Positions 1 to 44,290 of a stretch of 44,290 nt of DNA are shown here, one piece after another (position 1 is the stretch's first letter; the number at the start of each line of letters is the position of its first letter). Under the pieces are notes generated by a model that did no database searches, was not told the origin of the DNA, and worked only from the letters and a program-made list of their open reading frames with translations. Both the position numbers and the translations under genes were made by a program. The DNA lies in the NCBI GenBank assembly GCA_003249025.1, contig QBMH01000010.1, forward strand, positions 1 through 44,290, written 5' to 3'. Source of the stretch: Leptolyngbya sp. (GTDB lineage Bacteria > Cyanobacteriota > Cyanobacteriia > Leptolyngbyales > Leptolyngbyaceae).

Positions 1-2
1 GC

Positions 3-89
3 GACAATGGCTTCCAGAATATGGCTCAAGCTCAACGTCTCGCTGGCTTTGGTATTAACACACTCATGGACTTATTTAGAATGAAATAG
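3..89 (+). CDS. C-terminal fragment of an unknown protein (5' end outside window)
   Basis: An open frame enters from the left edge and ends at a TAG at 87-89. The last 28 residues include QNMAQAQRLAGFGINTLMDL, which has the amphipathic composition of a genuine protein tail. The other two plus frames also run open into this region for a while, so the assignment rests on residue composition only. I do not recognise the family. The gene runs convergently towards argB. Confidence 0.4.
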   Translation, partial: DNGFQNMAQAQRLAGFGINTLMDLFRMK

Positions 90-239
90 CCCTGGGTTGT
101 ATCAACTGACAATTTGCAGGTTAGGCGGGGGCGATCGCAGGCTTGTTTCAATTTTTTGCAGGCAGCTTAAATCGCATCAATGATGCTGGGAGTAACTAAG
201 CTAAGGGGCGAACATATCCCCGCGATCGCGTTTGACCCG
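90..239. other. Spacer between the left-edge gene and argB
   Basis: This 150-base convergent spacer contains HIP1-like GCGATCGC sites at about 131 and 222, and a short perfect palindrome GCATCA-a-TGATGC at about 173-185. There is no clear U-tract terminator and no gene. Confidence 0.4.
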
Positions 240-1130
240 TTACCTCACTCCCGCTGCTGCAATCATCGAACCAATCCCCGCATCGGTGAAGATTTCCAAC
301 AGTAGAGAATGGGGCAGGCGACCATCCAAAATGTGGGCAGCCCGAACTCCTTGAGCCAGAGATCGCACACAGCAGGTCACTTTTGGGATCATGCCACCCG
401 ACACAACGCCCTCATCAATTAAATTCCGTGCTGCTTGAATATCCAGTCGAGGAATTAGCGTAGACGGATCTTTGTAGTCCCGCAAAATCCCAGCCGTATC
501 CGTCAGCAAAATCAGTTTCTCAGCACCCAAAGCCGCCGCAATTTCACCCGCCACCGTATCCGCGTTAATGTTATACGCCTGTCCAGTCTCATCGGCTGCC
601 ACGCTAGACACCACGGGAATGTGCCCTGCATTTACCATTACTTCCAAAATGCGGGTATCCACGCTGGTTACTTCACCCACAAAGCCCACACCTTCGGCAT
701 TTGCTGGGCGTGCAGTGATTAAATTAGCATCCTTGCCACAAAGACCCACCGCCGAACCCCCTGCCGTGTTAATTAACGACACAATTTCCTTATTCACCCG
801 ACCGACCAGCACCATTTCCACCACATCCATCGTGGCGGCATCAGTCACTCGCAGCCCATCTTTGAACTGTGGCTCAATCCCCAATTTATCTAGCCAGATA
901 TTGATTTCGGGACCACCACCATGCACTAAAACCGGACGCAGCCCCACGCAGGACATAAACACCACATCTCGAATCACTTGGTCTTTAAGGGTGCTGTCTT
1001 TCATTGCTGCGCCGCCATATTTCACCACAATGGTTTTTCCGGCGAACTGCTGAATGTAGGGCAACGCTTCACTCAGAACTTTTGCCCTGACTGTTGCGGA
1101 TTCGTGGGTGGGTTCGTGTTCCGTCATCAT
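240..1130 (-). CDS. argB: Acetylglutamate kinase
   Basis: ArgB phosphorylates N-acetyl-L-glutamate with ATP, the second and controlled step of arginine synthesis in the cytoplasm. The sequence shows the amino-acid-kinase fold signatures: [11 protein letters not shown] near the N-terminus (phosphate-binding lysine and glycines), the acetylglutamate-binding [15 protein letters not shown], and the C-terminal GGMIPKV segment. Length (about 296 residues) is normal. The frame can be extended to a TTG at 1136, but ATG at 1130 (or the adjacent ATG at 1127) is the better start. In cyanobacteria this enzyme is feedback-inhibited by arginine and relieved by the PII protein GlnB; that is family knowledge, not visible here. 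No other arginine gene is adjacent, so it appears to be monocistronic. Confidence 0.96.
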
Positions 1131-1291
1131 GGTCAAGCTAACTCGTGCAATTGGATCTTTTGCAGTGTAAAGGACTAAGCCGCCTTCAACAATATGAATT
1201 GCGATCGCCCGCTGCTTATGTCATGAAATCCTGGCTTTAAGCGAGGCAGAGTTACCTCAATCTTCAGAGGAGAACGGGAGAAATAGCCGAT

Positions 1292-2014
1292 ATGATTGAA
1301 ATTTGCACGTATGGAGCAAGTGCCATGGTCAAAATCCCTCACCAACAAAAACTGCTGCCACCCCTAGAAAATGGCGATCGCTTGACCCGCTATGAGTTTG
1401 AGCGGCGCTACAACGCCATGCCTCATCTAAAAAAGGCTGAATTGATTGAAGGAGTGGTTTACGTGGCGGCTGCCCTACGGTTTAGAAGTCACGGTGAACC
1501 TCACGGGAATTTAATTGGCTGGTTATGGACTTATAAAATTGCCACTCTGGGGATTGAGTTAGGGATTGAACCAACCGTTCGCTTAGACTTAGACAACTCT
1601 CCCCAACCCGATGCCGTGCTGCTAATTGAGGAGCAGTGTGGCGGACAGTCGTGGCTGAGTGAGGATGACTATGTGGAAGGGGCACCGGAATTGGTAGCCG
1701 AGATTGCGGCGAGTAGCGCAGCGATTGACCTGGGAGATAAGAAACGGGCTTATCGTCGCAATGGCATTCAAGAGTACATCGTTTGGCAGGTGTTTGAACA
1801 AAAACTGGATTGGTTTTCTCTGCAAGAGGGAGAGTATGTGCCCTTGCCCGTTGATGAAAATGGCGTGATCCGGAGTCGCGTGTTTCCGGGCTTGTGGCTG
1901 GCAGTGGATGAGTTGCTGGCTGGAAATATGATGCGTGTGTTAGCGGTTTTGCAGGAAGGGTTGGCTAGCCCAGAACAGGCGACGTTTGTGCAGCAGCGAT
2001 CGCACCCGGAGTAG
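1292..2014 (+). CDS. Uma2 family (DUF820) restriction-endonuclease-fold protein
   Basis: A member of the large cyanobacterial Uma2/DUF820 family, whose fold is that of PD-(D/E)xK nucleases and whose cellular role is unknown. Visible family marks are NGDRLTRYEFERRY and KKAELIEGVVY near the N-terminus, then the putative active-site series PDAVLLI, ELVAEI and GDKKRAYRRNGIQEYIVW (Asp, Glu and Lys in order). Length is about 240 residues, slightly longer than the usual 190-220. An internal ATG at 1325 (MVKIPHQ) has GGAG 7-8 bases upstream and is a strong alternative start; the ATG at 1292 follows an AGGAG/GGGAG stretch. The gene is divergent from argB and convergent with znuB. Many paralogues per genome are typical. 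Confidence 0.88.
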   Translation: MIEICTYGASAMVKIPHQQKLLPPLENGDRLTRYEFERRYNAMPHLKKAELIEGVVYVAAALRFRSHGEPHGNLIGWLWTYKIATLGIELGIEPTVRLDLDNSPQPDAVLLIEEQCGGQSWLSEDDYVEGAPELVAEIAASSAAIDLGDKKRAYRRNGIQEYIVWQVFEQKLDWFSLQEGEYVPLPVDENGVIRSRVFPGLWLAVDELLAGNMMRVLAVLQEGLASPEQATFVQQRSHPE

Positions 2015-2117
2015 AAAAAACTAAAGTCACGCATCGCGTAAAGTCGGTCATGCCGGGATACATTGTGCGATTAAACTCGGTCAGATGGGAAAAGGAAACT
2101 AACGCGATCGCCCCAGG

Positions 2118-3002
2118 TTATTTACTCCGTTCCGTTTGTTTGAGGCGGCGAAGGATGTTAGCTGAAAGATTGGTGTCGGGTTGCGTCAATAGCCCTTGCG
2201 AAGGGCTAAACAGCACTGCCAGCACAAAGAACCCGCAGCTAATTAAGACAATGCAAGGTCCAGACGGCACATTTAGGTAATAGCTGAGGTACATGCCAAT
2301 CATGCTAGAAACCGCACCCAATAGCGCACCCAAGCCCATCATTTGGTGCAGTTCTTTAACAAGCAAGTAGGCGGTAGTGGCTGGACCCACCAGCAGCGCC
2401 ACCACCAGAACCACGCCAACGGTTTGCATACTGGCAATAATCGTCAGCGTGACCCCTGCCATCAAACCCAAATAAATACCATTGATTGGCAACCCGATCG
2501 CCTGTGCGCCTAAGCGATCGAAGGTGTAGAAAAACAACTCTTTATAAAACAGCCGAACCAGCACCAACACAACCAGCGTGATGATGGCAGTGCGAATGAC
2601 ATCGGCTTGCGTCACACCGAGAATGTCACCAAACAGAAAGCTATCGAGGTCGAGCTTGTTTCGCAGCAGGGTGATCAGCAACACGCCGAGGGCAAAAAAG
2701 CTGGAGAAAATCAGCGCCATCGCAGCATCCACTTTGATCCGAGTTTGGGAACGAATCCAGGCGATCAAAAAGGCGCTGATAATTCCCGACACAAATGCGC
2801 CAATTAGGATATTGATCTGCAAAAAAAAGGCGATCGCCAATCCGGGTAATACCGAATGTGCCATGACATCCCCCAACAGCGCCATTCGCTGCACCAATAG
2901 ATAAGTCCCTACAACCGGACATAAAATACCGGCGAGAACGCCAACCATCAAAGCATTTCGCATAAATTCAAAGCTAAGCGGTTCAAGCAACCATTCCAAC
3001 AT
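2118..3002 (-). CDS. znuB: Zinc/manganese ABC transporter, membrane permease (ZnuB/MntB family)
   Basis: Inner-membrane permease of a cluster-9 (family 9) metal ABC importer. The 294-residue protein is almost wholly hydrophobic, with about eight or nine predicted membrane segments. It carries the family segment GDVMAHSVLPGLAIAFFL, which precedes the ATPase-coupling loop, and a late GVVLVVALLVGPATTAYLL segment. It lies 32 bases downstream of the ATPase gene in the same orientation, so the two are cotranscribed from the divergent promoter next to znuA. Zinc rather than manganese is inferred from the ligands of the neighbouring binding protein, not from the permease. Confidence 0.9.
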   Translation of the reverse strand: MLEWLLEPLSFEFMRNALMVGVLAGILCPVVGTYLLVQRMALLGDVMAHSVLPGLAIAFFLQINILIGAFVSGIISAFLIAWIRSQTRIKVDAAMALIFSSFFALGVLLITLLRNKLDLDSFLFGDILGVTQADVIRTAIITLVVLVLVRLFYKELFFYTFDRLGAQAIGLPINGIYLGLMAGVTLTIIASMQTVGVVLVVALLVGPATTAYLLVKELHQMMGLGALLGAVSSMIGMYLSYYLNVPSGPCIVLISCGFFVLAVLFSPSQGLLTQPDTNLSANILRRLKQTERSK

Positions 3003-3034
3003 AAGCAGTGTATAGAAGCGATTAAATAGACGGT

Positions 3035-3784
3035 TTAACAGAAAAATGTGGTTTCGAGCGCATCGTGAAAATGCCTAGTTTGGGGCGTGATGCCATACGC
3101 CAGTTCAATATTGGTAGGGGTCATCACCTCTTTGGGTACACCTTGAGCAACGAGCCGCTGGTTTAGCAGCAGCAGTTGATCGTAGTGGTTCAAGATGCCA
3201 CCCCATTCGTGACAACTGATCAACAGCGTTTTGCCCTCTGCTTTCAGTTCATCGTAAATTTGAAAGATCAGTGCCTCTGTTTTTTTATCTACCGCTGCCA
3301 AGGGTTCATCCAGGAACAGCAGGTCGGCTTGTTGCGCGATCGCCCTCGCCAGAAAAACCCGCTGCTGTTGTCCACCGGAGAGCGATCCAATCGGGCGATC
3401 GCGTAAATCAAACAGTTCCACTCGCCGCAAAGATTCTTTGACAATTTCTGCCGACTGCCGACTGGGAGATCGAAACCATCCAGCATGAGTCGTCCGCGCC
3501 AGCATCACCACATTCCAAACCGTGGTGGGATAATCCCAGTCAATTTGCGATCGCTGTGGTACATAGGCAACCCGCTTCCGCTGCTGTTGAAGAGGCGCAC
3601 CTCGATAAATCACTTCGCCTGATTGTTTAGGAATCAACCCCAATAAAGCCTTAATCAGCGTACTTTTTCCGGCTCCGTTGGGACCCAGCAAACCAACCAA
3701 GATTCCCTCTGGAAGCCTGAAGGTTATATTTTCCAGTGCTTGTACGCTCCGGTAATTGACAGAGAGGTGCTGAACCAGTAGCAT
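3035..3784 (-). CDS. znuC: Zinc/manganese ABC transporter, ATP-binding subunit
   Basis: Cytoplasmic ATPase that powers metal import through the adjacent permease. Walker A GPNGAGKST lies at residues 34-42, the Q-loop at VPQRSQIDW (about 75), the signature LSGGQQQR at about 135 and Walker B LLFLDEPLAAVD at about 155. The switch histidine is in LLISCHEWG. Length (249 residues) is normal. The ATG start at 3784 is only 61 bases from the znuA start on the other strand. The intervening DNA holds a Fur/Zur-type operator, which predicts joint repression of both arms by metal. Confidence 0.93.
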   Translation of the reverse strand: MLLVQHLSVNYRSVQALENITFRLPEGILVGLLGPNGAGKSTLIKALLGLIPKQSGEVIYRGAPLQQQRKRVAYVPQRSQIDWDYPTTVWNVVMLARTTHAGWFRSPSRQSAEIVKESLRRVELFDLRDRPIGSLSGGQQQRVFLARAIAQQADLLFLDEPLAAVDKKTEALIFQIYDELKAEGKTLLISCHEWGGILNHYDQLLLLNQRLVAQGVPKEVMTPTNIELAYGITPQTRHFHDALETTFFC

Positions 3785-3791
3785 ATCAACC

Positions 3792-3811
3792 TGTAATGAT
3801 AACCATTCTCA
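3792..3811. promoter_or_regulatory. Fur/Zur-type operator in the znuC-znuA divergent promoter
   Basis: The core TGATAACCATTCTCA (3797-3811) is an imperfect inverted repeat of the TGA-AAn3TT-TCA type. The 19 bases from 3792 match the classical Fur-box consensus GATAATGATAATCATTATC at 15 positions by eye. Placement between divergent zinc-type transporter genes makes Zur the more likely regulator than Fur; that choice is inference. Confidence 0.7.
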
Positions 3812-3845
3812 TAATACTACTGGAAAACTAAGAGTCTGTAAACAA

Positions 3846-4925
3846 ATGATCGATAACCCATTTTCTTCAAGACTTTACCGGATGGGTGGATTTGCTGCCT
3901 TGTCACTGGTGCTCGGCATCAATGGCTGTAGCGCTCCTTCCCCAAATCAATCTGCTAGTCCCAGTCCAACCGATGCGACGAATGGCGCAATCACCAGTAC
4001 GAGCGAAAGCGTCGCACCAGGAGTCCGCCCCTTGGTCGTCGCGACGAACTCCGTTATCTGCGATGTCACCCGGCAAATTGCCGCCGACACAGTAAACCTT
4101 AAATGCCTGATTCCAGCGGGTGCCGATCCCCATGAATACCAGCCAAGACCCGAAGATAGCAAAGCGATCGAACAAGCAAAGTTAGTGTTGTACGGCGGCT
4201 ATAACTTTGAACATTTGCTGATTAAACTGATCACCGCTAGCTCAAACCCCGCCCCCAAAATTGCGGTTTATGAACTGGCGGTTCCCAAACCTCTCACATT
4301 TGAGGAAGATGGCAAAACCGAAACCGATCCTCACGTTTTTCACAGTGCGGCAAATGGGGTTCAAATTGCCGAGGTGATTGGCAAAAACTTAAGTCAGTTG
4401 GCACCTGGTAATGCCTCTCTTTATGCTACAAACACTAAAAAGGTGACGGATGATCTATCCCAAATCAACACCTGGATTAAGTCCGAAATTGCCACCATTC
4501 CGGCATCCCAACAAAAGTTAGTCACCACTCACGATGCCTTTGGCTACTATTCCAAGGAGTATGGGATTCCAGTTATCGGCGCGTTGCAGGGGATTAGCAC
4601 TGATGAAAAACCGACTCCGACACGAGTAGCAGAGTTGGTCAAAGCGATTCAAGCGGCGGGAGTGCCGACAATTTTTGCAGAGGCAACGGTAAACCCAAAG
4701 CTGATTGAGGCGGTGGCGAAAGAAGCAAATGTTAAGGTTGCAGACCAGGAGCTATTTGCGGATGGATTGGGCGAACAGAGCAGCATCGGCGAGACATATC
4801 AGAAGTTTTTTATTGCGAATACTAAAACTATTGTTGAAGGCTTGGGGGGCAAGTACACACCGTTTCAGCCTAAAACCTCTCGCTTTCCCAGTCTGAGGTA
4901 CTTAGCCGTAGCAAACGGTCACTAG
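3846..4925 (+). CDS. znuA: Metal ABC transporter substrate-binding lipoprotein (ZnuA/TroA type)
   Basis: Cluster A-I periplasmic binding protein that captures the metal for the ZnuBC importer. An N-terminal hydrophobic segment ends in an approximate lipobox LGINGC (Cys28), followed by a Ser/Pro-rich linker, so membrane anchoring is likely. Metal ligands can be placed by motif: His96 in GADPHEYQ, His163 in DPHVFH, His229 in TTHDAFGYY and Asp306 in FADGLGE. A third histidine rather than glutamate in the TTHD motif is the TroA/zinc pattern; manganese proteins such as PsaA and MntC have Glu there. The acidic/His-rich loop of many ZnuA proteins is absent. It is divergent from znuC and shares its operator. 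Confidence 0.9.
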   Translation: MIDNPFSSRLYRMGGFAALSLVLGINGCSAPSPNQSASPSPTDATNGAITSTSESVAPGVRPLVVATNSVICDVTRQIAADTVNLKCLIPAGADPHEYQPRPEDSKAIEQAKLVLYGGYNFEHLLIKLITASSNPAPKIAVYELAVPKPLTFEEDGKTETDPHVFHSAANGVQIAEVIGKNLSQLAPGNASLYATNTKKVTDDLSQINTWIKSEIATIPASQQKLVTTHDAFGYYSKEYGIPVIGALQGISTDEKPTPTRVAELVKAIQAAGVPTIFAEATVNPKLIEAVAKEANVKVADQELFADGLGEQSSIGETYQKFFIANTKTIVEGLGGKYTPFQPKTSRFPSLRYLAVANGH

Positions 4926-5029
4926 ATGTAAAAGATAGGGTGATTAAACAGGCAATTCCATCAGAGTTTTGATGGCAGTCCAGTGCCCTACATGATACTC
5001 TCAACGGTAATTCTTTATCGCGATCTCTC

Positions 5030-5290
5030 ATGGGTAGCCAATCCACAGCCAAAACCATCTTTCTCCTTGCCTCTATGGTGGGCTGGCTGATTGTGGGAGC
5101 AGCACTGATGTATCTTTTTCCTCTGATCGCCGATCGCCTTGTCTCTTCCGATGTCACCCATGTATGGCTAAAGACCTTGAGTCGTAGCGGTTACAATCCT
5201 ATGCTGGCTTGGGTTGGAGGCAGCATAGCCCTGGTAGTGACCGTGTTGAGTACCATCATCTGGCACCAGCGGTTTGAAGGCAAGATTTAG
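5030..5290 (+). CDS. Small membrane protein, two predicted transmembrane segments
   Basis: An 86-residue frame with two clear hydrophobic stretches: FLLASMVGWLIVGAALMYLF (about 11-30) and a second around LAWVGGSIALVVTVLSTIIW (about 59-78). A short polar loop containing ADRLVSSD separates them, and the tail is basic (RFEGKI). I do not recognise the family. It lies between znuA and the AI-2E family gene in the same orientation, with no obvious Shine-Dalgarno. Coding status rests on the well-formed membrane pattern and the lack of a competing frame. Confidence 0.6.
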   Translation: MGSQSTAKTIFLLASMVGWLIVGAALMYLFPLIADRLVSSDVTHVWLKTLSRSGYNPMLAWVGGSIALVVTVLSTIIWHQRFEGKI

Positions 5291-5385
5291 ATAAGGGACA
5301 GAGATGACTTTTGGACGGGCGATTAGGTGGCGATTAGGTGAGTTTTTCTGATTCAACCCAAACTCGCATATGGATTGGATTATAG

Positions 5386-6555
5386 ATGGATGGGGTATTC
5401 ACAAACCGGACTTTAGAGGAATATAGGAGAGATTACTTCACCCCATTCTGTATTCCTGTGTCTTCTCTCCAAAACATTCTCATTACTTGGTCTCTGGTAC
5501 TGGTTGCCACCTGGTTAACCACCCAAGCGTTGAGCTACATAGGTGGGTTAATTAGTATTTTGCTCACTGCTGCCCTCATTGCCTTTCTGCTGAACTACCC
5601 AGTTAATGCTCTAAAAAACCTGCTCCCTCGAACAGCCGCCGCAGTGATTGTCTATTTGGCAAGTGTTTTACTCGTTGTGCTGCTGCTGGTTACCTTGCTG
5701 CCGCCCATAATTAATCAGGGTGTACAGTTTATTACAGGGTTTCCCAACCTGCTAGCCCAAGCTCAGGATAAGTTAACGGGTTTTCAGGTGTGGAGCGATG
5801 AACATGGCTTCCCAATTAATGCACAATTCCTGACTTCTCAGGTTTTAAACCGGAGTCAGGCGATCGCTGAATCCACTGCAACTAGGGGAGTCAGTCTGGT
5901 TTTAGGCACCGTTAATCGTTTTGTAGATTTCACCTTAATTTTGGTGATTTCTTTTTACATGCTGATTGATGGCGATCGCCTTTGGCAAGCATTCACCTCT
6001 GTTCTGAACCCCCTTATCCAGCAAGAACTGACCATCAGCTTACGCACAAACCTACAGCGTTTTGGCACTGGGCAACTGCTTTTAGGAAGCTTTATGGCAG
6101 CCGCGTTAACAATCGCTTTTTGGATTTTACAGGTGCCTTTTTTCCTATTATTTGCCATGTTTATTGGAATCATGGAAGTGATTCCATTTGTGGGTGCGAC
6201 TCTAGGAATTGGAACAGTTGTCCTGATTGTTTTATTTATTGATTGGTGGTTAGCACTAAAAGTTTTAGTGGTTTCTTTAATTGTTCAGCAGGTGAAAGAT
6301 AACCTCATCACACCTAGGTTAATGGGAAAATTAACTGGGTTATCCCCTGTGTTTATCTTTATCTCCTTGCTGTTAGGCGCTAAAGTTGGTGGGTTACTCG
6401 GTATTATTCTGGCAATTCCCTTTACAGGCGTGGTCAAAAGCTTTGTAGAAGTCGTTTCTGAGCCAACCCTGCCGCCGCAAACGGGATCGTTTTTTCAGAA
6501 TCCGCTGGCGCTCAAGGACACCAATGCGGCTTTGGTGGAGGGGGTGAAGGAGTGA
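5386..6555 (+). CDS. AI-2E family transporter (PerM/TqsA family)
   Basis: Polytopic inner-membrane protein of the AI-2E exporter/PerM family (PF01594). The 389 residues give about seven or eight membrane segments: a paired N-terminal set (residues about 25-95), a long soluble stretch beginning GVQFITGFPNLLAQAQDKL, then a C-terminal bundle with the family segment GIMEVIPFVGATLG and DNLITPRLMGKLTGLSP. The latter two are hallmark motifs of the family. Substrate is unknown: family members have been linked to autoinducer-2 export and to Na+/H+ antiport, and cyanobacteria carry several paralogues. The C-terminal 30 residues are polar and variable. Confidence 0.88.
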   Translation: MDGVFTNRTLEEYRRDYFTPFCIPVSSLQNILITWSLVLVATWLTTQALSYIGGLISILLTAALIAFLLNYPVNALKNLLPRTAAAVIVYLASVLLVVLLLVTLLPPIINQGVQFITGFPNLLAQAQDKLTGFQVWSDEHGFPINAQFLTSQVLNRSQAIAESTATRGVSLVLGTVNRFVDFTLILVISFYMLIDGDRLWQAFTSVLNPLIQQELTISLRTNLQRFGTGQLLLGSFMAAALTIAFWILQVPFFLLFAMFIGIMEVIPFVGATLGIGTVVLIVLFIDWWLALKVLVVSLIVQQVKDNLITPRLMGKLTGLSPVFIFISLLLGAKVGGLLGIILAIPFTGVVKSFVEVVSEPTLPPQTGSFFQNPLALKDTNAALVEGVKE

Positions 6556-6586
6556 AGGCGTAAGCACTCAAAACTCAAAACTAACT

Positions 6587-7732
6587 TCATGGACAACTGG
6601 GTAGGCAGACTGTGAAAACGCTGCCTTTTCCTGGCTCAGATTGGGCGGCGATCGCGCCTTGGTGAGCTTCCACAATCCGACGAGAGAGATAGAGTCCTAA
6701 GCCACTGCCAGAGCGCTTGCTTTCTCCCTGACGAAACCGCTCAAATAAGCTCTCTTGATCTTCCAAAGATATGCCGGAGCCAGTATCTTTGACCTCAACC
6801 ATAACCCAAGGAGTATCCAGCAATGTGTGTTGCGGATCGTCTCCTATGGAGCCTGTGATACACACCTGAATGGAGCCAGTATCGGTAAACTTAATGGCAT
6901 TGCCAATCAGGTTGGTAAACAAGCGACGTAGTTCTAGGCGATCGCCCATGACGGTCATCGGGTGTCCAGTTCCCTCTGGGTCAACCTGCATCGTCAGCAA
7001 CAAGCCTTTTTCTTCGGCTAATGGCAGTAGCTCGGTGACGATCGCCTGAAGAATGGGCTGCAAGTCACAGGGAGAAAAGCTGAGGGTTTTGTGTCCGGCA
7101 TCATGGCGATACACTTCCAGAATCATGTTGACCATTTGCAGCAGATTTTGGTTGCTGTGAACCATCATGGCGATTGCCTCTGTCATTTCGGGCGAAACTT
7201 CCCCAAATGCGTCTTGCTTAAACAACGTCAACATGCGATCGGCCGCAACCAAAGGTGTACGCAAATCGTGAGTTAATCGATAAACGAAATCTTCCCGTTG
7301 GCGGGACATTTGCTCCTGCTGCTGCTTTGCTGTCTCTGCCTCTTGCTCTAGTCGATACAGCCTTACAGCGCTTCGTAAAATGCGAGATAGGCGATCGGGC
7401 GATACTTTTGATTTAGGTAAATAGTCCGTTGCTCCTGCTTTCATCAGGTCTACTGCAATCTGTTCATCGCCCTGCCCAGTTAGCACAATAATGGGGGTAC
7501 GAACGTTGTCTCTCCGCAAGTCTTTCACTAGGGAGAGTCCATCTCGATCAGGTAGCTGATAATCCAAAAAAACGCAGTCAAATGCAGTACTTTTCAATTG
7601 CTCGATCGCGCTACTACAGTCTGTTGCCTCAGTAAGAGTCATTTCAACACCAGCCGCTTTTAGAGCGCGATGCACTGCCATCCGATCAACATCATCGTCA
7701 TCAACCACCAGGATTTCTAAAGGCTCTTCCAT
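6587..7732 (-). CDS. Receiver-histidine kinase fusion (REC-HisKA-HATPase)
   Basis: A 381-residue cytoplasmic signalling protein with an N-terminal receiver domain (residues about 5-122; acidic pocket VVDDDD, phospho-acceptor Asp57 in FLDYQLP, Lys in LPKSK). This is joined by a Gln/Glu-rich helix to a histidine kinase core. The H-box is YRLTHDLRTPL with His155; the N-box is NLIGNAIKF, with G1 VKDTGSGIS and G2 SGSGLGLYLSRRIVEAH. There is no membrane segment or sensory PAS/GAF domain, so it must receive its signal from a partner. It lies 57 bases downstream of the Rcp1-like receiver gene on the same strand, implying a phosphorelay operon. The REC-first order is common in cyanobacteria. Confidence 0.93.
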   Translation of the reverse strand: MEEPLEILVVDDDDVDRMAVHRALKAAGVEMTLTEATDCSSAIEQLKSTAFDCVFLDYQLPDRDGLSLVKDLRRDNVRTPIIVLTGQGDEQIAVDLMKAGATDYLPKSKVSPDRLSRILRSAVRLYRLEQEAETAKQQQEQMSRQREDFVYRLTHDLRTPLVAADRMLTLFKQDAFGEVSPEMTEAIAMMVHSNQNLLQMVNMILEVYRHDAGHKTLSFSPCDLQPILQAIVTELLPLAEEKGLLLTMQVDPEGTGHPMTVMGDRLELRRLFTNLIGNAIKFTDTGSIQVCITGSIGDDPQHTLLDTPWVMVEVKDTGSGISLEDQESLFERFRQGESKRSGSGLGLYLSRRIVEAHQGAIAAQSEPGKGSVFTVCLPSCP

Positions 7733-7789
7733 AAAAACAAGACATTTTCTGAATCATTCACCTGTCTGAAATAAGTCCGGATAAGGTCG

Positions 7790-8224
7790 TTAATTAGGCA
7801 ACTCACACAGTGCCCAATAGTTGTTCAACGTTGCCATCAGTTCTGCAAAGTTGGTGAATGTTACAGGCTTCAAAATGTATCCCGCTACGTTGAGATTATA
7901 TGCCTCAATGCGATCGAGGTCTTGATTTGAAGTTGTCAACACCACCACTGGAGTAGAACGTAATGTGTCGTCAGCGCGTAGCTCTTGCAAAAATTCCAAT
8001 CCCCCCATGCGCGGCATGTTCAGATCGAGCAAAATCAGCCTGCGAACTAAAGGCAGCACTGGGTGATTTTGGTTTTCTCCACGAAGCATTGCAAGTGCCT
8101 CAAGACCGTTGCTGGCAATGTATAGCGGATTCGTAATATTGTTACGCTTGAACGCCCGTTGCACATTCATCACATCTACTTCGTCATCCTCAACTAAGAG
8201 GATATTCATCAGTTTGTCTTCCAT
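7790..8224 (-). CDS. Single-domain response regulator, Rcp1-like
   Basis: A CheY-like receiver of about 144 residues with no output domain. Acidic pocket residues are in ILLVEDDEVD, the phospho-acceptor Asp is in LILLDLNMPRMGG, and the Thr/Lys pair is in VVLTTSN and YILKPV. The insertion between beta-3 and the acceptor (RGENQNHPVLPLVRRL) and the C-terminal tail are typical of the Rcp1/cyanobacterial-phytochrome partner subfamily. ATG at 8224 is preferred; the frame extends to a TTG at 8236. It precedes the receiver-kinase fusion on the same strand. No phytochrome gene is present in the window, so its partner is either the adjacent kinase or distant. Confidence 0.9.
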   Translation of the reverse strand: MEDKLMNILLVEDDEVDVMNVQRAFKRNNITNPLYIASNGLEALAMLRGENQNHPVLPLVRRLILLDLNMPRMGGLEFLQELRADDTLRSTPVVVLTTSNQDLDRIEAYNLNVAGYILKPVTFTNFAELMATLNNYWALCELPN

Positions 8225-8329
8225 TGCTAGCTGCAAAATAGATAGTTTATTAAGAGTTTGTTACGTGCATTACATTCATTTTACGCAGTGATTCCAGGGT
8301 TATTCGTCAGCCTAAAGAAAGATACCGAT

Positions 8330-8362
8330 GCTTTATTTGCGCTTTATTTGCGCTTTATTTGC
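8330..8362. repeat. Three perfect tandem copies of an 11-bp unit
   Basis: The unit GCTTTATTTGC is repeated exactly three times (8330-8340, 8341-8351, 8352-8362) in the intergenic region upstream of the Rcp1-like gene and downstream of the SGNH protein gene. The 11-bp period is about one helical turn, so the T-tracts are in phase. Confidence 0.9.
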
Positions 8363-8419
8363 GTAAGTTGTAGCAAGTATTTTTGAAAATAAAAAAGGCA
8401 TTACTGACTTCTTAATCTA

Positions 8420-11400
8420 TTACTTGGCGATCTGCCACGGAATCATCACATCTTCGGCAAGGCGCTGCGAGACAGTGTAGGCTCCATAGCGATTGAGGTG
8501 GCTTGGGTCTGAGAAATAATCGGGTTGAGTTGCCAAGGTGCTACTGAGATCGCGGTAGATGAAGCTAAACTCAGGCGCAAGGCTAAGCATGTGCTGCTGA
8601 AAGGCATCTTCATGGCGCTTACGCGAGGGGTCGAGATATTCCTGAGTGAGGGGCAAATTAACAAATACCAGCGGCAATTTTTTGGATTGGGCATACTTGG
8701 CGATCGCAATCATCGCTTCGGTTTGCACACCTTCCAGTCTAAAAGATTCGTAGTCAGAATCGTAGTCGCCCGAAACCCGCGCATATTTTTGATAGTAAGT
8801 CACCGGATTGAAGCGGATTGGCAGCGGCAAAAAACCGTCAATGTCGATCATGCCTTGACCATCGGCGGAGAGCGAAGGAGCGGAACTAGCCGCAGCAGCG
8901 GGAGAACTGGAATTGATTAAACTATCGGAGGATGCTAACACGCCCGATGAAACAGGCGGCATCAGGCTAATCAATTGCTCACGTAGCCGAGTTTTGAGGC
9001 GATCGCGTTGGGTATAGACCGCCGACAATCCGCCCAACTGCTTCGTTAGTGCCTCATTGATCTGCTGATATCGGTTCGTAGTTGCAGGAGCAACTTCTTC
9101 CGTCACGGATGCTGGGGTATCGTTGGGTTGCGGTTTAGCGGTGGGTGCCTGAGCCATTGTCGTGCTGGCGATCGGCGGTTTACCCGCAGTCAAGGTGCGG
9201 TAGCCTTCTGAGGTAACCATGCCGTTGTAGGTAATATCCATGCGGGCGCTGTTAAATGCCCGCGCCCCATCGGCAAACAGCAACAATTTTGGCAACTTAT
9301 CCTGGGGTAACACATGCTGCACCAGTAGATCAACGACTTGAGCCGTTGCGCCATTAATCCCAAAGTTAAAAATTTGTACGTTGGGATAGCCTTGTTTTAC
9401 CAACGCTTTTTCTAATGCTACTGGGTCAATGCCTCGTAGCGCCCTAGAACTGCCGACAACTAGCACATCGGGCGCGCCAAAAATTTCTAAGTAGCTTTTA
9501 TAAACGGCAAGCTGGCGATCGAACTGGCGGCTGTTAAAGCTGGGATAGTTCAGCGTTGTTGCGAGCGTGTCGGCTTTTGCCTGCATGGGAGAAGCAGGCA
9601 GTACTTTAGCATTGGGTGAATCAGGCGATCGCGGCAGAGATAGGATTGTTTCGCCCGGTTGAGTAAAGCTAGAAGCATTAAAAGCAGTGGGATCACTCGC
9701 TTTTTTACTAAGGGATAGATTTGAAAGGGTCGCGGTTGCTGATTTAGGGTTGCTCGTCAACGGAGCTGTAGCCGTTTGGGTTTGAGTTGTAGCCGTTTGG
9801 GAGGATAGCTGAAGCCAATAGCCGAGCAGCCAGTCTGTTTGGAGAACGAGCAGCAATCCCACAATGCTCCAAACTAGCCCAATACCTAATCGCTGGCGGC
9901 TTGGAGTGTCACGAGCTTCAGGTGTGGAAGAGGTAGGAGTGAGCGGGGCAGAGTCTAAAGGAATAAAGAATTGAGTTTGAATCAGCAATCGCTGAATTTT
10001 CTCCAAGGTTTGTTCTAGGATTTGAGCGATCGCCGGTTTCCGATCTGAGATCGGTTGAGATGACCACGGCACCATGGCACCCGCAGGCGACAGCAACTCA
10101 TCCACATGAATATCGGATGCGGCAAATTCTGGGGTAGCAGCGGGAACTAGGCGATCGCCGCTAAAATCAAGCCCATAGTGCCAGAGCGGTAGCCGCTGAC
10201 CAGAGCGCCGTCCGTAAACCCGCACACCAGACACCGAAGCAATGTGGAGGGGCTTCAAAAAACGAGCGATGGGTGCAGCCACGGCATCCTGTCGAGGACA
10301 GTTCGGTGCATCCGTCATAATGTGCAGCAAGCCAGCTTTTTGGCGAATCTGGACGCGAATACCGCCTGTTGCCAACTTGGCACTTAAATCAGGATTCACT
10401 AAGCGCGTTAGCAAAAAGGTAATTGCTGCCAAGTTACCTTGACGGGCAAGATCGAGAGTGGCGATCGCCAGTTCTGAGTTGTGGGCAGCGGGTAACTCTA
10501 GCCAGTGAACCCAGGCAGGAGGAGCAGTTATCGCCGTCGATGAAACAGTCGTTACGCCATAAAGGGCAGTCGCCTGAAGTCCTTGAGGCAGTAGTCTTTG
10601 CAACACAGGTTCAATCGCCGAGATCGCCCTCGCTTGGTTCGGCACCGTCCCCGCACTTCCGGCACAAGAGAGATGCAAGGTGGAATCTTTCAGCAGTGCC
10701 GACAATTCCATTGCCCGCCCTACCAACTGACGGTTTAGCAACTGAGCGATCGCTTGCACATCGCCCCATCGTGCCCAGTCTTTGAGGATGTCCTCAGCCG
10801 GGGTTAGATCGACCCGCAACACCCATTCATGGCGCGATTCACCACTTACCTGCCCGAACACTATCGCATCTCGAATCTGCTGAAGCTCCAGTTCTCTGAG
10901 CCGTTGGGCGATCACATCTCTTAAGAGAGCCAGATCGGGACTATAGGGCGACTCACAGACGATGATTAATCGGCTCGGTGATGCTAAATCGGGGGAGGAC
11001 AGCGACGGTTGCCCCGGATGAACTGCCTCCGTTTTGGCACGCACGGCAACGCTCAAACTGCTGAGCGCACTGCTAAGATACCGGGCGATCGCGTTCGGTT
11101 CTCCCGCTTGGGCTTGGGCGAAATAAGCGGCGACGGGATCAGTCTGAGCCAAACCAGGCTGCTCAGAATTTTCTAAAGGAGCGGTTGCAGCGCGATCTCC
11201 CAAGATTGCAGGCGCATTCCAGTTTAAATCAATTGCCTTTGTCCAAAGCGGCTGTTTGCCGCCAATGGTGCGCCCGTAGACAATCAGGCGATGAATGTGA
11301 GCAGATTTGAGCGGCGTAGAGCCTAGGGGTAGAGAGTGGTCTGAATCAGAGGCTAAAGCCTGTGATAATACTCCAACAATGGACTCTATCTCTGGACTGG

Positions 11401-11569
11401 GGTCGCTTTCTATCAAAATGTGAAGGTGATTTCCCTTCAAGCGAATTTTGATGTGGGCTTGGCTCTGCCCAAAAACCTGCTGTAGCCACTGTTCTAAGTG
11501 CCTACGAGCGATCGCAGATTTCTGGGGCGTTCCAGACGAAAGTGGGAGTTGTCCATCGGCGTTCAGCAT
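8420..11569 (-). CDS. Large membrane protein: four N-terminal repeats plus C-terminal SGNH/DUF1574-like domain
   Basis: This 1049-residue protein has three visible parts. Residues about 20-470 hold four degenerate copies of a roughly 90-110-residue module. Each copy ends in a 'YGR-G-PLW-hydrophobic' strand pair: LIVYGRTIGGKQPLW (95-109), AIVFGQVSGESRHEW (235-249), ATALYGVTTV (333-342) and VRVYGRRSGQRLPLW (449-463). A single membrane helix follows at about 561-587. Residues 670-1049 resemble SGNH/GDSL enzymes of the DUF1574 type: VLVVGSSRALRGID (Ser707 as likely nucleophile), FNFGINGATAQ, and a terminal DPSHLN (Asp1021, His1024). Low-complexity linkers (590-670, 800-835, 875-905) separate these parts. 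An esterase or acyltransferase acting outside the inner membrane is inferred. The gene is alone on its strand. Confidence 0.85.
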   Translation of the reverse strand: MLNADGQLPLSSGTPQKSAIARRHLEQWLQQVFGQSQAHIKIRLKGNHLHILIESDPSPEIESIVGVLSQALASDSDHSLPLGSTPLKSAHIHRLIVYGRTIGGKQPLWTKAIDLNWNAPAILGDRAATAPLENSEQPGLAQTDPVAAYFAQAQAGEPNAIARYLSSALSSLSVAVRAKTEAVHPGQPSLSSPDLASPSRLIIVCESPYSPDLALLRDVIAQRLRELELQQIRDAIVFGQVSGESRHEWVLRVDLTPAEDILKDWARWGDVQAIAQLLNRQLVGRAMELSALLKDSTLHLSCAGSAGTVPNQARAISAIEPVLQRLLPQGLQATALYGVTTVSSTAITAPPAWVHWLELPAAHNSELAIATLDLARQGNLAAITFLLTRLVNPDLSAKLATGGIRVQIRQKAGLLHIMTDAPNCPRQDAVAAPIARFLKPLHIASVSGVRVYGRRSGQRLPLWHYGLDFSGDRLVPAATPEFAASDIHVDELLSPAGAMVPWSSQPISDRKPAIAQILEQTLEKIQRLLIQTQFFIPLDSAPLTPTSSTPEARDTPSRQRLGIGLVWSIVGLLLVLQTDWLLGYWLQLSSQTATTQTQTATAPLTSNPKSATATLSNLSLSKKASDPTAFNASSFTQPGETILSLPRSPDSPNAKVLPASPMQAKADTLATTLNYPSFNSRQFDRQLAVYKSYLEIFGAPDVLVVGSSRALRGIDPVALEKALVKQGYPNVQIFNFGINGATAQVVDLLVQHVLPQDKLPKLLLFADGARAFNSARMDITYNGMVTSEGYRTLTAGKPPIASTTMAQAPTAKPQPNDTPASVTEEVAPATTNRYQQINEALTKQLGGLSAVYTQRDRLKTRLREQLISLMPPVSSGVLASSDSLINSSSPAAAASSAPSLSADGQGMIDIDGFLPLPIRFNPVTYYQKYARVSGDYDSDYESFRLEGVQTEAMIAIAKYAQSKKLPLVFVNLPLTQEYLDPSRKRHEDAFQQHMLSLAPEFSFIYRDLSSTLATQPDYFSDPSHLNRYGAYTVSQRLAEDVMIPWQIAK

Positions 11570-11871
11570 GAGAGCATTAACAGTAGCAACTGATTTGATA
11601 GAAACAGGGCTTAATCAAGAGCGATCGTGCCCCATAGAAATAACATATCCTCATCAGGTTTGGCATAGCTTAGGATAAAGTTGCAGTCTCGATGCCATGT
11701 TTGATGCTGGACATATACCTCGTACCAGTATTGAACACCTTATTTTAAAAAGCGCTCAGGTAATATTGCTTTTATTCAAGCTAAAATTTTATCCAAGTTA
11801 AATTTGCTTCTTTTCACGCTTTGTTACTGCATAGAAAAGTCTCTTCATAAAAATTACCGTAAAATCACACC
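11570..11871. other. AT-rich divergent intergenic region
   Basis: These 302 bases lie between two divergent starts and should contain both promoters. The right half (about 11740-11870) is AT-rich with TTTTAAAA-like stretches. I see no RNA gene, repeat or clear operator in it. Confidence 0.4.
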
Positions 11872-12117
11872 ATGCAAACACCCGATCGCTTGCCCACAAA
11901 AGCCCCCGTTTCTTCTCTTCCTGTCCCCGCTTTAGAGCTATTCATTAGTCTGGCAACGGCCCCCCTCTTGATTGGATTAGTTGGCGGAAAAGCCCTGGCA
12001 GAGGTTTCTCAAGAGATTGGCAAGTTAGCAGAAGAAGTGTTTCGGGGCGATCGCCTGCCGCTTTTAAACCTGTCCAACCCAACCTTGCCATTGATTGATA
12101 CAGTCAATCCGGATTAG
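11872..12117 (+). CDS. Small hypothetical protein
   Basis: An 81-residue protein with a hydrophobic central segment (LELFISLATAPLLIGLVGG, about 22-40), followed by an amphipathic helix AEVSQEIGKLAEEVFRGDRLP. The second part resembles small cyanobacterial proteins with the ending 'EELFRGDRLP', which I recall but cannot name. It lies 98 bases upstream of ppc in the same orientation. Function is unknown; a single membrane-anchored helix hairpin is the simplest reading. Confidence 0.65.
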   Translation: MQTPDRLPTKAPVSSLPVPALELFISLATAPLLIGLVGGKALAEVSQEIGKLAEEVFRGDRLPLLNLSNPTLPLIDTVNPD

Positions 12118-12215
12118 GTCAGGCATGTTTGATAAAAATATTTGGTCACCTGAACCACTTCACAGGTAGAAAATAGCCCATAGAATACTTTGATGTCTTA
12201 CTAGAAAGAGCCTCC

Positions 12216-15200
12216 ATGAGTGTGACACGTTCTTCAGCGGATGATGCGTTTAGTTCCAGTACAGTAATTGAATCTAGAACCGTGGCAGAAGTGCCTATGG
12301 CATCCACCTCCGAGCTTTTTCTTAAGCTGCGGCTTAAATCGGTTGAAGAAACTTGGGAGTCCGTTTTACGACAAGAATGTGGACAACAACTCGTCGATTT
12401 GCTGAACCAGCTTCGTGACTTATGTTCTCCTGAAGGTCAGGTAAACACTTTTATCGAGTCTGAAGTCCTTAAGGTGGTTGAAAAGCTTGATCTAAATGAA
12501 GCCATCCGGGCTGCTCGTGCGTTTGCTCTTTATTTTCAGCTAATTAACATTGTTGAACAGCACTACGAACAACGGGATCAACTGCAATATCGGGCGACGG
12601 TGCGGGATGCCAGCATTCTAGATGCTGGCACTTCTAGCCCTGGCGAAGAAACTACCCCCGCTAGCCGATTAGAAGCCGATCTGTTAGAAAAAACGCTTCA
12701 AGATCCGGCAACTCGGCGAGCATTAGGCACCTTCCATTGGTTATTTCCTAAACTGCAAGCGCTGAATGTTCCACCTCAGCAAATTCAAACCTTAGTCGAT
12801 CAGCTAGATATTCAGTTGGTCTTCACCGCCCACCCTACCGAAATTGTTCGCCATACCATTCGCGATAAACAGCGCCGGATTGCTACCGTTTTACGACAGC
12901 TTGATCAAGTAGAAGAACGCCAAGCTTTCCAAGGATTAGATATTGATTCAGGTGACGAGAACCAACTGCGGGAGCAACTTACCGAAGAAGTGCGGTTGTG
13001 GTGGCGAACTGATGAATTGCATCAATTTAAGCCAACAGTGCTGGATGAAGTGGACTATACACTTCACTATTTTCAAGAAGTGCTGTTTGACGTGATTCCC
13101 CAGTTGCATCAGCGGTTTAAACGGGCGATGAAAGAATCTTTTCCTGGAATTAAGCCGCCCAGTTACGATTTTTGTCGATTTGGCTCGTGGGTCGGCTCCG
13201 ATCGCGATGGTAATCCCTCCGTCACCCCGCAGGTCACTTGGCAAACCGCCTGCTATCAGCGCAACTTAGTGCTGGATAAATACATTGGTTCAGTAAGCAA
13301 GCTGATCGATCTGCTGAGTCTTTCCTTGCACTGGAGCGATGTCTTGCCCAACTTGCTAGAGTCATTGGAGCAAGATCAACTGCAACTTCCTGCCATTTAC
13401 GACAAGCTGGCAATTCGCTATCGTCAAGAACCCTACCGTCTCAAGCTGGCGTATATCCAAAAGCGATTAGAAAATACCCGCGATCGCAGCCTCAAAATGT
13501 ATAAGGGCGAGTATGTTCAGCAAACTCACTCTGACCAAGAACGCGCCACGTTCTATCGTTCCGGCGCAGAATTTTTGGCAGAACTGCGGCTGATTCAGAG
13601 CAACCTTTCCGAAACTGGACTCACTTGCTGCGACCTAGAAACTCTCATCTGTCAGGTTGAAATTTACGGCTTTCATCTTGTTCACCTAGATATCCGCCAG
13701 GAAAGCACCCGCCACGCGGACACCATTGATGAAGTGGTGGAATATATGCAATTGCTGCCCAAGCCCTACCGCGAGATGACTGAAGCCGAACGGATTGACT
13801 GGCTTTCTACAGAACTGCAAACTCGCCGCCCTTTAATTCCGGGTGCGCTGCCGTTTTCTGAAAAGGCAAACGAAGCGATCGAAACCTTTCGGATGATTCG
13901 CACCCTGCATGATGAATTTAGCCCGGAGATTTGCCATACCTACATCATCAGCATGTGCCACGATGTCAGCGATATGCTGGAAGTGCTGCTGTTGGTAAAA
14001 GAAGCGGGACTCTATGATCCGGGAACGGGCATTAGCACGATCCGCGTGGTGCCTCTATTTGAAACAGTGGAAGATTTACAAAAAGCGCCTGCTGTTTTAA
14101 CTCAACTCTTTGAAATGCCGTTGTACCGCACCATGATGGCAGGTGGGAACAATCCCGATGGCGAGATGCATCTGCCCATAGAAAAGCGATCTTGGCGACT
14201 CAAGCCGCATTTGCATGAGGTGATGCTGGGCTACTCCGACAGCAACAAAGACTCTGGCTTCCTCAGCAGTAATTGGGAAATTCACAAAGCTCAGCAAGCA
14301 TTGCAATCCTTGGCTGAACGCTACGGCATTTTACTTCGGATCTTTCATGGTCGGGGCGGCTCAGTCGGGCGAGGCGGTGGTCCTGCTTACGAGGCAATTC
14401 TGGCGCAACCGGGACGCAGTGTCAACGGACGCATCAAAATTACGGAGCAGGGGGAAGTGTTAGCTTCTAAATATTCCCTACCAGAGTTAGCGTTGTATAA
14501 TCTGGAAAAGGTCGCTTCGGCAGTGCTTCAGAGCAGTTTGCTTCGCACTGGGTTCGACGAAATTGAGCCTTGGCACGAGATTATAGAAGAGTTAGCAGCG
14601 CGATCGCGCACTCACTACCGCGCTTTGATTTACGAGCAACCCGACTTCATCGATTTTTTCCATAGCGTCACCCCAATCGACGAAATTAGCCAGTTACAGA
14701 TTAGTTCTCGTCCGGCGCGGCGCGGCGGCAATCGCGACCTAGCAAGCCTAAGAGCGATCCCCTGGGTGTTTAGCTGGACTCAGAGCCGTTTGCTGCTCCC
14801 TGCTTGGTATGGCGTGGGCACTGCCCTGCGAGACTTTTTGCGGGATCATCCTGAAGAACACCTGAAGCTACTGCGCTACTTCTATTTTAAATGGCCGTTC
14901 TTCAAGGTTGTGATTTCTAAAGTGGAGATGACCTTATCCAAGGTTGATCTGCAAATTGCGCGACATTACATGAGTGAACTGGTACATCCCGAAGATCGGG
15001 AACGATTTGAGCCGGTATATGAACAGATTGCCAATGAGTTTTACCTAACTCGCGACATGATTCTCACCATCACGGGACACAAGCGCCTGTTGGATGGCGA
15101 CCCAGATTTGCAGCGATCGGTACAGTTACGGAACGGTACGATTGTGCCCCTTGGCTTCCTGCAAGTTTCTCTATTAAAACGCCTGCGTCAAAGCAAAGAT

Positions 15201-15308
15201 GAGGCGGCATCGGGCATCGTGCGATCGCGCTATAGCAAGGGCGAACTGTTGCGGGGTGCATTGCTAACCATTAATGGCATCGCTGCCGGAATGCGAAACA
15301 CAGGTTGA
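12216..15308 (+). CDS. ppc: Phosphoenolpyruvate carboxylase
   Basis: PEPC carboxylates phosphoenolpyruvate with bicarbonate to oxaloacetate, the main anaplerotic reaction in cyanobacteria and second to Rubisco in carbon fixation. The 1030-residue length is typical of cyanobacterial forms, which have a longer N-terminus and inserts compared with the 883-residue E. coli enzyme. The catalytic-histidine motif is [19 protein letters not shown] (about residue 206). Others visible are [15 protein letters not shown] and the glycine loop [14 protein letters not shown] (about 711). The family C-terminal [10 protein letters not shown] is complete. No plant-type N-terminal phosphorylation motif is apparent. 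The ATG at 12216 follows an AGAAAGAG stretch. It appears to be monocistronic, with a convergent kinase operon downstream. Confidence 0.98.
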
Positions 15309-15320
15309 GATTACTGGCTA

Positions 15321-15354
15321 AATAAAAAGCCCCCTCAGCAACGCTTTCGGGGGC
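15321..15354 (-). terminator. Rho-independent terminator for the histidine kinase operon
   Basis: GCCCCC (15329-15334) pairs with GGGGGC (15349-15354). Read on the minus strand the hairpin is followed directly by TTTTTATTT, so it suits transcripts arriving from the kinase gene. On the plus strand it lacks a T-run but may still mark the ppc 3' end. Confidence 0.75.
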
Positions 15355-15381
15355 AACTAGCTTTAGGAGCGATGAAGCGAA

Positions 15382-15417
15382 TAGTATAAAGGTACTATGT
15401 TGACAGCTTCTTGTCAA
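15382..15417. repeat. Two adjacent short inverted repeats between ppc and the kinase gene
   Basis: TAGTA-taaagg-TACTA is followed closely by a perfect TTGACA (15400-15405), six-base spacer, TGTCAA (15412-15417). They sit in the 246-base convergent spacer between ppc and the kinase gene, where no gene is visible. Function is unknown. Confidence 0.45.
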
Positions 15418-15554
15418 TCAGTCTTACTCTTTCAGGGTTCCCTATTCTTGCGCCGTCACTACGGCTGACATGCTACGAATTTCATTCCTAGCCACTGCGC
15501 CAAAAAATGTGTAGAAATCGATAGAAATCTGTGGATTATAAAGCTGAGAAAAAG

Positions 15555-16595
15555 TTAGGAGTGAAGCGGGACAGAAAACCGGAAACAACTGCCTTTACCT
15601 AATTCGCTCTCTACTTCAATCTGTCCACCCTGAAGTTCCACCAGTCGTTTTGCGATCGCCAGCCCAATCCCAGTGCTGCCGAGTTTGAGGGCACGAGATT
15701 GATCTGTTCGCCAAAATCGGTCAAATATACGGGGCAAATCTTTTGCGGCAATCCCAATTCCCGTATCAATCACCGCAATCCACAGCATCGCTCCGCTTTC
15801 CCAGGCACACAGCATAACGATACCTTGGGGGCTGTAGGTAATGGCATTGTTAACCAGATTTACCAAAATTTGAGTGAGGCGATCGGGGTCAGCAAAAACG
15901 GTTGGCAATGGGGAGGGATATTGTAACTGTAGCTGACAGTTCGCTTTCAAGCATTCTGGTTCAAAGGTCGTTGCTACTCGATTGAGGATCGCAACGGGTT
16001 GTAACGCTTGAAGTTGCAGAGGTAAATAACCAGCCTCTAGTTTTGAGAGTTCTAAAACATTGTTGACCAATCGTTGAATGCGATCGGTTTCCTGCACCAT
16101 TTGACCGCCAATCGCTGGGTTGAAGGCAATTCTGCCAGTATTCAACATTTCTAAATAGCCATGAATCACTGTGACGGGGGTTCGCAGTTCATGAGCTAAG
16201 TCGCTGGTTAACTCTCGACGGCGTTGCTCTACTCCTTCAAGGCTTGCTGCCAAGTTATTAAAACTCATGCCTAATCGGTGAATTTCAGGAATGGAGCAGG
16301 CAGGAATTCTCATTGACAAGTCGCCCGATTGGAAAATATGGATCGCAGTTTCCATCCTTTCCAAGGGGCGGGAAATAGTGGTGCTAACGAGGATAGTGAT
16401 GGTGATTACACTCAGGACGCTCACAGTGGCGGCGACCAAGACATCTGATAGGTTGACGTGATATAGGCTATCAACCAAAGCGATCGCCCCAATGCCAATC
16501 ATCATCACTAAGGCATGGGTAGACAACAGTCGTAGCCACAGGGATGGATGGACAGGCAATTGATGCATAGATTTTTTAAGGATCTTCAAAGGCAT
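15555..16595 (-). CDS. Membrane sensor histidine kinase with HAMP domain
   Basis: A compact sensor kinase with two membrane segments near the N-terminus (ALVMMIGIGAIALVDSLY and VLVAATVSVLSVITITILV) separated by only a few residues, so there is almost no periplasmic sensor. Next come a HAMP linker (STTISRPLERMETAI), the H-box DLAHELRTPVTVIHGY, the N-box LVNNAITYS and the ATP-lid IDTGIGIAAKDLPRIFDRFWR. The final G2 box is STGIGLAIAKRLVE. The frame is open to 16640, but ATG at 16595, or 16568 just beyond the regulator's stop, is more plausible. It overlaps or abuts the OmpR-type regulator upstream, so the two form a translationally coupled pair. The signal is unknown; the short loop suggests intramembrane sensing. 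Confidence 0.92.
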   Translation of the reverse strand: MPLKILKKSMHQLPVHPSLWLRLLSTHALVMMIGIGAIALVDSLYHVNLSDVLVAATVSVLSVITITILVSTTISRPLERMETAIHIFQSGDLSMRIPACSIPEIHRLGMSFNNLAASLEGVEQRRRELTSDLAHELRTPVTVIHGYLEMLNTGRIAFNPAIGGQMVQETDRIQRLVNNVLELSKLEAGYLPLQLQALQPVAILNRVATTFEPECLKANCQLQLQYPSPLPTVFADPDRLTQILVNLVNNAITYSPQGIVMLCAWESGAMLWIAVIDTGIGIAAKDLPRIFDRFWRTDQSRALKLGSTGIGLAIAKRLVELQGGQIEVESELGKGSCFRFSVPLHS

Positions 16596-17304
16596 AGCCA
16601 ACGCCGGAAACGGTTCTGATGAATGAATAGGTTTCAGCATTCCCTTGCCCTAATTTATGTCTTAATCGCTTGATATAGGAATCGACAATGCGCTCATCTC
16701 CTGTAAAATCTCCGCCCCACACGTCATCGAGCAGTTGACTTCGCGTCCATACTCGCCCCGGACGATTCGCCAAGGTTGCTAATACATCAAACTCTAAAGC
16801 AGTGAGATGAACAGCAATTCGTGAAACGATCCCTACGGGAATCGTATGACTGCTAATCACTTTCAAGCAGACCGATCGCCGTTCTAAATCAATTTGTAAG
16901 TGGGGAGTTTCAATCTTGAGGATTGCTTGATGGCGCATAGTTCGCCGTAACAAGGCTCGAATTCTTACCAGTAGCTCAGTTGGGCTGAAGGGCTTAGGGA
17001 GATAGTCATCTGCCCCAGTGGAAAACCCAATAATGCGATCGATTTCTTCGCCTTTTGCCGTCAGCAGCATCACATAGGGGTCTTTGCTAACACCAGATTG
17101 CCGAATTTGAGTGCAAACTTCTAATCCATTCATGTGGGGCAGCATCAAATCTAGAATGATCAGATCAGGCTCTAGCCGTCTAAATGCCGCCAATCCTGTT
17201 TTTCCATCATGGGCAACAGAACAGTCGTACCCTTCGCTTTCTACACAAGTTTGCAAAAGGGACGCAATATTAACCTCGTCTTCAATAATCAGGATTGTCG
17301 CCAA
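16576..17304 (-). CDS. OmpR/PhoB-family response regulator
   Basis: A DNA-binding regulator with an N-terminal receiver (ILIIEDE, phospho-acceptor Asp52 in LILDLMLPHMNG, Lys in LPKPFSP) and a C-terminal winged helix (LTALEFDVLATLANRPGRVWTRSQLL, then IVDSYIKRLRHKL). Between the receiver and winged helix the first beta strands carry about ten extra residues (VISSHTIPVGIVSRIAV), where relatives have a short turn. The only start consistent with the conserved MATILIIEDE beginning is a TTG at 17304. It is cotranscribed with the downstream kinase, which is its probable partner. Confidence 0.93.
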   Translation of the reverse strand: MATILIIEDEVNIASLLQTCVESEGYDCSVAHDGKTGLAAFRRLEPDLIILDLMLPHMNGLEVCTQIRQSGVSKDPYVMLLTAKGEEIDRIIGFSTGADDYLPKPFSPTELLVRIRALLRRTMRHQAILKIETPHLQIDLERRSVCLKVISSHTIPVGIVSRIAVHLTALEFDVLATLANRPGRVWTRSQLLDDVWGGDFTGDERIVDSYIKRLRHKLGQGNAETYSFIRTVSGVGYAFEDP

Positions 17305-17617
17305 CAGACAATTTTCCGGAGTTGAGAGCTAAACCAGAGGCTGATCCTTTAACCTGTATCGCCTTTCTCGCTGGTATGAAATACACGTAAGAGACTGCTT
17401 TGAAAGTCGCGATCGCTGGCTCCTATTGTACTTCGCAACTACTGAATATAGGTCTCTACTGTTAAAAATTTCCAATTCCTTTGCACTGTGGGCTGATAAA
17501 ACCACTAGTCATGAAACTTGCTGTCTATAGTCACAGCCTATCCACATCCAGCCTCTATGCTCATATTGCACACTCTTAAAAGTATTCCGTGCAGCCACCA
17601 CGCATTAATGTGTGATC
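17305..17617. other. Divergent intergenic region
   Basis: About 310 bases between the OmpR-type regulator and the next plus-strand gene, expected to hold both promoters. It includes one HIP1-type site (about 17409). No hairpin terminator, RNA gene or operator could be supported. Confidence 0.4.
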
Positions 17618-18211
17618 ATGACCTCTCAACCCGTAAAACGCTATCGTCCGATCCTTCGCCTCAATGATCTACTTCACCCTATTCAGCAACGTGAACGTGC
17701 GATTGAATTTGCAACTATAGATGAACCAATTGGTCCCTACCCGGACTATTCAAGACTATGGGCATCTTCTCGAATGCCAGCGCTATTTCTTGTGAAAGCG
17801 CCTCGTTCTACTTCTCGGATGACTGAGGAAGTTTATCTTGTATTGATTAAACAGCGCGTTAACTGGATGATTCAAACATGGATGCAGACGGCTAGAACCA
17901 GTCTGGCTGAAACTCAAAGGATGCTAGAAACAAAACTTAACTCCTGCGAGACTCATCCAATTGATTTCCCTGTTCTGGATGAAGATATCGATGGATATGC
18001 AAGTGAGCGGGTTGCTTCATCCAAGCAATGGCGAGATGAATGGGCTGAAACTCTGATTGTCACCAGCGATCGCTTCTCGGAAATGCTTTCTTTACAAGGG
18101 GTCAAGTTTCCTGTGCAATCCCTCGACAAAAGCCACCCAGAATTTCAAGAATTACTCAACTTGCATCAAGAAGTAGATTTGGAAGCCTGGTTGAGTCTTC
18201 TATATTCTTAA
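17618..18211 (+). CDS. Hypothetical protein
   Basis: A 197-residue soluble protein that I do not recognise. A Pro-containing N-terminal part (KRYRPILRLNDLLHPIQQ, PIGPYPDYSRLW) is followed by a predicted long helical region rich in Trp and Gln (VLIKQRVNWMIQTWMQTARTS). The C-terminus is acidic (HQEVDLEAWLSLLYS). There is no signal peptide or membrane segment. ATG at 17618 is preferred over the GTG at 17612. It lies just upstream of dps in the same orientation (98-base gap), but no functional link can be shown. Confidence 0.65.
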   Translation: MTSQPVKRYRPILRLNDLLHPIQQRERAIEFATIDEPIGPYPDYSRLWASSRMPALFLVKAPRSTSRMTEEVYLVLIKQRVNWMIQTWMQTARTSLAETQRMLETKLNSCETHPIDFPVLDEDIDGYASERVASSKQWRDEWAETLIVTSDRFSEMLSLQGVKFPVQSLDKSHPEFQELLNLHQEVDLEAWLSLLYS

Positions 18212-18309
18212 GCAAAGCCGCAGTTTGGAATCCCTGCCTTTGGACGGATGATCTTCCTTCGCAAAATTGGTGAACTGGTAAACAGAGTAAAGTTAACCAT
18301 CAAGAAACT

Positions 18310-18855
18310 ATGCGCAAGCTAAATATTGGTCTTACCGAAAAAGAACGCGAGGGCGTGATTGGATTGCTAAATAGCAGCTTGTCAAATGTGTATTTGCTGC
18401 TGATTAAAACCAAAAAATATCATTGGGATGTAGTTGGTCCTCAGTTTCGCACCCTTCATATGCTGTTGGACGAGCAATACCAAATCCTATCCACTGCAAC
18501 CGATAGCATTGCAGAACGGGTTCGGATCTTAGGCGGCTTCCCTGCAGGTACAGCCGCAGAATTTATTCAGCTAGCTTCCATTGAGGAACGCCCTGGCGTG
18601 ATTCCAAATGCAACAGAAATGGTCGCGAAGTTAGTCGATGATCATGAAACAATTATTCGGAGCCTGCGGAAGCAAATCGATCAGTGCGGCGACGATTTTC
18701 ACGATCAAGGTACAGCAGATTTCTTGACTGGCTTTATGGAGCAGCATGAAGAAATGGCGTGGATGCTGCGTTCCTTTATCGAAGGAGAAGCGGTTTCTCC
18801 TGACGGGAATTCGCCACAGTCTGCTAAAGTTCCGGCTGCTGCGGGCAAAAACTAG
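18310..18855 (+). CDS. dps: Dps-family ferritin-like DNA/iron-protection protein
   Basis: Dps proteins form dodecamers that oxidise and store iron using hydrogen peroxide and protect DNA under stress. The intersubunit ferroxidase ligands match the canonical spacing: His38 (KYHWDVVG), His50, Asp54, Asp65 and Glu69 (ATDSIAERVRILGG). The family segment TLHMLLDEQYQIL is also clear. The 181 residues include a C-terminal Ser/Pro/Ala tail (about 160-181) beyond the core helical bundle. A strong bidirectional terminator follows. Cyanobacteria usually carry several Dps paralogues with different iron or DNA-binding behaviour; which one this is cannot be told. Confidence 0.95.
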   Translation: MRKLNIGLTEKEREGVIGLLNSSLSNVYLLLIKTKKYHWDVVGPQFRTLHMLLDEQYQILSTATDSIAERVRILGGFPAGTAAEFIQLASIEERPGVIPNATEMVAKLVDDHETIIRSLRKQIDQCGDDFHDQGTADFLTGFMEQHEEMAWMLRSFIEGEAVSPDGNSPQSAKVPAAAGKN

Positions 18856-18887
18856 CACGCGATCGCGGTACTAAAAATTGCTTTACT

Positions 18888-18922
18888 AAAGAAGGTGTCT
18901 GAAATTTTCAGGCACCTTCTTT
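18888..18922. terminator. Bidirectional terminator between dps and the atp operon
   Basis: AAAGAAGGTGtCTGAAA pairs with TTTCAGgCACCTTCTTT around a tiny loop, giving a long stem with one mismatch. Flanking A- and T-tracts make it usable from both strands for the convergent dps and atpG transcripts. Confidence 0.88.
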
Positions 18923-18959
18923 AGGTTTATTGATTCAAATCAGTAGCAGAGGACTTGAG

Positions 18960-19913
18960 TTATTTAAGCGCTTCTGCCCCACCTACAACCTCAAGAATTT
19001 CTTGAGTAATGGCAGCTTGCCGCGCTTTATTATAAGACCGGGTGAGTGTATTGATGAGTTGTTTTGCATTATCACTGGCGCTACTCATTGCGGTCATCCG
19101 AGCAGATAGCTCACTTGCTGAAGACTCTTGGAGTGCCCGTAGCAGTTGATTATTCAGATACAGGGGAAGCAATGCCTCCAAAATCTCCATAGGCTCTTGT
19201 TCAAAGAGCATATCTCTGGGAAACTCGCGACCCACCGTATTATCAACCTGTTCGCGTGATACTTCAAACTTTCCACCACGACTTGTCAAACGAAAAATCT
19301 CATCATCTGGATCTTCAAAGCCTTGAGGATCGAGAGGGAGTAACGTTTGAATTACAGGGCGAGAACTGATTAGAGATACAAATCGGGTATAGATGAGTTC
19401 AACGCGATCAACGGTTTCAGATAGGAATAGCTCCAATAATGCGTCGGCGATCTGAGAGGATTCTGATGCTGTCGGCACTTGCTCTAAACCAGTGAAGGTG
19501 TCTGCAATAGGTTGATCTCGACGTTGAAAGTATTGGGCTGACTTCCGCCCAATCAACACAAGTTTATAGTCTAGCCCTTCTGCCTTAAGTTCTTTAATTC
19601 GAGTTTCAGCTCGACGGATCACGTTGCCATTGTAGCCACCACAAAGACCGCGATCGCCCGACACAACCAGCAATCCAACGGTTTTTACGGTTCTGGGTTG
19701 CAATAGCGGTGAGTTACTGTCATTTTGGAATTTTAATCGAGCCTGCAAACCATAAAGTACCTGAGCCAAACGATCGGCAAAGGGGCGAGTGGCAAGCACT
19801 TGCTCTTGAGCGCGACGCACTTTTGCTGCCGCTACAAGCCGCATGGCTTCGGTGATTTTTTTGGTGTTTTTGACCGACTTGATGCGATCTCGAATGATTT
19901 TAAGATTTGCCAT
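18960..19913 (-). CDS. atpG: ATP synthase F1 gamma subunit
   Basis: Central rotor shaft of F1 (called atpC in the older cyanobacterial naming). The N-terminal helix ([24 protein letters not shown]) and C-terminal helix ([31 protein letters not shown]) are complete. The 317 residues include the photosynthetic-type insertion around residues 195-230 ([19 protein letters not shown]), which limits ATP hydrolysis. The two regulatory cysteines of the chloroplast version are absent, as expected for cyanobacteria. It is the last gene of the minus-strand operon, separated from atpA by a spacer with a 15-bp inverted repeat. Confidence 0.97.
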
Positions 19914-19968
19914 GACGTTAGGAAGGTGTGAGTTGTGATTGTTGAATGACTCAGAGCAATTAAAGAAA

Positions 19969-20016
19969 TGAGTTATGAGTTCTTATAAATGCTATTTGTG
20001 TAGAACTCATAACTCA
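19969..20016. repeat. 15-bp perfect inverted repeat in the atpA-atpG spacer
   Basis: TGAGTTATGAGTTCT (19969-19983) pairs perfectly with AGAACTCATAACTCA (20002-20016) around an 18-base loop. A third partial copy, AACTCATAACT, follows at about 20018-20028. It sits between atpA and atpG within the operon and has no U-tract, so an mRNA processing, attenuation or stabilising role is possible. Confidence 0.8.
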
Positions 20017-20031
20017 AAACTCATAACTAAC

Positions 20032-21549
20032 CTAGGCAGTCGCCGCAAAGGTTTTCTTAAACTCAGCGATCGCGCCTTTCAGCGCTTCCTCTGCATCCGC
20101 AGTCAGTTCTTTCTTTTCGCGAATAATGTCGCCATACTTTGGCGCACTACCCGCCAGATATTCTCGTAAGCCTTTTAGGAAAACGGTGACTTTCTCAACT
20201 GGCAGATCATCCAGATATCCATTGATTCCTGCATAAATGGCAGCAACCTGATCTCCAACTGAGAGTGGTGAAAACTGGGGTTGCTTGAGAATTTCCCGCA
20301 GACGCTGCCCCCGCGCCAACTGATTTTGGGTCGCTTTATCCAAATCCGAAGCAAACTGAGCAAAGGCTTGCAGGTCATCGAACTGCGCTAGCTCCAGTTT
20401 CACCTTTCCTGCGACCTTCTTCATTGCCTTCGTTTGAGCGGCTGAACCCACCCGTGAGACTGAGATGCCAGGGTTCACCGCAGGACGTAAGCCTGAGTTA
20501 AACAAGTCAGAGGATAGAAAAATCTGACCATCTGTAATCGAAATTACATTGGTTGGAATATAAGCAGATACGTCACCCGCTTGAGTTTCCACAATGGGCA
20601 ACGCTGTCATACTGCCGCCACCTAGGGCATCACTGAGTTTAGCAGCACGCTCCAATAAGCGAGAGTGGAGATAAAACACATCGCCGGGATACGCTTCCCG
20701 ACCGGGTGGGCGACGCAACAGTAAGGACATTTGGCGGTAAGCCTGTGCTTGTTTCGACAAGTCATCATACACAACGAGGGTATGCTTGCCTTTATACATG
20801 AAGTATTCAGCTAAGCTTGCGCCCGTGTAGGGAGCTAGAAACTGAAGAGAGGCTGGGTCGTTGGCATTGGCAGCCACGATGATGGTGTACTCCATAGCGC
20901 CTTGTTCTCGAAAGACATTGGCAATGTTGGCAACCGTTGAAGCTTTTTGACCGATCGCCACATAAACGCAAACAACATCTTCACCTTTCTGGTTCAAAAT
21001 GGTGTCGAGGGCGATTGTGGTTTTACCGGTTTGGCGATCGCCAATGATCAGTTCTCGTTGTCCCCGACCAATGGGAATCATAGAATCGATCGCGGTAATA
21101 CCAGTCTGCATGGGTTCACAAACAGACTTTCGAGCAATAATCCCAGGTGCAGGGGATTCAATTAACCGCATTTCGGAAAAAGCAATATCACCCTTGCCAT
21201 CCAATGGGCGACCCAAAGCATCCACTACACGACCAATCAAGGCATCGCCTACAGGAACTTGAGCAATTTTGCCCGTGGATTTGACGACGCTACCTTCTTC
21301 AATACCGCGCCCACCACTCATCAAAACCGCGCCCACATCATCTTCTTCTAGATTTAATGCGATACCAATTGAACCATCTTCAAACTCAAGTAGCTCATTT
21401 GCCATCACTTGATCCAGCCCATAGATCCGGGCAATCCCGTCACCGACTGATAGAACAGATCCAACATTAGAGGTTTTAATCCCCTGGTCGTACTGCTCAA
21501 TTTGCTGCCGAATAATACTGCTAATTTCGTCTGGTCGAATGCTTACCAT
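20032..21549 (-). CDS. atpA: ATP synthase F1 alpha subunit
   Basis: Non-catalytic nucleotide-binding subunit of the F1 hexamer. Visible are the N-terminal beta-barrel ([17 protein letters not shown]), the P-loop [10 protein letters not shown] (about 170), [15 protein letters not shown], and the family signature [17 protein letters not shown] (about 364). Length (505 residues) is exactly typical. The gene lies 52 bases downstream of atpH (delta). The beta and epsilon genes are absent from the window, as is normal in cyanobacteria where they form a separate operon. Confidence 0.98.
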
Positions 21550-21601
21550 AGGATTGCTCTCTTGAAAATGAGGGTTTGAAGGTTAGATCGTAAAGTGTGA
21601 G

Positions 21602-22162
21602 TTAAGCCACACCACCTAAACGAAGGGAAATGCGTCGTAGCTGTCCACGAATACTGGCATCAATGACTTGAGAGCCAATTTTGATTACCACGCCACCGAT
21701 TAATTCTGGGTCAAGCTTGATGTCTAGATCAACTTGATGTGCCCCTGTCAAAGCGATAACTTTATCTTTCAAAGCTTGAATTTGATCGTCGGTTAATTCG
21801 CGTACTGTGGTTACTTCAGCAAGCACGACCTGATTCAGCTTTCTCAACAAGGCTTGAAACTCACTGCAAATTCCTGCCAAGAACATGATGCGACGGCGAT
21901 CAACCAGCAGCATCAAAAAGTTTTGAGTGTAAGAATGTAGCCCATCCCCAAATACTTGGGATAGAACCGCTTTCTTTTGCTCCGACTTGTACAGTGGATT
22001 GGCAAAAAATTCTTTCAATTCTTCAGAATTCTTTAGGGTTTCAGCGATCGTGCTAATGTCATTGCCAACCTGATCAACAATGTTGCTTTGCTGAGCCAGT
22101 GACATGAGAGCTTGAGCATAACGCTCTAAAATTTCGCCTCTAACAACACCTGTGTCTTTCAT
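21602..22162 (-). CDS. atpH: ATP synthase F1 delta subunit
   Basis: Peripheral-stalk subunit joining the b/b' dimer to the top of F1 (also called atpD in cyanobacterial literature). The N-terminal helical domain (VRGEILERYAQALMSLAQQ) and the C-terminal signature LDPELIGGVVIKIGSQVIDASIRGQL are both clear. Its ATG overlaps the atpF stop by one base (TAATG), which implies translational coupling between b and delta. Confidence 0.97.
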   Translation of the reverse strand: MKDTGVVRGEILERYAQALMSLAQQSNIVDQVGNDISTIAETLKNSEELKEFFANPLYKSEQKKAVLSQVFGDGLHSYTQNFLMLLVDRRRIMFLAGICSEFQALLRKLNQVVLAEVTTVRELTDDQIQALKDKVIALTGAHQVDLDIKLDPELIGGVVIKIGSQVIDASIRGQLRRISLRLGGVA

Positions 22163-22704
22163 TAGGTGCCTCCAATCATGGCTATGCTGCGGTTAATAAT
22201 ATTTGTTTGAAGGTCGTCAGTCATCCGAGAGGGCAACTCAGCCTCAGCTTTTTGCAGGGCTAAGCTAGAGACTTGCTGCCGCAGATCGGCGATCGCGCGC
22301 TCTCGTTCTGCATTTAAATCTTGGCTCAATCCTTCTTTCATTCGCTGAACTTCAGCCTCTGCCTCTGCCAGTAAAGTAGCCTTGACAGCGACTGAACGCT
22401 CTTCCGCAGCAGAACGAATTCGAGCCGCTTCTTGCTGTGCCTGAGCCAATTTTTGCTGTTCATTTGCCAAGGCAGCAGCGGCTTTTTGTCTGCGCTCTTC
22501 AGCGTCTTTCAAAGCGACTTCAATGTTGCTCCGGCGTTCACTCAAAATCTTTCCTAAGAAACCGCGTCCAAAGTAAACAACGACACCAATCACGATCAAA
22601 AGGTTGATCAGATTTGCTTCCAAAATATTGGCAACGAATCCACCTTCTTCAGAAGCTTCTACACTCGCTTCTGCAATCAACCATCCTATTCCCAACATAC
22701 TCAT
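22162..22704 (-). CDS. atpF: ATP synthase F0 b subunit
   Basis: Stator-stalk subunit with one membrane helix ([23 protein letters not shown]) and a long charged coiled coil (about 70-160) rich in Ala, Gln and Glu. The frame extends to a GTG at 22749, but ATG at 22704 (MSMLGIG) or 22698 gives a protein of the usual length. The hydrophilic N-terminus ([12 protein letters not shown]) before the helix is typical of the cyanobacterial b subunit. It overlaps the delta start. Confidence 0.94.
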
Positions 22705-22793
22705 AACTGCGCCATTCCCATCTTGTATGCTTACTGCAATACACTCCACCCATTATCTAGCGTTCATAGGTCTCGTCATATGCTGCTCAATTG

Positions 22794-23222
22794 CTAAGCA
22801 ACCGGAGAACCCAAGATCTTATCCAAAATCTGGCGACTAAGAGAGTCAACCTCTTGCTCCAGAGATCGCAATGCCTCTTGCTTTTGCTGATCTAAATCTT
22901 TCTGAGTCTGCTCTTTTTGATGACGGGCTTCTTCTTGAGCCTCAGCAATTTTGCCAGCAACAATTTGCTGGGCATCTGCTTGAGCCGTTGTGATCAACGC
23001 CTGAGACTGCCGACGGGTTTCAGCTAAATCTTGCTCATATTGCTTTGCCAAGGTTTCTGCCTTCGACAAACGCTCTTGAGCTTCAACTTGATTCCGTCGA
23101 ATGTACTCGCCACGATCTTCGATCGCCTTGGTTAAAGGCTTATAGAAAATGGCATTCATCACAACCACCAGGAGTAAGAATTGCACTGCCATCAATGGCA
23201 ATGTTGCATCAAAGTCAAACAT
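22794..23222 (-). CDS. atpF2: ATP synthase F0 b' subunit
   Basis: Second stator-stalk subunit (b', also called atpG in cyanobacteria), found in photosynthetic organisms that use a b/b' heterodimer. It starts [21 protein letters not shown], with a short lumen-proximal end and one membrane helix. The conserved junction [17 protein letters not shown] leads into an Ala/Gln/Glu-rich coiled coil. The 142-residue length is normal. It lies between c and b in the operon. Confidence 0.95.
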
Positions 23223-23402
23223 GGTTTCCTTTCCAAAAACTGCTATTGCAACACTGTATGGTCAGTGAAAAAACAAAATTCAAAATTCAAAATAACTTAT
23301 AGATAGAAATAAGAAAAGCTACCATGGGTTACAAATTAATAGCCTTCAGTCAAAAGGTAGAGACGTAAAACACGCCCCTACCACAAACTAATCTTAGGAA
23401 GA
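23223..23402. other. Structured atpE-atpF2 intercistronic spacer
   Basis: This 180-base spacer contains a low-complexity AAACAAAATTCAAAATTC-type tract (about 23271-23296) and a hairpin (23356-23382). In the transcribed minus strand, GGTAGGGGCGT pairs with ACGTCTCTACC with two G-U pairs and no mismatches, while the plus strand would have two A-C mismatches. The hairpin resembles the GTAGAGACG-type repeats common in cyanobacterial spacers. Confidence 0.65.
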
Positions 23403-23810
<408 letters not shown>

Positions 23811-23858
23811 TCAACATTCAAAACTCAATGCTCAAACATATCTACTGAGGACACAATC

Positions 23859-24608
23859 TTAATGCTCCTCATGCTCTTCTCCATGTCCCTCTAGCGCTTC
23901 ATGGATGTAGGCACCTGCCAGCGTCGCAAACACCAGTGCTTGAATCGCACTAGTAAACAGACCTAGCAACATGACGGGCAGAGGTACAAACAACGGCACT
24001 AGAAGAACTAAAACTCCAACCACCAGTTCATCCGCCAAGATGTTTCCAAAAAGACGAAAGCTTAGGGAAAGAGGTTTTGTGAAATCTTCTAAGATTGCGA
24101 TCGGGAGTAAAATTGGCGTTGGCTGAATATATTTAGCAAAATACCCCAACCCCTTCCTGCTAAAGCCGGCGTAAAAATACGCCAACGACACCAGCAGCGC
24201 TAGCGCAACTGTTGTGTTTATATCGTTTGTGGGGGCTGCCAGTTCACCCTCTGGCAGCTTTATCAGCTTCCACGGAATTAGCGCACCAGACCAGTTCGAT
24301 ACAAAGATGAACAAAAACAGCGTGCCAATAAACGGCACCCACGGACGGTATTCCTTTTCTCCAAGCTGGTTTTTTGCTAGATCTCGCACAAAATCTAAGG
24401 CGTACTCCATAAAATTCTGCATCCCAGAAGGAACGAGTTGAATATTACGGGTTGCCAAAATTGAGGCAATTACTAACAGTGAAATAACAAGCCAAGAAAC
24501 CAGAAAAACCTGACCGTGAACTTTAAGGTTGCCAATTTCCCAATAAAAATGCTGACCAACTTCCAGGCTGGCAAGGGGAAGGCTGGGAGCAGCTATAAAA
24601 CTCAGCAT
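23859..24608 (-). CDS. atpB: ATP synthase F0 a subunit
   Basis: Membrane subunit forming the two proton half-channels against the c-ring (cyanobacterial atpI). About five or six membrane helices are present. The essential arginine is in [19 protein letters not shown], and the conserved C-terminal helix is [20 protein letters not shown]. Length 249 is normal. The spacer to the c gene carries another ACTCAAnnTTCAAAACTCAA-type low-complexity stretch (about 23811-23835). Confidence 0.97.
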
Positions 24609-24662
24609 TGGACTCCAAACAAATTTCAGGGTTTCAACAGTTAAAGTTCCCAGTTGACCTAA

Positions 24663-25067
24663 CTAACCAGAGTTAGAAGGCATCAATGTTCGCAACATAT
24701 AAACGATGAGAGCGCCTTTGTAAGTCAAAAAACCTAAAAAAATTGGTAAGATCTGCAACTGTCTTGACTGAGTTGCAACTATCATCAACCCAACAAAAAT
24801 GACAAGATGAGACTTTCCAATCTGCTCTTTTTCCCTACCAAACTTCTCAACGTTTCGAGCCAACACTTTCAAGTAAACCACACTTGTGCCTGCTCCTAGC
24901 AAATAATTCAGAGCGATGCTTAAGGAATAAAAGTACCAAACAAAAACGAAGATAATACCCGTCAAAATCACAGTAGTGAATAACAACTCTTGCTGAAGTT
25001 GATAATACTCCTGCATAGAATTGTCAGTTTCCGCTGGCAAAGGACTTGGTTCGGGTACTTGACTCAT
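24663..25067 (-). CDS. atp1: ATP synthase assembly protein Atp1 (subunit I family)
   Basis: First gene of the operon, encoding a small four-helix membrane protein of the Atp1/AtpI family, which assists c-ring assembly. The N-terminus is polar (VPEPSPLPAETDNSMQEYYQLQQEL). Hydrophobic segments follow: VILTGIIFVFVWYFYSLSIALNYLLGAGTSVVYLKVLA, then SHLVIFVGLMIVA and LPIFLGFLTYKGALIVYML. Position upstream of the a subunit is diagnostic; sequence conservation in this family is weak. Confidence 0.88.
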   Translation of the reverse strand: MSQVPEPSPLPAETDNSMQEYYQLQQELLFTTVILTGIIFVFVWYFYSLSIALNYLLGAGTSVVYLKVLARNVEKFGREKEQIGKSHLVIFVGLMIVATQSRQLQILPIFLGFLTYKGALIVYMLRTLMPSNSG

Positions 25068-25126
25068 TTTAGATAGGGGGTCTTTAACGGTTCAGCTTGT
25101 AACTGCCGAGCATCCAAAGAGTTGCT

Positions 25127-25152
25127 AATAGCTCTGGGCTTTTAGAGCTATT
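25127..25152. repeat. 9-bp inverted repeat upstream of the atp operon
   Basis: AATAGCTCT (25127-25135) and AGAGCTATT (25144-25152) flank an 8-base loop and lie about 60 bases upstream of the atp1 start. On the plus strand the hairpin ends in TATTTT, so it could be an old terminator for a plus-strand gene; on the minus strand it would lie in the operon promoter or leader. Confidence 0.5.
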
Positions 25153-25311
25153 TTGAGATGCCCAAACCATCTGCAATCATATCACGCAAGGTAATAATAC
25201 TTAATACTGACTTGCCATCACTTTGGAGCCGCTACATCTATTTTAGATATAGCCATTTTAAGTACCCATGCATCAGCAAAAGGGATCTTTCTGCAAACCA
25301 AGACGAATTTT

Positions 25312-26069
25312 GGGCGTTGCATAATAAGGATATGAATTGAGGATAAATCTGATGCAATGTCCTGAGTGCGGTTCCAGTCATACCCGTAAGAACGGGAAGA
25401 TGCGAGGTAAACAAAATCACATTTGTGTTGCTTGTGGTCGTCAGTTTATTGATGTCTATACAGCCCCCAAAGGATACTCCGATGAAATTAAAGCAACCTG
25501 CTTGAAAATGTATGTCAACGGCATGGGGTTTAGAGGCATTGAGCGGGTCACAGGAGTCCATCACACCACTGTGATTACTTGGGTGAGGCAAGTAGGAGAA
25601 CACCTGCCGGATGCCTACGACCCCCAAACGACTCCAGAGGTGGGAGAACTCGATGAACTCGAAACCTTTGTCCGCTCAAAAAAACAAAATCTGGCTGTGG
25701 ACAGCGGTTGACCCCTTCAAGCAAGGAATCCTAGGCTGGGTATTGGGAGACCACAGCGCGAAGACCTTTGCTCCCTTGTGGGGCGATCGTACAGACCTGG
25801 CAATGCTATTTCTACGTGACCGACGGTTGGTCAGTTTACCCAGGTTTTATTCCAGCGGGAGACCAGATTGTCAGTAAGACTTAATATGACGCGAGTGGAA
25901 GGAGAAAACACCCGGTTACGCAATTATTTAGCACGACTGCATCGGAAGACTCTCTGTTATTCTAAATCCGTGACAATGCTGAAGCACTCAATTCGCTTGC
26001 TACTTCACTATCTCAAATTCGGCGATGTTCCAGGTTCCCTAGTGATTCATTGCGCCATTCAGCAACGCC
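25312..26069 (+). mobile_element. IS1-family insertion sequence, degenerate, with target-site duplication
   Basis: The element is about 757 bp long, close to the usual IS1-family size. The left end GGCGTTGCATAAT (from 25313) and the reverse complement of the right end, GGCGTTGCTGAAT, agree at about 18 of 25 positions. The 8-mer CGAATTTT directly flanks both ends (25304-25311 and 26069-26076), which fits the 8-9-bp duplication of IS1 elements. The last base of the right end overlaps the repeat, so the boundary is uncertain by one or two bases. The element sits between the atp operon promoter side and the apcE leader. Confidence 0.88.
25352..26042 (+). pseudogene. IS1-family transposase with four single-base insertions
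   Basis: The protein is readable across the element only by changing frame four times. Frame 0 gives the zinc-finger and helix-turn-helix part (MQCPECGSSHTRKNGKMRG ... VRSK). After an A7 run at 25678-25684 the sequence continues one frame on as NKIWLWTAVDPFKQGILGW. After GGGG at 25780-25783 it moves on again (AIVQTWQCYFYVTDGWSVY). After CTTAA at about 25878 it returns to frame 0 (MTRVEGENTRLRNYLARLHRKTLCY). A doubled G at 26033-26034 then hides the natural end DVPVP-TAG. The DDE residues Asp (TAVDP), Asp (VTDGW) and Glu (VEGEN) are still present, but no intact protein can be made without multiple frameshifts. Confidence 0.88.
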
Positions 26070-26076
26070 GAATTTT

Positions 26077-29825
<3,749 letters not shown>

Positions 29826-29861
29826 TTCGTTGAGTCTAATGCCATTGCTATAGTGCTTTTA

Positions 29862-29895
29862 AATAAACCCCTGGTTCAGCAATCAGGGGTTTATT
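29862..29895 (+). terminator. apcE transcription terminator
   Basis: A perfect 12-bp stem, AATAAACCCCTG (29862-29873) with CAGGGGTTTATT (29884-29895), encloses a 10-base loop and is followed by GTTTG. It lies 37 bases after the apcE stop. Confidence 0.9.
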
Positions 29896-30052
29896 GTTTG
29901 CAGATTGAGCGATCGCACTCTGCGGTTGGATTATATCGAATCTGCATCGCCTGTGAAAATTTGATCAGCCCAGAATTTCGGGCAAAGCGGCATTTCGAGT
30001 TATGGTCATGGAAGAATAATGCTGATGAGTATCACGTTGAGGCTGTTAGCAA

Positions 30053-31066
30053 GTGGCTAAGGATTGGTCTGGTCAGATGGGGGCAGGTGGGGTGGCTGGT
30101 GTTTTGCTGGTCGTCACTGGGTTAAGTTTCATGGCTCAACAGACTGCTTTGGGCATGGCTATGCCGACAAAGACTCACGTTGCATCACTGAAAAATGATG
30201 ATGGGAAAATAGCAGAGGCGAATCAGGCAATTCCAGCGATTTTGGCTCAGAAAGGCAGTGTTAAGGCTTATTTTGATCAGGGGCTGGCTTTTTTACAGCA
30301 GAAAGACTGGAAAAAAGCAGAAGCGGCTTTTCGCAAGGTGATCAATTGGAACCCCAAGCTTGCTGTTGCACACTACAATTTGGGAGTTGCTCTAAAAGAC
30401 CAGGGCAAAACGGCTGAGGCGATCACCGCTTATCGCAAAGCCATTAGCCTCAATCCCACCAATGCCTATGATTATTACAACTTGGGAGTTGCTCTAGACA
30501 AACAGGGCAAAATGTCACAGGCGATCGCTGCCTTTCAAAAAGCCATTAGTCTCAACCCCAACTTTGCTGATGCACACTACAACTTAGGAATCGGTCTAAA
30601 GAAGCAGAGCAAGATGGACGAGGCGATCGCTGCTTTTCAAAAAGCTATCAGCCTTAATCCCAACGATGCAGATGCTTACATCAACCTGGGATTTTCTCTA
30701 GACAACCAAAGAAAAACGACAGAGGCGATCACCGCCTTGCAAAAAGCCATCAGCCTCAACCCCAACAGTGTTAGTGCCTACACAAACTTGGGAATTGCTC
30801 TAGGTCGCCAGGGCAATTTGGAGGGGTCGATCGCCGCTTTGCAAAAAGCCATCAGTCTTGACCCTAACGATGCCAATGTTTACCGCAACTTGGGAATCTC
30901 TTTAGACCAGCAGGGCACAACGGCTGAGGCGATCGCTGCCTTGCAAAAAGCCAGAGACTTATATCGCTCTCAGGGCAATACTCAGGAGGCAGATGAAATC
31001 ACTCAGTTATTGGAGAAGCTTGGTAAGCGGCAGGCATCAGCGATGCAAGTTTCATTACTACAGTGA
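30053..31066 (+). CDS. Secreted or membrane-anchored TPR repeat protein
   Basis: A 337-residue protein with an N-terminal hydrophobic segment (AGGVAGVLLVVTGLSFMA) that looks like a signal peptide or anchor. Seven tetratricopeptide repeats of 34 residues occupy about 70-310 (pattern AYYNLGVAL-QGK--EAI-A-QKAISLNPN). Successive repeats are also very similar in DNA, which indicates recent internal duplication. The final segment is a helical cap (EADEITQLLEKLGKRQASA). The start is GTG at 30053 (upstream GAGG) or ATG at 30077. TPR arrays mediate protein-protein contacts; a specific partner cannot be named. It follows the apcE terminator and is convergent with ftsI. Confidence 0.88.
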   Translation: MAKDWSGQMGAGGVAGVLLVVTGLSFMAQQTALGMAMPTKTHVASLKNDDGKIAEANQAIPAILAQKGSVKAYFDQGLAFLQQKDWKKAEAAFRKVINWNPKLAVAHYNLGVALKDQGKTAEAITAYRKAISLNPTNAYDYYNLGVALDKQGKMSQAIAAFQKAISLNPNFADAHYNLGIGLKKQSKMDEAIAAFQKAISLNPNDADAYINLGFSLDNQRKTTEAITALQKAISLNPNSVSAYTNLGIALGRQGNLEGSIAALQKAISLDPNDANVYRNLGISLDQQGTTAEAIAALQKARDLYRSQGNTQEADEITQLLEKLGKRQASAMQVSLLQ

Positions 31067-31099
31067 AGTCTCCGCACGATTTTTTGAATTAGCCAATTT

Positions 31100-32899
31100 T
31101 TAGTCTGTGCCGCCCTCTGATTCTGCTCCAACCTCACCCGGAACACTGGGAGGAATATTTTCTAACGCTGTCAGTACTTGTAAAACTTCTTTCACTACAG
31201 GAGCCGCGATCGTGCCGCCATATCCTCCACCCGCAGGCTCATCGATTACCGCGAGGACAACATATCGAGGTTTATCAGCCGGAAAGATCGCCACAAAACT
31301 AGTCACATAGGCGCTTTCCGAATAGCCGCCAAATCCGTTTGCTTTTTGCGAGGTGCCGGTTTTTCCGGCGACGTGATAACCCGGCAGTTGTGCCGCCTTT
31401 CCGGTTCCTTGCCTGACTACGCCTTCCATCATGGGTAGGATAGCTTTAGTAGTCGCAGGGGAAAACACTTGCCGCTGAGCGGGTAAACCGGGTCGCCAAT
31501 AGAGCCGACCTTTGCTATCAAATAATCCTTGAATCACATGGGGAGTGACTAACTTGCCGCCATTTGCGATCGTGGCATGAAGCTGAACTAACTTCATTGG
31601 CGTGAGAGAAAAGCCCTGACCAAAAGCGGTGACTGCCCGATCAATGTGGCTTTCTAGGAAGGTTTTGCGGGATTTGAACTGTCCTGGACTTTCGGAGGGT
31701 AGATCCACGCCAACTACGCCCCCCAGTCCCAATCGTCGCAGCCACGCATAATAGACCTCTGGTTTCAAGGTGTCTACAATATGCACCATGCCGACGTTAT
31801 AAGAGTTGATCACAACGTTGGTGACGGTATCGCTGCCGCCGCTGCCACCGTTAATGGGCCAATCGTCAATGCTGATGACACTGGGATTATCAATCAGAGT
31901 ATCAGGCGTGACGGTTTTATTTTCGAGGGCGATCGCCACATTAATCGGCTTAAACGTGGAACCGGGTTCATAGAGATCCGTAATTGCCCAAGTTTTGTAG
32001 CGTTCTGGTTTTGCTTTGTAATACTGGTTTGGGTCATAGGATGGATAAGATGCCAGGGTCAAAAGCTCTCCAGTGTAGGCATCCATCACAATCACTGTGC
32101 CTTTTTTGGCACCCACATTGGTGACTTGCTTTTGTAGAATCGGTTGTATTGCGCGCTGTAAACGAGTATCTAGGGTTAGCCGTAGCTGCAAATCATCTTG
32201 GTTCAGAAAGCCCGCTGGAATTTGATCGGGCATGAGAGAGCCATCTCCCATTTGGCGTAGCCGAATTTCTTGACTAGGGCGAGTCAAAATATTTTGCTGG
32301 CTGAGTTCTAACCCTGCTTGCCCAACATGTTCGCCATCTACAAAGCCAACAATATCCGCAGCCACTTCTTTATGAGGATAGAGCCGCTGTTGATGGGGAA
32401 TTAGTTCTAAGCCATCTAAGCGCAACTCAGTTACGCGATTGGATATATCTTCAATCAGGGAATATTCGACCTGAATGCCCGTATCCCCCTCGTTAAACTG
32501 TTTGACTAAACTGGCAGCGGGACGCTCAATGATCGGAGATAACTTTTCGGCAACTTCTTCCTTCGAGAGCTTAAACAGCTTAGGGTGAGCGTAAAGCGTA
32601 AAAACGGGGCGATCGAGCGCCAAAATATTTCCATCTCGATCAACAATATTGCGCCGGGGCATAAAAGGACGAATTTGGGTCACCTGGTGGCTTTGAGCAA
32701 TTCCACGCAGCAAGCTACCTTGCACAATTTGGACGTAAAACAAATTGACCACCAGGCAACCCATTGCCGAGATTAATACCCCCCACACCAATACGGCTCG
32801 AAACTTCAGCGAATTTGCCCAACCAAACACTCTAGGTTGCTTTGTTGGCAAACGATTCCGATCTCGCGGTGTTCGGAAGGAATAAGGAGAGCTACCCAT
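31100..32899 (-). CDS. ftsI: Division-type penicillin-binding protein (FtsI/PBP2-like transpeptidase)
   Basis: A class B PBP that crosslinks septal peptidoglycan. It has one N-terminal membrane helix (AVLVWGVLISAMGCLVVNLFYV), the dimerisation/pedestal region (about 60-240) with the conserved RRNIVDRDGNILA, and a transpeptidase domain. Catalytic motifs are PGSTFKP (Ser about 314, Lys about 317), the SxN motif SYN (about 366) and KTGT (about 513). About 599 residues, normal. The frame can begin at TTG 32905; ATG at 32899 is preferred. It lies 11 bases after the FtsL-like gene on the same strand, a division-cluster arrangement. The last 25 residues are acidic and variable. Confidence 0.93.
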   Translation of the reverse strand: MGSSPYSFRTPRDRNRLPTKQPRVFGWANSLKFRAVLVWGVLISAMGCLVVNLFYVQIVQGSLLRGIAQSHQVTQIRPFMPRRNIVDRDGNILALDRPVFTLYAHPKLFKLSKEEVAEKLSPIIERPAASLVKQFNEGDTGIQVEYSLIEDISNRVTELRLDGLELIPHQQRLYPHKEVAADIVGFVDGEHVGQAGLELSQQNILTRPSQEIRLRQMGDGSLMPDQIPAGFLNQDDLQLRLTLDTRLQRAIQPILQKQVTNVGAKKGTVIVMDAYTGELLTLASYPSYDPNQYYKAKPERYKTWAITDLYEPGSTFKPINVAIALENKTVTPDTLIDNPSVISIDDWPINGGSGGSDTVTNVVINSYNVGMVHIVDTLKPEVYYAWLRRLGLGGVVGVDLPSESPGQFKSRKTFLESHIDRAVTAFGQGFSLTPMKLVQLHATIANGGKLVTPHVIQGLFDSKGRLYWRPGLPAQRQVFSPATTKAILPMMEGVVRQGTGKAAQLPGYHVAGKTGTSQKANGFGGYSESAYVTSFVAIFPADKPRYVVLAVIDEPAGGGYGGTIAAPVVKEVLQVLTALENIPPSVPGEVGAESEGGTD

Positions 32900-32910
32900 G
32901 GTCAAGCATC

Positions 32911-33483
32911 CTAATATCCTAAAGGTGCGTTTGTCGATGCTTCAGCCCTAATCACCACAGGAATCGCCGCTGGCTTGACGGTACGAATCGGAGCCGATTC
33001 TAAGATCAGCGTGTGCTGCGGAGTTTTAGCAACCAAGCCTGAATTGGGACTTTCTGCTTGCTGAATAATTTGATTTTTTAACACTTCGCTAGCAGCCAAC
33101 ATTTGGCGCTCACTGCGCTGCATCGTTTTCAGCTTGCGATATTCTTTACCCCAAAGCTGCTGCATATACATTGTGCCGCCATACACCATCAAAGTGGCAA
33201 CAACCAACGCAAAAGTGACGACTAAAGAGCCTCGCTGAGCCTGCATGAGTAAGCGCAACCAGTTGGGCAATAAACGAGCAGTGGAGAGTTGAGAAACCGC
33301 TGCTAAAGGAGCATTAGGCGTTTTTCTGTTGCGAACGGAGGTAGCGCCCTGAACAGGCTGAAGGTGAGCTTTGCGGCGCGGTGCTGAAGGGCGATTCGTG
33401 AAACGTTCGCGAAGCGTCTCCGAAGGAGAATCCCTAGGGGAATCGCGCGCGACCGGTCGTTGAGATCTCAGTGCTGTTGCCAT
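32911..33483 (-). CDS. FtsL-like division protein (bitopic, coiled coil)
   Basis: A 190-residue protein with a long basic, Arg/Pro-rich cytoplasmic part (residues 1-80). One membrane helix (SLVVTFALVVATLMVYGGTM, about 86-105) precedes a short coiled coil (KEYRKLKTMQRSERQMLAASEVLKNQIIQ). Topology and position directly upstream of ftsI are those of FtsL. Sequence identity in this family is too low for motif proof. The extended N-terminus is longer than in E. coli FtsL (121 residues), as often seen in cyanobacteria. Confidence 0.75.
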   Translation of the reverse strand: MATALRSQRPVARDSPRDSPSETLRERFTNRPSAPRRKAHLQPVQGATSVRNRKTPNAPLAAVSQLSTARLLPNWLRLLMQAQRGSLVVTFALVVATLMVYGGTMYMQQLWGKEYRKLKTMQRSERQMLAASEVLKNQIIQQAESPNSGLVAKTPQHTLILESAPIRTVKPAAIPVVIRAEASTNAPLGY

Positions 33484-33712
33484 CCGCCTTGCATCACTCC
33501 TAAATCAATCACGAAACATTGAACATCGCAATTTTCTGTAGTCAGTCTACTGCAACAATTGAATTACATCCACAAATTGATCCTCTATCAAAACCTGTTG
33601 CCAATCCTTGGTTTACTATCCTTGGTTTACTAGATGTGTAATTTTAAGTTTGTTAGGGCTGCACTTTGCGGAAGATGGGAAATTAATATACCTTATTTGT
33701 TGGCGATCGCTG

Positions 33713-34057
33713 ATGAATACGCCCTTTTACAATAAAACTTTATGCAGGAATAATGAACTTGTGAGCCAAGCAGCCGAACTCAAAGACCAGCAGCATCCGC
33801 AATGGAGGCTTGATCGCCAAACGGTGGATACCCTCTTAGCGGCAAGTGACCCGACAGACCACAACTTGGCTGAACTGGCACGTCTCCGCATTCGCTACCA
33901 GGGCTTTCCGGGGGCTAGAGATATTCAAGCTGATCTAGACAGAGTACTAGAACAATGGGATCTGACAGAAACTGTCCTATTTGAAAAAACTCGTCAAATT
34001 CACGCGATCGCCCAGGTATATCGGGGGCAAAGCTCCAAGCGGGATGATTGGAGTTAA
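33713..34057 (+). CDS. DUF3288 family protein
   Basis: A small cyanobacterial protein of about 114 residues with the conserved-looking core LRIRYQGFPGARDIQADLDR and the helix TVLFEKTRQIHAIAQVY, ending in DDWS. I recognise it as the DUF3288 family from these segments; function is unknown. The frame is open up to 33608, but ATG at 33713 or GTG at 33761 fits the family better. It ends 16 bases from the convergent CPBP protease gene. Confidence 0.78.
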   Translation: MNTPFYNKTLCRNNELVSQAAELKDQQHPQWRLDRQTVDTLLAASDPTDHNLAELARLRIRYQGFPGARDIQADLDRVLEQWDLTETVLFEKTRQIHAIAQVYRGQSSKRDDWS

Positions 34058-34073
34058 AGCGGTACTTTACTAA

Positions 34074-35603
34074 TCATCCTTGACCTGAGCCGAGTATGAT
34101 CAGGCTCAGCAAGGTGCCGCTGTTCCATAAACTGTGGAGCAACATGGATGACAGTAAGTTGCGCGATCGCGAATAGACAAAGCCCAACACCATGCCCAAG
34201 GTCATCAGCGGCAACACTTCCGAGAGGCTGAGATGGGCAACGGCAAAGAGGAAACTGCTGAGAATGATTGCGCCCCAAACCGGAAAGTAGCGGGTGAGAG
34301 AAGGTAGCAAAAAGCCCCGAAACAAAATTTCTTCAAAAATGGGAGCGGCGATCGCGGCGGTGACAAAAAAGATCGCCAAAGCAAAACTATTTTTCCCTTC
34401 TAAGGCGATCGGCAAAATGGGATTGCTGCCGCCTCGTCCCTGCCAAATTTTTTGGTTCACCAGCGACACCACCACGACCAACGGCAATGCTGCAAAATAG
34501 CCGCCCAACCCCCACCAAAACCAGTTGCCTTTCAAGCTAATGCGAAACCAATCTTCTGGTAATGGCAAATAGGATTTGATTGACCAATACAGCACACCTA
34601 ATCCACCCACTGCTAACAGCACATAATTGAACAGGATAAATAAGGCTCTGCCCTGCTCTCCAAAACCAGCAGGATTTAGTCCTGTCGCCCGTTGCAGCAC
34701 TGCCAATAAAATCGGTAAGGCAATCTGCCCCACCATAAAAAAGCCCAAAATTAGCACTTGCCAAATGGTTTCGCCATCCCAAGGAGTGGTCCAAGGTTGC
34801 AGGCTTTCGGTAGAGAGAATGGCTTGCTTGCGCTGCAAAACCCATTGCCCGATCGCAAAGATGAGCAGCCCAATGCCAATCACACCGCTTAATACGGGAA
34901 TGCCGCCCACGATCGCCAAACTGGTTAAGGCTTTTTCTGCGGCTTGTTGTTCGGTAATTTCTAGTGCCTGCAAATCAGAGGAACGCTGTTGCAGGGTATA
35001 TAGCTGAGTCAAAGCGCGATCGCGAAACCAGCCATCCAGGTTTTTTTGAATCTGAGGTTCGGCATCAGGAAGTAACTGAGGAGATTTAGCCCACAATCCT
35101 TGTAGCACTGCTGCCGTTGCTGCCAAAGGTTTTAATCCAGAGTCGGCTTCTGCCTGCTGAATCACCTTACTCCATTCTGTTTGGGCAAGCGCTGCCTCTC
35201 CCTGCTGCGATCGCAGAATTCCCAACTTCAGATCTAGTTCTGTTACTAAGCGAGTGAGCTTGCGTTCAGTTTGTCCCAAAGATTCTGGCTGGGCTTTATT
35301 GCTGGAATCACGTTCGCTCAACAGTGCTTGAGTCTGCTTTAAGGTTTGCTGTACCTGCTGCTGCACATCTTGATATTGTTCCAAAGCGTTTTTAGTTGGC
35401 TCTGCACCCAAGAATGCCTTGCGAGCCGCATCCATATTGGGATCATTCTCCTGTAGCTCTGTAGCCCGCAACAGTAAATTGGTTTGATACAGTTCCAAAC
35501 GGCTTTGGATTTGGGGCTGATTCCAGCTATTCAGCAAATCTTGCCCCATGAGAAAGACTGCTAACACCGTCAGCGTCACCAAAATCACCCGCTTAATCGT
35601 CAT
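34074..35603 (-). CDS. CPBP-family intramembrane glutamic endopeptidase
   Basis: A 509-residue protein with a distinctive two-part design. The N-terminal membrane helix is followed by about 200 hydrophilic, helical residues (about 25-225, Gln/Leu-rich with coiled-coil character). A C-terminal membrane domain of about eight helices has the Abi/CPBP motifs: FEEILFRG (Glu424, Glu425, Arg429), FAVAH (His457) and HSLWN (His490, Asn494). These are the catalytic residues of Rce1-like proteases. Substrate is unknown; the large extramembrane N-terminus is a likely partner-binding domain. Confidence 0.9.
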   Translation of the reverse strand: MTIKRVILVTLTVLAVFLMGQDLLNSWNQPQIQSRLELYQTNLLLRATELQENDPNMDAARKAFLGAEPTKNALEQYQDVQQQVQQTLKQTQALLSERDSSNKAQPESLGQTERKLTRLVTELDLKLGILRSQQGEAALAQTEWSKVIQQAEADSGLKPLAATAAVLQGLWAKSPQLLPDAEPQIQKNLDGWFRDRALTQLYTLQQRSSDLQALEITEQQAAEKALTSLAIVGGIPVLSGVIGIGLLIFAIGQWVLQRKQAILSTESLQPWTTPWDGETIWQVLILGFFMVGQIALPILLAVLQRATGLNPAGFGEQGRALFILFNYVLLAVGGLGVLYWSIKSYLPLPEDWFRISLKGNWFWWGLGGYFAALPLVVVVSLVNQKIWQGRGGSNPILPIALEGKNSFALAIFFVTAAIAAPIFEEILFRGFLLPSLTRYFPVWGAIILSSFLFAVAHLSLSEVLPLMTLGMVLGFVYSRSRNLLSSMLLHSLWNSGTLLSLIILGSGQG

Positions 35604-35797
35604 GAAATCCTCAGATTGCTATGGATCTAGGGTACAGGAAATGGCGAATGGCGCGTTTTAACTACGCTCAATGCACCCTGGAAAAAATGGCTGGATTCAA
35701 ACAGGGCGTTAGGAACAGGGTAGAATGCATCTGTCTTAGCGATCGCAGATTGATCCCAACCGCTGAGATTTCTATCCCCTATTCCCTCTCCTCTTTT

Positions 35798-37147
35798 ATG
35801 GTTACTCGTGTCATTTTGGTTCGTCATGGTCAAAGCAGCTTCAATGTTGAGCGTCGCGTGCAGGGCTATTTGGATGAATCAACCCTGACTGCTCAAGGGC
35901 AAGCGATGGCGCATCAAGTGGGAGATGCACTCAGTGAAATTGAGTTTGATGCTGTTTACAGCAGCACATTGCGACGAGCAAAAGACACCGCAGAGATTGT
36001 GTTGGCTCACTTGAAAACCTCGCCAAAGGTTCCTTTGCAAACTGTTGATCGGTTAAAAGAAATCAATTTGATGCTGTGGGAAGGGATGCTATTTAGCGAT
36101 GTGGAGGAAAAGTATCCCAATGAGTATGAGCAATGGAAGAATTGCCCTCACGAAATGCGAATGCTGATTCCACAAGCCAATGGCGGGACTGAGGAGTATT
36201 TTCCGGTAGTTGAACTGTTCAATCGCGCTCAGCAGTTTTGGCAAGATTTTTTACCCAATCACGCCAATCAAACCGTGCTGCTGGTTGCTCATAGTGGGAT
36301 TAATCGGGCGCTCATTGGCACGGCGATCGGGCTAGATGCCAGCAGCTATCAAGCAGTGCATCAGTCCAATTGCGGCATCAGTGTTCTCAATTTTGCCGGA
36401 GGATGGGGCGATTTAGTGCAGGTGGAATCGTTGAACCAGACCGCTCACTTAGGCGAACCGATTCCTCAGGCGAAGAAAGGCTATTACACGCGCTTGCTGC
36501 TGGTGCGCCATGGCGAAACGGAGTGGAACCGCCAGAAGCGTTTTCAAGGACAAATTGATGTGCCGCTGAATGAGAATGGGCGATCGCAGTCAAACCAAGC
36601 CGCCGGGTTTCTCAAAGCTATTTCCATTGATCATGCGGTTACCAGCCCGATGCTGCGTCCCAAGGAAACCGCCGAGATCATTTTGCAACATCATCCGGAT
36701 GTGATGTTGGGCTTTGAGGACAATCTCAAGGAAATTAGCCATGGATTGTGGGAAGGCAAGCTAGAAACCGACATTGAACAAGAGTTTCCCGGAGAACTAC
36801 AACGCTGGCAGCACACGCCGGAAGGGGTGCAAATGCCGGAGGGAGAAAATCTTCAGCAAGTTTGGGATCGTGCCACGACGGCTTGGGATGCGATCGTTCA
36901 AACTGCGGTAAACCAGCCTGAACCGGGTACAACCTTGGTCGTTGCCCATGATGCCGTCAACAAAGCGATTCTTTGCTATGTGTTGGGCTTACCTCCCGAT
37001 CGCTTCTGGAGCTTCAAACAAGGGAATGGAGCCGTCAGCGTGATTGACTATGCAACGGCAGATCAATCGCCTGTAATGATGGCAATGAACATCACAGCGC
37101 ATCTGGAAGGCGGAGTATTGGATAAAACGGCAGCAGGAGCTTTGTAG
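35798..37147 (+). CDS. Tandem-domain histidine phosphatase (phosphoglycerate mutase family)
   Basis: Two complete histidine phosphatase domains lie in one 449-residue chain. Domain 1 has LVRHGQSSFN (His phospho-acceptor about 11) and VAHSGINRALI; domain 2 has LVRHGETEWN (about residue 240) and VAHDAVNKAIL. Each also has the acceptor-side LRRAKDTAE/LRPKETAE and EI--LWEG segments, so both sites look active. Start is ATG 35798 (MVTRVILVRHG); the frame extends further upstream without family similarity. Such proteins are annotated as phosphoglycerate mutase or as phosphoserine/sugar phosphatase; the true substrate is unknown. It sits 75 bases upstream of the dihydroorotase-like gene. Confidence 0.92.
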   Translation: MVTRVILVRHGQSSFNVERRVQGYLDESTLTAQGQAMAHQVGDALSEIEFDAVYSSTLRRAKDTAEIVLAHLKTSPKVPLQTVDRLKEINLMLWEGMLFSDVEEKYPNEYEQWKNCPHEMRMLIPQANGGTEEYFPVVELFNRAQQFWQDFLPNHANQTVLLVAHSGINRALIGTAIGLDASSYQAVHQSNCGISVLNFAGGWGDLVQVESLNQTAHLGEPIPQAKKGYYTRLLLVRHGETEWNRQKRFQGQIDVPLNENGRSQSNQAAGFLKAISIDHAVTSPMLRPKETAEIILQHHPDVMLGFEDNLKEISHGLWEGKLETDIEQEFPGELQRWQHTPEGVQMPEGENLQQVWDRATTAWDAIVQTAVNQPEPGTTLVVAHDAVNKAILCYVLGLPPDRFWSFKQGNGAVSVIDYATADQSPVMMAMNITAHLEGGVLDKTAAGAL

Positions 37148-37222
37148 AATTCTGAACTATGAATTTTGAATTTATTCAGCATTCCTCATCGCTCATCAGG
37201 CAAAATTTATATCTTAAAAACT

Positions 37223-38503
37223 ATGCCTAGTGAGCTTCTAAAGCAAGTTCGAGTGGTTGATCCGAGTTCCCAAATGGATCGGATTGCGGATGTTTTAATT
37301 ACTGATGGTGTGGTGATGGCGGTGGAAACGGCGATCGCCGATTATCCATCCAATGCGACCCTCACTGAAGGATCTGGTTTAATCCTGGCACCCGGATTGG
37401 TTGATCTCTACAGCCACTCTAGCGAACCTGGTTTTGAAGAGCGCGAAACCCTCAAATCTTTGATGCAAGCCGCCGCCGCAGGGGGGTTCACCCGCGTTGC
37501 CATTCTGCCCGACACTGCTCCCGCTTTGGATAATCTTGCCAGCGTTGCATGGCTGCATGATCAATCTAACCTTGTGGGTACTGTTCCCTTACTTCAGCCT
37601 TGGGTAGCACTGACTCTAGAAGCCAAAGGGCAACACATCACTGAGTTGGCGGAACTAGCAACAGCGAATATTGTCGGCTTTGCTGATGGAAAACCGCTGC
37701 AATTGGTGATGGTACGCCGCTTGTTGGAATATCTACATCCATTTGGTAAACCTGTGATGCTGTGGGCATGGGATCAAGAGTTAGCAGGCAATGGTGTGAT
37801 GCGCGAAGGAACGGATTCTATTCAGATCGGGCTACCCGGCATCCCGGCGATCGCCGAAACCGCTGCCCTGGCTGCGCTACTAGAATGCATCGAAGCAATT
37901 GGTACGCCAGTGCATTTGATGCGAATTTCTACGGCTCGTGGCGTAGAGCTAATTCGCAATGCCAAAGAGCGGGGCTTACCGATTACTGCCAGCACCTCCT
38001 GGATGCATTTACTCCTAAATACTCAAATGATTGCCAGCTACGATCCCAATTTGCGGCTCGATCCGCCCTTGGGCACTCCAACCGATCAGGTGGCATTGAT
38101 CGACGCAGTGCAGCAAGGTGTGATTGACGCGATCGCCATTGATCATACCCCTTACACTTATGAAGAAAAAACAGTCCCTTTTGCCGAAGCTCCTCCGGGT
38201 GCGATCGGGCTAGAACTGGCGCTGCCGCTACTCTGGCATCGATTTGTTGAGACTGGCTTATGGACAGCGATCGAGCTTTGGTCAGCCTTGAGTACTCGTC
38301 CCGCAATTTGTTTACAGCAAAAACCTCCTGCGATCGCGCCAAGCCCTGCGGGTACGCAAGCGATCGCTCAACCCGCAGAAATGATTCTGTTTAATCCCCA
38401 GCAGGGTTGGATTGCAAAGCCTCAGTCATTAAAATCATCTGCATCCAATACCCCCTGGTTAAATCAAGAAATCCAAGGTCAAGTGATTAAAACGTGGTGT
38501 TGA
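37223..38503 (+). CDS. pyrC: Dihydroorotase-like protein, probably non-catalytic
   Basis: An amidohydrolase-fold protein of the class I dihydroorotase type (426 residues from ATG 37223; the frame also runs to a TTG at 37166). Family landmarks are clear: APGLVDLYSHSSEPG, NGVMREG, LPITASTSWMHLLLN and DAIAIDHTPYTYEEKTVPFAEAPPGAIGLE. Most metal ligands are altered. The HxH motif is Y63-S-H65, the usual H-x-E-D is W181-A-W-D, and the usual CHVST is M-R234-I-S-T; Asp154 and Asp307 are kept. This resembles inactive PyrC' proteins, which act as structural partners of aspartate transcarbamoylase. A true PyrC is presumably elsewhere. The symbol follows annotation custom, not proven activity. Confidence 0.82.
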   Translation: MPSELLKQVRVVDPSSQMDRIADVLITDGVVMAVETAIADYPSNATLTEGSGLILAPGLVDLYSHSSEPGFEERETLKSLMQAAAAGGFTRVAILPDTAPALDNLASVAWLHDQSNLVGTVPLLQPWVALTLEAKGQHITELAELATANIVGFADGKPLQLVMVRRLLEYLHPFGKPVMLWAWDQELAGNGVMREGTDSIQIGLPGIPAIAETAALAALLECIEAIGTPVHLMRISTARGVELIRNAKERGLPITASTSWMHLLLNTQMIASYDPNLRLDPPLGTPTDQVALIDAVQQGVIDAIAIDHTPYTYEEKTVPFAEAPPGAIGLELALPLLWHRFVETGLWTAIELWSALSTRPAICLQQKPPAIAPSPAGTQAIAQPAEMILFNPQQGWIAKPQSLKSSASNTPWLNQEIQGQVIKTWC

Positions 38504-38806
38504 AAATCAATATGCAGTACGAAAGACCTGATTAATGGAACAAATTCAGCTTTATAAGGACTTATTTTGTAAAATAGAAAATATACTGACCCCAGTATCA
38601 AATTACTCGTTTACGTATTACTGATATATAAGATTTATATAAAGTGCAGCGGTTATCATAGGTCTACCTAAAATAGTGGCAGGTATTCCTAAGTCGCTCA
38701 GCAGGGAGCAACCCTTTTCCAAAAGAGGGGATCTAGCAGCAAAAAAGTTGTTAGAAATTCTACAGATTACCAGCGAGTTCATTCAGGAATAGGTGAGTTG
38801 CACGGC
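38504..38806. other. Intergenic region upstream of the Rre1-like regulator
   Basis: About 300 bases, AT-rich in its first half (a TGATATATAAGATTTATATAAAG stretch at about 38622-38644 could contain a promoter -10 region), more mixed afterwards. AGGTGAG at 38791-38797 is a plausible ribosome-binding site for ATG 38807. No RNA gene or terminator was recognised. Confidence 0.4.
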
Positions 38807-39454
38807 ATGAAAGAAACCAGCGTAGGAAATCACAGACGACTGCTGCTAATTGATGATGACCCTAACCTCATTTTGTTGGTGAAGGACTACCTGGAGTTTC
38901 GGGGCTACGAAGTCATTACCGCAGAAAATGGTCGTCAAGCCCTAGAAGTTTTAGAGCAAGATACCCCAGACATGATTATTTGTGATGTGATGATGCCCGA
39001 AATGGATGGCTATTCCTTGGTGCGTCATGTGCGTGAAGATCCTCGTACCAACTGGATTCCAGTGCTTTTCCTTTCGGCAAAAGGGCAAAGCCAAGATCGA
39101 GTGAAAGGGCTAAATACTGGGGCAGACGTGTATATGGTCAAACCGTTTGAGCCAGAAGAACTGGTTGCCCAAGTTGAATCTTCGCTGAAACAGGCAACAC
39201 GCATGTCTGAGCGTCCGGGTCGAGGGAATGAATCCACACCCAAAATTCAGGTGCCGTTTGATGTGGAACTCACACCCACTGAGCTAAAGGTAGTTCAATT
39301 TGTAGCGCGAGGGATGGCAAACCGCGAAATTGCGGAGCAACTCAGCGTCAGCCAGCGAACCATTGAAAGCCACGTTAGTAATATGTTAGGTAAAACTGGG
39401 TTGCATAACAGAACAGAGCTAGCTCGTTGGGCGATCGAAAACAACATGGCATAG
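38807..39454 (+). CDS. rre1: NarL/LuxR-family response regulator, Rre1/Ycf29 type
   Basis: The N-terminal receiver has LLLIDDDPNLILLVKDYLEF, the phospho-acceptor Asp in MIICDVMMPEMDGY, and the Lys in VYMVKPFEPEEL. A linker leads to the C-terminal LuxR-type helix-turn-helix (LTPTELKVVQFVARGMANRE, then SQRTIESHVSNMLGKTGLHNRTEL). The near-invariant strings match my memory of the cyanobacterial Rre1 regulator, homologous to plastid Ycf29. Rre1 is a partner of Hik2/Hik34-type kinases controlling heat-shock and light-stress genes. ATG 38807 is chosen over the upstream TTG at 38798 because of the AGGTGAG site. It converges with the dienelactone hydrolase gene with 7 bases between the stops. Confidence 0.9.
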   Translation: MKETSVGNHRRLLLIDDDPNLILLVKDYLEFRGYEVITAENGRQALEVLEQDTPDMIICDVMMPEMDGYSLVRHVREDPRTNWIPVLFLSAKGQSQDRVKGLNTGADVYMVKPFEPEELVAQVESSLKQATRMSERPGRGNESTPKIQVPFDVELTPTELKVVQFVARGMANREIAEQLSVSQRTIESHVSNMLGKTGLHNRTELARWAIENNMA

Positions 39455-39461
39455 TTCAATA

Positions 39462-40199
39462 TTATCCAAACACCTGGCTCAGGAATCCAGTTATTTCTGT
39501 CCAGGCAGCATCTGTTGCAGCCGGATCAAAGCGATCGCCATCATCGCGCATAAACGTGTGGTTTGCTTCATAGATAGACATCGTGTGAGATACGCCCGTT
39601 CTGACAAGTTCTTGCATAATCCTTGTGCGTGCTGCTTCGGGAATGTGAGGATCTAAGGTGCCAAATAGGATGAACAATTTGCCTTTCAGCTCTGCCATGC
39701 GCTCTAAAGTATCTGCTGTGCCTTTGCCTAACTTGCCGTTATGAATCCCGGTGGGATAACAGCACACTGAGGCTTTCACTGCATCGTTAAAAGCGGCTCG
39801 GAAGGCTAAATGTCCGCCAATGCAAAAGCCTATGGTGCCAATTTTGTCGGGGATGACCGTTTCTTCTTTTTTGAGGAAATCTAACACTGCTTGTGCGTCG
39901 GCATCGTACTCTGCGATCGCCGTTTGGCTAGCATTGTCATTTCCCCGCAGTCGCCCCAAATCATCCGGTGCGATCGCGGCTCCAATCGGTTCAAGGCGAT
40001 GAAAAATTTCGGGTGCTGCCACCACATAGCCATATCCTGCAAGGCGATCGGCAAGGCGAGTCATGGGGCTGCCTAGTTGATAAATATCGGAATAAAACAG
40101 AATCCCTGGATACTGTCCGGCAGGCTTAGGTAAGGCTACATAAACCCGCATCAAACTATCACCCACCGTCAATCCGACATTGCGCCTAATTATTTGCAC
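39462..40199 (-). CDS. Dienelactone hydrolase family protein
   Basis: An alpha/beta-hydrolase of 245 residues with the Cys-Asp-His triad of dienelactone hydrolases: Cys in IGFCIGGHLAFR, Asp in FGTLDPHIP and His in YEANHTFMRDDGDRF. The cytoplasmic location is inferred from the lack of a signal peptide. True carboxymethylenebutenolidase activity is unproven; many cyanobacterial members have unknown substrates. The start is a GTG at 40199 (MQIIRRNVGLT). Confidence 0.9.
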   Translation of the reverse strand: MQIIRRNVGLTVGDSLMRVYVALPKPAGQYPGILFYSDIYQLGSPMTRLADRLAGYGYVVAAPEIFHRLEPIGAAIAPDDLGRLRGNDNASQTAIAEYDADAQAVLDFLKKEETVIPDKIGTIGFCIGGHLAFRAAFNDAVKASVCCYPTGIHNGKLGKGTADTLERMAELKGKLFILFGTLDPHIPEAARTRIMQELVRTGVSHTMSIYEANHTFMRDDGDRFDPAATDAAWTEITGFLSQVFG

Positions 40200-40448
40200 A
40201 AGCTTTTTACTTCCATCACGACTACGCTTTTAAGCGTAATGCGAAGGGCTAGACTCTCAAGTCATTTGGGAAACAAAAGCAAACGACAGGATCAGTTGTC
40301 TAACAGCTTCAATGGATCTCTACGCAAGCATTGACTTCATCTTTATAGTTTATGCAAAAGCCTGGTGAATACCCTGATTCTTTTGGTAACAAACACAAAG
40401 AAGATAACCACAGTTAATCAGTAATATCTCTGAAAAGGCATCGAAACT

Positions 40449-42773
40449 GTGGTTGTGAGAAAATTACTGCAACGACGCTCACCGAGTTTCATCCTACTAG
40501 GGCTACTCACCGGAACTGCCCTATATTGGGTTTCATCTTTTCCTGCTCAGGCGGCAGACGAACCCGCAACCGCTTTACCGGATGCGAATCCTCGCACCAT
40601 GCCTCGCACTCTAAAAGAAGCCAAGATTTCCACGGCTGAGATTCTAGGTCAAACTCCTGAAACCCCTGCCGTCCCTGTCCCCTCTGCTCCTGCGACTCCT
40701 GCAACCCCTACATCCCCTTACACTCCCATCCCGATTCGCGGCGGAGCTTCTTTCAATAGCGGTCCCGGTGTGGGCTACGAAAGCTCCTTCTTCGGACTGG
40801 AGGGCTTTGTCCCCCTGACCCAAACTCCCGGCAAAAACCTGACCTATGCTCAAGGTCGATTACTGCTCGATACGAATGGCGGCAATCCGGGGGGCAATTT
40901 TGCGCTGGGCTATCGAGATTTCAACCCCAGCAGCGGCAGAATTTTAGGCGGCTATGTGGGAGTAGACGTGCGCGACACGGGCAGAACGACTTTTAGCCAA
41001 CTGGGAGCCGGAGTCGAAGCGGTGTTGCCCGGTATGGAGTTTCGCGTCAATGGTTACTTGCCTGTGGGCGATCGCCGTCGCGAAGTTGCCAGCCAGAGTT
41101 TCACCGATACCGCCAGCACCAGCAACACCAGCACCAGCCTCAGCGGTGGCACTGGCACGACTGCACCCACGAATATTCGGTTCCAGGGCAATAATCTCTT
41201 GTTTGATTTACCGGCTGCCAGTACGCTGACCAGCACCACCACCACCCGCAACCAGACGACCCGCTTCACCCGCGCCCTCGATGAAGTCTCCCTCGCTGGC
41301 TTTGATGCTGAAGCGGGTGTGAAGCTGGCTCAACTGAGTCCCGGCAGTGACCTGCGCTCTTACCTGGGCTTGTATTACTACAGTGGCGAAGGCGTAAGTG
41401 GCTTTGTGGGCGTGCGCGGACGGTTGGCGCTGCGGCTGAATGACACCATGACGGCGGGGTTAGCGGTGCAGGGCGATCGCGAGTTTGGCACGACGGCGGT
41501 GGCGACTGTCAGCCTCCAGTTTCCCAATATCGGACGCAAAACAACGGGGCAACCCGCCGATAACTGGGCACGAGTGGGCGATAGTGCGATTCGCAATCAA
41601 GCGGTGGCGGTGACAGAGCGCACCCGAACCAGCACCCGTACCGAAATCACGGAAACCACTCAAACCAGTACGCAAACCGTGGGTAGTGGCAGTGGCGGCA
41701 CCGTCATTGCTCAAAACCCAGGGACGGGACAGCCCTACGTGTTTCAACATGCGGTGTTAGGGGCAGCGGGTGGCACCGGCACCTTTGAAAGTCCCTTTGG
41801 CACGGTGTTGGCAGCAATCACAGCAGCACCAGGCACTACGGGGAATGACATTGTCTATGTGCAGGCGGGCACCAATCCGGGGATTCCGGCGTTCACGATT
41901 AAGGATGGCGTGCAGGTGCTGTCGTCGGGTGTGGCGCAAACCCTGGCAACCGTGCAGGCAGGGAATTTGCAATTGCCGCTGTCGGGTCCTGGTACGCTGC
42001 CCAGAATAGCGGATACCGTGACGCTGGGGAACAATACGACCCTGGGCGGGTTTAACATTACGGGCTTTAGTGGGAACGGCATTACCGGGACAGGGCTACG
42101 GAATGTGACGATTCAAGATAACGTCATCACTGCATTGATTGGTACTGGGATAAATTTGGATGGCAATTTGACCGGGGCTGTGACGATTCGCCGCAACACG
42201 ATCGGCACAGGGATTGGCTTTGGTATGATTCTGGTACCCACTCAACCCGTCGCTGCGCCCTTAACAATTGATATTTCCAACAACACGGTGCAAAACACGA
42301 CTAATTCTGGCATAGTTGTGTTCCCTCAAGGAAACACCACCGCCACCGCCACCCTTGCGAACAATACCGTTACCAATACGACTTTCATTGGAATTGACGC
42401 TATTTCTGTTGATAATTCGTCATTCCGGGTGCAGATTGACAATAATCAGGTCAACAACGTCCAATTTCCGGGGATTGGAATCCGTGTGATAGCCGCTACA
42501 GGGCAGATGTTTGCTTCGGTCACCAACAATCGCGTTACTAACCCCAACGCATACACACCCAACGCCCGAGTGGAATACGAAATTGTTTCAGAAGGTACTG
42601 GAACGCTCTGTTCCCGGTTGCTCAACAACACTGCCAGTCTCTCCGGGTACGAATTTCAGCGCCAGACTGCTGGCAGCACTCTGCAACGAGAGCCATTGGT
42701 GGGCAACACAGGAACAGTGCAACCCGACATTGGCGTGGTTACCAATGTCGCTGCGGGTACTTGCGGGTTCTAA
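40449..42773 (+). CDS. Surface protein: inverse-autotransporter-like barrel plus right-handed beta-helix
   Basis: A 774-residue protein with a basic N-terminus and signal peptide (SFILLGLLTGTALYW ... PAQA, cut near residue 36). A Pro/Thr/Ala-rich linker (about 60-95) follows. Residues about 96-360 alternate short beta strands in the manner of an outer-membrane barrel: NFALGYRDF, ILGGYVGVDVRD, FSQLGAGVEAVL, EFRVNGYLPVGDRR. This resembles the inverse autotransporter (intimin/invasin) beta domain. A Thr/Gln-rich hinge (about 385-420) leads to repeated Asn-rich strands (NVTIQDNVITAL, VTIRRNTIGTG, LTIDISNNTVQNTT), typical of pectate-lyase-like parallel beta-helices, to residue about 740. Start is GTG (40449 or 40455). 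Display of the helix outside the cell is inferred. Confidence 0.75.
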   Translation: MVVRKLLQRRSPSFILLGLLTGTALYWVSSFPAQAADEPATALPDANPRTMPRTLKEAKISTAEILGQTPETPAVPVPSAPATPATPTSPYTPIPIRGGASFNSGPGVGYESSFFGLEGFVPLTQTPGKNLTYAQGRLLLDTNGGNPGGNFALGYRDFNPSSGRILGGYVGVDVRDTGRTTFSQLGAGVEAVLPGMEFRVNGYLPVGDRRREVASQSFTDTASTSNTSTSLSGGTGTTAPTNIRFQGNNLLFDLPAASTLTSTTTTRNQTTRFTRALDEVSLAGFDAEAGVKLAQLSPGSDLRSYLGLYYYSGEGVSGFVGVRGRLALRLNDTMTAGLAVQGDREFGTTAVATVSLQFPNIGRKTTGQPADNWARVGDSAIRNQAVAVTERTRTSTRTEITETTQTSTQTVGSGSGGTVIAQNPGTGQPYVFQHAVLGAAGGTGTFESPFGTVLAAITAAPGTTGNDIVYVQAGTNPGIPAFTIKDGVQVLSSGVAQTLATVQAGNLQLPLSGPGTLPRIADTVTLGNNTTLGGFNITGFSGNGITGTGLRNVTIQDNVITALIGTGINLDGNLTGAVTIRRNTIGTGIGFGMILVPTQPVAAPLTIDISNNTVQNTTNSGIVVFPQGNTTATATLANNTVTNTTFIGIDAISVDNSSFRVQIDNNQVNNVQFPGIGIRVIAATGQMFASVTNNRVTNPNAYTPNARVEYEIVSEGTGTLCSRLLNNTASLSGYEFQRQTAGSTLQREPLVGNTGTVQPDIGVVTNVAAGTCGF

Positions 42774-42815
42774 ACCTGAAAATCCTATTGAGGAGTACAG
42801 TTCTTTAAAATCAGA

Positions 42816-42856
42816 AAGAACGCCGACGACTTTCCGTGTTTCGTCTCGGCGTTCTT
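42816..42856 (+). terminator. Hairpin after the surface-protein gene
   Basis: AAGAACGCCGA (42816-42826) pairs with TCGGCGTTCTT (42846-42856) around a 19-base loop. No clear T-run follows, so intrinsic termination is only probable. The remaining spacer up to 43109 shows no other gene. Confidence 0.6.
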
Positions 42857-43109
42857 GCTGGTTCGCTCCTCACACCCCCTCAATATATAGCACTGACACA
42901 GATCTGTCATCCCCTTGAAACATCAGAAAAAGTTATCCAAGTTGAGATTGATACTCAAGGTAGTGGTCATCTCTCAACAAAAGCTTCGTCATGCCTAAGT
43001 TAAATTAAGCTAACTCTCTATCGCTTGCATTGGGTTCCCTTAAGTTTTACGCTTGGATGATCATTATGAGATGCGCTCATTACGGATTGCGCGTGTATTA
43101 GGAGAACTC

Positions 43110-44039
43110 ATGACCAATCGCCCCATCATCCTAGGCATCGTCGGCGACAGTGCGGCTGGCAAAACAACTCTGACACGAGGAATTGCCCAGGTATTGGGAG
43201 TTGAAAATGTCACCACGATTTGTACAGACGATTACCATCGATACGATCGCACCCAGCGTGCAGAAATGGGAATCACAGCCCTCCATCCGGACTGTAATTA
43301 TTTAGACATCATGCAGCAACACTTATCATTGCTGCGAACGGGACAATCCATTCTAAAACCGATCTATAGTCATAAAACTGGAACATTCACAGCACCCGAA
43401 TATATCAAACCGAATAAATTTGTGATTGTGGAAGGGCTGCTCGGCTACTCCACCCGTGGTGCGCGCGACTGCTACGACGTGAAGGTTTATCTGGCACCCC
43501 CTGAATCGCTCAGAACTGAGTGGAAGGTAAAACGAGACACTCAAAAACGTGGCTATACCGCAGAACAGGTGATTGCAGAAATGCAAAAGCGGGAGCCAGA
43601 TTCGGAGCAATATATTCGTCCTCAACGACAATGGGCTGATATGGTGGTGACGTTTTATCCTCCAAGTGATGCATCTACTCAGGGAAATGGGCAATTAAAC
43701 GTGCGACTGGTTCTTCGCCCTAACATTCCTCATCCTGATTTAACCAAGGTGGTGACTAGCCATGCTGCCTATTCCAACCCTGCAATTCGGCTGGGGCTAG
43801 ATCGAGATATGGGCAAACCCGTGGATGTGTTGGAAGTGGATGGACGCGCAACCGAAGAGCAGGTGATTCAACTAGAACACTTTATTTGTAGCGAATCACC
43901 AAATTTGCTTTCGTTCTGTAATCGCGATATGAATCCAGGGTTAGGCAAAGTCATGGGTACAACGGGAGAAGCCCTCCAGAGCTATCCGCTGGCGATTACC
44001 CAACTGTTAGTTGCCTATCATATGCTGAGAGCGACTTAG
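43110..44039 (+). CDS. Phosphoribulokinase/uridine-kinase-family protein, non-canonical PRK
   Basis: A P-loop kinase of 309 residues in the PRK/URK family. Features are IVGDSAAGKTTL (Walker A), ICTDDYHRYDRTQRAEMGITAL (substrate-binding Asp/His/Tyr), ILKPIYSHKTG and FVIVEGLLGY (Walker B). Start is ATG 43110 because AGGAG lies five bases upstream; the open frame reaches a TTG at 43053. The Calvin-cycle PRK of cyanobacteria reads GDSGCGKST, with a redox-active Cys in the P-loop. Here that position is Ala, so the thioredoxin/CP12 disulfide cannot form, although the second cysteine (in TICTDDYH) is kept. It is therefore a paralogue of the canonical enzyme. Ribulose-5-phosphate as substrate is possible but unproven. 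Confidence 0.85.
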   Translation: MTNRPIILGIVGDSAAGKTTLTRGIAQVLGVENVTTICTDDYHRYDRTQRAEMGITALHPDCNYLDIMQQHLSLLRTGQSILKPIYSHKTGTFTAPEYIKPNKFVIVEGLLGYSTRGARDCYDVKVYLAPPESLRTEWKVKRDTQKRGYTAEQVIAEMQKREPDSEQYIRPQRQWADMVVTFYPPSDASTQGNGQLNVRLVLRPNIPHPDLTKVVTSHAAYSNPAIRLGLDRDMGKPVDVLEVDGRATEEQVIQLEHFICSESPNLLSFCNRDMNPGLGKVMGTTGEALQSYPLAITQLLVAYHMLRAT

Positions 44040-44290
44040 AGCCTATCCGGAAAATGTTAGGAGCTTACGACCGACAATCAAACAAGCGGCAATCTGAACA
44101 AATCCTAAGTAAGAGTGAGATAACTTAGCCCAGCGAATCAACACTCCTCGAAAGCGATTAAACCAGGAATGCGCCACTTCGACGACCCAACGGCGGGGCG
44201 GATGGCGGTTGGGGTCAGTTGGAGCTGGCAGGGGTGCATCTTTGTCAGGGATATGAGGAATATATCCTCGTGCCTCTGCCGCTTGCCGAC
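44039..44290 (-). mobile_element. Right-hand part of an IS5-type insertion sequence (cut by window edge)
   Basis: The end of the element appears to be GAGCCTATCCGG (from 44039), which overlaps the stop codon of the preceding kinase gene. The other end lies outside the window, so terminal repeats and the target duplication cannot be confirmed. Confidence 0.65.
44043..44290 (-). CDS. IS5-family transposase, C-terminal fragment
   Basis: Read on the minus strand, the frame entering from the right edge gives the typical IS5/IS1031-like C-terminus: HPPRRWVVEVAHSWFNRFRG, then WAKLSHSYLGFVQIAACLI and a TAG at 44043-44045. The 'RRWVVEVAHSWFNRFRG' segment holds the conserved Glu of the DDE triad. The N-terminal two thirds are outside the window, so intactness is unknown. 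Confidence 0.88.
   Translation of the reverse strand, partial: RQAAEARGYIPHIPDKDAPLPAPTDPNRHPPRRWVVEVAHSWFNRFRGVLIRWAKLSHSYLGFVQIAACLIVGRKLLTFSG

Follow-up and report, generated by a model that had tools for sequence, protein, structure and literature searches.

The window analyzed here, a 44,290-nucleotide stretch of DNA from Leptolyngbya sp., carries on its minus strand a gene (8420..11569, ATG start) encoding a DUF1574 protein of 1049 amino acids, made up of four N-terminal modules, one transmembrane (TM) helix, and an SGNH domain predicted to be extracytoplasmic. Module copy 1 (11213..11515, minus strand, like all features of this gene given below; residues 19-119) contains VYGRTIGGKQPLW, copy 2 (10793..11125; residues 149-259) a degenerate VFGQVSGESRHEW, copy 3 (10487..10786; residues 262-361) a degenerate LYGV...PPAW, and copy 4 (10154..10459; residues 371-472), the best conserved of the four, VYGRRSGQRLPLW. 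The single TM helix (9821..9892; residues 560-583) is followed by a linker rich in Ser, Thr, Gln, and Pro, and then by the SGNH/DUF1574 domain (8423..9562; residues 670-1049), whose predicted fold is DltD-like. Within this domain lie the codon of the predicted nucleophile Ser707 (9449..9451; motif GSSRA), the codons from Asp1021 to His1024 (8498..8509; D-P-S-H), which constitute block V of the SGNH triad, and a mostly variable insert modeled with low AlphaFold confidence, in which a helix is predicted (8828..9166; residues 802-914). The catalytic codons were checked against the DNA. This arrangement of four modules, one helix, and an SGNH-like domain had been proposed for the open reading frame in the original prediction and is confirmed by our analysis.

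The divergent neighbor of the gene is ppc (12216..15308, plus strand), encoding phosphoenolpyruvate carboxylase, from which it is separated by an intergenic stretch of 646 bp (11570-12215). The relatives found for the 1049-aa protein all come from cyanobacteria, and ppc lies divergently upstream of the DUF1574 gene in each of the 21 that have enough flanking sequence, so that the divergent pair is kept across cyanobacteria. We nevertheless regard ppc as genomic context rather than as a functional part, since evidence for a shared pathway was not found. The DUF1574 gene is followed, in the same orientation, by genes for a short response regulator and for a hybrid of receiver and histidine kinase (6587-8236, minus strand); a link to these was rejected, such genes being near the DUF1574 gene in no relative. 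Further along, at 2118-4925, lies what appears from its sequence to be an ABC transporter of the zinc/manganese type, with the permease and ATPase genes on the minus strand and the binding protein gene divergent on the plus strand. No Rfam RNA was found within the window, and a scan for promoters and terminators gave hits at chance level only.

The modules, each of about 100 residues, span residues 19-472. When segments aligned over 19 orthologs were compared profile to profile, all six pairs of copies matched one another with E-values of 6e-8 to 2e-15, whereas the control comparison of module segments with slices of the C-terminal half gave 0.019 or worse; the self-alignment thus bears out the four repeats. 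A profile built solely from the modules of nine other, unrelated proteins encoded in this genome also recovers all four copies, copy 2 in two pieces; the main pieces have i-E-values between 1e-4 and 4e-13, and reversed or shuffled controls gave nothing below E 1 with this profile (lowest 2.0). The number of copies is exactly four in 23 of 23 relatives, one set being cut at a contig edge. The 'YGR-G-PLW' strand pair by which the repeats were first recognized is literal in copies 1 and 4 only; in copies 2 and 3 it has degenerated to VFGQ..G...EW and LYGV...PAW. AlphaFold predicts a repeated fold in this region, with the order helix-strand-strand-helix-strand-strand (alpha-bb-alpha-bb) in each copy.

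The Pfam family DUF1574 (PF07611) matches the SGNH domain of all 19 orthologs (best 9.5e-12), the match excluding the modules and the helix. The 1049-aa protein itself scores 24.2 bits as a whole and 28.0 bits with the domain alone, below the curated cut-off of 29.1, whereas several orthologs (L005, L007, L014, L016, and L018; 29.4-41.9 bits) exceed it; by orthology, the 1049-aa protein is a divergent DUF1574 member. Pfam DltD (PF04914) also matches 5 of the 19 orthologs, while PF16822 and PF04311 do not match the 1049-aa protein, and PDB sequence searches with the single protein and with profiles returned nothing significant. In a 2022 review (PMC9487903), DUF1574 is named as one of five SGNH families in which no member has a known function, in agreement with the initial remark that no function had been described for such an architecture, and we found no functional study of DUF1574 or of cyanobacterial MBOAT-SGNH systems in the literature.

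The predicted structure of residues 670-1049 has a confident SGNH-like core, with block-mean pLDDT mostly of 82-96, and the best PDB fold match of the model is DltD (E 1.2e-4, probability 1.00), although the global TM-score is low (0.39). An SGNH-like domain is thereby recovered for the core, the large insert being the part modeled with low confidence. Ser707 and the Asp1021-His1024 pair had been named as the likely catalytic set, and all three residues prove to be invariant in 19 orthologs, giving the Ser of SGNH block I (GSSRA) and the Asp-x-x-His of block V (SDPSHLN). In the AlphaFold model these motifs are placed after a strand-turn-helix and ahead of a C-terminal helix. Arg709, Arg712, Asn739, and Gly740 are likewise invariant, the last two within a stretch that resembles block II (NFGINGAT). 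Of the blocks that supply the oxyanion-hole residues of SGNH enzymes, Gly in block II and Asn in block III, a canonical GxND block III was not evident.

A single hydrophobic stretch was found in the protein, at residues 560-583, close to the helix earlier placed at about 561-587. The positive residues around it (K/R) average 2.3 before and 1.5 after the helix, which is a weak bias, and the net charge is slightly reversed; the charge rule thus gives no guide to the topology. The four modules, which precede the helix, are most likely in the cytoplasm. An external SGNH domain is plausible, because it would have to face the shuttle tyrosine of an MBOAT (see below) and because a shorter DUF1574 paralog of the same genome, which has no modules, starts with a signal-peptide-like segment, as fits an SGNH domain outside. 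Genes for a protein resembling bacterial sugar transferases (253 aa) and for an amidase-like protein adjoin that of this paralog (475 aa; L029:5553-6980, minus strand, on contig C333).

In order to find a partner for the SGNH domain, the genomic context of the relatives is informative. The gene immediately downstream of the DUF1574 gene, in the same orientation, encodes an MBOAT in 16 of 23 relatives; these MBOATs share 57-63% identity with the single MBOAT of the Leptolyngbya genome, and the distance between the two genes ranges from a one-base overlap of start and stop to about 440 bp. In a phylum sample of 244 evenly drawn genomes (58 with DUF1574 and 186 without), 33 of the 57 DUF1574 genes listed are followed within 1 kb by an MBOAT gene in the same orientation. 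An MBOAT is present in all 58 DUF1574-positive genomes vs 47 of the 186 others (Fisher P 2e-27, a value that ignores relatedness). Polysaccharide genes do not recur beside the DUF1574-MBOAT pair.

The association concerns one MBOAT lineage. In a maximum likelihood tree of 55 MBOATs, every linked MBOAT, the Leptolyngbya MBOAT, and one MBOAT per genome from 14 genomes lacking the linkage form a single clade with 100/100 support, and extra MBOATs from the same genomes sit outside it. Ten genomes of the same class that have an MBOAT and lack DUF1574 contain only distant MBOATs (identity of 40% or less). The sole MBOAT gene of the Leptolyngbya genome (1264-2748, minus strand) is on contig C87, not on the contig of the DUF1574 gene, and the two genes are not adjacent in this genome or in its nearest relative (L002); the pairing here therefore rests on orthology. 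We conclude from these sequence comparisons that one particular MBOAT is the likely partner of the DUF1574 protein.

MBOATs of this clade end in an acyl-shuttle hexapeptide, [FY]IYF[DE][FY], which is present in every MBOAT C-terminus read. In the C87 MBOAT it is YIYFDF, and its Tyr492, together with His337 (IWHGAAWGF), is invariant in 15 sequences. Experiments on PatA/PatB showed that acetyl travels from the MBOAT to the serine of the SGNH protein on the C-terminal FxYxxF peptide, a shuttle that the authors proposed as general for MBOAT-SGNH pairs (PMC12148441). As for other possible acceptors, the Leptolyngbya genome gave no match at E 0.01 to AlgX (PF16822) or to PatB/DUF459 (PF04311), no match to DltC, and no DltA above the cut-off, which leaves its two DUF1574 proteins as candidate acceptors for the single MBOAT.

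The linkage to one MBOAT clade and the shuttle hexapeptide point to an MBOAT-SGNH acyltransferase and not to an esterase. We consider it probable that the 1049-aa protein is the SGNH half of such a system of the cyanobacterial envelope. At the cytoplasmic side, the MBOAT would pick up an acyl group, with acetyl supplied by acetyl-CoA as the most likely one, and its His337 would help to load this group onto Tyr492 of the C-terminal peptide at the outer face. From Tyr492 the acyl group would pass to Ser707 of the SGNH domain and on to a hydroxyl on a polymer that is exported or part of the envelope, probably a polysaccharide, while the presumably cytoplasmic modules would serve as a docking or localization element shared with other proteins. 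The choice of acetyl is suggested by the precedents of PatA and AlgI and by the ester-linked acetyl groups known on cyanobacterial exopolysaccharides (PMC4594306). The proposal of a membrane-anchored SGNH enzyme modifying the envelope or a polysaccharide is thus supported; of the two activities first suggested, esterase or acyltransferase, the evidence favors the second, with a specific MBOAT.

An SGNH domain acting as a membrane-anchored esterase that deacylates an envelope polymer or lipid, with the MBOAT linkage reflecting an opposing pair of acylation and deacylation, appears unlikely to us. It would agree with the mostly hydrolytic nature of SGNH folds, the weak matches of Lipase_GDSL_2 in 10 of the 19 orthologs, and the GDSL lipases, including cyanobacterial alr1529, that rank second among the fold matches. 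However, DUF1574 ranks first among the families matched and DltD, a transferase, first among the folds, and the shuttle tyrosine of the MBOAT needs an SGNH acceptor, for which this genome offers no AlgX or PatB alternative.

The acceptor could also be sought in the short exported paralog of contig C333, which keeps the SGNH motifs behind its signal-peptide-like start and which is found together with the long form in many other genomes. That it is the real partner of the MBOAT, the four-module protein being a non-catalytic or divergent scaffold, seems quite improbable, given that the MBOAT-linked gene in the relatives is the long four-module form, that most f7-family genomes sampled hold only this long form with the MBOAT adjoining, and that the triad of the long form is invariant. 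The paralog could nevertheless work with the MBOAT, in place of the long form or alongside it. Carrier-protein-dependent transfer of an aminoacyl group (D-alanine), as by the Dlt system, is suggested by DltD being the nearest solved fold and by the Pfam DltD matches in 5 of 19 orthologs, but it is disfavored to the point of being hardly credible by the lack of DltC and of any DltA above the cut-off, the strongest DltA-like matches falling in frames of 2519 and 1381 aa as expected of multidomain synthetases, and by a shuttle motif on the MBOAT itself, like in acyl-CoA-using PatA and AlgI, with no separate DltX.

The preferred reading, an MBOAT-SGNH acyltransferase, invites comparison with three known systems. 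DltD (PF04914) is a D-alanyl transferase that works with the MBOAT DltB and the shuttle peptide DltX. The 1049-aa protein, for whose model it is the best PDB fold match, shares with it an N-terminal membrane anchor, the Ser and Asp-x-x-His motifs, and a likely MBOAT partner, but has about 550 extra N-terminal residues bearing the four modules, in a genome where DltC is lacking and DltA does not rise above the cut-off, and where the hexapeptide is on the MBOAT. The peptidoglycan O-acetyltransferase PatA/PatB has the same two-gene logic, with an SGNH protein (DUF459) anchored by one helix and an MBOAT with a C-terminal FxYxxF-type shuttle motif and a catalytic His (PMC12148441); the SGNH domain here is of the DUF1574 and not the DUF459 family, and extra modules precede the helix. 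Alginate O-acetylation by AlgI/AlgJ/AlgX likewise combines an AlgI-type MBOAT (PF03062) with an SGNH partner, but the Leptolyngbya genome gave no ALGX-family match, nor was any alginate gene context seen.

The modules extend well beyond DUF1574 proteins. A profile made solely from the DUF1574 modules finds at least nine other proteins encoded in the Leptolyngbya genome (E 9e-16 to 4e-5; L035-L043, on contigs C127, C115, C53, C22, C33, C333, C147, C217, and C385), each with one copy. Where the remainder of these proteins matches Pfam, the partner is polysaccharide deacetylase, PGA_cap/CapA, a type IV pilin-like G/H domain, a YncE-like propeller, or an AAA ATPase, the module being C-terminal in the last. 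In other genomes of the phylum, its fusion partners are PrsW protease, pentapeptide repeats, PGA_cap, or membrane proteins that could not be classified. Of the 244 genomes sampled, 69 carry the module, with up to 15 copies per genome, and all 69 belong to the class of the Leptolyngbya genome. The module is usually N-terminal and often ahead of a single helix; in some proteins, namely L042, L051 (a 569-aa ORF), and L066 (a 581-aa ORF), it is C-terminal, with no obvious adjacent membrane helix. Such C-terminal modules without an adjoining helix indicate that the module is not tied to membrane anchoring.

No family in Pfam, NCBIfam, or the PDB recognizes the module, which is apparently undescribed so far. 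Resemblance of module 1 to Y1_Tnp/IS200 transposases (E 0.002-0.1) was seen for one member of 13, with the other members unmatched, and was attributed to chance. The fold search gave weak similarity to BON, GerMN, and FliF ring-building-motif folds, which are tandem alpha-beta-beta-alpha-beta domains, but with E-values of 3e-3 or worse, probability of about 0.5, TM-scores of at most about 0.3, and no sequence match, so that these values are a lead only and not evidence of membership. The reuse of the module across unrelated proteins makes it a general cyanobacterial part and not a sensor specific to this enzyme. We infer that it is a shared docking or localization element instead of the regulator implied by the original prediction of a regulated enzyme, although it may possibly sense a ligand. 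A more speculative and rather doubtful extension is that the module acts in the cytoplasm as an address or assembly domain specific to cyanobacteria, gathering envelope-building proteins (acyltransferase, polysaccharide deacetylase, CapA-like, and pilin-like proteins) in one shared complex or at one membrane site; the DUF1574 enzyme would then have four copies because it is the hub.

In summary, MBOAT-SGNH acyltransferase systems are of a known kind; what is new is the tie between DUF1574 and a specific cyanobacterial MBOAT, and a widely reused module. DUF1574 thereby gains a testable function, with a named MBOAT partner and with acyl-tyrosine and acyl-serine intermediates to be expected, and the MBOAT-SGNH pair is a natural candidate for acetylating cyanobacterial exopolysaccharides. 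The ligand of the module, once solved, would inform on many uncharacterized cyanobacterial proteins together.

Follow-up and report, generated by a model that had tools for sequence, protein, structure and literature searches.

A second phosphoribulokinase in cyanobacteria, most likely a Ru5P kinase outside the canonical thioredoxin/CP12 switch

Close to the end of the window, as we call the whole 44,290-nucleotide stretch of Leptolyngbya sp. contig QBMH01000010.1 that was analysed, lies a gene for a second phosphoribulokinase (PRK). The encoded protein is most likely, with a probability of roughly three in four, a Ru5P kinase operating outside the canonical thioredoxin/CP12 switch. Only two enzymes, PRK among them, are regarded as peculiar to RuBisCO-based CO2 fixation, and PRK is a main point at which the pathway is shut down in the dark. 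The family of the second PRK is already known and the window protein is not a new kind, as crystal structures have been deposited: PDB entries 9QKN, 9QKO and 9QKP, with entry names referring to Hyella disjuncta / Chroococcidiopsis PCC 6712, match it end to end (residues 1–308, E about 1e-147). Of these, 9QKO and 9QKP were deposited as 'cyanobacteria specific phosphoribulokinase' and 9QKN as 'Uridine kinase'. No paper on the second PRK was found in a literature search whose scope excluded bioRxiv and most subscription journals, and it is not mentioned in the available portions of PMC9978339, PMC11257934 and PMC4338792. The present analysis adds an argument based on the C-terminal cysteine pair, a set of other conserved cysteines, and the observation that the nearest non-cyanobacterial relatives found are PRKs of Calvin-cycle clusters.

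The reading frame ending at 44039 could be extended in the 5' direction as far as a TTG (43053); AGGAG precedes the ATG at 43110, and most relatives begin at the same point. Comparison with the closest relative found (L033, from a metagenome-derived genome, 93% protein identity) gave a dN of 0.035 against a dS of 0.61 (dN/dS 0.057), and because of these values the gene is, by this measure, under purifying selection. Taken together with the family-model score and the full-length orthologues described below, this ratio puts the signal of the gene far beyond chance. The source genome contains two PF00485 matches, the gene in the window and a canonical prk on contig C344, the latter 39% identical over the matched stretch, as well as one large-subunit match for RuBisCO and a single match for CP12. 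An earlier note on this DNA had read the P-loop as GDSAAGKTT instead of GDSGCGKST, had proposed a second phosphoribulokinase, and had suggested looking for a canonical prk elsewhere in the genome as a check. The P-loop reading was borne out, the canonical copy having GDSGCGKST with its P-loop Cys, and the presence of that copy on another contig, together with uridine-kinase model scores below their cut-offs (see below), supports the proposal.

Table 1. Positions in the window of the second phosphoribulokinase gene, its diagnostic codons and the flanking features.
Feature	Positions	Strand	Remarks
Second phosphoribulokinase gene	43110..44039	+	309 aa + stop; intact, near contig end
P-loop GDSAAGKTT	43143..43169	+	residues 12-20; Ala16 replaces the canonical PRK P-loop Cys (Cys19)
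Cys38	43221..43223	+	counterpart of canonical Cys41, 126/126 orthologues; partner Cys missing
His43, Arg47, Arg50, Tyr86, His88 codons	43236..43373	+	counterparts of Methanospirillum PRK Ru5P-binding residues
Cys62	43293..43295	+	125/126 orthologues; common to both Calvin-cluster PRKs
Lys139, Arg142 codons	43524..43535	+	counterparts of Methanospirillum PRK Lys151, Arg154
Cys260	43887..43889	+	126/126 orthologues; absent in all other PRK rows compared
Cys270	43917..43919	+	126/126 orthologues; absent in all other PRK rows compared
Cyano-1 small RNA (RF01701)	42812-42879	-	40.7 bits, gathering score 41
DDE transposon end	44043-44290	-	weak PF13586 match

A multi-copy transposon end begins within at most 4 bases of the gene's stop codon; elsewhere in the genome it has 35 matches, some of them partial and many at contig ends. 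In L033 the gene is followed by a tRNA, not a transposon. The Cyano-1 match is on the opposite strand, 230 bases ahead of the gene. It exceeds the gathering score in L033 and in a second copy elsewhere in the source genome, and L033 was the only positive when 16 other loci were scanned. Sequence identity to L033 over the 300 bases preceding the gene is 98%, although the dS between the two genes is 0.61, which may reflect either constraint or recombination.

Of 292 genomes sampled across the phylum, 59 (the source genome included) carry a full-length orthologue of at least 479 bits, with many Nostoc- and Calothrix-type genera among them. The orthologues in the other 58 genomes are 67–80% identical to the window protein, and the next match falls to 192 bits and 43%. 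Each of the 59 genomes has exactly two matches; among the matches listed, the other one is of the canonical kind, about 36–44% identical to the second PRK. Only pieces of the gene were seen in genome G159, and in G320 a fragment (C8:75192-75383, open frame of 82 aa) matching residues 245–308 alone at 58% looks like a decayed copy. A scan of the virus collection returned no relative of the second PRK. A separate draw of 116 Cyanobacteriia genomes included three (G310, G325 and G331) that carried the second PRK without a canonical match. These are drafts of 360, 350 and 580 contigs, respectively, with RuBisCO present in G310 and G325. Replacement of prk by the second PRK is the less likely reading of these genomes, assembly gaps being the likelier cause, because a further genome (G282) has RuBisCO and yet no PRK match at all at the limits used.

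The proposed escape from the canonical switch depends on which cysteines are present. In the Anabaena and Synechocystis enzymes, the main target of thioredoxin and light is the C-terminal cysteine pair (Cys230/236 in Anabaena and Cys229/235 in Synechocystis), and the N-terminal (P-loop) pair of cyanobacterial PRK hardly responds to either, according to the available portions of PMC9199185 and PMC13214033. Among 47 distinct canonical rows, 40 have a C-terminal C-x5-C and the other seven (L160 and L167-L172, of the two family codes f47 and f55) have two more widely spaced cysteines, 14 residues apart. Conversely, no C-x3-6-C was found in residues 181–255 of the second PRK in any of 126 distinct orthologues, drawn from 142 rows at more than 60% identity and at least 290 residues. 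Because this closely spaced pair is absent throughout, the canonical switch is, as judged from the alignments, missing from the second PRK, and likewise the pair reported as important for the CP12/GAPDH complex. The N-terminal pair Cys19/Cys41 is broken as well: the counterpart of Cys41 is kept and that of Cys19, present in 46 of the 47 canonical rows, is Ala. Ala occupies both positions 15 and 16 in 125 of the 126 orthologues, with a gap in one row. A single canonical prk among the 47 rows (L194, genome G326) has Ser at the P-loop Cys position; that genome, from the same taxonomic family as the source genome, has one PRK match and is without the second PRK.

The earlier note had deduced the absence of the thioredoxin/CP12 switch from the P-loop. 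The absence stands, whereas the P-loop pair was the wrong basis for it, and the case about regulation is better built on the missing C-terminal pair than on the P-loop Cys. The further description of the enzyme as "unregulated" goes too far. Four cysteines (Cys38, Cys62, Cys260 and Cys270) are nearly invariant (Table 1), and lack of regulation is therefore not established. It is conceivable, if on balance doubtful, that the second PRK is redox-regulated by these cysteines, through Cys260–Cys270 or Cys38–Cys62, such that the canonical switch has been replaced and not lost. Their conservation is consistent with such control, as is the confinement of Cys260 and Cys270 to the cyanobacterial clade among the rows compared. 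However, invariant cysteines may be structural, and Cys38 and Cys62 are found also in a non-photosynthetic relative (Allomeiothermus). A structure predicted from 28 close rows had a mean pLDDT of 64, too poor for cysteine distances or a fold search.

Evidence on the substrate comes from residues named as binding Ru5P and ATP in archaeal and Rhodobacter PRK in the available portion of PMC5241800. Seven of these, mapped by alignment, correspond to His43, Arg47, Arg50, Tyr86, His88, Lys139 and Arg142 of the window protein. All seven are found in every one of the 126 orthologues and the 47 distinct canonical PRKs, as well as in the two PRKs from bacterial Calvin-cycle clusters described below; in two uridine kinases compared, five of the seven are replaced. 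The conserved residues support Ru5P as the acceptor, and the view of the earlier note that the remaining PRK substrate motifs are recognisable is upheld. At the level of the whole protein, NCBIfam model NF005655 (phosphoribulokinase), with its cut-off at 236 bits, gave a score of 464. The model is broad, with scores of 498 bits for canonical PRK, 404 and 346 bits for the Allomeiothermus- and Mycobacterium-cluster PRKs, and 361 bits for a third PRK-like type. This third type (345 and 351 aa), likewise over the NF005655 cut-off and with Gly in place of Asp41, was met in genomes G309, G299 and G229 (loci L205, 1056-2093, minus strand; L208, 1052-2107, minus strand; and L206).

The survey of gene order covered 97 loci, each exceeding 9 kb; three or more of them are second copies of the same contig. 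Queries for RuBisCO, transketolase, aldolase and fructose-bisphosphatase matched at none of the 97 loci, and those for CbbX and epimerase at one locus each. Gene order across the 97 loci thus showed no general Calvin link. The second PRK gene is directly followed by a RadC-like gene, named from reading its sequence and not by a model, in 34 of the loci, and annotated O-methyltransferase relatives occur at most four genes away in 27, mostly in Nostocales; both neighbourhoods are read as inherited order. The Mycobacterium cluster also contains an O-methyltransferase, and the Allomeiothermus cluster a 2-phosphosulfolactate-phosphatase relative; these recurrences carry little weight because both families are common. 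A relative of the same phosphatase stands divergently upstream in 14 loci from 11 distinct genomes (Leptolyngbyaceae, Phormidesmis, Stenomitos and a few others), the copy in the source genome matching PF04029. At five of these 14 loci (three distinct genomes), next in line are a CpcD-linked NAD/FAD oxidoreductase, taken to be ferredoxin-NADP reductase, and then the canonical prk. In the source genome the block of prk, reductase and phosphatase is on contig C344 and the second PRK on another contig.

The seven residues speak against the earlier suggestion of a kinase for another pentose or nucleoside. In the form of a kinase acting on some other sugar phosphate with the fold and substrate residues of PRK, it is unlikely. 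Coexistence with a canonical prk in 59 genomes would leave room for a new substrate, and the gene seldom has Calvin-cycle genes next to it; against this, the Ru5P residues are conserved without exception, the nearest non-cyanobacterial relatives found sit in Calvin-cycle clusters, and the depositors of 9QKO and 9QKP chose the name phosphoribulokinase.

These relatives were found in the plasmid collection, in Mycobacterium intracellulare (L197, 45.8% identity) and Allomeiothermus silvanus (L198, 44.0%), each over 99% of the query. Both of their PRKs sit in Calvin-cycle clusters with form I RuBisCO, cbbX, rpe, transketolase and aldolase; the L197 cluster (form I RuBisCO, CbbX, PRK, rpe, tkt and aldolase) lies on a mycobacterial plasmid, NZ_CP012886.2. 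A third record from that collection, 88% covered and 32% identical, is a longer fusion protein. Longer proteins (660-705 aa) with a C-terminal PRK-like domain were encountered at L199, L200, L202 and L207: in three plasmid records, where they neighbour genes of the GtrA, glycosyltransferase-2, PI-PLC-like and HAD types, and in the cyanobacterial draft G325.

Against the two cluster PRKs, local BLAST gave the second PRK 271 bits (306 positions) and 263 bits (318 positions), versus 176 bits (283 positions) and 184 bits (281 positions) against two cyanobacterial prk proteins; its last ~45 residues are matched in the former and unmatched in the latter. A 29-row tree placed the second PRKs and the two cluster PRKs on one side of a branch with support 94/90, and the same grouping was supported 96/53 in a 72-row tree. 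Forcing the second PRKs into a clade with cyanobacterial prk was rejected on the 29-row tree (p-AU 0.0036), for a group chosen after the first tree and with only two cluster-PRK rows on long branches. A single archaeal row, a 189-residue fragment, fell with the canonical side in the 29-row tree and was unsettled in position in the 72-row tree. Support from the trees for the grouping is moderate. Since the closest non-cyanobacterial relatives found are Calvin-cluster PRKs and the clade with prk is rejected, the second PRK is probably not a recent duplicate of prk. The idea that it is a cyanobacterial prk duplicate that has lost its cysteines is thus very improbable: its position three genes from the canonical prk in five of the 97 loci (three distinct genomes) is what a local duplicate might show, but that neighbourhood is confined to close relatives, identity to prk is 35–39%, and neither the C-terminal residues nor the tree test agrees with it.

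Least likely of all is a nucleoside (uridine/cytidine) kinase filling the place of a udk seemingly absent from these genomes: the name of 9QKN and the lack of any udk match over the cut-off in 116 Cyanobacteriia genomes (7 of 14 control genomes had one) speak for it, but that absence holds equally for genomes without the second PRK, five of the seven family-kept residues are replaced in the udk proteins compared, and two uridine-kinase models gave the second PRK 109 bits (cut-off 180) and 96 bits (cut-off 220) while scoring canonical PRK higher, at 128 and 126.5 bits. Of the two outcomes that the earlier note had named as fatal to its proposal, neither was seen: a canonical prk is present elsewhere in the genome, and there is no clear orthology to uridine kinase.

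According to the preferred reading, a Ru5P kinase outside the canonical switch, the second PRK of the 'cyanobacteria specific' family would convert ATP and Ru5P to ADP and RuBP, and the RuBP would presumably be supplied to the same RuBisCO as that of the canonical enzyme. Unlike the canonical enzyme, the second PRK would be neither switched by thioredoxin nor locked by CP12/GAPDH, and some RuBP supply could be kept while the canonical PRK is inactive, in darkness or under oxidative or fluctuating conditions, possibly with a separate switch built on Cys260/Cys270. Counting against the Ru5P-kinase reading are the name 'Uridine kinase' for 9QKN, the breadth of NF005655 and the few Calvin-cycle neighbours, and also the possible redox control by the four near-invariant cysteines and the moderate tree support. 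More tentatively, the family may represent a second Calvin-cycle PRK lineage, as in some chemolithoautotrophs with form I RuBisCO and CbbX, kept for when the canonical enzyme is off, blind to thioredoxin and CP12 and with its own Cys260/Cys270 switch; we regard this fuller account, drawn from sequence comparison, as possible rather than probable. If it were true, the name 'cyanobacteria specific' would be too restrictive for the wider family. The second PRK occurs in about one-fifth of the sampled genomes of the phylum, and models of dark inactivation built on one prk may therefore be incomplete there. Its kinship to bacterial Calvin-cluster PRKs bears on how the cycle was assembled.

Compared with known systems, the window protein is an orthologue of 9QKN, 9QKO and 9QKP without any distinguishing feature, sharing with them the GDSAAGKTT P-loop, Cys38, Cys62, Cys260 and Cys270. 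With uridine kinase (udk) it shares the superfamily (PF00485), and differs in the five residues and in scores far below the udk cut-offs. The canonical class IA (plant-type) cyanobacterial PRK has in common with it the seven Ru5P/ATP residues, PF00485 and NF005655, but unlike the second PRK carries Cys19 and the C-terminal Cys pair in the proportions given above. The archaeal-type PRK of Methanospirillum hungatei (5B3F; 173 bits by phmmer, in a match limited to query residues 7–195) is likewise without the P-loop Cys and keeps the seven residues. The two cluster PRKs (L197 and L198) also lack the P-loop Cys and have Cys62 and the seven residues; they differ in their location in Calvin-cycle clusters and in being without Cys260 and Cys270. 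Their gene order is the same as that of Thermus brevis PS18, given in the available portion of PMC13019369 as fructose-bisphosphatase, RuBisCO large and small subunits, CbbX, PRK, epimerase and aldolase; in that organism, the same source reports, RuBisCO and PRK are far lower in heterotrophically grown cells.
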